Source: Desulfocapsa sp. (GTDB lineage: Bacteria; Desulfobacterota; Desulfobulbia; Desulfobulbales; Desulfocapsaceae). From it: a DNA stretch of 64,000 bases. The position numbers were made by a program, and so were the translations under genes. The stretch spans positions 1 through 64,000 of the forward strand of contig VMSP01000121.1 in assembly GCA_013792135.1 (NCBI GenBank), given 5' to 3'. Under the pieces are notes generated by a model. The model saw nothing but the letters and a program-made list of their open reading frames with translations, had not been told where the DNA came from and searched no databases. Of the stretch, positions 1 to 64,000 are shown in pieces (position 1 is the stretch's first letter; each line of letters begins with the position of its first letter).

Positions 1-93
1 GAAAGCTCGCTTGACCTGAAACCCGACAATAGAGTATTCAACAAAAAACAGCGTCGCTACGCTCCGACACCTTGGCCGGAATCAATGGAATGA
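1..93 (+). CDS. C-terminal fragment of an ORF running in from the left edge (…NKKQRRYAPTPWPESME*), possibly a transposase end
   Basis: Frame 1 is open from base 1 to the TGA at 91-93, and is followed directly by an iterated GGAAT motif. The fragment is too short for a firm family call. Confidence 0.3.
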   Translation, partial: ESSLDLKPDNRVFNKKQRRYAPTPWPESME

Positions 94-141
94 GTGATCG
101 GAATGGCGTGGAATCGGTGATCGGATTCAGTGGAATACGCA
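78..141. repeat. Iterated GGAAT/GTGATCGGA motif block, possible insertion-sequence terminus
   Basis: ggaatcaatggaatgagtgatcggaatggcgtggaatcggtgatcggattcagtggaatacgca: six GGAAT/GGATT units and two GTGATCGGA cores. Confidence 0.4.
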
Positions 142-281
142 CCCTATCAACGTTCTCAAGATTCCAGGCTCAAGCATTACAATACAGGACAGATGAAATT
201 GTCAAGAAAAGTATCGTATAATCAAACAGATACCATAAAAATACAGTTAAAAACTTCGTCAAAGAGATTGCACAGGAGCTG

Positions 282-1289
282 TTATTTGTAATAATCTTTA
301 TACCACTCCACAAACTTACGCACCCCTTCTTCCAATGAGGTCGCCGGTTTGTACGCAAAATCGCGGATTAGCTCATCAACATTGGCATAGGTAACCTGGA
401 CATCACCAGGCTGCATGGGCAGAAAATTTTTAGCCGCTTTTCGCCCCAGATGCTTTTCAAGGACATGAATAAAATGCAGCAATGTCTCTTTATTATTATT
501 GCCTATATTATAGATACGGTACGGACAGTATGAGGTGGCCGGATCAGGTGAATCACTATTCCATTGCGGATCCGGCTCAGGCACCTTGTTAATGACCCGA
601 ACCACTCCTTCGACGATATCGTCGATATAGGTAAAATCGCGCTCCATATCTCCGTTATTAAAGACATTGATCGGTTCACCGGCAAGGATAGCCTTAGCGA
701 AAAGAACTGGCGCCATGTCCGGCCTGCCCCAAGGGCCATAGACCGTAAAAAAACGCAGTCCGGTTGTAGGCAGGCCAAAAAGATGGCTATAGGTATGAGC
801 CATCAGCTCATTGGCCTTTTTTGAGGCCGCATAGAGCGAGAGCGGATGATCCACATTGTCATGTACTGAATAGGGGTGGTGAGTATTGGCACCATACACC
901 GAACTGGAAGAGGCGTAGACAAAGTGTTTGACCCCTGAGTGACGGCACCCTTCCAGGATATTTACAAAACCGACAATATTGGTATCTACATAGGAATAGG
1001 GATTAATAAGGGAGTAGCGAACACCGGGCTGGGCGGCCAGATTGACCACCGCATCAAAGCTGTGCTCCTGAAACAGCTTTTCCATGGCCGGGCGATCAGC
1101 GATATCAATATTCACATAATGAAAGCGTTCCCCTGCTGCCAGATGGGTCAGCCGATCTTTTTTCAACTGAGGATCATAATAGTCAGTCAAGTTATCGATA
1201 CCAACCACTTCCGCACCATTATCCGTCAATCTTCTGACCAAATGGGCCCCTATAAAACCGGCTGCACCGGTCACAAGTACTTTTTTCAT
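282..1289 (-). CDS. NAD-dependent epimerase, UDP-glucuronate 4-epimerase-like (extended SDR)
   Basis: MKKVLVTGAAGFIGAHLVRRL Rossmann motif, YAASKKANE catalytic motif, GLRFFTVYGPWGRPDMA. The ORF track start at 1307 is probably too far upstream; MKKVLV begins at 1289. Confidence 0.88.
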   Translation of the reverse strand: MKKVLVTGAAGFIGAHLVRRLTDNGAEVVGIDNLTDYYDPQLKKDRLTHLAAGERFHYVNIDIADRPAMEKLFQEHSFDAVVNLAAQPGVRYSLINPYSYVDTNIVGFVNILEGCRHSGVKHFVYASSSSVYGANTHHPYSVHDNVDHPLSLYAASKKANELMAHTYSHLFGLPTTGLRFFTVYGPWGRPDMAPVLFAKAILAGEPINVFNNGDMERDFTYIDDIVEGVVRVINKVPEPDPQWNSDSPDPATSYCPYRIYNIGNNNKETLLHFIHVLEKHLGRKAAKNFLPMQPGDVQVTYANVDELIRDFAYKPATSLEEGVRKFVEWYKDYYK

Positions 1290-1296
1290 AGTCTTT

Positions 1297-2580
1297 TTAA
1301 TCGTCAAAGTGGCCTTCCGGTCCCTTATTCACATCAAGCGTTCTCGCACGTTCAATAATCATTTCCCGGCTCCATTGTGTCGGGTCTTCAATCCGCCCCA
1401 CCTTAGGGCCAAGGTCATAGGAGCCAGCCTCAAGAATCACCTCACGGGCCAAGGTAGCACTGCCTCCGGCATAAAAAACATCCATCAGCATAGTATAGAC
1501 AAAATCCTCCACCCGCTTGGCCATCCGTTCCCGAATAACACGTGGTTGTCCCAGGAGTCTGGGTTCAAAAGGCAGGTTCAACTTCTTATAGTCGCCACTC
1601 TTCCATCCTTTGACATCGGCATAGGCTACCATCTGCTGCCACATCTCTTCAGTAACCCCTTCTCCCTTGACCTTCTTCAGGTTACCGCCATCATCCAGAA
1701 TGGCATTGCCGTAATCATTGACTTCCACTCCCCATGAAACCATCTGCAGGGCCGTGGCCACATTGGCCTTGGTGGTGTGGGTTTGATGGGCGATGGCCCG
1801 AAGTCGCTCAGAGCTGTTGCCGGAAGTCCCATGCTGGGCGCCGGATGTGCCATATGGGACAAGATGTTTATGGATTTCTGTGGTCAGCTCCACTTGAATC
1901 CCCTGACTGCTTGCCTCAAGGCCATGGGTGGTCCCATTATTCAGAGCAATCCAATCAGCACAAATACCATGAGCGTTCAGCCCCTTGATTAGAAAGGAGG
2001 CGTCATCAACAGTTGAGAGCCCTTGTGAGCCTTTGATCTCACCAACCTCGGTCTCAAGCCCTGCCCAGGCGGGGATCATGGCATTCAGATCAATATTGGC
2101 CAGCAAATTCAGATCATCAGCCATGTGCGAGGCGTCAATGGCAATGGAGGTAATCCCAGCTTCAAAAATTGTGGGGATTTCCACTCTGGCCATGGGCAGA
2201 TCCCCTTCCTTCTTGATCCCGTAATGATCAGCATGAATGGCCACCGGCACTGTAATGCCCAATTCATTGCACATGGCATCTACCTGACGGGCAATATTCC
2301 AATAATTAACTGCACAATAGGCAGAAGCTCCACCCTCTGAACGGGCAATCTCAATGATAAGCGCAGCATCGGCTCGTTGTGCTGCCTGCAATGCACCACG
2401 GATAATAAAAAGATTACGACCATTAGCTGCCATGGTCATAGCCCCCCCCTTGGCACGTAGAGCACGGTCGATTACCTTACCGCTGACCAAAAGGGCGTGG
2501 GAGTTGGGAAATAACTGTCTAATATTAGGGGGACGTCCAATTTCTAATGCCTTTACAAAATCTCCAGAAACACTCATCAC
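1297..2580 (-). CDS. Class II fructose-bisphosphate aldolase family protein
   Basis: 427 aa; VPVAIHADHYG, SIAIDASHM and GTSGAQHGTSG metal/phosphate-binding-type motifs. Confidence 0.8.
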   Translation of the reverse strand: MMSVSGDFVKALEIGRPPNIRQLFPNSHALLVSGKVIDRALRAKGGAMTMAANGRNLFIIRGALQAAQRADAALIIEIARSEGGASAYCAVNYWNIARQVDAMCNELGITVPVAIHADHYGIKKEGDLPMARVEIPTIFEAGITSIAIDASHMADDLNLLANIDLNAMIPAWAGLETEVGEIKGSQGLSTVDDASFLIKGLNAHGICADWIALNNGTTHGLEASSQGIQVELTTEIHKHLVPYGTSGAQHGTSGNSSERLRAIAHQTHTTKANVATALQMVSWGVEVNDYGNAILDDGGNLKKVKGEGVTEEMWQQMVAYADVKGWKSGDYKKLNLPFEPRLLGQPRVIRERMAKRVEDFVYTMLMDVFYAGGSATLAREVILEAGSYDLGPKVGRIEDPTQWSREMIIERARTLDVNKGPEGHFDD

Positions 2581-2612
2581 AACCTCCAGTTATAGAATCA
2601 AAGGGGGAACTT

Positions 2613-2665
2613 AGGAGCCGTTACGAAATAACATGGCCATTTATATCAATTTCGTTACGGCTCCT
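2613..2665. repeat. Imperfect inverted repeat, 17-bp arms with one mismatch
   Basis: AGGAGCCGTTACGAAAT (2613-2629) versus ATTTCGTTACGGCTCCT (2649-2665), 19-nt loop. Confidence 0.6.
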
Positions 2666-2791
2666 TATGCCGCTCCGGACACTTAGATGGCCATATTATT
2701 TTTTACAGTTGCTTAGATCTCTACTTATAGCGTACCCCAATAAAAGAATCCAGTAGATGCGATAACAAACAAGCTCTTGCAGGCGACATTA

Positions 2792-3696
2792 TCATCCTTC
2801 AGTGACATCGTCTTCCTTGACATCTGCACCAGACTGAAAAGCAGTAAAGCTTTTCCTGCCAAAAAGCCACACGGCTACTATACTGATCTCATACAAAACC
2901 ATTAATGGCGCCGCCATCATTAACTGATTCACGACATCAGGAGTCGGTGTCAAAATGGCCGCGATAATAAAATTAATAAGGATAGCATACTTACGGTGAC
3001 GATTCAGAAAAGTAATATTGACGACACCAATCTTGGCCAGGAAGACCATCAGTACCGGCATTTCAAAGATGACGCCAAAGGCAATGAGCAGACGAAGGGC
3101 TAGAGAAAAATATTCACTGACAGCCGGCAGCGACATCAAAAAATCATTACTGTACCCAACAAGAAAACGAAAGGCCGGCGGAAAGACGACCAAATAACCA
3201 AAGGTCGCACCGCTCAAAAAACAGATGGTGGAGAGAAAGGAAAAGGGGAGAAGTACGCGCTTCTCATGTTTGTAAAGGCCGGGGGCCAAAAAACGCCAAA
3301 TCTGATAGAAAATAACTGGACTGGCCAGGAGCAGGCCGCAGACAAAGGCGAGCTTTAGATAAAAAAAAACCCTTCCTGGTACGAGGTGAAGATCAGCGAC
3401 GAGCCTTCAGGCAAAACATCGGTAAGCGGTTTGAAAAACCAGACTCCAATAGACTCAATATAGCCATAGGAAGCGGCAAAGCCGACAATGATCGCAGCCA
3501 GAGAGAGAAGAAGACATGATCGAAGATCACGAAGATGATCAGTTAAAGATTGGGCATTGAATTGTTCGCTCTCTCCCTCACTCTGGGATTCAGGATCTTT
3601 CACCTGCTCTGAGACTTTATTCTGTTCCATCATTGATATTCTTGCTATTTTGTTCCCTGTCATTATGTTACAATGCGGATATTTTGGAATAAACAT
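2792..3696 (-). pseudogene. tatC: Twin-arginine translocase subunit TatC, split by an apparent -1 frameshift
   Basis: The 3355-3696 ORF gives the N-terminal part (LTDHLRDLRSCLLLSL…FTSYQEGFFFI*) and the 2792-3289 ORF the C-terminal part ([15 protein letters not shown]…AILTPTPDVVNQ). The intervening bases read [24 protein letters not shown] in the second frame. Confidence 0.85.
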
Positions 3697-3799
3697 TTCC
3701 AGAGCGTGTATCCTGAAAGATTGATATCCACAGCCTCACTGCCTGAACTACATACCATTCACAACTTCTCTTTGCAACTCATTCAATAAAGGCTCAACA

Positions 3800-5440
3800 T
3801 TGCTGAACACACTGTTATCCGTCCCCTTCCTGCTCTATGTCCTTCTTCTCTCGCCCGGAACGGGTCTTGCCCTCACTGCCGAAAATTTGAATCTTGTCCT
3901 CTGTGATCGACTCGAACAGTGCAATGCAGATTTTTCCGATCCCCAGACTGATAATGAGTCTAATAACATGAGGCGCTGGCTGCCTGTCATTTATGCCCAA
4001 ACCGGTTTACAACCCCTCTGGGTCACCAAGGACGGCCATGGGGAAAAAGCGGGAATACTTTTCTCAGTTTTAAAAAATTCCGAGATGGACGGCCTGGTTC
4101 CCGAGCAGTACAATGTGCAGCGAATCACCTCTCTCTGGAACGGGAAGACAGCTGAAGAACTGATTGAACTTGATACCCTGTTGACCCTTTCCTTCATCAT
4201 GTATGCCCATGACGCTCAGAATGGACGTGTTTATTCCGAAAGCTCCAAACCTGTCCTGATAAAATCTAAAAAAGCTCCTGAATTTGACGGACTAATGCTT
4301 GTAAAAGCGGCCATCTCATCTCTGGACCTAAATCAATTTCTGGCCGACCTTTTACCATCACACAAGTATTATAAAAATCTGCGCGCCGCCTTGCCGTACT
4401 ATCGAAATCTGGCGGCGACTGGCGGCTGGTCTTCTATTGTACCCGGAAAGACCATTCATCCAGACGAACAGGATTCAAGAATCCCAGCGATATGGAAAAG
4501 ATTATGGATTGAAGGTTTTATCAAATCCGCAATAACCGATAGTCCTGTTTATGATGAAGCACTAGTTCAGGCCGTCAGGCAGTTTCAGTTACGCCATGGC
4601 CTGACCAGTGATGGAGTGATCGGCAAAGGCACAATCGCGGCCATGAACATATCCGTTGAAAATAAAATTAAAAAAATTATTTTAAATCTTGAGCGCTGGC
4701 GCTGGGAAGCTCATGACCTCGGTAAAAAATATGTGTTAGTGGATGTTGCCGGATTTACCCTGGAAGGAATTGTTGATGACGCGGTCGTCTTGGAAATGGC
4801 CGTTATTGTCGGTACCCAGGAGCACGAAACGCCATTATTCACTGACCATATCCAATATATTGATATTAACCCCTACTGGAACGTTCCTCCCAGCATTGCC
4901 CGTAATGAAATGCTGGGAGAATTAAGAAAAAACCCATATTATCTTAACTCAAACCATATCCGCCTCTTCAGTGACAGGACGCCTGAGGCCAGTGAGTTAA
5001 ATCCTTTATCTATTAATTGGAAGGAGATAAGCCTGAAGAAAATGGGCCAGTTCAAATTACGACAAGATCCTGGAAAATGGAATGCCCTTGGCGCCATAAA
5101 ATTTGTCTTTCCAAACAGCTATAACGTTTATATGCATGACACTCCCGCTCAGTCCCTCTTTCAACGTTCCAAGCGGGACTTCAGCCACGGTTGCATTCGC
5201 CTCAGCAGCCCTCTGAAACTGGCCGAATTCCTGCTGGCCGGCGACAAGGAAGAATGGCTTATGGATCGATTTAAGGAAATTATAGGCACTGGTAAACGAA
5301 CAGTTATCCGGCTGCCATCACCGATACCGGTACATATCACCTATCAGACCGTCAGGAGTGGTCAAAATGGAGTAATCTCTTTTTATCCCGATATCTATGC
5401 TCGCGACCAACAGCTTGAGCAATTACTGTTTAAAGAATAA
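3800..5440 (+). CDS. L,D-transpeptidase (YkuD domain, YcbB/LdtD-like) with peptidoglycan-binding domain
   Basis: VRQFQLRHGLTSDGVIGKGTIAAMN peptidoglycan-binding motif; YMHDTPAQSLF…RDFSHGCIRLSSP catalytic motif. Confidence 0.9.
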   Translation: MLNTLLSVPFLLYVLLLSPGTGLALTAENLNLVLCDRLEQCNADFSDPQTDNESNNMRRWLPVIYAQTGLQPLWVTKDGHGEKAGILFSVLKNSEMDGLVPEQYNVQRITSLWNGKTAEELIELDTLLTLSFIMYAHDAQNGRVYSESSKPVLIKSKKAPEFDGLMLVKAAISSLDLNQFLADLLPSHKYYKNLRAALPYYRNLAATGGWSSIVPGKTIHPDEQDSRIPAIWKRLWIEGFIKSAITDSPVYDEALVQAVRQFQLRHGLTSDGVIGKGTIAAMNISVENKIKKIILNLERWRWEAHDLGKKYVLVDVAGFTLEGIVDDAVVLEMAVIVGTQEHETPLFTDHIQYIDINPYWNVPPSIARNEMLGELRKNPYYLNSNHIRLFSDRTPEASELNPLSINWKEISLKKMGQFKLRQDPGKWNALGAIKFVFPNSYNVYMHDTPAQSLFQRSKRDFSHGCIRLSSPLKLAEFLLAGDKEEWLMDRFKEIIGTGKRTVIRLPSPIPVHITYQTVRSGQNGVISFYPDIYARDQQLEQLLFKE

Positions 5441-5588
5441 CAGCACACGCTTCTTGAAAAATTAATCCACCTATTTTGCACAAGAAACAGGCAGCGGCGT
5501 AGAGGGGCTGCGATTCAACATGCTTTGGATAATAGATTCAAGCCAGAGCCACTACATGTTAAGAGAAAAAGGATACGATTATAATCCG

Positions 5589-5894
5589 TTATTTTTTCTC
5601 CTTCCCCTGACTCTCCTGCAACTCCTTGATCTGCGATTTCAGTTCGTCAAGGTCACTCATCCGGACAAGTTTCATCTTTTTCACGATTTCCTCAACTCGT
5701 TCTTCTATCTGTTTTTTAATATCTTCCTTGGCCTCTTCAACTTTGGCAAGAAGTTCCTCCACCAGTTTTTCCCCTTCTTGCTGGGAAAGTTTTCCCTGTT
5801 CGACAAAATCACGACCAATGTCCTCAATCTTTTCCTTGGTTAATGAGGCCACACCCAAACCAGTCAACATTGCCTTCTTGATCAGCTCAATCAT
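5589..5894 (-). CDS. Phasin-family / PHA granule-associated-like small coiled-coil protein
   Basis: 101 aa, MIELIKKAMLTGLGVASLTKEKIEDIGRDFVEQGKLSQQEGEKLVEELL, heptad-rich. Confidence 0.65.
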   Translation of the reverse strand: MIELIKKAMLTGLGVASLTKEKIEDIGRDFVEQGKLSQQEGEKLVEELLAKVEEAKEDIKKQIEERVEEIVKKMKLVRMSDLDELKSQIKELQESQGKEKK

Positions 5895-5955
5895 TACTGT
5901 ACCTCCTGTCGTTGATTATCAATTATTACCACTCCATTCTTCATGAATACTACAC

Positions 5956-6996
5956 CTATAACTCTTTGCTTCGACAAAAAAAATTTTGGGCACGATCACA
6001 GGCCTGTTCCACAGAAGTACTGGTCTGAACAGCACTTGCCAGATAATGGCCAAAGGTAAAATTCTGTCCATAATAGTGGGTGAACTGTTTCAAACGCCCC
6101 AAGCGCCGTTCCGGACGAAAACGCTCCAGCAACTGGACAAAACGAAAATAAATATCCGAAAGACTCAAATTAGACGGAGCACATGATACTCCATAAATAT
6201 CTCTGGCAATTTCAGCAAACAGCCAAGGCCGACAGGCGGCGCCCCGACCAATCATCAGGCCATCCGCCCCGGAAAGTGCAAGACATTTTTTTGCATCCTC
6301 AACACTGAAAATACCGCCATTGGCCAGCACCGGTATCTTTAAAGCAGATTTAATTTTGCCGATCCAGTCCCAGTGCGGACGACGACAAAATTTTTCCCCA
6401 TGCAGACGTCCATGCACGGAAAGAAGATCAACTCCTTCGCTTTCCAGCATCTGACAAAAATCAACCAGTTTTTCTTCATTCAAACTTGTACCAAGACGAA
6501 TCTTGGCGCTCAAGGGTAGGCTGCTGGCACATCTGAGCATAGCGACTATATGACGTACCTGCTCATGATCATTGGTCAAAGCGCACCCTGCCCCCTGTCT
6601 ACGAAGATTGGGGGCAGGACAGCCAAGATTCAGATCAATCCCCTGGGCGCCAAGTTGGTGCAGACGTTCAACTGCAGGCACCACATCCTGACCGGGGCTC
6701 ACGAAGAGCTGATAAAAAAGTGGCTGTTCTTCAGGGGAACGAAAGAGAAAGGGCGAGACAATGGCATTCTCCTGAGGAAGCCTGGTCACCGATAACATTT
6801 CCGTAAAGAGGAGCCCGACCCCACCTAACTCCAGAGTCAGGGTACGCAGCGCCGAATGGGAGAGTCCGACCATGGGGGCCAACGCCAAAGGTGGCGATAG
6901 AGTCAACCCACCAATGGAAAGCGATGCGTCCGTTATTGGCATTAGCAGCGCTTTACTTATGCCACTGCAGAAGAAGATTTTTAAGATCATCCGCAC
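5956..6996 (-). CDS. tRNA-dihydrouridine synthase
   Basis: LAPMVGLSHSALR, GIDLNLGCPAPNLRRQGAGCAL, LANGGIFSVEDA, GADGLMIGRGA. Confidence 0.9.
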   Translation of the reverse strand: MRMILKIFFCSGISKALLMPITDASLSIGGLTLSPPLALAPMVGLSHSALRTLTLELGGVGLLFTEMLSVTRLPQENAIVSPFLFRSPEEQPLFYQLFVSPGQDVVPAVERLHQLGAQGIDLNLGCPAPNLRRQGAGCALTNDHEQVRHIVAMLRCASSLPLSAKIRLGTSLNEEKLVDFCQMLESEGVDLLSVHGRLHGEKFCRRPHWDWIGKIKSALKIPVLANGGIFSVEDAKKCLALSGADGLMIGRGAACRPWLFAEIARDIYGVSCAPSNLSLSDIYFRFVQLLERFRPERRLGRLKQFTHYYGQNFTFGHYLASAVQTSTSVEQACDRAQNFFCRSKEL

Positions 6997-9313
6997 CTAT
7001 GGGCTGATCAAATCGCACATGAACACGATAATTCTTGTCAATATAATCCTGTAATGACACCCCGATAATCTCTCCCTTACGCTCCAAGACCTCATCTGTT
7101 CCCATGGGCAGAGATGAGACAATACGTCTGCCCAATAGCAATCGCGCATTTTCTTTTTTGGAGAGACGGATCATTAGCGAGAGACCGCCAAGAGAGAGAT
7201 CCTCTACCTGCCCCCTGAATTTCTGTTGCGATGTGTTGTCCTTACCATCCAACAAGTTGTTGACAATGATCTGCTGCACTGAATGACGGATCTCCTCACG
7301 ACGATTTTCACCGGATTTTTTCAAAAGTTCATGAATTTTGTCTGATCTACGACAAAAATCACCCAAGCTGGACTCAAGCCCTGGATGCTGCACCAATAGC
7401 TTCAGGAAATCTTCCCTTTCCAGAATTTGCACCTTCACCGCACTCATGGCAACAAGTGTCACCGTCCATACCGAGACATCAAAAAAAGGACCAACCCCGA
7501 CAATCTCTCCCGGCTTCATACGCTTAATAAATATCTCTTTTTGGCCCTGTCTGCAGGTCAGGCTAACCGTTCCCGCATTGATAAAATACAGGGTGGAATT
7601 GATATCCCCTTGCCGGACTATCACCTCTTCGGCTTTATACTCCTGAAAACGCTGACAATGGTACAAGGCAGTGAAGCTATCAGAGGCTAAAAAGTCATAC
7701 AACTCACTCCAAAGGCTGAGATGATGACTGCTGATGGCGTTACTCTTTTCTTCCTCTATGGCCTCACTTACTCGAATAACCTCAATCAAGGCATTTGGAT
7801 TCACCGCCAGCATCCGGTCACGCAAAATCTCTGCCGTCACAAAATCTTTTTCTTTTGCCGCATGAACAGCATGTTCAGCAATCAAAGCCGTAACTTCTTT
7901 TATCTTTTTCGCCTGCAAAAATTGCTGAATCTGAATGTCCAGATCACGCAGATTCAGTCTTGCCCGTTGTTCAGCCTCAGAGTCAGATGCGAAAGACACT
8001 CCTATCTCCTTATCAACACTTGATTTAGCCACAGGTTGCAATTGTGGTTCAATAATCTGCAAGGTGCGCCTGGCAATAAGACTTACTGAATCATGTCCAT
8101 TTTTCCCCTGTTTCCCGCGTTCGGCCACAAGCTGTCGTAATAAAATAACGGTTCGTTGTTTTGGCACCAGACGCAGGGCTATACAGAGTTGTCCAAGAAG
8201 ATCCTCGCGAACATGGGCGGCAATGGCATCACGCTCTGCCAGAAGATCGAGTAGTATGTCAGCACACTCTAAACTGCATCCAAGCTGCCCCAACCAGGTA
8301 ACCAGGGGGGCCTTGAGTTCATCGTCAACCAGGGACAGGGCAGACAAAAGATATTTCTTTTTATCCACACCCCCAAGGTCATGAATACAATCAATGACCT
8401 GCTGCTGGACCCGAATATCCACATCTTTGAGTGAGGGGAGCACCAACGGGACAAGTGAGGAATCACCCATGACTGCAATAAGCAGAACAATATTCCGTAT
8501 TCCGTACCACGGCAGATCTTTGGTCAGATATTCCTTGAGCACAGGCACAGCAACCTTACCCGTCTCTGGAATCAATTTAATGAGACGCAGTCGCTCATTT
8601 TTTTGTTGCGACTGCAGTAACTTCTCAAGGAGAAAGATAACCGAACGGCGGCCGAGCCGGGTCAGGATCTTCTCAGCCAGAATCTGTCGCCCCCCCTGGC
8701 CATTTAGACAAACGAGAGTCAGCTCCTCAAGGATATGCTCAACTGCCAGTGTATCCAAGGTTCTAGCAACCAATCCCCGAATTACATTCCCTTTTTCCAG
8801 TACACCGGATTGAATCTGGAACAGGATCTCCAGCAGTGAATCAAACTGTTGCCAACGTCCCTCATCCAGCATCCTGAGCCCATTCTGTTGTAACTGTCGG
8901 CAAACTGTTTCACAAACCGGATAATATGTTGTTTCCACCTTTAACCAATGCGCCAGCATAAATGTCACTTTGTCCAGCAACTCGACGTGTTCCTCGGCGG
9001 ACAAAAGACCAGAACAAAAAGAAAGGGCCATGACTGCACGTTCCCGGATCGCGCCATCCTCATCGCAGGCATGCTTACCTAATTTTTCCACAAGACTTTC
9101 GGCACGACCAGGAGGCCCATCATGAGAGGCAACAATAATCCGTTGTGATATATTGCCAACAAATTCATCGTGCAACAACACTTTGATGTTTCCCAATTCG
9201 AATTCTTCAAGCTGACGCGACAGCCGAAGGTGAGCCCTCTGTTTTTCACCTGCAGCCATCAACTCTTTGGCTTTTTGCAAAGCCTGTTCTTTTTGTTCCT
9301 GATCGATATCCAT
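6953..9313 (-). CDS. HEAT-repeat-like / cyclic-nucleotide-binding / PilZ-like multidomain protein
   Basis: Helical-repeat N-terminal half; CNB-like EVIVRQGDINSTLYFINAGTVSLT…MKPGEIVGVGPFF; PilZ-like C-terminus with VEDLSLGGLSLMI. Confidence 0.75.
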   Translation of the reverse strand: MDIDQEQKEQALQKAKELMAAGEKQRAHLRLSRQLEEFELGNIKVLLHDEFVGNISQRIIVASHDGPPGRAESLVEKLGKHACDEDGAIRERAVMALSFCSGLLSAEEHVELLDKVTFMLAHWLKVETTYYPVCETVCRQLQQNGLRMLDEGRWQQFDSLLEILFQIQSGVLEKGNVIRGLVARTLDTLAVEHILEELTLVCLNGQGGRQILAEKILTRLGRRSVIFLLEKLLQSQQKNERLRLIKLIPETGKVAVPVLKEYLTKDLPWYGIRNIVLLIAVMGDSSLVPLVLPSLKDVDIRVQQQVIDCIHDLGGVDKKKYLLSALSLVDDELKAPLVTWLGQLGCSLECADILLDLLAERDAIAAHVREDLLGQLCIALRLVPKQRTVILLRQLVAERGKQGKNGHDSVSLIARRTLQIIEPQLQPVAKSSVDKEIGVSFASDSEAEQRARLNLRDLDIQIQQFLQAKKIKEVTALIAEHAVHAAKEKDFVTAEILRDRMLAVNPNALIEVIRVSEAIEEEKSNAISSHHLSLWSELYDFLASDSFTALYHCQRFQEYKAEEVIVRQGDINSTLYFINAGTVSLTCRQGQKEIFIKRMKPGEIVGVGPFFDVSVWTVTLVAMSAVKVQILEREDFLKLLVQHPGLESSLGDFCRRSDKIHELLKKSGENRREEIRHSVQQIIVNNLLDGKDNTSQQKFRGQVEDLSLGGLSLMIRLSKKENARLLLGRRIVSSLPMGTDEVLERKGEIIGVSLQDYIDKNYRVHVRFDQPIGADDLKNLLLQWHK

Positions 9314-9466
9314 AATAAAAAATTATTAAGAAAATAAAAACATCTGGAGCAAAATGCTCAATTCGACACTCACCAACCATAAGCCGCAAAAAATCATCTC
9401 ACAACGAGGGGAAATAAATATTTACCAAATTGACATTTCAGGAATGATATTCCATAATGCCAAACT

Positions 9467-10516
9467 ATGAAAAAATGGCAAGACATACTAAAGGACTCCA
9501 TAACCAGTCCGGCAGCTTTGAATGAGTATTTCAATGTTAACATTACCCCATTAGATGAGGTAATAGCAACATTTCCCATGCGGATTAATTCCTATTACCT
9601 GAAATTAATCCAGAAGATCGGCGACCCTTTGTGGAAACAGGCTGTCCCGGATGTTGCAGAATTACATGACTCTATCTGTATTGAAGATCCCCTTGCTGAG
9701 GAGAATCTGAGTCCGGTACCCAATCTGGTTCACAAATATCCCGACCGGGTGTTGTTCCTGGTATCCAACCAGTGTGCCATGTATTGCCGATTCTGTACCA
9801 GAAAACGAAAGGTTGGAACGGGGAAGATGGTAATCAACCAAGAGAGCATCCTGGCAGGATTGGACTATATCCGCCATCACCCACAGGTCCGTGAGGTGCT
9901 CCTCTCAGGCGGAGACCCGCTACTCCTGTCGGATTTCCAGATTGAATTTATTCTGCGTGAGCTGCGTTTGATTCCATCTGTAAAGGTGATCCGTATTGGT
10001 ACCAGAGTACCCTGTACTTTGCCCATGCGGATAACCCCGGAGCTGGTAGACATCCTGAAAAAATATCATCCGCTTTACATCAACACCCATTTCAACCATC
10101 CTGCAGAGATTACACCGGAGGCCAGCGCTGCCTGTACCCTTCTGGCCGATGCTGGCATCCCGATGGGATGCCAGACCGTTCTCCTGAAAGGGGTCAACGA
10201 CAGCCCGGAAACCATGCGGGAGCTCTTATTGAAACTCTTGGAAATACGCGTAAAGCCCTACTATCTCTTCCAGACAGATCTTACCCTGGGTACCAATCAT
10301 TTCCGTACACCAACCGTGACAGGGATAAAAATAATGCGCAGCTTGATCGGCCATATTTCGGGACTGGCTGTGCCCACCTTTGCCCTCGACGGCCCAGGCG
10401 GCAAAGGGAAGATCCCACTCACACCGGATTACATTTTGACCAGAGGGGATAAGCTCGTTTTTGAAAATTATCGCGGTGAAATCTGTACCTACCCTGAATC
10501 AGGAGATGGAATCTGA
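9467..10516 (+). CDS. KamA-family radical SAM aminomutase (lysine 2,3-aminomutase-like)
   Basis: CAMYCRFCTRKRKVG (CxxxCxxC), VLLSGGDPLLLSD, HFNHPAEITPEA, LDGPGGKGKIPL. Confidence 0.88.
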   Translation: MKKWQDILKDSITSPAALNEYFNVNITPLDEVIATFPMRINSYYLKLIQKIGDPLWKQAVPDVAELHDSICIEDPLAEENLSPVPNLVHKYPDRVLFLVSNQCAMYCRFCTRKRKVGTGKMVINQESILAGLDYIRHHPQVREVLLSGGDPLLLSDFQIEFILRELRLIPSVKVIRIGTRVPCTLPMRITPELVDILKKYHPLYINTHFNHPAEITPEASAACTLLADAGIPMGCQTVLLKGVNDSPETMRELLLKLLEIRVKPYYLFQTDLTLGTNHFRTPTVTGIKIMRSLIGHISGLAVPTFALDGPGGKGKIPLTPDYILTRGDKLVFENYRGEICTYPESGDGI

Positions 10517-10707
10517 GGGTTTGGCCGTGTACATGTCGATGTTTTAAGTGTTATGTTTTAAATTTTACATTATAATCTTTTATCATGAAACTGCTGACGC
10601 AGGCTCAAGCAAAGTATTTATGGACAGCAGCGCCTGTATCACCTCTCGACACGTGTAAACAATAAGAAAAAGCATTACCTCAAATTTTCAACCTTGTATC
10701 GTGTATC

Positions 10708-12258
10708 ATGCATCCGGAAGATATTCTCAAGACTGTTCTCAGTTCCACTGAACTTCCCACCCTGCCAACTGTCGCCTCGGCGCTCATCTCCTTGACATCA
10801 CGGGAAGACACTACCTTGACGGACATCGCGGATTTGGTTTCAAAAGACATCGCCCTGTCAGCAAAGATTCTCAAGGTATCCAACTCCGCCTTTTACAGCT
10901 TTCCCCAGCAAATCGGTTCAATCAATCAGGCAGTTTCAATCCTCGGCATTAACGCTGTCCGTTCCCTGGTTCTTTCTTTTTCATTTCTTTCCATCAGGAC
11001 TGGGAAAAAAAGCGACCATTTTGATTTTCAAAAATTTTGGGAACGCTCTCTTGCTTCCGCAGTTGCCGCCAGACTGATCTTGGGTAAGGTGAAAGGGGCA
11101 GACACCGAAGAGATCTTCATTTCTGGACTTCTGCAAAACCTTGGTGAGTTAATCTTTGCTAAAACCTTTCCTGATGAATATGAAAAAGTTCTTTGCCAGT
11201 TAGATGAAGAGCAAGGAACAGCTGCAGAAATAGAGAAAAAGCTAATAGGGGTTGATCACTGTTTTATCGGCTATGAAGTAGCAAAAAGTTGGGGTTTTCC
11301 TGAGGTCTTACTGCTCCCAATCCTGTTCCATCATGATCCGCAACAATACGCTGGTCAAAATCTCAAGATCAAGGCAACAACTAATGCCGTATACCTATCT
11401 GATATTCTGATCAATATCCTCACGTCTCACAGCCCGGAAGAGTATCATAAGAAGTTCCAAAAAGAGGCAAAAAAACTGTTCGGACTGAGCGGCGCTGACA
11501 TCAACAGCATCCTCTCCGACCTACATCATCAGCTAGATCAAGCTGCGGCCTATTTTGGCCTGAATATCAAAAACACCAAATCAATCCAGGAGATCCTGCA
11601 AGAGGCCAATATCAAACTCAGCCTGCTCAATCTCAATTACGACCAGATAAATCAACAACTGGTGCAGACCAAGATCAAACTGGAAAATCTCACAGTGGAA
11701 CTCCAGAAAAAAAACAAAATCCTGGACAATCTGGCAAACATTGACGGGTTAACCGAGGTCTATAACCACCGTTATTTTCAGACCAGCCTGGATAAGGAGA
11801 TTAATCGCTCAATCCGTCACCAGACCACGATTTCTCTACTTCTTATTGATATCGATCATTTTAAGAATTTTAATGATACCTACGGTCATCAGGCAGGAGA
11901 TTTTGTGTTGAAAAAATTTTGTGAGATCTTACAGGATAATCTCCGAAAATATGACACCTTGGCTCGTTATGGTGGTGAAGAATTTGCGATCATTCTCCCC
12001 GAGACATCAGAAGAAGATGCCTTACTGGTGGCCGAAAAACTTCGTGCAGCCATTGAAAACGCTACTTTTGTTGACCTGAACCATGAATACCACGTCACAG
12101 CAAGTTTTGGCCTTACCAGCTCCTCCCCTGGCAAAGTTGACAATTTTAACAAGAATAATTTTATCAATCAGTCAGACTTGGCCCTCTATGATGCGAAAAA
12201 AGAGGGCAGGAACCGGGTGGCAGTCTATGGTCCTAAAAAGAAATGGTTTAAATTTTAG
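10708..12258 (+). CDS. HDOD domain plus GGDEF diguanylate cyclase
   Basis: N-terminal HDOD (STELPTLPTVASALISLTSREDTTLTDIADLVSKDIALSAKILKVSNSAFY); C-terminal NIDGLTEVYNHRYF…RYGGEEFAIILPET. Confidence 0.92.
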   Translation: MHPEDILKTVLSSTELPTLPTVASALISLTSREDTTLTDIADLVSKDIALSAKILKVSNSAFYSFPQQIGSINQAVSILGINAVRSLVLSFSFLSIRTGKKSDHFDFQKFWERSLASAVAARLILGKVKGADTEEIFISGLLQNLGELIFAKTFPDEYEKVLCQLDEEQGTAAEIEKKLIGVDHCFIGYEVAKSWGFPEVLLLPILFHHDPQQYAGQNLKIKATTNAVYLSDILINILTSHSPEEYHKKFQKEAKKLFGLSGADINSILSDLHHQLDQAAAYFGLNIKNTKSIQEILQEANIKLSLLNLNYDQINQQLVQTKIKLENLTVELQKKNKILDNLANIDGLTEVYNHRYFQTSLDKEINRSIRHQTTISLLLIDIDHFKNFNDTYGHQAGDFVLKKFCEILQDNLRKYDTLARYGGEEFAIILPETSEEDALLVAEKLRAAIENATFVDLNHEYHVTASFGLTSSSPGKVDNFNKNNFINQSDLALYDAKKEGRNRVAVYGPKKKWFKF

Positions 12259-12261
12259 AAG

Positions 12262-12287
12262 GACTACCGCCACCAAGGTGGATAGTC
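12262..12287. terminator. Hairpin between convergent genes, possible bidirectional terminator
   Basis: GACTA ccg CCAC caag GTGG a TAGTC, lying in the 62-bp gap between convergent ORFs; weak T tract. Confidence 0.4.
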
Positions 12288-12320
12288 AACTCTCTTTTAC
12301 AATATAAACCATCTCACTGC

Positions 12321-14879
12321 TCACATCATATTCTCTGGGTCAACATCAATCCCAATCTTAATATCCCCAACAGCAAAATCCGCCTGACATGTCACCACCT
12401 GGTGACATACGGCATGCAAGTCGTCCTGACATACGCCTTTAAGCAGGACCTGCCAGCGATAGCGATCACGTAGCCTGTCCAATGGTGAAGGCGCCGGGCC
12501 AAGGATCTCCACGGGATGACACATCGATTCTGCGGCCAGGGATTTTGCCAAAATCCGACATTTCGCAGCAATATCTGCTGCTGCCTGACGTACCTCCCGC
12601 TCCCTGCCGCCCTGAATATGGATATTGATCATCCGCAACAGGGGTGGGAAGGCCGGCATCTGCCTGATCGCCATCTCCCGCTCATACATCTCACTGTAAG
12701 CATGGTGCTGAGCCAGTGCGACCGCGTAATGATCCGGTCGCAAGGTCTGGATAATCACCCGTCCTGGGCTGCTGCCCCGCCCTGCCCTACCACTGACCTG
12801 TGACAGCAATTGATATGTCCGCTCTGCCGCCCTGAAATCGGGCATGCTGAGTCCGCCATCGGCCCAAACCACCCCAACCAGAGTCACTTCCGGGAAATCA
12901 TGGCCCTTGGCAATCATCTGGGTGCCGATCAATATATCAATTTCCCGATTATGCATGGCCTTCAGGATATGGAGGAACTTCTTACGATCCGCAGCGGTAT
13001 CAGAGTCAAGGCGGGCAATTCTGGCCTCAGGCAGCAATTCCAAAACTTCCTGTTCAATACGTTCTGTGCCAAACCCCACCGGAACCAGTTTATCTGAGTG
13101 GCAACCTGCACAAAGTAAATTACTGTTCAGAGAAAAACCACAGTAATGACAGACCAGCTGATTTTTACCTTTATGGAAAGTAAGCGAGATATGACAATGC
13201 TTGCACTCGACCGGCTTGCCGCAATCCTGACAAAGATATACTGAGGAAAAGCCCCTTCTGTTTAAAAGAAGAAGGCTCTGTTTTCCCTGAGCCAGTGTCT
13301 CCTGCAAGGCCTGTTGCAATTTTTTACCCAGCGCCTTTCCATAAGCCTTTTGCAATTTGTCACGTAGATCGACAAGAGAGACCGAAGGCAAAGAACGTTC
13401 CTGCACACGCTTGTTCATGGTCAGCAGAGAATATTTCCCCTCCTGTGCATGGTAAAAACTTGTCACCGACGGGGTGGCCGAGCCAAGCAGAACCACCGCA
13501 TCATTAAACCTGGCCCGCAGGATTGCAAGATCACGACCATTATAACGCAGGCCATCATCCTGCTTAAAACCGCTGTCATGTTCTTCATCCACCACAATAA
13601 GCCCAGGATTCTGCAATGGGGCAAAGACTGCGGATCTGGCCCCAATCACAATCTGTGGTCCAGTTATAGGCTGCCTTTTGGATGCCAGGCTCCACTGGTC
13701 AAAGCGTTCACCCGTTGACAAGCCGCTGTGCAGGATCAGCACCCTTTCACCAAAACGGGAGACGAAATGGGCCTCAAGTTGAGTAGCCAGGGCAATCTCA
13801 GGCACCAGAACCAGCACATCACGGCCACTGGCAAGGCTTACTCCAGCAGCCTGCAGATAGACCTCGGTCTTACCACAGCCGGTCACACCATGGAGCAGGA
13901 ATGTTGCAAATTTCTTTTTCTGAATGGCTGGAATCAATACAGAAAGAGCTTGATCCTGCTCCGGAGTAAGGATACCAGGCTTGGGAAACCAGGAGAGCTG
14001 TTCACCATAAGGGTTGCGGAAAACCCGCTGTTCAACCAGGGACACAAGACCCTGTTCCAGAAGAAATGGCAAGGCCTTGGCTGCACCACTGTAGACCTTG
14101 TTCATCTCACGCGCCGGAACAGCTCCATGTGGCTTGCCTCCAGCTAGCAATTGTAGAGAATAAAGGGTCTTGATATGGGAAAAATGAAGGGAAGGGACAA
14201 GCTTTTTTGTCAGCTCTCGTCCAAGGTTTTTGAGTTCATCCCTGGAAGGATCAGAGCTTAAACATAAGGGAAGGGACAAATCACTGGCCAAGAAATAACA
14301 GATCTCATTTTTCTGCCGGGTATCATTACCAATCAATATCTCGCGGATCTCAATGAGGTTTTGTTGCTGCCAGGAATGAATCAGCTTTCGAGACCTCTGT
14401 TGCCCCAGAATCTTCATGGATGCAGCAGCAGAAAGGGACCCGTTTCCCATAAGACGCGGCAGCCAGTTCAATTCCTGCATGCCGTTTTCCTCAGAGATCC
14501 GCGCAAGCTCTCTTCGACCCATTTCAGTCAAAAAAAGCTGTTTTCCACTACGGGGCGCAAGGCCACTAGGTAGGGCCGTTTTAATGACCTCACCCAGTGG
14601 ATAATGATAATATCGGGCAACCCAACGAAAAAAAGGTATCAAATTAACGGGAAAAAGTGGTTCCAGATCAAGAACCTCGATCACTGACCGCAGTTTATAA
14701 CCGACATCCTCCTCAGGAAGCTGCCCAAGAACATACCCGGTCACCCTTCTGTTACCAAGCGGTATCAGAACCCTCTTGCCCACCGGAATTGTCCCGGAGT
14801 CGTCTTCTAAATCATCAGGAAATAAATAGGTAAGCGTCTGCTGCAAGGGAGCAGCAACCGCCACCTCCAACCGAATCAT
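12321..14879 (-). CDS. priA: Primosomal protein N' (replication restart helicase PriA)
   Basis: LLHGVTGCGKTEVYL Walker A, VDEEHD, Zn cysteines CQDCGKPVECKHCHISL…CHYCG…CAGCHSD, QVSGRAGRG. Confidence 0.96.
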   Translation of the reverse strand: MIRLEVAVAAPLQQTLTYLFPDDLEDDSGTIPVGKRVLIPLGNRRVTGYVLGQLPEEDVGYKLRSVIEVLDLEPLFPVNLIPFFRWVARYYHYPLGEVIKTALPSGLAPRSGKQLFLTEMGRRELARISEENGMQELNWLPRLMGNGSLSAAASMKILGQQRSRKLIHSWQQQNLIEIREILIGNDTRQKNEICYFLASDLSLPLCLSSDPSRDELKNLGRELTKKLVPSLHFSHIKTLYSLQLLAGGKPHGAVPAREMNKVYSGAAKALPFLLEQGLVSLVEQRVFRNPYGEQLSWFPKPGILTPEQDQALSVLIPAIQKKKFATFLLHGVTGCGKTEVYLQAAGVSLASGRDVLVLVPEIALATQLEAHFVSRFGERVLILHSGLSTGERFDQWSLASKRQPITGPQIVIGARSAVFAPLQNPGLIVVDEEHDSGFKQDDGLRYNGRDLAILRARFNDAVVLLGSATPSVTSFYHAQEGKYSLLTMNKRVQERSLPSVSLVDLRDKLQKAYGKALGKKLQQALQETLAQGKQSLLLLNRRGFSSVYLCQDCGKPVECKHCHISLTFHKGKNQLVCHYCGFSLNSNLLCAGCHSDKLVPVGFGTERIEQEVLELLPEARIARLDSDTAADRKKFLHILKAMHNREIDILIGTQMIAKGHDFPEVTLVGVVWADGGLSMPDFRAAERTYQLLSQVSGRAGRGSSPGRVIIQTLRPDHYAVALAQHHAYSEMYEREMAIRQMPAFPPLLRMINIHIQGGREREVRQAAADIAAKCRILAKSLAAESMCHPVEILGPAPSPLDRLRDRYRWQVLLKGVCQDDLHAVCHQVVTCQADFAVGDIKIGIDVDPENMM

Positions 14880-15748
14880 AGATTTGCTGCCAACTCCTTG
14901 ATATGGGCCTTCAGTTCAGCGCCTAGTTTACTGTGGATCATGCCATAGGCAAGAATAGCCTTCAGATATCCCATCTTGTCTCCGGCATCAAACCGGGTGC
15001 CGTTGAACTCATAGGCATACATCTCCCGTTTTTTGCCAAGAGCCTGTAAGGCATCAGTCAACTGGATCTCACCACCGTGTCCGGGCGTAGTCTTCTCCAG
15101 GAGGTCAAAGATCTCTGGCATGAGAATATAGCGGCCAATGATTGCCATGTCAGAATCCGTTGTGCCTGGTGCTGGCTTCTCAATCATCCTCTTGACCATG
15201 TGAGTCCGATCGCGCTCAATGGGATCACCCTCGACAATGCCATACTGAAAGGTCTGATCCTCAGGTACTCGCTGTACGGCGACAATGGATTCCTGCACCT
15301 CATCAAAGAGATCAAGCATCTGCTTGGCGCAGGGGGTCTTGCTCAGAACCAGATCATCACCAAGCATAACCATAAACGGCTCGTTGCCCACTACATGCCG
15401 GGCGGTCCAGATGGCATGTCCGAGCCCCAGAGGCTTCTTCTGACGAACAGAGATCAGGTCAATGAGATTGGAGATATTGTTCAGCTCTTCTCCCAGTACG
15501 ATCTTCTTTTTTTCCTTCAACACGCAATCAAGCTGAAAATCATAATCAAAATGATTTTCAATGGCGGATTTACCAGCGCTGGTGACAAAGATAACCTGCT
15601 CAATACCTGAGGCCACGGCTTCCTCGACGATATATTGAATGGTCGGTCGATCCACAATAGTGAGCATCTCCTTGGGAATGGCCTTAGTGGCGGGTAAGAA
15701 TCTGGTTCCCAGGCCAGCCACCGGAATCACTGCTTTTCGTACCTTCAT
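14876..15748 (-). CDS. galU: UTP-glucose-1-phosphate uridylyltransferase
   Basis: VRKAVIPVAGLGTRFLPATKAIPKEMLTIVDRPTIQYIVEEA; ATGA overlap with priA. Confidence 0.95.
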   Translation of the reverse strand: MKVRKAVIPVAGLGTRFLPATKAIPKEMLTIVDRPTIQYIVEEAVASGIEQVIFVTSAGKSAIENHFDYDFQLDCVLKEKKKIVLGEELNNISNLIDLISVRQKKPLGLGHAIWTARHVVGNEPFMVMLGDDLVLSKTPCAKQMLDLFDEVQESIVAVQRVPEDQTFQYGIVEGDPIERDRTHMVKRMIEKPAPGTTDSDMAIIGRYILMPEIFDLLEKTTPGHGGEIQLTDALQALGKKREMYAYEFNGTRFDAGDKMGYLKAILAYGMIHSKLGAELKAHIKELAANL

Positions 15749-15879
15749 CTGACGTTCTCCTCTTTCAGGCTGAGAGATGACATGTTATAAATAATAATTA
15801 AAGTTATTCAGGCTGTAGGTTGATATTCAGCTGATCATTTACCATATACCATAGAATCAAAAGATCAACCATTCCTTCC

Positions 15880-18800
15880 ATGACAATTCATTCCTCGGAT
15901 ATCCTGCCCATCCTGAATCACAAGATCGAGATACAGGAGGCCATGCAGGGCCATCAGACCATCATTATTGCCGGTGATACCGGTTCTGGAAAAACCACAC
16001 AGCTCCCGCAGTTCTGTCTGGAGCTGGATCCGGCGGGGAAAAAGCTCATCGGTTGCACCCAGCCGCGTCGAGTAGCCGCCGTCTCGGTTGCGGAACGGGT
16101 CAGCGAGGAGTTGGAAGAAAACAGCAGAGATGGCGGACTTGTTGGCTACAAGATTCGCTTTCACGATCAGACCAGTGCGGATACCCGGATCAAATTTATG
16201 ACCGACGGGGTGCTGCTGGCGGAGACCAGAAACGATCCACTGCTCCGCAAATATGGGGTGATTATCATTGACGAGGCCCATGAGCGGAGCCTGAACATCG
16301 ATTTCCTCCTTGGTTTTCTTAAAAACCTGCTGCCTAAACGTCCCGATCTTAAACTGATTATCACCAGCGCTACCATCGATACTACGGTCTTTTCCCGGCA
16401 TTTTGACCATGCCCCGGTCCTCTCGATAGCCGGCAGAACCTACCCGGTTGAGCTTCGTTACTCCCCCAGAGAAGACGACCTCCTGACCGCAAAAGAGACT
16501 CAGGTTGACTATATCGATCATTGCGTGCAGACTGTGCTAGAGCTCCACCTGCACGACAGGCCGCGCGACACTCTGATCTTTCTGCCAACAGAGCGCGATA
16601 TCCGCACCTGTTGCACCCTTCTTGGCAAAAAGTTTCCCGATGCAGTCATTCTGCCCATGTTTGGCCGCCTTCAAGGGACGGATCAGCGCCGGATCTTCCA
16701 GCAATACAAACAGTGCAAGATTGTGGTGGCCACCAATGTCGCCGAGACTTCCATTACCGTGCCGGGAATCCGCTACGTGGTGGATGCGGGACTTGCCAGG
16801 ATCTCTCAGTACAATGTCCGGGCCAAGACCATCAGTCTGCCCATCACCAGAATATCAAGGGCAAGTTGCGACCAGCGCAAGGGAAGATGCGGACGAATTG
16901 GCCCCGGCATCTGCGTCCGTCTGTTTTCTGAAGAAGATTACCTGAGCCGGGAGGAGTTCACCCTGCCGGAGATCAAACGGGCCAACCTAGCCGAAGTCAT
17001 CCTCCAGATGATTGCCTTCAATCTGGGTTCTCCCCATTCCTTCCCCTTTGTGGAGCCACCGCACAGCAATGCCATCCGCGATGGCTACAAACTCCTGACT
17101 GAACTTGGGGCTATCGATGAGAAAGGGAAATTGACCGACCATGGCCGGATCATGGCCACCCTGCCCATTGACCCCTGCATTGCCCGGATCATTCTTGCAG
17201 CTCAGGAAAACAACTGCCTGCGTGAGATCAAGGTTATCGCCACGGCCCTTGCCATTCCTGACCCTCGGGTCAGACTTGCTGATCGAGAGCAGGAGGCTGA
17301 TGCAGCTCACCATCATTTTTCCCATGCCGATTCCGACTTCCTCTCTCTGCTTCATATCTGGGACCTCTTCCATGATGTCCAGATCCAAACCAAATCTTGG
17401 AGTCGTCTGAAAAAATTCTGCACCAGCCACTTCCTTTCCTTCCAGCGGATGCGCGAATGGCTGGATCTCCATGAACAACTTGAGCGGATACTTGTACGGC
17501 ACCCTGGATTCAACGACAACACCACGCCCGCTTCCTACGCAGCCATTCACCAATCTCTCTGCACCGGTTTTCTGCGTAATATCGCTATGAAACAAAAAGA
17601 CAGGATCTATCTGGGAGGCGGGGGAAGCGAGGTCATGATCTTTCCCGGATCACACCTGTTTCAAAAAAAAGATGGCAAGCATGAACAGTCGAATATTGCA
17701 GGAGCCAGAGATGCAGGAAAAAGAGGCGTGGAAGGCAAGAGCAGCCAATGGATCATGGCCGCCTCGTTCATGGAAACCACCCGACTCTACGCCATGACTG
17801 TGGCTGCCATTGATCAGGAATGGTTGGAATCCCTTGGGGGAAATCTTTGCAAACGCTCCTGGTCGGGTCCACGCTGGCATAAAAAGTCAGGGCAGGTCAT
17901 TGCGGACGAAAAAGTTACTCTCTTTGGCCTGGTCATTGTAGCAGGCCGCAAAATTAACTACGGAAGGATCGATACAAAGAACCAGAAAGAGGCCCGACAG
18001 ATCTTCATCCAATCGGCCCTGATGGGCGGCGAGCTGGATGGCCCCTTCCCTTTTCTCCAAAAAAATCTGAATCTGCTTGAGGAGTGGCAGGCCACTGAAG
18101 ACCGATTAAGAAAACGGGATATCATGGTTGATGACCGGGCGCTTTATGGATTTTATGAACAAAGGATTCCAGCTCATGTCTATGACAGATTCACCCTGAA
18201 CCGTTTTCTGCAGAGACAGAAAGACAAACAGGTTTTGGTGATGACCGAGGCGGACGTCCTGAACCGTCGACCGGAAGACCTGGAACTCAGCGATTTTCCA
18301 CCCCTGCTCACTGTCGGTTCCATGCAGTTCAGGCTGGAATATCATTTTGCGCCGGGCAGCGAAGATGACGGGGTGACGGTACGGATCCCCCTGGATATGA
18401 TCGATACCTTGCAGGAGCCTTTTTTTGAGTGGCTGGTACCCGGACTGCTCAAGGAAAAGATAACCCTTCTGCTCAAGGGACTACCCAAAAATATCCGTAA
18501 GTTCCTGATCCCCTTAAGCGGCACTGTTGATTTGTTACTGGACGATCTGGACATGTACAAGGGCTCCCTCCATCAGGCCATGGAACGCTCCATCCTCAAG
18601 TCTTTCCGTAGAACGATCAATCGTAGCGACTGGCCAACCGAGCTGCCGCCTCACCTTTGCATGCGTTTTCTCCTCTTTAACCAGTCAGCAAAAGTAGTGG
18701 CCATGGGAAGATCTCTTTCCGCACTGCGAGAAGGACGCCATCAGCCTCAAATGAATGCCTCCCTGGCCCGCCTGAGCGATAAGGACCAGAAGACTAGAAA

Positions 18801-19725
18801 GCTATGGGAAGAACGATTCTGCACCACCTGGGATTTTGCCGGCCTACCGATCTCGCTCCCCTTGCTGAGTCCCCAACAGGAGATATGCGGCTCCCTCTTC
18901 CCGGCCCTGAAACCTGTCAGGGACCGTGGCGGGGTCGTGATAGAATTTATGGGCAGCAAGAAGCAGGCCGCCCTTCAGAACAGGGAAGGCCTAAACTTCC
19001 TTTATCAACTCCAGGTGGCAGAACAGTACAAGGCCCTGAAAAAATACTGCACCTCCAGTCTGTCCGGTCCTTCATCCTCCTGGCTCATCCGGGGACTCGG
19101 GGAACGAGCCAAGGTGGTCACAACCGTCCTCTCTTTTATCCTGAGTTCATTTTACGACACTGCATCCGGGGCCATTCCTGACAGAAAAGATTTCCTGGAA
19201 GCCGTGGCCAATGTAAAAAAACAGGATTTTTATGGTGCGGGAAGAATAATCTGTGACACCATCATGGCCACCCTCAGACAACGCAGTGAGGTCAGCGCCC
19301 ATATCCAGCGTTTTGGTGAACTGGCCAGGAAAACCCATGCTTTCGTCCAGGAACGATACGACGAATATGAAAGACTGCTGGAGGAAATTTTACCCCTGGA
19401 TTTCCTGGAAATCAAAGAGCTGAAAGAGATGCAACAATGCACCATGGACATGAAGGCGCTCATTATTCGAATTGAACGGGCCTATGTAGATCCGGCAAAA
19501 GATATGATCAAGGCCGAGCAACTCAAGCCCCACCTGCACAATTTGCAAATCCTCCGCCAAAGGGAAAAAGACCTGTCGGCTGAATGCCTGCATGAACTAA
19601 AAAAATACCAGGAGATGATCAACCAGTTCCGAATCACCCTGTTTGCCCCGGAAATCCAGGGAGGGGTCCAGGTCTCATCGAAAAAACTTAGCGGGCAGTG
19701 GCAGGAGACTTGCAAATATTGCTGA
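15880..19725 (+). CDS. hrpA: ATP-dependent RNA helicase HrpA
   Basis: 1281 aa; IIAGDTGSGKTTQLPQFCLE, DEAHERSLNIDFLLG, ITSATIDTTVFSRHF, QRKGRCGRIGPG, long C-terminal extension. Confidence 0.95.
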   Translation: MTIHSSDILPILNHKIEIQEAMQGHQTIIIAGDTGSGKTTQLPQFCLELDPAGKKLIGCTQPRRVAAVSVAERVSEELEENSRDGGLVGYKIRFHDQTSADTRIKFMTDGVLLAETRNDPLLRKYGVIIIDEAHERSLNIDFLLGFLKNLLPKRPDLKLIITSATIDTTVFSRHFDHAPVLSIAGRTYPVELRYSPREDDLLTAKETQVDYIDHCVQTVLELHLHDRPRDTLIFLPTERDIRTCCTLLGKKFPDAVILPMFGRLQGTDQRRIFQQYKQCKIVVATNVAETSITVPGIRYVVDAGLARISQYNVRAKTISLPITRISRASCDQRKGRCGRIGPGICVRLFSEEDYLSREEFTLPEIKRANLAEVILQMIAFNLGSPHSFPFVEPPHSNAIRDGYKLLTELGAIDEKGKLTDHGRIMATLPIDPCIARIILAAQENNCLREIKVIATALAIPDPRVRLADREQEADAAHHHFSHADSDFLSLLHIWDLFHDVQIQTKSWSRLKKFCTSHFLSFQRMREWLDLHEQLERILVRHPGFNDNTTPASYAAIHQSLCTGFLRNIAMKQKDRIYLGGGGSEVMIFPGSHLFQKKDGKHEQSNIAGARDAGKRGVEGKSSQWIMAASFMETTRLYAMTVAAIDQEWLESLGGNLCKRSWSGPRWHKKSGQVIADEKVTLFGLVIVAGRKINYGRIDTKNQKEARQIFIQSALMGGELDGPFPFLQKNLNLLEEWQATEDRLRKRDIMVDDRALYGFYEQRIPAHVYDRFTLNRFLQRQKDKQVLVMTEADVLNRRPEDLELSDFPPLLTVGSMQFRLEYHFAPGSEDDGVTVRIPLDMIDTLQEPFFEWLVPGLLKEKITLLLKGLPKNIRKFLIPLSGTVDLLLDDLDMYKGSLHQAMERSILKSFRRTINRSDWPTELPPHLCMRFLLFNQSAKVVAMGRSLSALREGRHQPQMNASLARLSDKDQKTRKLWEERFCTTWDFAGLPISLPLLSPQQEICGSLFPALKPVRDRGGVVIEFMGSKKQAALQNREGLNFLYQLQVAEQYKALKKYCTSSLSGPSSSWLIRGLGERAKVVTTVLSFILSSFYDTASGAIPDRKDFLEAVANVKKQDFYGAGRIICDTIMATLRQRSEVSAHIQRFGELARKTHAFVQERYDEYERLLEEILPLDFLEIKELKEMQQCTMDMKALIIRIERAYVDPAKDMIKAEQLKPHLHNLQILRQREKDLSAECLHELKKYQEMINQFRITLFAPEIQGGVQVSSKKLSGQWQETCKYC

Positions 19726-19930
19726 CATCGACAGGAGAAATTACACAATTTTCCCTTACCATTGTTTCTATAGCCTCTGTTTTTCCATCGATCATTTCCG
19801 CAGTTTTTCCTTGCAAACATCCGCCTGCTTCATAACAGGTTTATAATATATGGCTTATGTGTAGGAGCTTAGATCGGATCTGACAGCTAGGGCGAAAGCC
19901 GCCACATTTAATCTGACATTCATTTATACA

Positions 19931-19982
19931 GTAAGGTTAACCCAAGGACAGTTGGATAAAATCAGACATTCGATGTGGCAAT
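19931..19982 (+). repeat. Dispersed intergenic repeat, copy A
   Basis: gtaaggttaacccaaggacagttggataaaatcagacattcgatgtggcaat; ungapped alignment to copies at 21299 and 26229. Confidence 0.85.
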
Positions 19983-20096
19983 ATGAGGTAGGTCGTCTAT
20001 AGTGGACACTAAAATCAATTTGCCATCAGTCCTCTGCTGAATGGCTCAGCAAATTCTCAAATATTTTGAGGTAACTCTTCCCTTTTCATTCGTCGC

Positions 20097-21179
20097 ATGG
20101 CCGCATCACACCAAACGCCTCCGTCGGTAAAACGGCGAACCGCTCCGAAGCGCCCGAAAGCCCCAGGTTCTGTTCGGAAAAAGTCCAGCCCCAAGAAGAG
20201 CAAACCGCAAATATCCATGTTGCATAGTTATTTGTTGATCGGTTTGGAGTATCTTGGCTTGATGAGTATCGGAGTGGCCACGGTCATTGTCGTCCTTGGT
20301 TATTCCGCCAACCGCTTTTCCGGTACTAGATTTTTCAACAGTTACTTACCTTTTGCAGCTGTAATTATAGGAGTTATTATCCTGGGAGTGACCCTGCTGG
20401 GCCTTTGGCAGAGACTGCGGAGGTGGTTGCGGGAATATTCTTCCCTTTTGCCCCCGGCAGTTGTCCTCGGATTGGCGTTGGTGATTAGTGGTCTTGCCCC
20501 GCCGGAACTGTTCAACCGGGCCTTCCTCTATTACCGTGTCCTGGTGGGTGGCAAAGAAGAGGCCAGTCGGGTCGCTCTTTCGCATCAGGTCTATGCTGCC
20601 TATCGTCGTCTGAATACCGCGCAGATGACAAAGATGATCAGACTGTCCGGGCCGTATACGGCGGCAATTGAGGAGGCGGGAGCGGTTTATGGCATCGATG
20701 GCGATCTCCTCAAGGGGCTTGCCGCCACGGAATCTTCCTTCTTACCCCGCACGAGTATCGATGGCGGCCAGGGACTCTTTCAGATCACCAAGGTGCCGGC
20801 AACAGTGACGATGGCGGTCAACCGACTTTTTCCGACGGAGCATCGTGTGGTCACCGATGCTCGCTATAACGCTTATCTTGGGGCGGCGACACTCAGCTAT
20901 TATCTCACTGAGATGAAGGATGATCTTTTTCTCGGTCTTCTGGCCTATAATATCGGGCCAGCCAATGGTGGGCTGCGCTTTATTATGGATCAGTATGGGG
21001 CCACTGATTTTATCACCATCCAGCCCTATCTCATGCAACTACCCCGTGACTATCCGATCCGTGTCCTCTCCAACTCCCTTGCCTTTCGCATAGGGCGTCA
21101 GGAAGGCCAGCTTCTCGCCTATGAAGAGGGAAAAAATGCCTTACGAATCCAGTCCATTGGCATCCCCGGACTGCGGTAA
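20097..21179 (+). CDS. Membrane-anchored lytic transglycosylase (SLT domain)
   Basis: N-terminal TM helices; GIDGDLLKGLAATESSFLPRTSIDGGQGLFQITKVPA; LGLLAYNIGPANGG. Confidence 0.85.
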   Translation: MAASHQTPPSVKRRTAPKRPKAPGSVRKKSSPKKSKPQISMLHSYLLIGLEYLGLMSIGVATVIVVLGYSANRFSGTRFFNSYLPFAAVIIGVIILGVTLLGLWQRLRRWLREYSSLLPPAVVLGLALVISGLAPPELFNRAFLYYRVLVGGKEEASRVALSHQVYAAYRRLNTAQMTKMIRLSGPYTAAIEEAGAVYGIDGDLLKGLAATESSFLPRTSIDGGQGLFQITKVPATVTMAVNRLFPTEHRVVTDARYNAYLGAATLSYYLTEMKDDLFLGLLAYNIGPANGGLRFIMDQYGATDFITIQPYLMQLPRDYPIRVLSNSLAFRIGRQEGQLLAYEEGKNALRIQSIGIPGLR

Positions 21180-21298
21180 ATGAGAACCAAATACCATTCA
21201 ACCAGTGGTGAATCGAGTGTTGAACGCTTTAGAGTCCTCATGGAGAGACAAAAAGAAGACCTTTGAATCCTTCTACTGATCTAAAGATGAATAGTTAA

Positions 21299-21350
21299 GT
21301 AAGGTCAACCTGAGGACAGTTGGATATAATCAGATATTCGATATGGCAAT
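21299..21350 (+). repeat. Dispersed intergenic repeat, copy B
   Basis: gtaaggtcaacctgaggacagttggatataatcagatattcgatatggcaat. Confidence 0.85.
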
Positions 21351-21552
21351 ATTAATTTTGTGAGTCTGAACTAGAGTCAAAATTTTGGAAATATTTTCAC
21401 AAAAGGCATTGGTTGTTTCCACAAAGCTTGTTGTGCATCATGGTATGTGAATGACCTCTTGACGAGTGCTATTAATAAGTGCCAGGTCTTACTAACATCG
21501 CAGTGAAAATACCATACTCAAAGCCCTTCCAGCTCATTTCAAATCTTGCATT

Positions 21553-21873
21553 TTATTTCTGCCCATCCTGCCAGCCCAAGATACCTCCTTCGAGGAACCG
21601 GACACCGGGATGACTTTCCTGCAGTGCGTTTGCTACAGATTGGCTTACGGAGCCTCCTTTGACGCAAAAGACAACCAACTCCTGGTCATTGGGAAGTGCT
21701 TTGCTCCATTCTTCGATCTTTTCCGGATCGTGCCAGGCCGCTCCTTCGATTGTCTCCGGCGATTTCTCGTAATCGGCCTTTCTCCTCACGTCAATCACAC
21801 AGACTTTTGTTTTTTCAGTCAATTTATCCTTCAGCTCTACTGCAGTGATAGATGTAGTCATAATCTTCTCCAT
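21553..21873 (-). CDS. Rhodanese-like domain protein (ChrE-like by context)
   Basis: VCVIDVRRKADYEKSPETIEGAAW…LVVFCVKGGSVSQSVANAL; catalytic-type Cys loop CVKGGS. Confidence 0.82.
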   Translation of the reverse strand: MEKIMTTSITAVELKDKLTEKTKVCVIDVRRKADYEKSPETIEGAAWHDPEKIEEWSKALPNDQELVVFCVKGGSVSQSVANALQESHPGVRFLEGGILGWQDGQK

Positions 21874-21897
21874 GTTGAATTTTATTCTTGCAACGTA

Positions 21898-23220
21898 TCA
21901 AAAACCGAGAAAATACGAGAGCAGACCAAGAGTTCCTGCCCCTGCAATTATCGCAATAATGCCGACTTTATAAAAATGCATCAAACAGAATGACACAATG
22001 GCAAGGATAGCCGAGAACCAGGCAAAGCCTTCGACCGGGAACAGAACATGCGTACCGAACCACACTCCAAGATTAAAAACAACGCCTACGACAGCAGGGG
22101 TAATGGTGGCCAGTGCTGCAGACATTTTTGTATTGCCAGCCAATCGTTCAATATACGGAGCTCCTAAAAAAATGAACAGGAAGCTTGGCAGAAAGGTAAA
22201 ATAAGTAGCAATAAGAGAACCAGTAACAGCACCAAGGACCGGCCCCAAAGATGCGGGATGATTCCAGCCAGCCAAAAAGCCGATAAACTGCACTACCATG
22301 ATTAAAGGTCCAGGAGTGGTCTCTGCCAATCCAAGCCCGTCTATCATTTGCAGGCTGCTCAGCCAATGATACTGCTCAACTCCGGCCTGAGCGATGTAGC
22401 CGAGCAGCGAATAGGCACCACCAAAGGTCAGAAAGGCCGCCTTGGTAAAGAAGAATGCCTCTGTGGCAAAAATTGACCCTGGGAGTAGATAATAAAGCCC
22501 CAAAAAAGGTATTGTCCAAAGGACGACGAAAACCGCCAACAGCATGACGTTTCTCGACAGAGAGGATGATTGGCTGTGCTGCCCGGCATGATCAACAAGG
22601 GATGTTGCCCCGCCTTGCTTTTTACCGGCCAAAAACAGGCTCGGAAAAAACTGACTGCCGATAATCCCGATGATTCCGACCGTGAGAATCAGGGCGGGAA
22701 ATGGGAATTTCAGGAAATAGGTGACTGTAAAAGAAAGAATGGCTATGGCGATAAGTACGTTGTTTTTCAGTGATTTTTTACCGATCTTTATCACAGCGGC
22801 CAGGACGATGGCAAGAACTGACGCTTTGAGCCCGACAAAGATTGCTGCCACCCAGGGCAAGGTCCCAAAGGCCATATAGATATAACTGAGACTGAACAGA
22901 ATAAACACCGAAGGGAGGACAAAGAGTACCCCCGCAACTATTCCGCCCCTGGTTTTATGGAGAAGCCATCCGATATAGGTAGCCAGTTGCTGGGCTTCAG
23001 GCCCCGGCAGCAACATGCAATAGTTGAGGGCATGGAGGAATCTGTCGTTGCTGATCCATTTCTTTCGATCAACCAGTTCCTGATGCATTATGGCAATCTG
23101 GCCGGCCGGACCACCAAAACTGATCCAGCCGAGTTTCAGCCAGAACAGGAAGGCTTCTTTAAAAGAAGGAGCTACCAGCTCAGCTGGTTCATCTTTGGGG
23201 GCAGATATTGGAGTATTCAT
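21898..23220 (-). CDS. chrA: Chromate transporter, two-domain CHR family
   Basis: FLFWLKLGWISFGGPAGQIAIMHQELVDRKKW and AAFLTFGGAYSLLGYIAQAGVE…LGLAETTPGPLIMVVQFIGFLAGW. Confidence 0.94.
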   Translation of the reverse strand: MNTPISAPKDEPAELVAPSFKEAFLFWLKLGWISFGGPAGQIAIMHQELVDRKKWISNDRFLHALNYCMLLPGPEAQQLATYIGWLLHKTRGGIVAGVLFVLPSVFILFSLSYIYMAFGTLPWVAAIFVGLKASVLAIVLAAVIKIGKKSLKNNVLIAIAILSFTVTYFLKFPFPALILTVGIIGIIGSQFFPSLFLAGKKQGGATSLVDHAGQHSQSSSLSRNVMLLAVFVVLWTIPFLGLYYLLPGSIFATEAFFFTKAAFLTFGGAYSLLGYIAQAGVEQYHWLSSLQMIDGLGLAETTPGPLIMVVQFIGFLAGWNHPASLGPVLGAVTGSLIATYFTFLPSFLFIFLGAPYIERLAGNTKMSAALATITPAVVGVVFNLGVWFGTHVLFPVEGFAWFSAILAIVSFCLMHFYKVGIIAIIAGAGTLGLLSYFLGF

Positions 23221-24459
23221 TTATATTTCACCGTGGTTTTCTAAAGAAACTGGGATGGTCCGGCGAAAGAAAAGTGCCGAAACGACCAGTATTACGGCAA
23301 TGATTGCAAAGGCCAGCCGGAAATCCTGGCCATCAGACAGACCTATCAGTAGACCTGCTAGAATGGGGCCAGTTGCATGACCGACATCGTAGAGGGTACC
23401 GAACACCCCCATCGCCGAACCGATATTGTCCTCCCGACAGAAATCGGCCACCATGGCTGCGGACGACGAAGTGACAATAGCTTCACCGAGACCGAAAACT
23501 GTGGAAAGGAGTAGAAGGATAGAATAGTCCTTGACCCAGGGCACAAGGGCAAAAGGTATGGCACAGACAAACATACCCCAGAACAGTAAAGGCCTGCGGC
23601 CATGTCGGTCGGATATCTTGCCCATCAAAGGTTTAGCCAGGATGGTCACGAATATCTGCACACCCCAGATGAGACCAGCCTGAAACGTTGAATAACCGAG
23701 CACCATGACAATATAGATAGGCATGAAGGCCTCAAGAGCGCCCACGGAGAGATTCTGCACCCCTTCCATATTGCTGGTCACCACGATTCGGCGGTCGGTG
23801 AGGATGTTTTTCAGGCTATGAAAAAAATGGTTAATTATTGCCGAAACTGTTGATTTTCCCGTACCATTGGTACCGTTGGCAGCCAAAGAGCTGCTGGCCC
23901 AGATCCCGGTAAGAAGGGCGATCATACCAAGGGCAGCAACCACTCCATAAATGATATTGAAATGGACCAGTTGCTGTTCGCCGCCATTTGCCAGTCTGCC
24001 AAGCAGAAAACCGCCAAGCGGGGCACCGACCAGGTTGCCGATGATGGTTACCGAGGAAAAAAGTGACAGCATTTCGCCTCGCTTATTACCGGCCATATCC
24101 ACCACCACTGCCATAATTACCGGGCCATAGATGGCAGTGGCGAAACCGTGGAGAAAACGGACCACCAGCAGGCTATTGTAGGAGTGAACCAGTAGATAGA
24201 GAAAAGGGATGACAGCAAAGAATACCAGCCCGATCAGCATGGTACGTCGCCTGCCGATAATATCGGAGATGACACCGGCAGGCATTTTGAAGAACACTCC
24301 GGTTATAGTCGAAATGGCCACGGCGAAACCAATGGCCTCAGGGCCTACGCCGAATGATGCGGCAAATAGGGCCAGCACCGGCGTCCTGGCCAGGGCATAG
24401 GAGGCCTTGGCCAGGAAACCGGAAATACAGAGACCATAAAAGTTTGTCCGTGGTTCCAT
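23221..24459 (-). CDS. MFS transporter
   Basis: GVISDIIGRRRTMLIGL and GKISDRHGRRPLLFWGM, ~12 TM; abuts chrA. Confidence 0.88.
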   Translation of the reverse strand: MEPRTNFYGLCISGFLAKASYALARTPVLALFAASFGVGPEAIGFAVAISTITGVFFKMPAGVISDIIGRRRTMLIGLVFFAVIPFLYLLVHSYNSLLVVRFLHGFATAIYGPVIMAVVVDMAGNKRGEMLSLFSSVTIIGNLVGAPLGGFLLGRLANGGEQQLVHFNIIYGVVAALGMIALLTGIWASSSLAANGTNGTGKSTVSAIINHFFHSLKNILTDRRIVVTSNMEGVQNLSVGALEAFMPIYIVMVLGYSTFQAGLIWGVQIFVTILAKPLMGKISDRHGRRPLLFWGMFVCAIPFALVPWVKDYSILLLLSTVFGLGEAIVTSSSAAMVADFCREDNIGSAMGVFGTLYDVGHATGPILAGLLIGLSDGQDFRLAFAIIAVILVVSALFFRRTIPVSLENHGEI

Positions 24460-24530
24460 CTCCTGCCTCGCTAGTTATAGCCGAAATTTTCTACATGCAT
24501 TTTCAGTACTTGACATATTTAACCCTTTTT

Positions 24531-25541
24531 TTAGTGTTTTTCTGTAATGGAAAGATAGAGCGCTTCAAAAATAGCCATACCCTGCTCCAAGGTCTCGCTA
24601 TCAGACAACGCCCTGTTACGAATACCTTTGATTATCATTTCAATTACATGCGCTTCATGAACTGCAAATTTTCCATCCTTGATATCGATATCGTGTACAA
24701 TCCCGGCAAGGTAGGTCAGACCTTTTTCTGCGAGTCCGAAACTCTTGAGTAGAACCTCGAAAGTGCATAAGTCATCGATGTGGGTGAAATCGCCATTTCG
24801 TACGTCGTAGGAAACTGCTTGTTCATCCTTCAGACCCATCAATTCAGCCTCATCCCTGAAGGCAAAAGTTGCTTGGGCATCAATGAATCGGCGAATCAGC
24901 CAGGCTGAAGCCATTCTATCCACAAAAGGGCGCTTACGAGTCAACCAAACTAGGCCAGCAAAATTTGCAATATTTCGGCCATTAGGCAGTTCTGTCGAAC
25001 CGGGCCTCTTCTGACCCTTTTCGACTGCAGTTAGCTCTTCCAGTTGTTTCCGGAGAGCTTTAATTTGCATCTCTAAATTTCGTCCCATTTCCGATTGAAA
25101 GAAATCACGTTGCTGTACAAGCTGGAAATCAGACTGCAATTTTTCATACTGCCTGAACAGGGATGTTGATTTTATATTCTTACCACCTATCCGCAGATTG
25201 CGGATCCTGCCGGTAAATTCATCAATTTTTTTGGCAATTTTTTGATACTCCTGGTCCCGTTGTTCATTGAAGAGAGCGATAATCCCTTTCGGCTGTAAGG
25301 GTTCAATGTTGTCTGTTTTGATCAGAAGCCCTTCCCCCTTCAATCCAGGGAGCTCGGCGAGCATCCACTGTAATGCCTCATGATACTCCTCTGTGTAGGG
25401 CAGAATGTAGACGCCTCCTTTGAGTTGGACAGCACCGATTTTGATCAATTTTCGCCATATTTTTACCCTGCTGTTTACCGGAGTTGCCGGAATCGAATAA
25501 AAAAACAGCAACCATTCCAATTGCCCCATATCTTCCATCAT
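24531..25541 (-). CDS. chrB: ChrB-like chromate resistance regulator/enzyme
   Basis: N-terminal LEWLLFFYSIPATPVNSRVKIWRKLIKIGAVQLKGGVYILP; C-terminal LVWLTRKRPFVDRMASAWLIRRFID. Confidence 0.9.
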   Translation of the reverse strand: MMEDMGQLEWLLFFYSIPATPVNSRVKIWRKLIKIGAVQLKGGVYILPYTEEYHEALQWMLAELPGLKGEGLLIKTDNIEPLQPKGIIALFNEQRDQEYQKIAKKIDEFTGRIRNLRIGGKNIKSTSLFRQYEKLQSDFQLVQQRDFFQSEMGRNLEMQIKALRKQLEELTAVEKGQKRPGSTELPNGRNIANFAGLVWLTRKRPFVDRMASAWLIRRFIDAQATFAFRDEAELMGLKDEQAVSYDVRNGDFTHIDDLCTFEVLLKSFGLAEKGLTYLAGIVHDIDIKDGKFAVHEAHVIEMIIKGIRNRALSDSETLEQGMAIFEALYLSITEKH

Positions 25542-25578
25542 CTATTTACCGTTTTATTGAATTTTACCTGTATCACGT

Positions 25579-25617
25579 GTTACAATATTATGTAACGCTA
25601 GTTATTGTTCTTGTCAA
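25579..25617 (-). promoter_or_regulatory. sigma70-type chrB promoter with overlapping palindromic operator candidate
   Basis: Minus strand: TTGACA (25617-25612), 17-nt spacer, TACATA (25594-25589); palindrome GTTACA-TAATAT-TGTAAC (25596-25579) covers the -10. Confidence 0.75.
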
Positions 25618-26228
25618 GAATGGAGACGATGTTTTTTAGAGTTTACACATTGCACAGCTTAATGCTGAGGTAAGATAAAAAAAAACGGATACTAAAATAG
25701 CAGCACTATAATTCGACAGGAAGTTTCAATGTGAACGGGTATAGAAGGAGAGTGAAGGAGATTAACTTGAAGAAATAACAGGTGCAGTTGATTTTATTAT
25801 TTGGCTGACAATTGATCTATGGAAGATTTTACAAAAAACAGAATCATCCCCTATAAAAAAAGACCGCCAATTGTTTGAGGAAAGGTGGTTTCTTGTTCTT
25901 TACGAAAATTGACCAAAGTTGAAGTTAAGATATCTCTTATATTTTTACTCAAACAGAATTTCAGCAGAGAAAGATGTCCCTTGGCAAGATTTAACCTCGA
26001 GCATTACAGGTTTCAAGAAACGCATCGCTGGTTTGTCGAGGTCCTTATAGCAAGATCAATTTACATGATCGGCTTCTGAGTATTCGTTTAAACCAGCTAC
26101 TCTCACCCGCCCGAAAGCTACTGTAAAACGTTCAACATTTAGTAAGCTCATTCGTAACGAGGAGAGGCGCATTCTCTTAAATCACAAAGTAATCATTTTA
26201 TATTTTTCTCTCTTTGGAACAACTACAA

Positions 26229-26280
26229 GTAAGGTTAACTCGAGGGCAGTTGGATGTAATCAGATATTCGATGTGGCAAT
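26229..26280 (+). repeat. Dispersed intergenic repeat, copy C
   Basis: gtaaggttaactcgagggcagttggatgtaatcagatattcgatgtggcaat. Confidence 0.85.
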
Positions 26281-26731
26281 CTTAACGCCTGCAGTCAGAA
26301 GTAGCCAGAGCTTTTATTGAACTTTTTTAAATATGGGTACCTTGAAAAATCAGGATTTTTATTCAAGATAAAGGTGTGTGTTAATCAGCGTGCAAATTTT
26401 ACTCATTTCCAGCAATGTCCGGTTGGAAATTGCTGGTTTCGAGTGGTTAAAGCCGGAGAGACATTGTAACCACTTGCCCTGTAAAGCTATGAGCTTACGA
26501 TCACCAGCAGGGCAAATATAGCTGGTTTTTCCTTTGCACACTATTCCCAGTGATGTCACAGTTCTCGTCAATTAAGTAGATGCAATTACCGATAACGCAA
26601 TTGAGTTTACCCGCCCAGAAATGCGAGAATCCAACTTTTTATCGCTTGCTTTTGTTCACCACTTTCCTATAACCTTAACCAACCTTTTTTTTTGTTCTTT
26701 TATTTCTTTCTGAGATATCCAAACAACAATA

Positions 26732-29080
26732 ATGAACTCTTACCAAGTTATTTGTACCGTCGTGGTGATGATCGGTGCCCTCTGCATGCTGGTGGCTATC
26801 ATCACCAGTGTCCGAACACTCTGGGACATCCCACCAACCTATCGTCGTCAATGGCAAATCCTGATTATCCTGATGACCTTTTTTCTGGCCGGCTACTTGG
26901 CTTTTATCCTGGTCTTGAACCTGGCCATCCCCATTCCCATTGATCTCATCACCGTGACAGTCTTTTTAGGAGGCGCCTGCTTTGTCCTTCTTGTCCTCCG
27001 CCTCACCAAGGCGATCATCAATAGTTTACGCGAACGGGAACACCGCCAGGAAGAGACGGTGCAGAATCTGGAAAATGCACTTGTTGATGCCAAGATCGCC
27101 AGTAAGGCAAAAAGTGAATTCCTGTCCACTATGAGCCATGAGATACGGACGCCGATGAACGGGATCCTGGGGATGACCGAACTGCTGCTCAATACCGGTC
27201 TCAAAGAGAGGCAGCGTCATTTTGCCGACATAATCCTACGTTCTGCCGATTCCCTGCTGGCTATCATTAATGATATCCTTGACTTCTCAAAAATAGAGGC
27301 AGGTAAGCTCGAACTGGAGGAACATGTTTTTGATCTGCGCGAACTGGTTGACGATGTTGCTGATATGATGGCAGAGCGGGCCCACGTTAAGGGTCTTGAA
27401 TTACTCCCTGTTTTTACGGGCACTATGCCCCTGGCCGCCCAGGGAGATTCAAACCGTTTACGCCAGGTGCTGGTGAATCTGCTCAGTAATGCAATCAAGT
27501 TTACCAATTCAGGTGAGGTGGTGGTACGCATTGAGGAGATGTCTGAAGAAGGAGAAAAAAGAACTTTTCGCTTTGCTGTTGAAGACACGGGCATAGGTAT
27601 TAACCAAGAGCAGAAAGATCATATTTTTGAGCTATTTTCCCAGGCGGACAGCTCAACTACCCGAAAATATGGGGGCACCGGGCTTGGACTTACAATCTCT
27701 CGTCAGCTCGTGGAACTCATGGGGGGAGAGATCGGGGTTGACAGCTTGCCAGGCCGAGGTTCGGTTTTCTGGTTCACCGTGTCATTTCCCTGTTACCCTG
27801 ATTCCGGGGAGAGGCATCTTGATAGGAAGAAGGGAAATCTTCTCGGTATGCGGCTTCTCATTGTTGATGATAATGCCACCAACCGCGATATTCTGACAAA
27901 CCAGATACGATCCTGGGGGGTCACGAGTGCTGCGGTAGAAAACGGGACTCAGGCCCTGGATGTGCTGAGAAAGTCTGTTGCTGAGAATGTGCCCTATGAT
28001 GTTGCCCTTCTCGACTGGCACATGCCGGAAATGGACGGCATTGAGTTGGCACGGCAGATACGGGCAGATAGGGCAATCAGTGATATCTGTCTTGTTATGT
28101 TAAGTTCTGCCTCTTATGATGACCAGTCTTCCTTGGCATCACTGGCTGGTGTTGAGCTTTATCTTTCCAAGCCGGTTCGGCAGAACCTGCTCTTTAATGC
28201 CCTTCTCTCCCAGGTAGCAAAACACGAAGATGGAAGCGTGGCGCGGCAGAATAATTCACTTTCGTCTGACCGTGTTGTTTTTGATGCCCATATCCTTCTT
28301 GTTGAAGATAATCTGATCAACCAGGATGTCTGCCGCCAGATGCTTCGCATGATGGAGTGCCGGGTTGATATGGCCGAAAACGGCAGAGAGGCGGTGAGGG
28401 CAGCGTTTGGAAAGAAGTATGATCTCATCCTGATGGATTGCCATATGCCGGAAATGGACGGCTTTACCGCCACCCAGAGAATACGCAGCAACGAAGCCAA
28501 GAAAGGCAAAGAACGGGTACCCATTATCGCCTTAACCGGAGACGTGCAGGTGGGCGTCAGGGAGCAATGCCTGGCTGCCGGTATGGATGATTATCTAAGT
28601 AAACCTTTTTATATGAACTCGTTGCAGAACGTTATGGAGAAATTCCTGAAAGCAGGAACCATAGCAAGCGAGAAGATCGAAAGGGAGCTTGAGCCGGAAG
28701 AGCTGTCCCAGGGGAGCTCTCTTCTCGACCAGGCAAGACTGGATATGATTCGTTCCCTGCAGCGTCCGGACAGACCCAATGTTCTGAAAAAAATTATTGA
28801 GCTGTATCAGCAGAATGCCCCAGCTCTCCTGCGTTCCATACATGATGCCGTCAGCAGTGGAGACAATCTTCTCCTGCAGGAAGCAGCCCATAGCTTGAAG
28901 ACGGCAAGTGCTAATCTTGGAGCCATAAAACTTGCCGCAATCTGCAAGGAACTTGAAGATTATGGCCATCAGAAAAAGTATGAAGCGGCAACGAGCTTGA
29001 TTGATACGCTGGAGGGGTTATTCCAGGAGGCTCTGGGAGCGCTTGGAGCGGAACTGGAGAAAATATATGATGAGCAATAA
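26732..29080 (+). CDS. Hybrid sensor histidine kinase (TM-HisKA-HATPase-REC-REC-HPt)
   Basis: [19 protein letters not shown]-box, [23 protein letters not shown]-box, [14 protein letters not shown] and [14 protein letters not shown] receivers, [12 protein letters not shown] HPt. Confidence 0.95.
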
Positions 29081-29262
29081 CAAAGATTCCGGGAAGCTGC
29101 CGGTCATGCTTGTCGTTGATGATGACATGGCACAACGGCTGCTTATGTCTGAAACCCTTCTCGAGAACGACCTGGAATGTGAAAGAGGCGGGGGACGGTG
29201 TGGAGGCGCTGGAGGTTTTTCGGCGTATCTCTCCTGATCTGGTTCTCATGGCCCTCTCAAAC
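29067..29262 (+). pseudogene. Frameshifted and truncated response-regulator receiver gene
   Basis: [37 protein letters not shown], then in another frame VKEAGDGVEALEVFRRISPDLVLM, after which receiver homology stops. Confidence 0.75.
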
Positions 29263-29421
29263 ACCACTTTTGATCATAACTCAAGTTCAAAGCATAAATA
29301 TCAGAAGGGAGCCAGTGGCAAGGTTAAGCATTTAAGGTAAATTGCTATTTAAGATGGTTCCTGAATTATATCAAATAAACAAGGTGTCAGATTAGCTCGG
29401 ATCTTTCTCCCAAGTAAGTAT

Positions 29422-29770
29422 CCACCGGTAAAACCGGTGGCTTTAAGTTATGAACCGCTCAAAGCGGTATGTTAAAAAGATTTACTGACCACCATTCGGT
29501 GGGTCGCCTATTTAAATAACGACAGTTGTTCTACTCGACTATCTTCCTTTTCTTGTTCACGGATATACGTGCGAACAACACCTTCATCGGTATCAACAGT
29601 TGAGACAAAATAACCTCGTGCCCAAAAACTCATTCCACCGTAGTTCTTCTTTTGGCCAAGGTACGTGCGAGCTATGCCAACCACCTGAGCAACTGAGTCC
29701 ACGAGCTTGGAGGCTTCTTCATTTTGCAGAAATCGTCAAACTTTTATTGTCCCCCGGCAACGCCGGGGGT
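29422..29770 (-). mobile_element. IS200-family transposase remnant with hairpin-rich ends
   Basis: 29508-29702 ORF: SVAQVVG..IARTYLGQKKNYGGMSFWARGYFVSTVDTDEGVVRTYIREQEKEDSRVEQLSLFK resembles the TnpA C-terminus. Hairpins CCACCGGT-AAA-ACCGGTGG (29422-29440), ACCGCT-CAA-AGCGGT (29454-29468), CCCCCGGC-AAC-GCCGGGGG (29751-29769). Confidence 0.75.
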
Positions 29771-29808
29771 TTACTTAGAAGAAATTATGTCAGATCAATT
29801 CTGAATAA

Positions 29809-32217
29809 CTACAGCTTGCCAACAAATTTCTTCCGAAAAACCACTTCTCGAAAAAATCTCACCATTCGCTGCCGACGCCCCAGCATCTTCACCTGCTCGG
29901 GTATCAGGCTGGAAGGAGCGATTTTCATCACCGCCATCTTGTACTCCACATGACTGGCAAAACGGTTATCCAGATACCAGGCATAGTTAAGCCCCATGAG
30001 CATTCCCGGAGGAGTAAAGCCTTCATCTCCATTGATCAGTCGGGTAAAATGGCCAGTATCGTTAGATGCCGGCAGCATCCGCGACAGTTCCAGATAGCAG
30101 CGCAGCTCCTCATCACTGAACCAGCAGCTTCGCTGCGGGGCCGGAAGCAGATGCAGATGATACACTTTGCCTAGAAAGACATCGTCAATCATCAGAGGCT
30201 GCATTTCCTTGTGGTGGGCATAATTCCCCAACAGAGACTGGCCCAGGGCCACTAGAAAAGCCACCTCAAAAGTCTTCTCCTGCACCAGCTGATCCTGTCT
30301 GATCTTAATCAGACCATCTTCAGGATCATAAAAAGAAAAAACGCTGTCCCATTTCTGACTGCGCCGCCACAGCTCCTGATCAACACAGACAATCCCCCGC
30401 ACATAGTCAAGATGAGCCAAGGGAATATCCCGATGACGCCAGAGGATATTTTGCACCATTCGCCGGATCCTGTCACTCAGCTCCAAAGCCGCTGGACAGG
30501 GACGTCCAGGTGTCACATGCTCCAGAGAAGGATCAAGAGCCTGCGCCAGCCCCTCAGAGATCTCAAGGGACAACTGAGCCATTCGCTCCTCTATCAGCCG
30601 ATACCGAGTAAAAGGGCGCTCTGCTGGTATTCCAAGATCCAAGGACGCTCCATACACCGAGGCCTTCGTGTGGGCAACATCCTTTTCGACGGTCTTAAAA
30701 TGATCAAAAATAGCCCATAAGGTCTTGATGACCTTGGCTAGATGGATAGGACCATGTTGAATGAACCCATGCTCGGCCAGTGCCATCTTGGAAAAAATGC
30801 CACACTCTATGGGAATAAAGCCCTGAACTTTGACTTGATCCCGGTCAAGATAGATGGGAATTTTTCCCTCCACTGCATAGTTCTGGAGTACAGAGGCCGG
30901 TACATCCTTGAGCGACAGGCAGAGCACCTGATCAAAAAGCCCTTTTGTCCCTCCGGGGATATTACGGTCATAGGCCCTGAGCAGATCAGAAACATGAAAC
31001 TTGCGCTCGACATCACCTATGCTTCGATCCGTCTCTCCTGCCTGTACCCAGAGATTAGAAACCAGAATTTTTAATGCTGTGGTATTATTACGAACCGCCT
31101 GGGCAAGGCCTGGAACCTGAAATATGGGAATCAATGAGCTGTAGAGACTGCCTGGCGCCATGACCAGGATATCTGCCTGAGCAATCACACTCAAAACTTC
31201 AGAATACACATGAGGTTTTGAGCAGAACTCAACGAAAACACGTTCAACAGGATAACCACGCTGAGCACATCCTGATTTGTATTCACCGGCAACCAACACC
31301 CCGTTACTGTAAAGCACACTTAACTGGGCCTGGGTGGATGTACAGGGCAGAACAGCCTGTTCCTCCGCTCCAAGAATTGCGGTAAGAATCGCCAATCCAC
31401 GGGCCAAAGGAGCCGCCAGCAGATCATGACTGACCATGAGTTCATCATTGCTGATCTCTGGCGGAATTTCGGCATAGATAGCTGCAGCCAGAATAAGATT
31501 GCCCAGACAGTGCGGCCGGGAAAGGGTAGGCTCAAGACGAGGATCGGAAAACAAATGATCGATCAATCCTGCCAGCGCTTCTCCCATGGGTAGCGGCAAA
31601 CAGGCAAGATCAACACCTGCCTGGGTCACAAGCATGGCAGCAGAATCAGGCCTCTGTTCGAATCGATGATTAAACAGCAATGACAACAGCGAGACTACCT
31701 CCACAGCCCGGGTCAAGGTAAGGCCATAAAGGGACTGGAGCCTGCCGGACTGGATGGAAGAGAGGAGGACATGGCGAAGATCTCCAAGGGCGATAAGGGG
31801 CAGGTCTTTCTGCAGCTCGCCGGTGGAACCACCATCGTCTGTCACACAGACAATGGAGCGGGTATGGGGAAAAAGCTCTTTCAGGCCGACAAAAGGCTTA
31901 CGGGCCCAGGTGGCACTGCGACTGTCACCGCCAATAAGATTGGAGAGCCCTGTGCCGCCGCCAAAGACCACAATCCGGACTCCCTCAACGACCTTATCTT
32001 CGAGGGCTGCGCGTAGATGCTGAAACTGGCTTGCAGTTTCAGCATCAAGAGACGCCGGTTCTCCATAGAGAACCAGCTCCACCAGCTTTTCACGTAGATC
32101 ACTATGGGGGAGCAGGTCAAACGCCGACAACTGCCTGGCCATCAGTTGCTCCAGAGCACGTCCTAGTGCGTCCTGCTCCCCATTGCCTAATGAATACCCT
32201 TCAGATAATTGTGACAC
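29809..32217 (-). CDS. YvcK/CofD-like protein with long extensions
   Basis: IVVFGGGTGLSNLIGG, VCVTDDGGSTGELQKDL, ALGDLRHVL, ILVMAPGSLYSSLIPIF; 802 aa. Confidence 0.82.
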   Translation of the reverse strand: MSQLSEGYSLGNGEQDALGRALEQLMARQLSAFDLLPHSDLREKLVELVLYGEPASLDAETASQFQHLRAALEDKVVEGVRIVVFGGGTGLSNLIGGDSRSATWARKPFVGLKELFPHTRSIVCVTDDGGSTGELQKDLPLIALGDLRHVLLSSIQSGRLQSLYGLTLTRAVEVVSLLSLLFNHRFEQRPDSAAMLVTQAGVDLACLPLPMGEALAGLIDHLFSDPRLEPTLSRPHCLGNLILAAAIYAEIPPEISNDELMVSHDLLAAPLARGLAILTAILGAEEQAVLPCTSTQAQLSVLYSNGVLVAGEYKSGCAQRGYPVERVFVEFCSKPHVYSEVLSVIAQADILVMAPGSLYSSLIPIFQVPGLAQAVRNNTTALKILVSNLWVQAGETDRSIGDVERKFHVSDLLRAYDRNIPGGTKGLFDQVLCLSLKDVPASVLQNYAVEGKIPIYLDRDQVKVQGFIPIECGIFSKMALAEHGFIQHGPIHLAKVIKTLWAIFDHFKTVEKDVAHTKASVYGASLDLGIPAERPFTRYRLIEERMAQLSLEISEGLAQALDPSLEHVTPGRPCPAALELSDRIRRMVQNILWRHRDIPLAHLDYVRGIVCVDQELWRRSQKWDSVFSFYDPEDGLIKIRQDQLVQEKTFEVAFLVALGQSLLGNYAHHKEMQPLMIDDVFLGKVYHLHLLPAPQRSCWFSDEELRCYLELSRMLPASNDTGHFTRLINGDEGFTPPGMLMGLNYAWYLDNRFASHVEYKMAVMKIAPSSLIPEQVKMLGRRQRMVRFFREVVFRKKFVGKL

Positions 32218-32222
32218 GGAAA

Positions 32223-33149
32223 CTAAATTCCTGTCGCTTCCATCTGTTTCTGCACTGCTGCCACCGACAGGGCCATGGCAGCCTTCTCATCACTGGTCAG
32301 CTCAAACTCAAGGATTCTTTCCACACCGCCAGCACCAATCACCACCGGCACCCCGAGAAAATAACCGTTTATGCCGAACTCACCTTCCAGATAGGCCGCG
32401 CATGGCAGCACCCGTTGAGAGTCTGTGAGCACGGCCTCTGCCATCTCCACCGCTGCCAGCCCGGGAGTATAAAAGGCTGAACCTGTCTTCAGGTGATTGA
32501 CGATTTCAATTCCACCTTTCTGAGTCCGATCGACAATCTGAGCAATTTTTTCAGCAGAGAGGAGATCGGTGATGGGAACACCTGCCACATTGGCCAGGCG
32601 AACAAGGGGCATCATGTTATCACCATGGATTCCCATGACCAGAGCATTCACATCACGGGGGGCAACACCGATGGCCTCGGCCAGGAATGTGCGGTAGCGG
32701 GCGGAATCAAGCACTCCGGCCATACCGATCACTTTCTGTTTAGGATGGCCGGTCACCTTGAAGGCGGTGTGCACCATGGCGTCAATGGGATTGGTGACCA
32801 CGATCAGCACACAATCCGGTGAATGTTTAACTGCCTCCTCGGCACAGGCCTTGACGATAGAGACATTGATGGTAAGCAAATCATCACGGGACATCCCGGG
32901 CTTACGGGCAAGGCCAGCGGCAATGATCACCACGTCAGAATTGACCGTATCCTTGTAATCATTGCTTCCCGTCACCCGGTATTTGAACCCTTCAACCGGT
33001 CCGCATTGCAACAAATCCAGGGCCTTGCCTTGAGGAATCCCCTCCGCCACATCCAGAAGCACCACATCCCCAAGATTTTTCGCCGCCGCCCAGTGCGCTG
33101 CTGTTGCTCCGACATTTCCTGCCCCGATAATTGTAATCTTCTTTCTCAT
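32223..33149 (-). CDS. mdh: Malate dehydrogenase
   Basis: [66 protein letters not shown]. Confidence 0.95.
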
Positions 33150-33338
33150 CTTTTCTTCCTTATTGGTTGATAGTTCATATTTTTTTCACAATCATTATAA
33201 TTCCACTGTTCAACAAATCAAAATCTATCTTAACACATACTCAACTTATTTACATGCCCCTCCACCCTTCTCTCATCCTCAGGACATATCCCCATTAAAG
33301 AGTATCAAGGGCAGAAGTATCGGGGTCAAACTCTACCT

Positions 33339-35450
33339 TTATCGCACTGCAATTATATAAACCTTTCCGTCGCTGAAAAATTGATCTCCTATGAAATTTT
33401 TACCAATAAGAGGTTTTACAAGTTGTGCCATCAAATGACTTTCAATTTCCCCAGTACGCTCAAGGTTCAAATACAACAACTCTCGTTCCGTGTCCAAATC
33501 AGGAGCAATTTTCGGAATAATGCCCCATTTAAAGCCATTATTGGCATTAACTAAGCCAACGTAGATAGTATTCTCACTGTTTAATGCAAAGTTTGTCCGC
33601 CATACTTTCACATGATGGGCATTGCTGAGCCAATTTGATCCGGGAACTTTTGCAAAACCAAGATCCTGCATTTTGGCATTCCAGAAAGAAGGCGAAATCG
33701 GCGCAGAAGGATGGGGCGTTTTTACTATCAGGGCCTTAACTGCTTTAACAAATGAGGTTATATCAGCCTTGTCGGTAAGAATCCACCCTGCCTGCTGCAG
33801 TGCTGCGACCAGATGTCTATCATCTTTGGCCAGGAAAATATAGTTTATTGGCTCTTGTTTGTCACCTGTCAGTGTCTCAGTATATTTCATCTGCTCATTG
33901 CTGAAGATATCGGTACTGTTCGAGACAACAACTGTGCTTTTTGATGGGATTGATGCCAGTAACGGATGGTAATTCATCACAAATCCGGCATAAATCAGGA
34001 TAGCGATTAAAACGAGAACGAAAGATACGGGACGAACTCCACCACCAAGTGATATGACTTGCTCACATCTTTCCTTATGTCTCAACCATTCGGAAAAAGA
34101 GACAGCGAGAATCAGCCACATCGCTCCGACAAGATAACCGCTCCATACGTCGCTTAAATAATGTTCCCCAAGATATACCCGGCTAAAGCCAATCGCTATG
34201 ATGATGAGAAGTGTTGTGAAAAATATATTTACCTTTCTATTCCAGCTTTGGGTAAAACGCATAAGAAGGTAGCCCACAAACCCGTAGAAAGCGACTGCTA
34301 CAGTTGCATGCCCACTTGGAAAAGAAAAAGAATGTTCCGCATAAACAACCATCTCCGGACGAGGACGATGAAAAGCCAGTTTACCCAAATAGGTAAATAT
34401 CCCACTGCCGGCAACAGCAATAAACAGGGGAAAAATACAATACTTTTTCCCCCACAACCAAAGTAGTGCACCCGAGATAAGAATAAAGACCAGTATGACC
34501 TGGCTTTTACCAAGCAGGGTTATCCAGGTAAAAAAACTGGTTAGTCCATCCGTACGCAAGACCATGAAGAGGTTCGCTATGCGAATATCTGCGGCAATGA
34601 TGGAGTCAGATGTTATCAGATCTTCCACGACCCCGCCAAACAAGGCCAGGACATAGACAAATGCCAGCGTGGAAATGGAGAGGGTCAATCCTGAAAACAG
34701 TGAGGTATCGCATCGTGCCTTCAAAAACGAGATACTTCGCGGATGTTCCTGCATCCATACAAACACGTGTTCATTTTTGATCACTGCCTCTTTGATAGAT
34801 TGGCCAAGAGAGGTGCAAATGATCCAGAATTGTTTTCCCCTCCTGACAATCAACCATTTGCAACAGTAAAGGATGCCGACAAATATGAGGGAAAGAGCAA
34901 AAAAAAGACCAGCGCGCGATAACCAGAGTGTCGCCAGATTAAGAGATTGTGCAAAGATGTAACCGGCAAGGACCCATTCAAAACCCCAGCCGATCGCACC
35001 GAGGACATTCCAGAACATGAATGTCCTTTGGTTCATCTTTACACTACCGGCAATAAAGGGGACAATCTCCTTGACGCTCGGGATAAATCGGCCAAGAAAA
35101 ATGCTTTTAGCACCATGGACGTCCAGGAAATGTTTTGCATTTTCAATATGGTTGACCTTGAAGAACCAGAAGCCACCTTTCAGCCATTGGGCGCCATACT
35201 TTCTCCCAAGATAGTAGTTTACATTATCTCCGATGATTGCTCCTAAGACAGAAAACCATATGAGATCACCTATATCAAGATAGCCGCGCGCAGAAAGCGC
35301 CCCAAGAAAAAGAATGATCGTTGAACCAGGCAAAATCAGGCCTATACCGATCGTTGTCTCGAGGAGAGCTGCAAAAAAAGCAAGCCAATAGCTCCCGACA
35401 CGAAAGTGCTCGATTGCCGGGAGCATATTATTAATGAAGTCTGCTACCAC
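33339..35450 (-). CDS. DedA (SNARE-associated) / PAP2 phosphatase / LssY-C-like fusion membrane protein
   Basis: DedA FLGRFIPSVKEIVPFIAGSVKM; PAP2 KLAFHRPRP…SFPSGHAT…SRVYLGEHYLSDV; LssY-like C-terminus DDRHLVAALQQAGW…. Confidence 0.85.
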   Translation of the reverse strand: MVADFINNMLPAIEHFRVGSYWLAFFAALLETTIGIGLILPGSTIILFLGALSARGYLDIGDLIWFSVLGAIIGDNVNYYLGRKYGAQWLKGGFWFFKVNHIENAKHFLDVHGAKSIFLGRFIPSVKEIVPFIAGSVKMNQRTFMFWNVLGAIGWGFEWVLAGYIFAQSLNLATLWLSRAGLFFALSLIFVGILYCCKWLIVRRGKQFWIICTSLGQSIKEAVIKNEHVFVWMQEHPRSISFLKARCDTSLFSGLTLSISTLAFVYVLALFGGVVEDLITSDSIIAADIRIANLFMVLRTDGLTSFFTWITLLGKSQVILVFILISGALLWLWGKKYCIFPLFIAVAGSGIFTYLGKLAFHRPRPEMVVYAEHSFSFPSGHATVAVAFYGFVGYLLMRFTQSWNRKVNIFFTTLLIIIAIGFSRVYLGEHYLSDVWSGYLVGAMWLILAVSFSEWLRHKERCEQVISLGGGVRPVSFVLVLIAILIYAGFVMNYHPLLASIPSKSTVVVSNSTDIFSNEQMKYTETLTGDKQEPINYIFLAKDDRHLVAALQQAGWILTDKADITSFVKAVKALIVKTPHPSAPISPSFWNAKMQDLGFAKVPGSNWLSNAHHVKVWRTNFALNSENTIYVGLVNANNGFKWGIIPKIAPDLDTERELLYLNLERTGEIESHLMAQLVKPLIGKNFIGDQFFSDGKVYIIAVR

Positions 35451-35545
35451 GAGTTATCCTTACAACTTGAAGTCAGGAGAGAAAACAAGGTATTGAATGC
35501 AGAGAATAAGGCCTGCTGTAAACCAGTCCCATTTGTATCACATGG

Positions 35546-35920
35546 TCAGCCGTCGATAGTTTTCTTGCGGAGTTCATAATAGACAATCAATAATAAACAA
35601 ATTGGAACACCAAAACCAATCATAAAGGGGGCAAACCTTACTATTCGCTCAAGCCAGCTTATATCCTCGGACATTATCTTCCAAATTTTGAAGGAAATAG
35701 GCAATATGATAAAAAGAAGTGTTGGTAAGAGAAACCAGAATGAGTTTTTTCCACCAGTCCTGGCAGAGCGTGCCGAAAAAAATGAAACTGCCATAACAAC
35801 AGCAGCAGAACATGCACCCCAGACAATACCATAAAAACTTGCAATCAGCGTACCGACCTGAAAGACAAGAAGCATGACAATGACGGTAGCGACAAGATAT
35901 TTAAGCGTTTTATTTGACAT
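35546..35920 (-). CDS. Small hypothetical membrane protein (124 aa)
   Basis: Four hydrophobic segments; no family recognised. Confidence 0.55.
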   Translation of the reverse strand: MSNKTLKYLVATVIVMLLVFQVGTLIASFYGIVWGACSAAVVMAVSFFSARSARTGGKNSFWFLLPTLLFIILPISFKIWKIMSEDISWLERIVRFAPFMIGFGVPICLLLIVYYELRKKTIDG

Positions 35921-35993
35921 TCATATCTCCATATTTCGTATGGTAAAAACTTCAGGAAACACTAACATACTTTCCGCTATCTACACTCTCAGC

Positions 35994-36767
35994 TTACACT
36001 TTCAACTTTTCGATATACTCTTCCACCCTCTGCAGATCCTCGGGGGTATCCACCTCAATGGAGTCGTGTTCGGTGAGGACCACCCTGATCTTGTACCCAT
36101 ATTCGAGGGCCCTCAGTTGTTCCAGCTTTTCAAAACGCTCCCACTCCCCTTCCGGCAGAGCTACAAAGGTAAGCAGGAATCCCTTACGATAGGCGTAAAA
36201 GCCCAGATGTTTATAATAAGTCGGCGACACCCCTTCCTCGGGATTCCGCTGGAAAGGGACAGGGGCACGGGAAAAATAGAGGGCGTTATAGTTATGATCA
36301 AAGACAGTCTTTACATGGTTCGGATCATTAATCTCCTCCGGCCTGATAATCTTGTAGATCAGCGTTGACATAGGCAGGGTAGGATCGTCCAACAGGGGCT
36401 GGGCCACCTGGGCCACCACTTCCGGGTCGAAGAGCGGCTGGTCCCCCTGGATATTGACCACCACATCATGCTCAGAGATATCGAGGAGTTCTGCAGCCTC
36501 AGCCAGACGGTCAGAACCTGATACATGATCACTCCTGGTCAGTACATACTCACCGCCAAAAGAGGCGACGCACTCACCGATCCGCATGTCATCGGTGGCA
36601 ACCACCACCCGGCTCAGGACCTCAACCTGCCGCGCCCGCTCCACTACATGCTGGATCATAGGCTTTCCGGCAATCAGGGCCAGGGGCTTTCCCTCAAAAC
36701 GATTGGAAAGATAGCGGGCCGGGATAATCGCCACGACCGCTGGGGTATGAATTTTTACAGGTTCCAT
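35994..36767 (-). CDS. kdsB: 3-deoxy-manno-octulosonate cytidylyltransferase
   Basis: VVAIIPARYLSNRFEGKPLALIAGKPMIQHVVERA, VVNIQGDQPLFDPEVV, KHLGFYAYRKGFL. Confidence 0.95.
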   Translation of the reverse strand: MEPVKIHTPAVVAIIPARYLSNRFEGKPLALIAGKPMIQHVVERARQVEVLSRVVVATDDMRIGECVASFGGEYVLTRSDHVSGSDRLAEAAELLDISEHDVVVNIQGDQPLFDPEVVAQVAQPLLDDPTLPMSTLIYKIIRPEEINDPNHVKTVFDHNYNALYFSRAPVPFQRNPEEGVSPTYYKHLGFYAYRKGFLLTFVALPEGEWERFEKLEQLRALEYGYKIRVVLTEHDSIEVDTPEDLQRVEEYIEKLKV

Positions 36768-36837
36768 ATCTTTAATTGGTGTATATTTTAGAAAACGGTT
36801 TAACTACGGAATTTCATCCTCACACTTCAGAGTACCC

Positions 36838-37671
36838 ATGACTGACCACTTTTACCCCACAGGGATGACCATTTCTCTGGCTGTGACCAGTGCCCCGGAC
36901 GATGACAAAGCACTCCAGCTCAAGGCACAAGCCCTGACAGAATCCCTCTACCCTAACGGCAAGCAGCCTAAAGAGGACAGCACAGCCGTCAGCAACTATC
37001 AGTTTTTACTGGTCTATACTGCAAAGGGCTTGGAGCTGCAAAACCTCAGCCCCGAGACAAAGCGCTATACAACAACCCTGTATGTAGATTTTGTGCATGG
37101 CAACACCGGATATCGCCGTCTCCATGGTGGTGGCATCCATCAACCTCTGGCCCGGGCCGCGGGCCTGAAATCAGGCTGGCGGCCAAGCATTGTCGATGCC
37201 ACCGCCGGACTTGGCATTGACGGCTTTATTCTGGCCAGCCTTGGCTGCAAGGTCACCATGATCGAACGATCTCCTGTGATCGGGGCACTGCTTGACGACG
37301 GACTGCAACGGGCTGCCACTCATCCGGCAACCAGGGATATCGTCGTCCAACGCCTCGAGCTCCTCATCGGTAATTCCGGTGAAATCATCACCACTCTTCC
37401 CGAGCAACCCGCCACCATATACCTGGACCCCATGTACCCCCATCGCCACAAATCCGCTCTCAATAAAAAAGAGATGCGGATCATCCGCGCACTTGTGGGC
37501 GATGATCAGGATGCTGCAGCCCTTTTGGAGAGCGCACTCCAGATTGCCACCAACCGGGTGGTGGTCAAACGACCTAAGGGCGCCCTTGAGCTCAACGCCA
37601 GACGACCATCTCATGTCGTGGAGATGCAAAACAGCCGCTTTGATGTGTACCTGACCGGACTCTCCAAATAG
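36838..37671 (+). CDS. rsmJ: 16S rRNA m2G1516 methyltransferase RsmJ-like
   Basis: IVDATAGLGIDGFILASLGCKVTMIERSPVIGALLDDGL; YLDPMYPHRHKSAL. Confidence 0.88.
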   Translation: MTDHFYPTGMTISLAVTSAPDDDKALQLKAQALTESLYPNGKQPKEDSTAVSNYQFLLVYTAKGLELQNLSPETKRYTTTLYVDFVHGNTGYRRLHGGGIHQPLARAAGLKSGWRPSIVDATAGLGIDGFILASLGCKVTMIERSPVIGALLDDGLQRAATHPATRDIVVQRLELLIGNSGEIITTLPEQPATIYLDPMYPHRHKSALNKKEMRIIRALVGDDQDAAALLESALQIATNRVVVKRPKGALELNARRPSHVVEMQNSRFDVYLTGLSK

Positions 37672-37695
37672 TACCCAGGCTGCTACCCGACTCTC

Positions 37696-38163
37696 TTATT
37701 TGTGATACTTTTCTCCGGCCTTGATGGTATAGGCGCGGTACAATTGTTCCAGAAGAAAAAGCCGTGTCATGTCATGGGTAAAAGTCATCTTTGACAAGGA
37801 AAGCAGGAGATCAGCCCGGGCCACCATTTCCTTTGAATGACCAAGAGGCCCGCCAATAAGCAGACTCACCTGCTTGACTCCTTGTTGTTCCCACTGGCCA
37901 ATCTGCTCAGCCAGACCTTCTGAGGTAAACTGGCGGCCACGAAAATCAAGGATCACCTTCAGGGCTCCGGCAGGGACATGACTGAGGAGCAGGCGGCCAT
38001 CCTCCTCCTTCTCCTGTTCTTCATTCCATTGGGATTTTTTTTTGTGCTGGATGCATTTTACCGAGACTTTTGTATAGTATTGCAGCCGTTTGGTAAACTC
38101 GGCAATCCCCTCTGCCAGATACGAATCCTTGGTCTTCCCCAGAAGCAGCAGTTCTAGTCTCAT
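37696..38163 (-). CDS. rlmH: 23S rRNA (pseudouridine1915-N3)-methyltransferase RlmH
   Basis: LLIGGPLGHS…LSLSKMTFTHDMTRLFLLEQLYRAYTIKAGEKYHK. Confidence 0.93.
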   Translation of the reverse strand: MRLELLLLGKTKDSYLAEGIAEFTKRLQYYTKVSVKCIQHKKKSQWNEEQEKEEDGRLLLSHVPAGALKVILDFRGRQFTSEGLAEQIGQWEQQGVKQVSLLIGGPLGHSKEMVARADLLLSLSKMTFTHDMTRLFLLEQLYRAYTIKAGEKYHK

Positions 38164-38185
38164 GACTCACGTCCAGCCAGCATTT

Positions 38186-38587
38186 TCAGCACTTAACGGT
38201 TCCCTGTGCTTCCGTTATCGATCTGAGAATACGACAGAATTTCTCATATGAAATATGCTGATTCATACCTGGACAGGATTCTTTGATGGTTGCAAAATTG
38301 TTTTCATCGGTCAGCAGCGAGGGATGCAGCGGCCACTGTCCGCAACGCCAGGGGCGTCCGGTATGGACTGTGCAGCCATTATCATAGAAGATACAATGAC
38401 CATCCACAATTTTCATCTGGGTGACATTACCAGTCACGCGCCAAAATTTTTCCCGCACCTCGTCTTCACTTAAGCCCAGGGCCTGAACCATGCGCTGCCG
38501 ATCATTCTCGTCAAGCGAGACGGTTGTCTCGCCCTGACAGCAATAGCCACAACGCTGACACTCAAATATCTGTTTCATCTCATCCAT
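38186..38587 (-). CDS. YkgJ-family cysteine cluster protein
   Basis: FECQRCGYCCQGETTVSL…GCTVHTGRPWRCGQWPLHPSL. Confidence 0.8.
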   Translation of the reverse strand: MDEMKQIFECQRCGYCCQGETTVSLDENDRQRMVQALGLSEDEVREKFWRVTGNVTQMKIVDGHCIFYDNGCTVHTGRPWRCGQWPLHPSLLTDENNFATIKESCPGMNQHISYEKFCRILRSITEAQGTVKC

Positions 38588-38652
38588 TTTTTATCCTGCG
38601 GCCTCTCTGGGCTCTTCAATCTGTAAGCCATACTTGTTAAATCAAGATTTCC

Positions 38653-39228
38653 TCACGCATTCCCCACCACATCATCATAGGTGGAAATATCTATTCCGTA
38701 CAACAGTGCCGCCCGCTGCCATTTTTCTTCATCGGGAATATCAAAAATAATGGCATCATCCGCAGGAACAACCAACCAACCTTCTGCCATCAGCTCCTGT
38801 TCCAACTGGCCTGGTCCCCAGCCGGCATACCCCAAAAGAAAAAGATATTTCTCCGGCCCCTGATCTTTGGCAATATCTTCAAGGAGCCTGGCCTCGCGAC
38901 TCAGGGATATCGTTGAGCTGACCGCTAACTGGTGCTCAGCCAGATACTCAGAACTAAACAGAATACAGGCTGTCATCGGCTCAACCGGCCCTCCATTATA
39001 GACCGACGGCATTTTTTTCCCAGGCACTGAGAGATTGGCGCCCATCAGGATTTCGTCCATGGTCAGAAATGGATTCGGCTGATTAATCACCAAAGCCATT
39101 GTCCCCTCATGACTATGGGCACAGACATAAAGAACCTGCTCACTGAAGCGCGGATCAGGCATCCGGGGAGTGGAGACGAGAAACGAACCGGTCAAGGTGT
39201 CAATTATGGCATTATTCTCTTGATTCAT
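38653..39228 (-). CDS. YqgE/AlgH family protein
   Basis: GSFLVSTPRMPDPRFSEQVLYVCAHSHEGTMALVINQP; YAGWGPGQLEQELMAEGWLV. Confidence 0.93.
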   Translation of the reverse strand: MNQENNAIIDTLTGSFLVSTPRMPDPRFSEQVLYVCAHSHEGTMALVINQPNPFLTMDEILMGANLSVPGKKMPSVYNGGPVEPMTACILFSSEYLAEHQLAVSSTISLSREARLLEDIAKDQGPEKYLFLLGYAGWGPGQLEQELMAEGWLVVPADDAIIFDIPDEEKWQRAALLYGIDISTYDDVVGNA

Positions 39229-39498
39229 TACTGTTCAATTCTTCCCATTCGATGTATTATAAAAAAAATAAAAAAATTCAGGCGTTGTTTTGCAAGAGCC
39301 ATCCTTTATTGAAAAACATACTATCGTTATTCAGAGAGCAAAAACAGCACAAGAAACCGGTAGCTCTTCACACTCCAATAGTGCTTCCTTCGGGGCGTCC
39401 TCGATGAAACGAGAAAGACTATTGCACAACAGCTCCATAACTTTTGCACATTACCCCAAATCCAAATCAATTACACCCGACATCCAAAAAAATCTATT

Positions 39499-41727
39499 AT
39501 GAACGAAATAAAAGAACAGCTGGATAAAATAATCCACGCAACCCATCATGACCCTTTCCAATTTCTTGGCGTTCACTTTTCAGGGTCCGAAGAACAGACG
39601 GTTGTTATTCGCACCTTTCAGCCCCATGCCGCCTCCGTTACCCTGCTCACCGAGACTTTTTCCTTGCCTATGAAAAAGACCTGCGACGAAGGCCTCTATG
39701 AGCTGGAACTGGAGCGAGCTACTTTTAAAGACATCGACCTTGATCCCTACAATTACCGGTTCGAGATCACCTATTTTGACGGAACAGTTCACACCGTCAA
39801 TGATCCCTACCGTTTCCTGCCGGCACTCGACGAGCAGGACCGCTATCTCTTTAATTTCGGCACCCATTATGAACTCTATAACCACATGGGTGCCCACATG
39901 ACCAGTCGTTCCGGAATTGCCGGTACCATTTTCCGGGTATGGGCACCGTCTGCCGCCCGCGTCTCTGTTCTGGGAAATTTCAATAGCTGGGACGGACGGG
40001 TACACGCCATGCGCAGCCTGGGAGGTTCTGGAATTTGGGAGCTGTTTCTGCCGGGGATTGGTGAAGACGAACTCTATAAATTTGAGATCCGTACCCAGCA
40101 GGGGGCGATCCTGGAAAAGAACGACCCATTCCAGTTCTACGGCGAACTGCGTCCTAAGACCGCCTCCATTGTCCGCCCTCTGGATCACTATACATGGGAA
40201 GACCAACAATGGCAGCAGGACAGAAACGTCATTTCACCCTATGACCAGCCCATGGCTATCTATGAGGCTCATCCAGGTTCCTGGCAACGAGACCCGGAGG
40301 ATCCTGAACGATTTCTCACCTTCAGGGAGCTGGCCGACAAACTCATCCCCTATGTCCAGAAGCTGGGATTCACTCATATTGAACTGATGCCGGTAATGGA
40401 GCATCCGCTGGATGAATCCTGGGGCTATCAGGTGACAGGCCCCTTCAGTATGACCAGCCGCTACGGGACGCCGGAAGATTTCATGTACTTTGTTGACCAG
40501 TGTCATCAGAACAAAATTGGGGTAATCCTTGATTGGGTCCCGGCCCATTTTCCCAAAGACGAGCACAGCCTGGGCCGCTTTGACGGCACCTCCCTGTTTG
40601 AACACGAAGACCCGAGAAAAGGCGAGCAACAGGAATGGGGGACCTTTATCTACAACTATGGCCGCCGTGAGGTGAGCAATTTCCTGATAGCCAATGCCCT
40701 CTTCTGGTTGGACAAATACCACATTGACGGACTTCGGGTCGATGCCGTGGCCTCCATGCTCTATCTCGATTATTCACGCAAAGAAGGGGAATGGATCCCC
40801 AATGCCTATGGTGGTAGAGAGAATCTGGAGGCCATTGAGTTTATTCGTCATCTTAACTCCATTATTTATGATCGCCACCCTAATACCTTGATGATAGCGG
40901 AAGAATCAACCAGTTTTTACGGAGTTTCCAAAGCAGCGGATATCGGTGGGCTTGGTTTCGGCTTCAAATGGAACATGGGCTGGATGAACGATATTCTCAG
41001 TTATTTTACCAAAGACCCTCTATACAGGAAATTCCACCATAACATCCTCACCTTCTCCATCATCTATGCTTTTTCTGAAAATTTCATCCTCCCCATGTCC
41101 CACGACGAAGTAGTGCATGGCAAACGCTCGCTTCTCGACAAAATGCCAGGAGATCTGTGGCAGAAGTTTGCCAATCTGCGCCTGCTCTTCCTCACCATGT
41201 GGATGCATCCAGGAAAAAAACTGCTCTTTATGGGCAGTGAATTCGGACAATGGGCGGAGTGGAACTGTAAACGAAGCCTGGATTTCCATCTTCTGGACGA
41301 AAATCCACTTCATTCTCAGATGTTGACCTTCGTTGCGGAACTGAATCGGTTTTATAAGGAAAATCCCAGCTTGTGGCAACTGGATTTCAGCCCTGAAGGA
41401 TTTCAATGGCTTGATCTGGAAGACCGGCAGAATTCTATCATTTCCTATGTCCGTTATGGCAAGAACCGCGCCGACCACCTGGTCTGCCTGTTCAACTACA
41501 CCCCGCAGACTCATTATGACTACAAGCTGGGACTGCCGACCGACAGCCAGTATGAGGCAATCTTCTGTTCGGACAGCGAAAAATTTGGTGGCAGCAACGC
41601 CGGCAATAATGAGAGTAATACCACAATCTACCAGCCTCTTGCCGAACCCTTTGCTCAGGCCCCTTTCCATACACGGATCACCGTGCCGCCACTGGCTGGC
41701 GTAATTTTAAGACCCATTTCCAGATAA
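39499..41727 (+). CDS. glgB: 1,4-alpha-glucan branching enzyme
   Basis: FRVWAPSAARVSVLGNFNSWDGR, GVILDWVPAHFPKDEHSLGRFDGT, GLRVDAVASMLYLDYSR, LPMSHDEVVHGK. Confidence 0.97.
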   Translation: MNEIKEQLDKIIHATHHDPFQFLGVHFSGSEEQTVVIRTFQPHAASVTLLTETFSLPMKKTCDEGLYELELERATFKDIDLDPYNYRFEITYFDGTVHTVNDPYRFLPALDEQDRYLFNFGTHYELYNHMGAHMTSRSGIAGTIFRVWAPSAARVSVLGNFNSWDGRVHAMRSLGGSGIWELFLPGIGEDELYKFEIRTQQGAILEKNDPFQFYGELRPKTASIVRPLDHYTWEDQQWQQDRNVISPYDQPMAIYEAHPGSWQRDPEDPERFLTFRELADKLIPYVQKLGFTHIELMPVMEHPLDESWGYQVTGPFSMTSRYGTPEDFMYFVDQCHQNKIGVILDWVPAHFPKDEHSLGRFDGTSLFEHEDPRKGEQQEWGTFIYNYGRREVSNFLIANALFWLDKYHIDGLRVDAVASMLYLDYSRKEGEWIPNAYGGRENLEAIEFIRHLNSIIYDRHPNTLMIAEESTSFYGVSKAADIGGLGFGFKWNMGWMNDILSYFTKDPLYRKFHHNILTFSIIYAFSENFILPMSHDEVVHGKRSLLDKMPGDLWQKFANLRLLFLTMWMHPGKKLLFMGSEFGQWAEWNCKRSLDFHLLDENPLHSQMLTFVAELNRFYKENPSLWQLDFSPEGFQWLDLEDRQNSIISYVRYGKNRADHLVCLFNYTPQTHYDYKLGLPTDSQYEAIFCSDSEKFGGSNAGNNESNTTIYQPLAEPFAQAPFHTRITVPPLAGVILRPISR

Positions 41728-41742
41728 GAAGGAACTCAAAAA

Positions 41743-41940
41743 ATGGCTGCCAATTCACCGACCCAACGCCCTGGAGACAAGATGAAAAAGGCCATCTGCG
41801 CCTTTTCTGAACTCATCAAGGAACATCCAGAAAAAAGTCGAATTTCCTTGCTCCATCAGGTCGAGATCAAGTTCGACCTCTCCCCTAAAGATTGTGAGTT
41901 TCTTAACGACCATTTCACCGAATGTCAGAATCAGGGGTAA
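41743..41940 (+). CDS. Small conserved-type protein (65 aa)
   Basis: RBS-like aagaagga upstream; MKKAICAFSELIKEHPEKSRISLLHQVEIKFDLSPKDCEFLNDHF; sits directly after glgB. Confidence 0.55.
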   Translation: MAANSPTQRPGDKMKKAICAFSELIKEHPEKSRISLLHQVEIKFDLSPKDCEFLNDHFTECQNQG

Positions 41941-41973
41941 AAACAGCGAAGAAATAATAAAGGAGGTTAGAGA

Positions 41974-42630
41974 ATGGATGCCTACCAGCAACTCATCGCC
42001 ACCATCGCCCTGACCATGGGCACTGCCTGGGCCGCCGGGATCAATCTCTACGCAACCATCGGGGTTCTTGGTTTTCTGGGACTGACTGGTAACATTGTTC
42101 TCCCCGAACAGTTGCAGATACTGCAAAATCCTCTGGTGGTAGGTGCGGCCGCCCTGATGTACGCTGTAGAATTTTTTGCCGACAAGACTCCGGGGGTGGA
42201 TACCGGTTGGGACACCATTCACACCTTTATCCGCATTCCGGCTGGTGTCATGTTGGCGGCTGGGGCCGTGGGCGAGGTAAATCCAGCCGTCGTCATCGTG
42301 GCCGGAATCCTGGGCGGGACTGTCTCCGCCACCACCCATTCCCTCAAGGCCGGCTCACGAATCCTGATCAACACCTCTCCTGAACCCTTCAGCAACTGGA
42401 CCGCCTCACTGTTGGAAGACGTGGCCGTTGTCGCCGGACTCTGGACCGCACTCTATCACCCCATGACCTTTATAGGACTCTTCTTCCTGTTTATCCTCCT
42501 GGCCATATGGTTGCTGCCCAAGATATGGCAGGGGATCAAAGCACTTGTAGTCAGACTAAAGACATGCCTGACGCCACCGTCCCCACCGCCACAAGATGAT
42601 CACAAGTCGTCCAACCCTCAGCTGAACTGA
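41974..42630 (+). CDS. DUF4126-like membrane protein
   Basis: AGGAGG RBS at ~41961; GTAWAAGINLYATIGVLGFLGLTG…PVVGAAALMYAVEFFADKTPGVDTGWDTIHTFIRIPAG-type pattern. Confidence 0.75.
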   Translation: MDAYQQLIATIALTMGTAWAAGINLYATIGVLGFLGLTGNIVLPEQLQILQNPLVVGAAALMYAVEFFADKTPGVDTGWDTIHTFIRIPAGVMLAAGAVGEVNPAVVIVAGILGGTVSATTHSLKAGSRILINTSPEPFSNWTASLLEDVAVVAGLWTALYHPMTFIGLFFLFILLAIWLLPKIWQGIKALVVRLKTCLTPPSPPPQDDHKSSNPQLN

Positions 42631-42733
42631 CTTGCCAGAATAATGACAACAGGGTAACGCACATTCGCACTTAATAAACAAGTTAAAAGGCTACAGAACT
42701 ATAAACCAACAGACATAACGAGGAGGAATAAAA

Positions 42734-45700
42734 ATGAAGAGAACCGGCAGCAGCTTTTTTACAACATTAACCCTGACGTTTTTGTTTATGACGGGAGCGT
42801 TGCTGCCCCAGGTACTGGCGGCGTCCTTTGCCTATATTCCAAACCACTACAGTAACTCAGTCTCAGTTATAGACACAAGCACCAACACTGTTGTCGCGAC
42901 CCCCGCTGTAGGAAATGGTCCTTTTGGCGTAGCAGTCAATCCTACAGGCACAAGGGTTTATATAACAAACCTTAACGGCGGCACCGTTTCCGTCCTGGAC
43001 ACATCAAGCAATACCGTCATTGCCACAATCACAGTAGGCGAAAACCCTTATGGTATCACAGTGACTCCTAACGGCAGCCGCGTCTATGTGGCAAACTGGC
43101 TAAGCAACACCGTCTCGGCAATAGACACCAACACAAATACCGTTACGGCTACCATCCCGGTGGGAGCTGGTCCTTTTGGTATAGACGTCAACCCCGCCGG
43201 CAGCTGCGTCTATGTGACAAACAATGCCATTGATACCCTTTCGGTAATTGATACAAGCACCAACACTGTCATTACCGATCCCGCCCCAGTCTCTACCGGG
43301 GATGTTCCCTGGATGATAGCCATCACCCCATCAGGCAATCATGCCTATGTGGCACACTATAATGAATCCAATGTTTTGGCCATTGATACAAACACAAACA
43401 GCGTTGTCAGCACGATTCCTCTGGGCGGTATTACTATTGCCGGTTTGGCAGTCAATCCCTCCGGCAGCCTTGTTTATGCGGCAAACAGTAATAACAACAC
43501 TGTCCAGTTCATCGACACAAGTTCAAATACCGTTGCTGGTGCCATCCCCGTGGGAAGTTATCCCTATGGTTTGGCGATTACACCTTCCGGCAGTCATGTC
43601 TATGTGGCAAATCATTATAGCGACACTGTCTCGGCCATAGACACTGTCACGAATACCGTTGTTGCCACTATCCCGGTGGGATCACATCCTGTTGCCGTCG
43701 GCAAGTTTATCGGGCCCAATATATGCACCCCGCCTCCTTCAGGAATGTTCTCCTGGCTGGGCGGAGACAATAACGCCCTCGATATGGTCGGCGCCAACCA
43801 CGGCACGTTGGTAAATGGTACAACGTATGCCGCAGGCATGGTCGATCAGGCATTCAGTCTGGATGGAGAGGATGATTATGTGAACATACCGAATCTCACC
43901 AGCCAGAAATTCCCTGCGGCTTTCACAATCGGCGCCTGGATAAAGGCAACCGTATTACCGGGCGACATCGTGGTCTTAGCCGGTATGCCGGGAGGATATC
44001 AATTGGATTTACGCTCTAATGGCAAAATAGCATTTGGGAATGCCGGAGCAATGGTTGACTCAACAGCCTCAATTTCCAACAACACGTTTGTTCATGTAGC
44101 AGCCAGCTTTGATGCAGGAAATGTAAATATATATATCAATGGGGTACTGGATCATCAAGGCACGACCACCACATATAGCGGAGGTGAAATTCCATTTCAG
44201 GTCGGAGGGTTCGGAGATTACGCAAATACTTTTTTTAATGGGATGATCGATGAATTGGAACTCTACAATCGTGCCCTTACCGCCGAGGAAATAGCCGCCA
44301 TCTACAACGCCGGCAGTGCCGGAAAGTGCCGCTCCTGCACTCCGCCTCCCACTAACATGGCAGCATGGTGGAAGGCAGAAAATAATGCCGATGACAGCGT
44401 GAGTACTAATAACGGCACCGTGCAAAATGGTACAACGTATGCCGCAGGTAAGGTCGATCAGGCCTTCAGCCTGGATGGAGTGGATGCTTATGTTGAAGTG
44501 CCGCATAATGCAAGCCTGAGTTTCCCTCCTGCTTCGCCAATGAGTTTTGATCTATGGGTATATCGAACAAGTACATCAGCAACTCAACATATCTTTTCAA
44601 AACGTACCGACTGTACTTACTTTAATTATCAGCTAGCTTTGGATTCTGGCTTTAACACCGGGTTATGTTTCGGAGGCAATGCAACTCAGATCTGCACAAC
44701 TGGAGAGGAATCAGACCTGCCGCTCAACACCTGGACCCATATTGCCGGAACTTCTGACGAAACCACACTAAAACTGTATGTAAACGGCAAGTTAGCCGCA
44801 AGCAGATTAGGTTCTTTAGGTTCAGAGAATGAGGTTCCTCTTAAATTTGGTGCTGCGGGAACATGCGGCACATATCCATTTGGTGGCCTCATCGACGAAA
44901 TGGCAATCTACAGCCGCACCCTTTCAGCTGAGGAAATTGCGGCAATTTACAATGCCGGCAGCGCCGGGACGTGCGATATTGACACGACCCCTGACGCCTT
45001 TACCTTCACTGACCAGACAGGTGGGGCGGTAAATACTCTTACTCTTTCTAATACGATCACCGTAAGCGGTATCAACAGTCCGGCAGACATAAGCATTTCA
45101 TCCTGTACCGGTACAAATTGCGAATACCAGATCAACGGCGACAGTTGGACCTCTACTGCCAGCACAGTCAATAATAACGATACGGTTACCGTCAGACAGA
45201 CATCATCAAGCAGTTATGCGACAACCACAAACCTCAGCCTCGATATTGGCGGAGCAACTGATACCTTCAGCATAACTACAATCCAGAAGTATATCATGAC
45301 TCCAGGGAAAGCGGGTGATGGCAGCGGAACTATAACCAGCGACACAGCAAGCATAGATTGTATTTCCCGCCCAGAACCCGGAATAAACGATGGAACAGAT
45401 ACCGGTACAAGCCTGGCTGGAAAAGATGCCTTCGGCGGAACATGCAGCAACCCCGGCTACAATAATGGTGACGGCACTGCTATTTATGCTGCTCCCATAA
45501 CTACCTGTAACGAATGTAACAGTGACGCATTCATTCAGTTTGATTTGGCTTCGTTACCAGCCACTGTGGAACATGTTTATCTCGGAGTTACCCATTATCC
45601 TCATGACACATATTGTTATTCAAACTGTGACGCTGATTTTTATTTTTATCCCCTAACCTCTTCATGGAGTGAAAATACTGTCAGCTTGACAAATAACCCG

Positions 45701-46630
45701 ACTGCCAGCACAACGCCAGCCTATGGCCCAATCAATATTACCTTCCCTAATGACTTTGGAGCTCGAGAGTATGAAATTACAGATCTTTATCAACAATGGA
45801 AAGATGGTAGCATTCCAAATTATGGGATTGAAATTTCTTCTCCAACGATTGGGTGCAACAATGCATCTGTTGCTTTTTATGTCCATAGCTCTGACTCAGA
45901 AATTGGCAAGCGCCCCTATTTGCGTATTGTAACCGCCACAAGTGTCAATAACGAATGCGCCGGAGGGAATGCATGGAACTATGCATCTGGCGCAATCGTC
46001 ACCCTTACCGCCACCCCAGATGCAGGTTCTACCTTCACCGGCTGGAGCGGAGATGCAGACTGCGATGATGGTATAGTGACCATAAATGCAAACACAACCT
46101 GTACCGCTACTTTTGCTATCAATACCTACACTGTTAGCGCATCGGCAGGACCCAACGGCTCAATTAGCCCAGCAAATGACCAAACTGTAAATCATGGAAC
46201 TACAACCACATTTACCGTCACCCCTGACACCAACTACACCGCCAGTGTCAGCTGCACCTGCGGCGGAACACTAGATGGCACCACCTACACCACAAATGCC
46301 GTTACTTCAGACTGTACCGTTATTGCAACCTTTACCCTTAACAGCTATCCCCTCACGATCAATAAAACTGGCATCGGCACGGTGACAAGCAGCCCATCCG
46401 GTATTATTTGCGGCACGGATTGTTCCGAGGATTATAACTTTGGAACCGATGTCACCCTCACAGCCACTCCAGCTACCGGCAGCATCTTTACCGGATGGAC
46501 AGGCGGTGGCTGTACAGGGACAGGAGTTTGCACGGTGACCATGGATGAGCAGAAAGAAATTTCTGCATCTTTCCTGAAGGACTTTCCCTGGCCGATGTTT
46601 TTACCAGCCATAACCAAAGGAGTCCAATAA
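42734..46630 (+). CDS. Large secreted multidomain protein: 7-blade YVTN propeller, two LamG-like domains, DNRLRE-like region, GxxFTGWSG repeats, FPWPMFLPAI tail
   Basis: Signal peptide; seven [YV]xTNxxxxTVSxIDTxTNTVxAT repeats; two WLG/WWKA…VDQAFSLDGxDxYV blocks; DAFIQFDLASLPATVEHVYLGV; C-terminus DFPWPMFLPAITKGVQ. Confidence 0.85.
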   Translation: MKRTGSSFFTTLTLTFLFMTGALLPQVLAASFAYIPNHYSNSVSVIDTSTNTVVATPAVGNGPFGVAVNPTGTRVYITNLNGGTVSVLDTSSNTVIATITVGENPYGITVTPNGSRVYVANWLSNTVSAIDTNTNTVTATIPVGAGPFGIDVNPAGSCVYVTNNAIDTLSVIDTSTNTVITDPAPVSTGDVPWMIAITPSGNHAYVAHYNESNVLAIDTNTNSVVSTIPLGGITIAGLAVNPSGSLVYAANSNNNTVQFIDTSSNTVAGAIPVGSYPYGLAITPSGSHVYVANHYSDTVSAIDTVTNTVVATIPVGSHPVAVGKFIGPNICTPPPSGMFSWLGGDNNALDMVGANHGTLVNGTTYAAGMVDQAFSLDGEDDYVNIPNLTSQKFPAAFTIGAWIKATVLPGDIVVLAGMPGGYQLDLRSNGKIAFGNAGAMVDSTASISNNTFVHVAASFDAGNVNIYINGVLDHQGTTTTYSGGEIPFQVGGFGDYANTFFNGMIDELELYNRALTAEEIAAIYNAGSAGKCRSCTPPPTNMAAWWKAENNADDSVSTNNGTVQNGTTYAAGKVDQAFSLDGVDAYVEVPHNASLSFPPASPMSFDLWVYRTSTSATQHIFSKRTDCTYFNYQLALDSGFNTGLCFGGNATQICTTGEESDLPLNTWTHIAGTSDETTLKLYVNGKLAASRLGSLGSENEVPLKFGAAGTCGTYPFGGLIDEMAIYSRTLSAEEIAAIYNAGSAGTCDIDTTPDAFTFTDQTGGAVNTLTLSNTITVSGINSPADISISSCTGTNCEYQINGDSWTSTASTVNNNDTVTVRQTSSSSYATTTNLSLDIGGATDTFSITTIQKYIMTPGKAGDGSGTITSDTASIDCISRPEPGINDGTDTGTSLAGKDAFGGTCSNPGYNNGDGTAIYAAPITTCNECNSDAFIQFDLASLPATVEHVYLGVTHYPHDTYCYSNCDADFYFYPLTSSWSENTVSLTNNPTASTTPAYGPINITFPNDFGAREYEITDLYQQWKDGSIPNYGIEISSPTIGCNNASVAFYVHSSDSEIGKRPYLRIVTATSVNNECAGGNAWNYASGAIVTLTATPDAGSTFTGWSGDADCDDGIVTINANTTCTATFAINTYTVSASAGPNGSISPANDQTVNHGTTTTFTVTPDTNYTASVSCTCGGTLDGTTYTTNAVTSDCTVIATFTLNSYPLTINKTGIGTVTSSPSGIICGTDCSEDYNFGTDVTLTATPATGSIFTGWTGGGCTGTGVCTVTMDEQKEISASFLKDFPWPMFLPAITKGVQ

Positions 46631-46777
46631 AAGAGGAGAGTCTTTATACACCTTGCTCCTCCGGTGTGGGCTGGACAATTTCTCAACATAGCCGATGGAG
46701 CACCATTACTTATTTTGTCTATCCAATAGTGCACAAATTCTGCGGCAAAGGTAAAAAACAAAACAGGGGGAAAAACC

Positions 46778-48781
46778 ATGAAAAACAAGCGGATTAAAGG
46801 TTCTATTTGGCTTCTCATGTTGATGGCGATGTTCTGTGCCTTGATGGCTGATATGGCCAATGCGAACAGTGGAGTAAAAAACCGACCCCTGCCGGTGGAA
46901 AATGATCTCTTACAATTCAGGGCTGGAACTCATGTCATGGGGTTCAAGCCGGACAAGGCGTACCTTGTGAATACGGCTGGTTTTTTAAGCGTAGAATTTC
47001 TTGGCGCCCATACTATTGTCCCGCAGGCTGTCGCCGCAGATAACACAAATCGGCACCAGGATAATATTGCATTAACACCAGACCGTGAAGACACGCTTGC
47101 CAATCTGCAACGGGTCGAATACCAGGATCTTTGGGACGGGATAACCCTTCACTATGACGCGGTGCAAACGGGGATTGCCGAAAGCACTTATTTCATTCAA
47201 CCCGGGGCTGATGTTGCTGATATCAGGTTGAGATATAACGCCGACACCGAACTGCAGCAAGACGGGTCGCTCAAGATCAAACTTGCCACCCGGCAAGGCT
47301 ATATTACCGAGTCAATGCCAGTGGCTTGGCAGATTGTGGATGGCCGAAAAAAAGCAGTCCAGGTGGCATATGAGATACAAGACGGGAAAATTGGCTTTAA
47401 AACTGGAGCATACAACAAGGATCATGAACTGATTATCGATCCAACCTATCAGTGGCACACTTTCTACGGCTCTACAGCTACTGATTCTGGCCTTGCCATA
47501 GCTGTTGACGAAAACGGAAATGTCTATGTAACAGGTTCCAGCGATGCCACCTGGGGCAACCCGTTGCATCCTTATACTGACAGTACTGACATCGTGGTCT
47601 TAAAACTTAACAGCTCAGGAGCATTGCAGTGGAATACCTTCTATGGCTCTGCAAATAGTGATTATGGCAATAGCATAGCCATTGACGGAAACGGGAATGT
47701 TTATGTAACAGGTCAGAGTAATACCTCCTGGGCCAGCCCGGTCGCCCCGCTGCATGCCCATAATTCAGGCTTTGATGTCGTGATTCTCAAACTTGACAGT
47801 TCAGGGGCATACCAGTGGCACACCTTCTACGGCTCTGCGTCTACTGATTCTGGCCTTGGCATAGCTGTTGACGGAGACGGGAATATCTATATATCAGGTA
47901 TCAGTGTTGCCACCTGGGGCATCAGCCCGCTTAATCCCCATGGTGGAGGGGGTAACGCTGATATCGTTGTCTTCAAGCTTGACAGTTCAGGAAACAACCT
48001 GCTGTGGAATACCTTCTATGGCTCTACATCCACTGATTATGGTAATGGTATAGCCCTCAAAAGCGGATATGTTTATGTAACAGGTTACAGCAATGCATCC
48101 TGGGGTATCCCGCTGCATGCTCATAGTGCAGGAGCTACAGCTGACATCATGATCTTAAAGCTTGACGATACAGGAGCGTTACAGTGGAACACCTTCTACG
48201 GTTCTGGAACATATGACGATAAAGGCTATGGTATAGCCGTTGACGGGAGCGGGAATACCTATGTAGCAGGTACGAGTAAGGCCACCTGGGGCAGTCCTGT
48301 TAATCCTTTTAATGGAAGTGGACAGGGTGAAATCACGGTCCTCAAGCTTAACACTTCTGGGGCATTACAATGGAACACCTTCCACGGCTCGCTATCTATT
48401 GATAATGGTTATAACATAGCCGTTGATGGAAATAGAAATGTCTATGTAACAGGTTCCAGTAATGCCACCTGGGGCAGCCCACTGCATGCTTATAGTGGCA
48501 GCACTGACATTGTGGCCTTAAAGCTTGCTAATTCAGGAATACTCCAGGGAAATACATTCTACGGCGCTGTATCTGTTGCTGATTATGGTTATGGTTTAAT
48601 CGTTGACGGAAGCGGAAATGTCTATATAACAGGTTCCAGCAATGCCACCTGGGGCAGCCCGCTGCATGCTCATAGCGTAGGCCTCAACGAGGATATCGTG
48701 ATCTTAAAGATCTCCGATACCTTCAAGAAATTCCCATGGCCGATGTTTCTACCAGCCATCATCAAGGGAGGAGTCCATTAA
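46778..48781 (+). CDS. Secreted SBBP-repeat beta-propeller protein with FPWPMFLPAI tail
   Basis: Signal peptide; seven repeats of QWNTFYGS…DYGxxIAVDGxGNVYVTGSSNATWGSPL…DIVxLKLxSSG; C-terminus KFPWPMFLPAIIKGGVH. Confidence 0.88.
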   Translation: MKNKRIKGSIWLLMLMAMFCALMADMANANSGVKNRPLPVENDLLQFRAGTHVMGFKPDKAYLVNTAGFLSVEFLGAHTIVPQAVAADNTNRHQDNIALTPDREDTLANLQRVEYQDLWDGITLHYDAVQTGIAESTYFIQPGADVADIRLRYNADTELQQDGSLKIKLATRQGYITESMPVAWQIVDGRKKAVQVAYEIQDGKIGFKTGAYNKDHELIIDPTYQWHTFYGSTATDSGLAIAVDENGNVYVTGSSDATWGNPLHPYTDSTDIVVLKLNSSGALQWNTFYGSANSDYGNSIAIDGNGNVYVTGQSNTSWASPVAPLHAHNSGFDVVILKLDSSGAYQWHTFYGSASTDSGLGIAVDGDGNIYISGISVATWGISPLNPHGGGGNADIVVFKLDSSGNNLLWNTFYGSTSTDYGNGIALKSGYVYVTGYSNASWGIPLHAHSAGATADIMILKLDDTGALQWNTFYGSGTYDDKGYGIAVDGSGNTYVAGTSKATWGSPVNPFNGSGQGEITVLKLNTSGALQWNTFHGSLSIDNGYNIAVDGNRNVYVTGSSNATWGSPLHAYSGSTDIVALKLANSGILQGNTFYGAVSVADYGYGLIVDGSGNVYITGSSNATWGSPLHAHSVGLNEDIVILKISDTFKKFPWPMFLPAIIKGGVH

Positions 48782-48993
48782 GAGAGGAGCCGTTTACAGA
48801 TACACAGCAAGCTCGACAAGCTCAAAAGCTTCATTTATCTGCAAAAACTCGGATAGCCTGAAGAAGCATTGCTCCTCTGTGGTTAGATAGTTTCTCATAA
48901 AAACCGTCATAACCGGAGGGGTAATCGCTATGTTCTATACATCAAATATGCACATATTCTGCGGAAATGGCCAGAATATGACTTTATCAAAAG

Positions 48994-50829
48994 CTACTTA
49001 CAGGGAAGAGTGACAACAACGGTTGTTCCCAGATCCGGTTCACTCTGAAAGGTCATGGTCCCGCCATGTTCCTCAATGATCTTCATGGACATGGCAAGCC
49101 CTAAGCCGGTACCTTCCGGTTTTGTGGTAAAATAAGGGTCAAAGATGCGAGACAGATCTTCTTTGTTCACGCCGCAGCCTGTATCTTTGACTGTAAAGAG
49201 AATATTCCTGCCCTGCTTCATGACTTGAATGTCCAATTGTCCACCCTGCTCCATGGCTTGGATGGAATTCAAGAAGAGATTAAGAAAAACCTGATTGAGC
49301 TTATCCTGATCGGCCGACAGCAAAGAAAGATTGTCTTCCATCAGGACTTTCACCATTACCCCCATTGATTCCGCATCAATGCGGATGAGCGATACCGCTT
49401 TGTGCACCACCTCTTCGGGGCGAATATTGTCTTTGTTTAATTTCTGGGGACGGGCATAATCGAGCAATTCACCGATACTGCGGTTCAAGCGCTCCACCTC
49501 CTGCACCAGGATGTCTGCCGTTTCCTGATCGCTGCTCTTTTCCTGGAATCTGGATTTCAGTAAAATAGCCAGCCCCTTGATGGAACTCAATGGGTTCCTC
49601 AGTTCATGGGCAACACCCGCAGCCATCTTGCCAAGGGCAGCCAACCGCTCACTACGGCGCAACTCCTCTTCCAGAGATTTCACCTGACTCAGATCCTGAA
49701 TGAGGAGCATAACACCGGCGGAAGTACCGTCACTATCAACAACAGACCGGCTGTGCAGCTGAAGGGTTCGCATCTCCCCCTTGACATCGGTCAGAAGAAT
49801 CTCCTTTTGCACTGGGCCGGCAGTCGCTATTTGCTGATCATCAAGGGCCTGTGCCAGTGCAGGTGCCAATACACTTTCAGGTACAGCACCCACCACCTCA
49901 TTCTCAACCACCGAAGCCATCTGTTCAGCAAACTGATTGCAGAGAAGAATCTTTCCCTCGCTATCGGTGACAATCAATCCTACCGGTAGAGAAGAAATAA
50001 GGATATCACGAAAGGCCTTGATTCGGCTCAATCTACTCTGTGATCCCTTTAGCCCTTCAAGGGTCAATAGAGACAGCCAGCCACCGACTCCAACCAGGAG
50101 GAGGACAACGGAAAGAATCACAATCTGGAGAAGCTGCTGTCTGACCGCCCTGTTAAATTGCTCCAGATCAAGCTCCACCAAAATAATATATTTTTGTTGA
50201 CTCACCCGTTCCAACTCGTCAATCCATTCCGGGGGAAATAAATGATGTCTCATCATTCGCCCCATCATTCCCTGGCCACCACGTTTCGATCCATCCATTG
50301 GCGGCCCACCCTGTAACCCTATTGGCCTTTGGCCAATAGGAACAAAAAGAGCTGCTACCTGAAAGGCTGTGGAATTATCACGTCCACCGATACGATAACG
50401 AAATCTGCCCTGATCATGACTTTTCTGATCAATTGAGCCAATAAACTCAAGAGTCTCTTTATCGATACGAGTATCGACCTCTGCAGAAGCCGAAGTGGCA
50501 ACGATCTTTCCCGAAGAATCGACCAGGGCCAGAAAATGCACACCCGGATGTTCAGCAGCACGACCCAGGATTTCCTGCACATTTTCCGACCATTGCCACA
50601 CAGGCACCAGACCTTCCCTTGCGCCATCGAGAAATGAGGCCCGGGCGCCGGAGGTCACAAAGCGAATAAGGGTCATTCCACGCTCAAGCAGGACATCGGT
50701 CATCAGCCTTTTTTCACGCTGGTAATTATTGACAGCAAAGACCCCGATGATCAACGACAGTAAAGCACAGGCAGCAGCCAACACCCACGGGGAAACCAGG
50801 GCAAGACGCTGTCCTTTCATAAAACGCAT
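48994..50829 (-). CDS. Sensor histidine kinase (periplasmic sensor, PAS, HisKA, HATPase; ZraS/AtoS type)
   Basis: LAALGKMAAGVAHELRNPLSSIKGLAILLKSRF; GTGLGLAMSMKIIEEHGGTMTFQSEPDLGTT. Confidence 0.92.
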   Translation of the reverse strand: MRFMKGQRLALVSPWVLAAACALLSLIIGVFAVNNYQREKRLMTDVLLERGMTLIRFVTSGARASFLDGAREGLVPVWQWSENVQEILGRAAEHPGVHFLALVDSSGKIVATSASAEVDTRIDKETLEFIGSIDQKSHDQGRFRYRIGGRDNSTAFQVAALFVPIGQRPIGLQGGPPMDGSKRGGQGMMGRMMRHHLFPPEWIDELERVSQQKYIILVELDLEQFNRAVRQQLLQIVILSVVLLLVGVGGWLSLLTLEGLKGSQSRLSRIKAFRDILISSLPVGLIVTDSEGKILLCNQFAEQMASVVENEVVGAVPESVLAPALAQALDDQQIATAGPVQKEILLTDVKGEMRTLQLHSRSVVDSDGTSAGVMLLIQDLSQVKSLEEELRRSERLAALGKMAAGVAHELRNPLSSIKGLAILLKSRFQEKSSDQETADILVQEVERLNRSIGELLDYARPQKLNKDNIRPEEVVHKAVSLIRIDAESMGVMVKVLMEDNLSLLSADQDKLNQVFLNLFLNSIQAMEQGGQLDIQVMKQGRNILFTVKDTGCGVNKEDLSRIFDPYFTTKPEGTGLGLAMSMKIIEEHGGTMTFQSEPDLGTTVVVTLPCK

Positions 50830-52523
50830 CTTCGATCCCCGGGTGGATTGAGAATCTTCTGCACTAAAACCTTAGTAATAAGATAGGTGGGAACGATCCC
50901 CTCCAGCCCCAAAGAACCAGCGGCCAGGGTCTGTCCTCCATGCAGAGGATTATCCGAGGCATAGTAAGCATAACGAATCCGGATATGGGAAGAGATATGC
51001 CCTTGAATAACCGCGGCATTAATAGCACGCTGATAATGCCCCCCCTCCATTTCCAGCCCCACCGCCTTCCAGCTGGAGCTATAGAAACGCTCCAGGATAT
51101 CACGATTCTGCAGAGAGGTCCCGAGAACCGTCACCATCGGCCCCACATAGACCACCGCCTTCCCTTCAAAATCCTCAGCTCTCAAATCATTAGCCACAAT
51201 GTAGTTATGGGGCGTCCCTTCCATAACATGGGCTGTGGCCAGCATGATATCCCCCTTTTTCCCGGGCAGGATACCCGCCTTGCCCATTATGGAAATTGAC
51301 TCAATGCGAAAGATGATCGTTTCTTCTTCGAAATGACAGGGACACAACAGTTCATCCATAACGTCAAAGGCCTGGGTGCCAAAGGCATAATCCATGACCA
51401 CAATCACCGGCTTTTCTTTCTGGAGATAATCAGGGTCAATGGACAGATCAGGATGGAGGCTGTTACTATCAATTGTTGCCGCATCAATGATCATGACATC
51501 AATATTCGACCCTGAAAGATCAGGCAGGAAGGAAAATCCATATTGCTGAGCTAAGGTGTCCACCTCTTCTTCCTTTCCCTTCAGGGTGGGGATCATATCA
51601 TAAAGACTGGCGGGAATACTCTCTCCCATTTTCCTCAAGGCTCCAGCGCCATACAAGACATTTTTCACCGAATGCATATTGGCGCTGATGATATGGAGAG
51701 GACGCTCATGAAGCCCCCGTTCATAAATATGGTTTTTCACCGCCTGCGCCCAAGCTGTTGCATATTGATGATGTCCGATCATATCTTGTAGTGACGGAGT
51801 GAAATAAATGGTCAGATGCTCATCAGCTGATTTATGTTCACTGATAATACGTTCTCCCATCGCGTAAATAATAGAAAATAAACCATTATTATATCGCTGA
51901 CCATGATGTGTCTTATTCATACTCTCATAGGTTGCCCGCGTCTCTTTATAGGTACGGCCAAGGATAATCGAAAGATTCCAGATGGCCTGATCCAGGACCG
52001 CCCCCTCAAGCACCAATTCTCCTTGCGCGGCCTTGCCCAGATCATGCCATTCGGAACAGGTTCCTCCTTCCTTATCGCAGATCTGCTGCTGGATCTTCTG
52101 GGCCTCTATATTCAAAAAAGTGATATGAGTCAGGATATCGTACACTTCGGTCAGACCCTTGGTAATGACAAAACAGATCTCCTTTTCAGAGACGACATAG
52201 GATAACCGCCGACGTTTCAAGGGAATGACCTGTTCAAACGAGGTATTCTGAAAGTCCTCATGGCCGGTGAGGATAATGCGATTGCAATTTTCGATCCCCT
52301 TTGGCATCCTGTCAATCACATACTCAAGTCCCTGCAGCTCCACAACGCGAAGATCGCTCATGGACCCATAAATCTCCGGAGAAAACAGTTTTAATGATTC
52401 CGCCAGTTTTTCTCCGGTTTTACCAGAAGGTTTATAGTTACCCCGCAAGGTCAGGGCATCAGCCAGGGTTTTAAAAGTGTGAATGGCAAGACGTGCTTTT
52501 TGTGATTTTGTAAGATCCTGCAT
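50817..52523 (-). CDS. Uncharacterised 568-aa protein with nucleoside-phosphorylase-like C-terminal motif
   Basis: Continuous ORF; YVGPMVTVLGTSLQNRDILERFYSSSWKAVGLEMEGGHYQRAINAA; 13-bp overlap with the downstream kinase start. Confidence 0.7.
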   Translation of the reverse strand: MQDLTKSQKARLAIHTFKTLADALTLRGNYKPSGKTGEKLAESLKLFSPEIYGSMSDLRVVELQGLEYVIDRMPKGIENCNRIILTGHEDFQNTSFEQVIPLKRRRLSYVVSEKEICFVITKGLTEVYDILTHITFLNIEAQKIQQQICDKEGGTCSEWHDLGKAAQGELVLEGAVLDQAIWNLSIILGRTYKETRATYESMNKTHHGQRYNNGLFSIIYAMGERIISEHKSADEHLTIYFTPSLQDMIGHHQYATAWAQAVKNHIYERGLHERPLHIISANMHSVKNVLYGAGALRKMGESIPASLYDMIPTLKGKEEEVDTLAQQYGFSFLPDLSGSNIDVMIIDAATIDSNSLHPDLSIDPDYLQKEKPVIVVMDYAFGTQAFDVMDELLCPCHFEEETIIFRIESISIMGKAGILPGKKGDIMLATAHVMEGTPHNYIVANDLRAEDFEGKAVVYVGPMVTVLGTSLQNRDILERFYSSSWKAVGLEMEGGHYQRAINAAVIQGHISSHIRIRYAYYASDNPLHGGQTLAAGSLGLEGIVPTYLITKVLVQKILNPPGDRRCVL

Positions 52524-52699
52524 GACAAACTCCTCTTTCCCTTGATAGGGGAATCCTGATAAGGGAAAACCGTAAAAATGATACTATACCCCTAACAGCA
52601 TTGGAGAAGCAAGAAGAGAGCTGACTGATGAGAAAAAAGAGAATAGCAATGACAAGAAGACAAAAACAGCTCCACAACCTCAGTTAATTAATCGTGGAC

Positions 52700-53131
52700 T
52701 TACCCTTTTTTAAACGCCAGGCCAAAACTGTTCAGACCTAGAAGGCCAGTGGCATCGCCGCCGAAGAGATCCAAGAAACTGCTGTCTGCCAAGTTACAGC
52801 GAAACCCTTGGCAGGAAAGGGGACGATAGTGGTAGATTTTGCAGTAGTATAATCCATTGCGGCACTGAAGGAAAACGCAGCCCTTATCATCGGGATGGAT
52901 CATGTAGACCTTGCCCTTTTCTTTGTTTTCTTCGACAAGCTGGCTCAGAGGTTTTTCCCGAAGTTGACGCAGAGTGGCATCAATTCCGACATAGCCCCCC
53001 ATCTTTTTTATAAATTCCACCTCATCCCCATGGAGCAGTACTTTTTTGTATCGTTTGCAACAGGTTCCACATTGACGGCATTCCGGGAAGATGGTTTTAA
53101 GGGTGGTATTGTCGAGGTTTGGTATGTTCAT
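52700..53131 (-). CDS. YkgJ-family cysteine cluster protein
   Basis: FPECRQCGTCCKRYKKVLL…CVFLQ…YYCKIYHYRPLSCQGFRCNL. Confidence 0.82.
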   Translation of the reverse strand: MNIPNLDNTTLKTIFPECRQCGTCCKRYKKVLLHGDEVEFIKKMGGYVGIDATLRQLREKPLSQLVEENKEKGKVYMIHPDDKGCVFLQCRNGLYYCKIYHYRPLSCQGFRCNLADSSFLDLFGGDATGLLGLNSFGLAFKKG

Positions 53132-53165
53132 GATGTTTTAGACTTTATTATGCAAACTCAGCACA

Positions 53166-54194
53166 TTAAATGGTCCAATATTTTCGTAAAGGATGATCAA
53201 CCAGGATCTTCTCAGCTCGAGGGACTGACAGGATACCTGGTCTGTCAAAATCTTTTTGGAGCATGGCGTCAATAGTCGCTATTACTGATTTTTCCAAGGA
53301 CACAGAGTTATAACCTCCCTCCATGACATAAAGCAGGCGATTGTTGCAACTCTCGAAGGCGTATCGCCGAAGAAGATGAGTCACCGTGGCATACCACTGG
53401 GTGCTCAAAAGTATTCCGCTGATCGAGTCATCGACATGAGCATCATAACCAGCGGACACCAGGATAAACTGAGGCAAGTATTGCTCTACCAGGCCCTGAA
53501 GCAAACGACCGAGAAGATAGGTATATTCTTTGTCACCAAACTGAGGATGGACAGGGAGATTTACCGTATATCCAACTCCCGCCTCCGTCCCTATCTCATC
53601 CGCGTCACCAGTGAAAGGAAAGATTCCCTTCTGGTGAATGGAAAATACAAGAACCTCGTTGGTGTCATAAAATATATCCTGAGTGCCATTGGCATGATGG
53701 ACATCAAAATCCAGAATAAGAATGCGCTTTAGGCCGTAGTTTCGGCGAAGATATTCTGCGGTAATCGCAACATTGTTGAAAATACAAAAGCCCATTCCCC
53801 TCCCTGCTGACGCATGATGACCAGGAGGGCGAACAAGCGAAAAACCGTAATCCAGCTCACCTTCCATGATACGCTCTGCCAGGGCAAGGCAGCCACCTGC
53901 CGCCAACTTGGCCGTAGGAAGAGAGTCTTCCATCAGGTAGGTGTCACGGTCGTATGAGAAGGGATCAGATTTTACGGCATGTTCGCGGAGTTGTTCCACA
54001 TAAAACAATGAGTGCACCATACTGATTTCAGTACTGGTTGCCTCCCGCGGCGAGATATGACATGTATTCTTGTTGTATTTTTCCTGCTGCAAGTGCAGAT
54101 AGAGACTGCGTAACCGGTCAGGATTTTCCAGCGATGGATTGGCAATCGCATGGTGCAGATATCTGCTGTCAAAAACCAGACCGAGCCTACTCAT
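53166..54194 (-). CDS. Histone deacetylase / acetylpolyamine amidohydrolase family protein
   Basis: LVRPPGHHASAGRGMGFCIFNNVAITAEYL, ILILDFDVHHANGTQDIFY, FILVSAGYDAHVDD. Confidence 0.95.
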   Translation of the reverse strand: MSRLGLVFDSRYLHHAIANPSLENPDRLRSLYLHLQQEKYNKNTCHISPREATSTEISMVHSLFYVEQLREHAVKSDPFSYDRDTYLMEDSLPTAKLAAGGCLALAERIMEGELDYGFSLVRPPGHHASAGRGMGFCIFNNVAITAEYLRRNYGLKRILILDFDVHHANGTQDIFYDTNEVLVFSIHQKGIFPFTGDADEIGTEAGVGYTVNLPVHPQFGDKEYTYLLGRLLQGLVEQYLPQFILVSAGYDAHVDDSISGILLSTQWYATVTHLLRRYAFESCNNRLLYVMEGGYNSVSLEKSVIATIDAMLQKDFDRPGILSVPRAEKILVDHPLRKYWTI

Positions 54195-54753
54195 AATGAA
54201 ATTGATAAATGGGATGTGCTTGGTAGTGCTCGGCGGTCAGTCGGCAGAGATGCCCTGTCCTTTTTTTCTGCTGATCGTCATAGACCAGTGATTCAATTAG
54301 TTCAAAACCAAGTTTTTGCAGACATCGCTGCTGAGCAGTGTTGTTGATGTCTGTATGCATCTCAACTGCCTCCACCGGAAGCTGCTCAAAGATATACATA
54401 ATGAGGAATTTCTGAATCTCAGTACCATACCCCCTACCCCGTTCTTCGGGGATGGCTACTTTCAGGGCCATGGAGACGGTATTTCGTCTTCCTGGGGAGT
54501 GCCAGTAATGGGCCGTACCAATGGGACGCCCATCTTCTTTTAACTCCACCAGAAACATCTTCTCCCTGTCACTCCAGAAGACACTGGAATGAATCTGCTG
54601 ACGCATCTGCTCTGCATCGTGTTTTCCTAGGCTCAGATATTCACCGCAGGCCTTTTCCGATTGGCTCCAGGCGACAATAAGGGCTATATCAATTTCCTGA
54701 ATTTTTCTCAAGACTAACCTGCGGGTAAACAGCCTGTCACCATAAAGACTCAT
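54187..54753 (-). CDS. GNAT family N-acetyltransferase
   Basis: LFTRRLVLRKIQEIDI…VAIPEERGRGYGTEIQKFL…INNTAQQRCLQKLGFE. Confidence 0.85.
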   Translation of the reverse strand: MSLYGDRLFTRRLVLRKIQEIDIALIVAWSQSEKACGEYLSLGKHDAEQMRQQIHSSVFWSDREKMFLVELKEDGRPIGTAHYWHSPGRRNTVSMALKVAIPEERGRGYGTEIQKFLIMYIFEQLPVEAVEMHTDINNTAQQRCLQKLGFELIESLVYDDQQKKRTGHLCRLTAEHYQAHPIYQFHYE

Positions 54754-54864
54754 ATTCCCTCAAAATTGGTTACGGCGCCAAACCCTATAAAAGAGGTAAA
54801 GCGCCGCAACTTTCTCCTTATGCCTATTACGGCATTCAAAATTTACAATTACATACAAAATTCC

Positions 54865-57800
54865 TTACATTTCACTGACGGCCTTATTCAGCTCGGTACT
54901 TGAGGCCTTAAGCCTGTTCAGTGCCTCGATGGTACCATCAATGGAGAAATTGACAGCCTTGGTAGATTCCTTATTCTCGCGGGAAGAGCTGACGACGCTG
55001 CCGAGTTGCACCTTGACGGCCTGTCCATTCTCACTGAGGATATCCGCCTTCTTGTCCAGTGCATCAACAGAACTGGAGATAGTGACAATACCCGTGGATA
55101 TTTTTTCCATGGAATCAAGGGCTGTCTTGATGACTTCACTGCCGTCTCCAAGCATTTTCATGCCGTCCTTCATGGCGACAATGGTCTCTTTGGACTCGGA
55201 CTCCACTTTTTTGACTATATTGGCAATATCCACTGCTGATTTGGATGATTTTTCCGCAAGTTTACGGACCTCATCGGCAACCACGGCAAAGCCTCGGCCG
55301 GCATCTCCTGCCCGGGCTGCTTCAATGGCGGCATTAAAGGCCAGAAGATTGGTCTGAGAAGCAATCTCTTTAATGATATCAACAAATCCCCCGATTTTTT
55401 CAAGCTGACTTACCAGGTTAGCAACCATCTGATTCGAGCTGCCCATGGATTCATTGATGGCCAGCATCTTTTTGCTTGCATCTGCACCTGCCTTCTTCCC
55501 CTGCTCAGCATCTCCGGCAACACCGGCTGCCATCTCACTGGATTGAGTGGTGAGCTCCACCATCTCTTTGGCAAAGTTGAGCATACCGTCGACCGTAAAG
55601 GATGCCTCGCTCAGCAAATTGACCTCCCGTTCGATAAGCTGTTTCATGGCGTCAATGGAGTGATTGGCCTCACTCATTTTCAGCAAAGAGTCGGAGACCA
55701 GAGATTCCACCTCGGATGAGGCCTCATTGATCAACCGCCCCACTGCTGCTTCCGAGGTCACGTCCACCATGTACTCCAACCCACCCTTTATATTGCCCTT
55801 GGCATCTTTAATAGAAACACTGGTAACCTTGATCGGGATCCCCTTACCATTAATATGGGCGGTGGTCTGTTCCGAGATCGTGGTGTTGCCGCGGATGGCC
55901 CGCTGGATTCCACAGTTTTCAGTTTTACAGTGATCCTTGCCGAAAAGATCCCAGCACTTTTTTCCCAGAGCATCTTCCACGGACATTCCGGCCATAGCTG
56001 CACCGGCAGGGTTGATATAGGTAACGACGAAATTCAGATCGACGGCATGAATGGGATTGGGGATAACATTAAGATTTTCAATCTTCTCGTTGGCCTCCTG
56101 CCGCTGCCTGGCCTCTGCTGTGATATCAAGGACAAATTCCAACGCCCCTTTGATATTGCCCTTGGCATCTTTGATCGGAGCCCCGGTATACTTGATGGGG
56201 ATGATCGCCCCGTCCTGAGGTCTGGCAATGGTCTCTTCGCTGACGACTCTGTCTTCGCGCATGGCCCGTCCTACGGCACATTTTTCCGTCCGGCAGTGAG
56301 CTGTCTTGAAGAGATCATAGCATTTCTTACCAATTGCCTCATCAGGACTGAGTCCAACAACCCCTGCCCCTGCGGGATTCATAAAGGTGACGTTGAAATC
56401 CGTATCAATGGACATGATTGGCGTAGGAATGGCATTGAGATTTTCGATCTTCTCATCCGACGCCTGTTTCTGTTGCGCCTCTTCGGTGATGTTGAGGATA
56501 TATTCGAGGGCCCCCTTGATATTGCCCTTGGCGTCCTTAATGGGAGAACCTGTGTACCTGATGGGAATAATAACCCCTTCAGCAGGCCGGGCAATGGTCT
56601 GTTCGGTGACCACCGAGTCGGTCTTCATGGCCTTGGCACAGGCACACTTTTCCGTCTTGCAATGAGGAGTTTTAAAGAGATCATAACACTTCTTGCCCAC
56701 TACCTCGTCCGGGGTCATACCTGCGATACTCGCCCCCGCAGGATTCATGAAGGTGATGTTGAAATCGGTGTCAATGGCAAGAATCGGGGTGGGGATTGTG
56801 TTGAGATTATTGATCTTCTCATCCGCCGCCTGTTTCTGTTTCGCCTCTTCGGTGACATCAAGGATGTATTCCAGTGCTCCTTTGATATTACCCTTGGCAT
56901 CCTTGATCGGAGCACCGGTGTACTTAATGGGGATAATCACCCCTTCCGCAGGCCGGGCAATGGTATATTCGGTAACCACCGAGTCGGTCTTCATGGCTCG
57001 TGCACAGGCACACTTTTCCGTCTTACAATGGGGGGTTTTGAAAAGGTCATAGCACTTCTTGCCTACGACTTCGTCAGGAGTCATCCCGGCCACGGCTGCC
57101 CCGGCCGGATTCATGAAGGTGATAGTGAAATCGGTGTCAATGGCCAGAATCGGAGTGGGGATGGTATTGAGATTATTGATCTTCTCATCCGCCGCCTGTT
57201 TCTGTTTCGCCTCTTCGGTGATATCAAGGATATATTCGAGTGCGCCCTTGATATTACCCTTGGCGTCCTTGATGGGGGCACCGGTGTACCTGATGGGAAT
57301 GATCACTCCATCAGCAGGCCGGGCAATGGTCTGCTCAGTGACAACGGAGTCGGTCTTCATGGCTCGTGCACAGGCGCACTTTTCCGTCTTGCAATGGGGG
57401 GTTTTGAAAAGGTCATAACACTTCTTGCCTACGACTTCGTCAGGAGTTTTTCCAACCACGGATGCCCCTGCCGGGTTCATGAAGGTAATGGTAAACTTGT
57501 CGTCAATCTCCATGATGGGAGTAGGAATGACATTGAGATCAGTCTCCATCTGACGCAACCTGGCCTGGAGTTCTTTGGTCGACGTGATGTCACGCATGGT
57601 GACCAGCGTTCCACCTTTTTCCGCCAGCGGAGTTGCTTTGGAATGGTACCAGGAGACCTTCCCGTTATTGTTATACAGTACATCACCCTCGGCCATCTTT
57701 TTCAATCGTGTCGCCTTGTTTACTGGGCAGTCCTTGGTACCGCAGAGCTGTGTAAGACAACTCTCTTCGCAGGTGAACTTCCCGTCAATCTGGTTCGCCT

Positions 57801-57936
57801 TGAGATTAAACTCTTTGAGAAAGGCCTCATTTGCCCAGGTGATGCCCATATCGTCATTGACAAGATAGCTTGGTTCCGTCAACAGGGAAAAACAGGAATC
57901 TTCAATTGTTGTCGGGTTTGATGAAACACTGGACAT
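54865..57936 (-). CDS. Methyl-accepting chemotaxis protein with tandem Cys-rich PAS domains, no obvious TM
   Basis: Five NxIPTPI…FMNPAGA…[24 protein letters not shown] repeats, then MCP core [41 protein letters not shown]. Confidence 0.95.
56075..57535 (-). repeat. Tandem 366-bp intragenic repeat (PAS units), most conserved in the N-terminal copies
   Basis: Period visible from 56693/57059/57425 (same motif every 366 bp) and from the 122-aa protein repeat. Confidence 0.85.
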
Positions 57937-57939
57937 ACG

Positions 57940-59469
57940 TTACCCCCTTATTTCAATGTTAGTAAATGACTCTTCTATGAATTCAATCTCTTCGTCTTTC
58001 AAGGTCTGATTTGGAGATGATATATCCGATCGCAAGTGATTGTTGATCAGGTTGTGGGTATTGACAACCAGAACGTGTTCCGTGATTTGTTTTTCACCAA
58101 TAAATTCAATGAGACGGTCCAGAGTATCTCTCTTTGGTTGCAACTGAGCGTTTAATGATGGTGTTGGGTAATACTGCTCCTGCTTGTAAATAGTAGTGAT
58201 ACTATCCACCTGCAGTCCAATAACCTGCTTACCGTCACGGCAGATGATGAGTTTGAAGTTATTCCCCACATTTTTCTGTTGAGGGTAACCGTAAAACTGA
58301 CGAAGGTCGATCACCGGAATAATCTGTCCTCGCAAATTAAAAACTGCTGAGTCAAAACCCCTTACCGCAGGAATAGACATAAGCAGTTCGCGCTCTATAA
58401 TTTCCTGTATATCCCTGAGTTCTAGGGCAAAATTTTTACCAATGGAAAATATAAGGTAACAGTTCTCAGTGATCAGGTGCCTGGCCTTGGCCACAGCAGC
58501 TTTTTCATCCTCATCGACATCGGTATTGATTCGAGCCATGGATTTAAGGTGCTCGACTTGAGTGGCTATCAGGTTTTCAACGTCAAGGAGCATAATATTC
58601 CGATCAGGTTCAGGCTCATAAATACCGACTACGGACTGCTCACTTCTTGCAGGCATCAGGAGGATATCTTCATTGACCACTGTGAGAATCTCCAGAATTT
58701 CATCAATGACCATCCCAAAAATAAGAGAACCAGCAGACATGACCAGAATGCGGCTTAATTCACTCTCGCTTTCGCCAACCTTACCGCCATTAAGAAGAGC
58801 CCCGGCACTCATGATGGGAATGGTATGACCTCGCAATTGCAAGGCACCTTCCAGAGAGTCAGTCTTGAACGTGGGATCGATGTCAGTGAGAAAAGTTATT
58901 TCCCGAGAATTCTCCACCGGAATCCCATATTCATGACCATCTGCAGAAAAGATCACATACCTGGAATAGGTTCGAATCCGGGAGGCCTCGGTCTGGACCT
59001 TGGAATTTGCAGACTGAGAGACAAGCAGACTGCTATCACCAAAGATCCTGTTCAGATCAAGAACTTCAAGTGTACGTTGCTGATCTTTAAGAGTAATAAG
59101 GTCGGAGATAATATAATCGGTGGATTGCAGGGCTGGCTGAACAGGAATGATCAGCGATTCTTCTACACGTAGAACTTCTCTGATATCATCAACAAGGAGT
59201 CCGAATCGCTGACTGGCAAGCATGACTACCGCAATTTTGGCATCTTGGTCGTACGTGGTTGCGCCCAGTCCCAGCCGTTTTTTCAAGTTAATTATAGGAA
59301 TAACTGCATCACGGAGATGCATGATTCCCTCCAGAAAAGGGACACTGGCAGGTAAGGGTTGAATATTGCCGGTGATGGGCGTCGCCTCGGTGACACTTTC
59401 GGCGCCAATTGCTATTTCCAGCCCCTGTTCTCGATCGAGAATAAATGATGCAAAAAGTTGTTCCGCCAT
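57940..59469 (-). CDS. Triple CheW-domain protein
   Basis: Three successive CheW-like units: FLEGIMHLRDAVIPIINLKKRLGL; SLEGALQLRGHTIPIMSAGALL; GFDSAVFNLRGQIIPVIDLRQFYG. Confidence 0.88.
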   Translation of the reverse strand: MAEQLFASFILDREQGLEIAIGAESVTEATPITGNIQPLPASVPFLEGIMHLRDAVIPIINLKKRLGLGATTYDQDAKIAVVMLASQRFGLLVDDIREVLRVEESLIIPVQPALQSTDYIISDLITLKDQQRTLEVLDLNRIFGDSSLLVSQSANSKVQTEASRIRTYSRYVIFSADGHEYGIPVENSREITFLTDIDPTFKTDSLEGALQLRGHTIPIMSAGALLNGGKVGESESELSRILVMSAGSLIFGMVIDEILEILTVVNEDILLMPARSEQSVVGIYEPEPDRNIMLLDVENLIATQVEHLKSMARINTDVDEDEKAAVAKARHLITENCYLIFSIGKNFALELRDIQEIIERELLMSIPAVRGFDSAVFNLRGQIIPVIDLRQFYGYPQQKNVGNNFKLIICRDGKQVIGLQVDSITTIYKQEQYYPTPSLNAQLQPKRDTLDRLIEFIGEKQITEHVLVVNTHNLINNHLRSDISSPNQTLKDEEIEFIEESFTNIEIRG

Positions 59470-59622
59470 AATCGCCTTAAACTCCAGAGCTTAATTGAGA
59501 AATGGAATAACATATTTTTTTATCAATATGGCATAAAGCCCTGAACGAGTCTGTAGGGAAACTATGACATGTTGCCATAATTATTGAAGAGACGACTCTT
59601 TCAACAATCAGGGATAACTTTA

Positions 59623-60270
59623 TTAATCAAGGGAGGTCAGGCCGTGCAGAATGGCAAATTTCACCAGGGAAGGAGTGTCGTGCAAATCAAGTTTCTGCAT
59701 GATCCGGCTTCTATAGGTCTCCACAGTCTTGGGGGAGAGGGTAAGTCGTTGGGCGATATAGGCGCTGGTATTGCCCTCGACCACAAGCTGCAGCACCTGC
59801 CGTTCACGGTTACTTAAACTGGCAAGAGGTGAACTGCAAGAGGATAAATATTTCATTGCAATATCGGCATCTTGCAGGATTGCGCTCAGATAGCGTTTAT
59901 TGGAAAGGGCAGCTTTAATGGCACTGAGAAGCTCCTCGCCTATGGAATCCTTCAGCACATAGCCACAAGCGCCTGCTGCAAAGGCCCGATAGATATATTC
60001 TGCGGTGGAATGCATTGAAAGAATAACAACTTTGATCCGTGGCCACTGCTCTTTTATAAGCCGTGTGGCCTCAATACCATTGATATCGGGCATAGAGATA
60101 TCCATAATCACCACATCCGGCCGCCAGTTTTCAATCATGGACAGACATTCACGACCTGTTGCCGCCTCACCAACGACCTGAATAAAAGAACTCTGCTCAA
60201 GCAGAGCTCTAAGTCCTTCCCGGACAATAGCATGGTCATCCACCAGAGCCAGTCGCATAGGCATATTCAT
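59623..60270 (-). CDS. NarL/FixJ-type response regulator
   Basis: LALVDDHAIVREGLRALL, VVIMDISMPDINGIEATR, LSNRERQVLQLVVEGNTSAYIAQRLTLSPKTVETYRSRIMQKL. Confidence 0.95.
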   Translation of the reverse strand: MNMPMRLALVDDHAIVREGLRALLEQSSFIQVVGEAATGRECLSMIENWRPDVVIMDISMPDINGIEATRLIKEQWPRIKVVILSMHSTAEYIYRAFAAGACGYVLKDSIGEELLSAIKAALSNKRYLSAILQDADIAMKYLSSCSSPLASLSNRERQVLQLVVEGNTSAYIAQRLTLSPKTVETYRSRIMQKLDLHDTPSLVKFAILHGLTSLD

Positions 60271-61760
60271 ATCTGCACCTCAGCAGTAATGACTGTCCCG
60301 ACCCCAGGTCGTGAGGCAACGATCAGTTTGCCGCCAAACGATTCAATCCTCTCCCGCATGGAAAGCAGGCCCCATGTTGGTGATTCAGGTAATACATTCT
60401 CGCCCATGTTCTGAAAACCGCAGCCATTATCCTCTATTGCCAGAGATAACTGATTGTCATTCATGGAACAACAAATCTCCACTTTGCTTGCATGGCCATG
60501 TTTGATTACATTGTTCAATGCCTCCTGAGTGATGCGAAAAAGTGCTATTTCAAGGTTTACCTGCAGGCGCGGAATCCTGGCATGAACAATGACCGCTACC
60601 CCTGTTCGTTTGCTAAAAACAGAACCGTACCAGCGCAAGGCTGCACGCAGGCCATAGTCGTCAAGTACCGGCGGCCTGAGATCCGTCATAATGTCCCGTA
60701 CCTGTTCGGTCATTGCTGCAATCAACTCAAGGGAGTCATCGATGCGCTTGCGTTGCTCCGGCAGGACACTCTGCTCTATGATATGAAGATTAATTCCTAA
60801 AGCGGTTAGCTGCTGACCGATTTGATCATGCAGTTCCCTGGCAATACGGCGGCGCTCATTTTCTTCCGTCTCGATCAAACGTGAAGCCAGTTGCTGCAAC
60901 TGTTGATGGTGCTGTGCTAATTTTTCCGCATTTTTTTTCCTCTCGGTAATATCAGTGATTACCTCAACTGCCCCTATTATATTACCATTCATATTTCGAA
61001 CAGGAGTGCTTACAATCTCAATAATTTTATCATCCATCCTTCTTTCGTAGGAATGCTTGCTACCATCTCGCAATGTTAATACAACCTGACAGTCATCACA
61101 TATCCTTTCTTTCCCGTGTCGAGTCTCATCCCTAGAATATTGGCCCCAACAATCGTAGCAATAATTTCCACGGGCCTTCTTTAATTCGAATCCAAACAGA
61201 AACTCCATGGCTGCATTCGCCCGTATCACTCGCAGTTCCTTGTCAACAAAACAGATGGCGAAGGGAGCGCTGGAAAATATCTGGTAAAGTTCCTGCTCTC
61301 GTAGCTGAAGTTCTGCTGTCCTCTGGATGACCTCTTCTTCCAAATAGAGCTGGTAACGTCTGTTTTCCTTGATCAGACGGGCCTTTTCCAGGGCCTGTTT
61401 CACAGCAAATTCAAGAACAACCAGATCTTCAAAGGGCTTAATCAGGTAATCCCAAGCCCCAAGTTTCAGGGTTTCTATGACAACATCCATGGTTCCTGTG
61501 CCTGAAACCACAATGGCTGGGATGATGGAGATGTCGTTTTTGATGGCCGCCAAGAGCTCAAGACCACTCATCTCGGGCATCTGCAGGTCAATGATCAAGA
61601 GATCAGGAGTCTTTTGGTTAAAGAGTTCAAGCCCTTCTTTACCATTTGCGGCCTGCAATACATGGAAACCACTATTCGTCAGAAAAACGGCCATAATCAT
61701 CCGTGAAATTTGATCATCTTCAACGATTAGAATGGTTGTTTCAGGGATAGATATTGTCAT
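60267..61760 (-). CDS. REC-PAS-HisKA_3 (NarX-type) histidine kinase
   Basis: ILIVEDDQISRMIM…LLIIDLQMPEMSGLELL; PAS EIVSTPVRNMNGNIIGAVEVITDITERK; ENERRRIARELHDQIGQQLTALGI; stop overlaps response-regulator start. Confidence 0.94.
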   Translation of the reverse strand: MTISIPETTILIVEDDQISRMIMAVFLTNSGFHVLQAANGKEGLELFNQKTPDLLIIDLQMPEMSGLELLAAIKNDISIIPAIVVSGTGTMDVVIETLKLGAWDYLIKPFEDLVVLEFAVKQALEKARLIKENRRYQLYLEEEVIQRTAELQLREQELYQIFSSAPFAICFVDKELRVIRANAAMEFLFGFELKKARGNYCYDCWGQYSRDETRHGKERICDDCQVVLTLRDGSKHSYERRMDDKIIEIVSTPVRNMNGNIIGAVEVITDITERKKNAEKLAQHHQQLQQLASRLIETEENERRRIARELHDQIGQQLTALGINLHIIEQSVLPEQRKRIDDSLELIAAMTEQVRDIMTDLRPPVLDDYGLRAALRWYGSVFSKRTGVAVIVHARIPRLQVNLEIALFRITQEALNNVIKHGHASKVEICCSMNDNQLSLAIEDNGCGFQNMGENVLPESPTWGLLSMRERIESFGGKLIVASRPGVGTVITAEVQI

Positions 61761-61994
61761 GAGATTTTGTCTTATTGTTTCATTTTTTTATCGGCAATGT
61801 CTGGTTAAATAATTGCCTCCGAGTCAGATATTGTGTCATCGCCTGGTAAATCCTCACAGGCGCTTTTATAAAAAAAGGAATGTATACTTCTCCCTTTGAC
61901 AAAAGGAAATTGAAACATTGTTAGTGCCGATGGTATAAAAAGAAAGGAGAAAGGAGCCACATACAAGAGGAGAAAAAGGCGGGAAAAGAACAGC

Positions 61995-62046
61995 AAAAAA
62001 AAAAATCGTTAAATTTACCTGAAAACATTCAGGTAAATTTAACGAT
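61995..62046 (-). terminator. Rho-independent terminator of cspA-like gene
   Basis: 19-bp perfect stem ATCGTTAAATTTACCTGAA/TTCAGGTAAATTTAACGAT (62005-62046), 4-nt loop, followed on the minus strand by T11. Confidence 0.92.
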
Positions 62047-62061
62047 CAAAGTTGAGCATAA

Positions 62062-62262
62062 TCAAATTTTACGGACGTTGGCAGCAGCAGGTCCTTTAGG
62101 GCCTTCTGTAATTTCAAACTGAACCCTGTCGCCTTCGTTCAAGGTCTTGAAGCCTTCAGAGGCAATTGCAGAGTAGTGTACGAAAACATCCTTGCCACCA
62201 TCTTGCTCGATAAAACCAAAACCCTTGGACTCATTAAACCACTTTACTGTGCCTTCTAACAT
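62062..62262 (-). CDS. Cold-shock protein (CspA family)
   Basis: [63 protein letters not shown]. Confidence 0.97.
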
Positions 62263-62548
62263 GATACCCTTTCACTCCTAATAGTGTAATCAAACTACTT
62301 TTGTGCTGTGCAGCAATTAAAACCCACAAAAAGCAAGATCCATATAATACAATAACTTTTATATGGTCACACCTGTGCTAAGTAAAAATACCACACAATT
62401 AATACGTCTATTTTTCTTATAGCAAATTGCATTATGAAAAACCAGAAAAAAAATAAAAATATTTCATTTATCACAACATGTTAATAATATAGTCTTTTTA
62501 TGAAAAAAATCCTTCATATTCAGTCTAATAAATAAAATAAATCCCAGA

Positions 62549-64000
62549 CTATGACAATTCCAGCAATGATGGGTCATAGTCTGGTGGAGCCTCAAATCCC
62601 AACAAGTTGCAGATTGTCGCGGCGACATGAGACAATCCCGGTTGTTCAAGAGGACTGAGATGAAAATGGTTTCGTTGATTATAATCCTTGATGATCAACG
62701 GCACCGGATTTCTGGTATGGGCCACCATGGCTGTACGCTTGCCATTTTTTTCCGTCCACATGCAATCCGCATTTCCATGGTCAGCAGTGATCAGGGCAAT
62801 GCCGCCAACCTTCTCGAGGGCGACAAGGACCCTTGACAGACACAGATCCACGGTTTCTACAGCGATCCGCACCGAAATCTCCACCCCGGTATGGCCGACC
62901 ATATCACCATTGGCCAGGTTGAGACGGATAAATTTATAGCTGTTGCTGGCAATGGCTGCAACCACCCAGTCGGTGATTTCCGCCGCCTTCATCCAGGGCC
63001 GCAGATCAAAGGTCACCCTGTCGGATGGCACCTCCACATAGGTTTCCAGGGTTTTATCAATGTATCCTGATTTATTGCCATTCCAGAAATAGGTCACATG
63101 GCCGAACTTCTGGGTCTCGGAGATGGCATAGGACCTGATCCCTGCCGCACAGAGATATTCCCCAAGCGGCCGGTCAAAGGTCGGCGGTTCCACCAGATAG
63201 TGGGCGGGTATGTGGGCGTCGCCATCATACTGCATGATCCCGGCGTAAAAAAGATCAGGAACCCGCTTACGGTCAAACTCAGTCAGATAGAGTTCATCAA
63301 AGGCACGCGAGATCTCGATGGCCCGGTCTCCCCTGAAATTAAAAAGTATAACCGCGTCCCCGTCTTCCATGATTCCCACCGGCCTTGCATCCTCATCAAC
63401 CACGACAAAGCTCTCCATGTACTGATCGGTCATGGCGGGATCTTCGTCATAATAGCACTGAATGGCAACACAGGCAGAAGGAAAAGGCCTGCCCTCCCCC
63501 AGCACATGGGCCTTCCAGCCCCGCTCAACCACCGACCAGTCGGCGTTATAGCGATCCATGGTCGTAACCATCCTGCCGCCACCGGAGGCAACCTGAAAGT
63601 CCCGGCCATCCACCGACAGACCCCGCAGTCTCTGCTCCAGGGGCGCAAAGTAATCCAGCGCACTTCTGGGCCCCACATCACGGCCATCAATGAGACCATG
63701 GACTCTGACCCGCTGGACACCATCCCGGACACATTGATCCAGCAGGGCATAGAGATGGTTCACATGACTGTGCACATTGCCGTCCGAGATCAGGCCAATC
63801 AGATGCAGGGTGCCTCCTGTTACCATCCGTCCGAGAATTTCCTGCCAGGCCTTGCTGGCAAAAGCCGCGCCGCTCGTCAAAGCCGCACTCACCAACTTTG
63901 CCCCTTGGGCAAAGACCCGCCCCGCCCCCAGGGCATTATGTCCTACCTCGGAGTTGCCCATATCTCCATCGGATGGCAAGCCCACCGCGGCACCATGTGC
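62549..64000 (-). CDS. gpmI: 2,3-bisphosphoglycerate-independent phosphoglycerate mutase, 5' end outside the window
   Basis: Open to the right edge (AHGAAVGLPSDGDMGNSEVGHNALGAGR); GLIDGRDVGPRSALDYF; LITADHGNADCMW. Confidence 0.94.
   Translation of the reverse strand, partial: AHGAAVGLPSDGDMGNSEVGHNALGAGRVFAQGAKLVSAALTSGAAFASKAWQEILGRMVTGGTLHLIGLISDGNVHSHVNHLYALLDQCVRDGVQRVRVHGLIDGRDVGPRSALDYFAPLEQRLRGLSVDGRDFQVASGGGRMVTTMDRYNADWSVVERGWKAHVLGEGRPFPSACVAIQCYYDEDPAMTDQYMESFVVVDEDARPVGIMEDGDAVILFNFRGDRAIEISRAFDELYLTEFDRKRVPDLFYAGIMQYDGDAHIPAHYLVEPPTFDRPLGEYLCAAGIRSYAISETQKFGHVTYFWNGNKSGYIDKTLETYVEVPSDRVTFDLRPWMKAAEITDWVVAAIASNSYKFIRLNLANGDMVGHTGVEISVRIAVETVDLCLSRVLVALEKVGGIALITADHGNADCMWTEKNGKRTAMVAHTRNPVPLIIKDYNQRNHFHLSPLEQPGLSHVAATICNLLGFEAPPDYDPSLLELS

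Follow-up and report, generated by a model that had tools for sequence, protein, structure and literature searches.

FPWxMFLPAI, a short terminal tag on unrelated exported proteins of Desulfobulbales

Two neighbouring genes with a common tail

The window, a stretch of 64,000 nucleotides from a Desulfocapsa genome, carries two neighbouring genes whose products end in nearly the same peptide. Their features are listed below.

42734 to 46630, forward strand: tagged protein 1 (1298 aa), consisting of a YVTN/YncE propeller, two LamG domains, a DNRLRE domain, InlB-type repeats, and the tail
42734 to 42823, forward strand: signal peptide of protein 1, MKRTGSSFFTTLTLTFLFMTGALLPQVLAA, assigned by eye and by a hydropathy rule
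46583 to 46612, forward strand: tag core of protein 1, FPWPMFLPAI, followed by TKGVQ and the stop codon
46778 to 48781, forward strand: tagged protein 2 (667 aa), consisting of DUF7948, an SBBP beta-propeller, and the tail
46778 to 46864, forward strand: signal peptide of protein 2, MKNKRIKGSIWLLMLMAMFCALMADMANA, assigned by eye and by a hydropathy rule
48731 to 48760, forward strand: tag core of protein 2, FPWPMFLPAI, followed by IKGGVH and the stop codon

FPWPMFLPAI plus five to six residues forms the end of both proteins. Protein 1 finishes with ...SASFLKDFPWPMFLPAITKGVQ (tail FPWPMFLPAITKGVQ) and protein 2 with ...ISDTFKKFPWPMFLPAIIKGGVH (tail FPWPMFLPAIIKGGVH), and alignment of the last 22-23 residues yields 14 identical columns. 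Outside the tail, the two proteins are unrelated, one being built from propeller, LamG, and InlB-type repeat modules and the other from DUF7948 and SBBP. An earlier note on this DNA had described a near-identical C-terminal tail on two otherwise different proteins with signal peptides, and both parts of that description were confirmed. In the structure model of protein 2, the propeller is confident and residues 650-667 are placed without confidence; the tail is thus modelled as a flexible extension.

At the DNA level, the surroundings of the two window tails are 82% identical over 65 bp, a likeness that suggests local copying of the 3' end or a common terminator. GAGGAG...CTCC-type inverted sequences were observed 3' of both tag genes (46628-46680 and 48779-48900), and a search of the window for Rfam elements found none.

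Copy number, conservation, and lineage limits

The tag is far more abundant than these two genes, as some two dozen proteins end in it in the source genome and some thirty in a congener. In the 4.2-Mb source genome, a degenerate codon pattern for W-x-(NTN)-F-L-P-A-I has 13 matches, 12 of which are in frame and lie 11-15 aa before the stop of their ORF, the remaining one lying 38 aa before it; the reversed control gave 0. Internal occurrence in cytosolic proteins, which the earlier note had named as evidence against a sorting role, came down in the source genome to a single near-match that was noticed, WELFLPGI in the glycogen-branching enzyme (39499-41727). With a profile of 43 tails (A2) and the loose cut-off of E <= 10, 26 matches were obtained in the source genome and 31 in the congener G008, most of them strong, and no match better than about E 0.3 was obtained in the congeners G003, G005, and G009. 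Applied to the fetched DNA, the 43-tail profile gave motif ORFs more than about 9.5 bits and noise less than about 9.3. When each GTDB species was represented by one genome, a scan matched at least 106 stretches; among the matches listed, about 92 were judged real, and 89 of these lie within 26 residues of the stop, which bears out the terminal bias. In the remainder, the frame is very short, the motif is internal, or the match is to a permease sequence that recurs.

Exact copies are present in 32 of 243 Desulfobulbales genomes, all belonging to two families, and in none of the 285 genomes scanned from elsewhere in the phylum, both scans having used the exact pattern, which diverged cousins elsewhere could escape. 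Since the reversed controls gave 0 in the source genome and, as FPW..FLPAI, in the 243 genomes of the order, chance similarity is ruled out by reversed-pattern controls at the level of genome, order, and phylum. The titles of the fetched contigs mostly name Desulfobulbaceae, Desulfocapsaceae, Desulfocapsa, and Desulfobulbus. The cultured carrier Desulfogranum japonicum DSM 18378 has one exact copy or more (L094). Viral contigs delivered one match, in a short frame that runs on for long, which was taken as chance, and plasmids one worthless match. Presence and absence of the tag differ clearly within one genus, so that comparative genomics should be able to identify a partner gene.

The consensus of 118 tails is F-P-W-x-(M/L/I)-F-L-P-A-(I/M), usually followed by 3-7 residues, a mixture of Gly, Asn, Lys, Gln, His, and Pro that is mostly polar in most copies. 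The core contains three prolines in ten residues. In the 118 tails there is neither a transmembrane helix after the motif nor a C-terminal basic cluster (no consistent grouping of Arg/Lys), so that what had been reported for the two window tails holds generally. Third codon positions vary and first and second ones do not; many of the latter were set by the search pattern, and the third-position drift is therefore the informative half of this result. Because variation in the third positions has left the peptide unchanged, selection acts on the peptide, and the copies are mostly maintained peptide rather than recent DNA duplicates.

It could be argued that the tail has no function and merely spreads when the 3' ends of genes are duplicated or recombined, as some unrelated carriers do have common DNA past the stop codon (L206/L239, L207/L231, and L210/L211). 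This explanation is highly improbable and is largely refuted by the codon-position pattern: synonymous positions have diverged with the peptide kept across genera and two families, the DNA similarity of most carrier pairs ends near the stop codon, and the N-terminal copies described below cannot come from 3'-end spread. Because a few pairs have common 3' flanking DNA, recombination of 3' ends is nevertheless one route by which the tag has spread.

Two loci deserve mention. The unrelated tag genes L210:8730-9518 and L211:9637-10977 have 182 bp in common that are 85% identical, beginning at about the stop codon. Locus L115 encodes three tagged proteins, two with leucine-rich-type repeats, and two of its tails extend unusually far and in the same manner (..RPHLNPY.. 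and ..HQRLNPY..).

Carriers, position of the tag, and known sorting signals

A simple, lenient hydropathy rule was used to detect signal-peptide-like starts in the two best-sampled genomes; 37 of the 41 complete motif ORFs have one, whereas among the other ORFs the figure is 113 of 303 (p 5e-11). The enrichment on signal-peptide proteins that the earlier note had proposed to look for is thus present, and the tag is not limited to paralogues of the window genes, as the passengers in these genomes form at least 21 clusters with no detectable similarity between clusters. Pfam domains on carriers include InlB repeats, LamG, SBBP, GLUG, ice-binding-like, Lcl_C, RHS, and subtilase domains, C10 and papain-type peptidases, beta-helix, and others, which are typical extracellular modules. 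The association of the tag with export is well supported, and in exported proteins the tag is very probably functional.

The motif is C-terminal in 38 of the 41 complete motif ORFs of two genomes. A strictly C-terminal tag, as first envisaged, therefore holds for most carriers, and a few families have a copy at the mature N-terminus. In L105 and L236 (one family by eye), as well as in L055 and L244 (Lcl_C, by Pfam for L244), the motif directly follows the signal peptide, with none at the C-terminus. A multihaem cytochrome family displays A-KSNLFLFLPAIIGNGHN at the mature N-terminus (with 9 CxxCH in L222), and the LFLPAI core is kept in nine members of the genus; since its motif scores near the noise limit, it is the weaker N-terminal case. 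This secreted cytochrome (L222:9457-10995 and L290-L297) is conserved, has 7-11 CxxCH and LFLPAI at the mature N-terminus, and is a candidate for an outer-surface electron carrier of the genus. Use of either end points to binding rather than C-terminal cleavage.

A minus-strand protein of L265 looks like the N-terminal-motif cases. L093 (about 6900-7395) and L261 contain internal motif variants followed by a C-terminal region with WGAGxxVCC, which in L093 has no Pfam match.

The well-known many-to-one tags of bacteria follow one plan, namely a motif, a membrane helix, and a basic end, combined with a membrane-bound peptidase, and the tag breaks this plan twice by having no helix and by using either end. 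Compared with the tripartite signals (LPXTG, PEP-CTERM, GlyGly-CTERM, and MYXO-CTERM), it likewise occupies the extreme C-terminus of unrelated signal-peptide proteins, with a minority at the N-terminus. PEP-CTERM/exosortase is a Gram-negative, multi-copy C-terminal system found in some Desulfobulbales, as the tag is, but a PEP motif, a helix, and a basic end are all missing from the tag. Type IX secretion (T9SS) relies on a folded C-terminal domain of roughly 70-100 residues that, like the tag, has no membrane helix and that takes exported proteins to the surface, as the tag would, whereas the tag is a peptide of about 15 residues that is predicted to be flexible. YLPLV-type tails are known in Chloroflexota.

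In both GlyGly-CTERM and MYXO-CTERM, many unrelated signal-peptide proteins have one common end (PMC3237569, PMC11980579). GlyGly-CTERM/rhombosortase is lineage-limited like the tag, but consists of motif, transmembrane helix, and basic cluster paired with a rhomboid protease (PMC3237569), whereas the tag is a motif alone, occurs also at the N-terminus, and has no paired enzyme that we could find. MYXO-CTERM/myxosortase is, like the tag, lineage-specific and marks dozens of surface proteins, but its invariant cysteine, its TM helix, and its arginine-rich end are all missing from the tag; MYXO-CTERM proteins use type II secretion (T2SS) and are linked to surface retention, and TraA that lacks its tag escapes into the medium (PMC11980579). 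The tag works like a sorting tag and is not a member of the GlyGly-CTERM or MYXO-CTERM families.

No NCBIfam or Pfam sorting-signal model matched the window proteins or the tails of at least 20 aa (10 of the 43 tails being long enough on their own). A literature search found no paper describing the tag, FLPAI together with C-terminal leading only to antimicrobial, venom, and similar peptides, and no solved structure with the tag was found. The tag is thus new in the sources searched. The earlier reading is supported overall, its observation being confirmed and much larger than first reported, and we infer a sorting or anchoring function from it.

Partner genes and possible mode of action

A comparison of neighbours found no recurrent gene family beside the tag genes, neither a linked peptidase nor a receptor. 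In a few loci, subtilases and histidine kinases turn up repeatedly; because tag variants occur on two or three of these subtilases, they look like cargo. Exosortase was considered as a partner and rejected, as PF09721 is absent from the tag-richest genomes (G000, G008, G011, and G221) and from others. It was found in 6 of 20 tag-rich versus 10 of 16 tag-poor genomes (p 0.09) and is, if anything, commoner in the latter.

These results bear on the idea that the tag is a processed C-terminal sorting signal, at which a peptidase would cut near FLPA-(I/M) and join the carrier to a surface anchor in the manner of a sortase or exosortase. The many-to-one, C-terminal, lineage-restricted pattern on signal-peptide proteins does resemble that of known sorting signals (PMC3237569). 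However, the tag has no membrane helix or basic end, has three prolines in ten residues, and occurs in N-terminal copies, the tag-richest genomes have no exosortase, and no linked peptidase was found, which makes such processing unlikely. The N-terminal copies and the missing membrane helix make binding the likelier process when set against cleavage and transpeptidation.

The T2SS secretin GspD was found in all 20 tag-rich versus 12 of 17 tag-poor genomes (p 0.014, uncorrected for shared ancestry), being split over contig ends in three of the 20. In G000 and G008, a gene next to gspE bears a tag variant; in G001, a gene next to gspG, at the other end of the T2SS operon, bears an exact tag. Eight T2SS loci were inspected, and by a rough estimate about 0.1 T2SS-adjacent tag genes would be expected over 20 genomes, for an adjacency that was noticed after the fact. 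The T2SS is a plausible export route of the carriers. It is not the tag's specific reader, because many tag-poor genomes also have a T2SS. Concerning the co-occurrence with a processing or export gene that the earlier note had suggested, no linked gene emerged and exosortase was excluded; the association with the T2SS, and nothing more, was retained.

The tag might instead be an export signal that is read by the secretion machinery, for example as a T2SS substrate-selection peptide, in which case the carriers would be released without retention. The presence of a T2SS in every tag-rich genome, the tag genes adjoining its operon, and the extracellular enzymes among the carriers (e.g., peptidases) agree with this, but essentially no tags occur in congeners that do have a T2SS, such as G003 and G009, and no linear signal common to T2SS substrates is generally known to serve for their recognition. 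We regard a pure export signal as rather unlikely. Anchoring at the lipid interface, where the aromatic, proline-rich peptide would insert in the outer leaflet without a protein receptor, would suit a hydrophobic peptide with Trp and Phe that works at either end. Yet F, W, F, L, and P are fixed in the 118 copies (partly because the search pattern demanded them), and lipid insertion alone should tolerate hydrophobic swaps, so that this type of anchoring is very unlikely.

We would give about even chances to FPWxMFLPAI being a terminal tag whose docking to a receptor keeps T2SS-exported proteins at the surface. A tagged protein would be carried over the inner membrane by Sec, would fold in the periplasm, and would be taken over the outer membrane by type II secretion, after which its flexible hydrophobic tag would dock non-covalently into a specific receptor in the outer membrane or surface layer, and the protein would be displayed rather than released. 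In a broader form, which we hold more tentatively, one receptor may capture the peptide on as many as about 30 unrelated exported proteins of a genome, the multihaem cytochrome among them, whichever mature terminus carries it, with no cleavage and no membrane helix, and would constitute a surface-display system of Desulfobulbales. These sulfur-cycling bacteria are poorly studied, and the tag marks their likely surface proteome, in which the multihaem cytochrome family is included, and the peptide is short enough to be used as bait (e.g., FPWPMFLPAITKG).

A further C-terminal sequence was seen in ice-binding-like proteins (PF11999). DQPWRLLLMNR was considered as a second general tag and set aside, as it was not convincingly present on other families among its few matches. 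The end (D/P)QPWR(L/I)LL(M/L)(N/H) is frequent among paralogues that lack the FPW tag, as observed in L274, L278, L280, L285, L287, and L288, all of which come from tag-bearing genomes.
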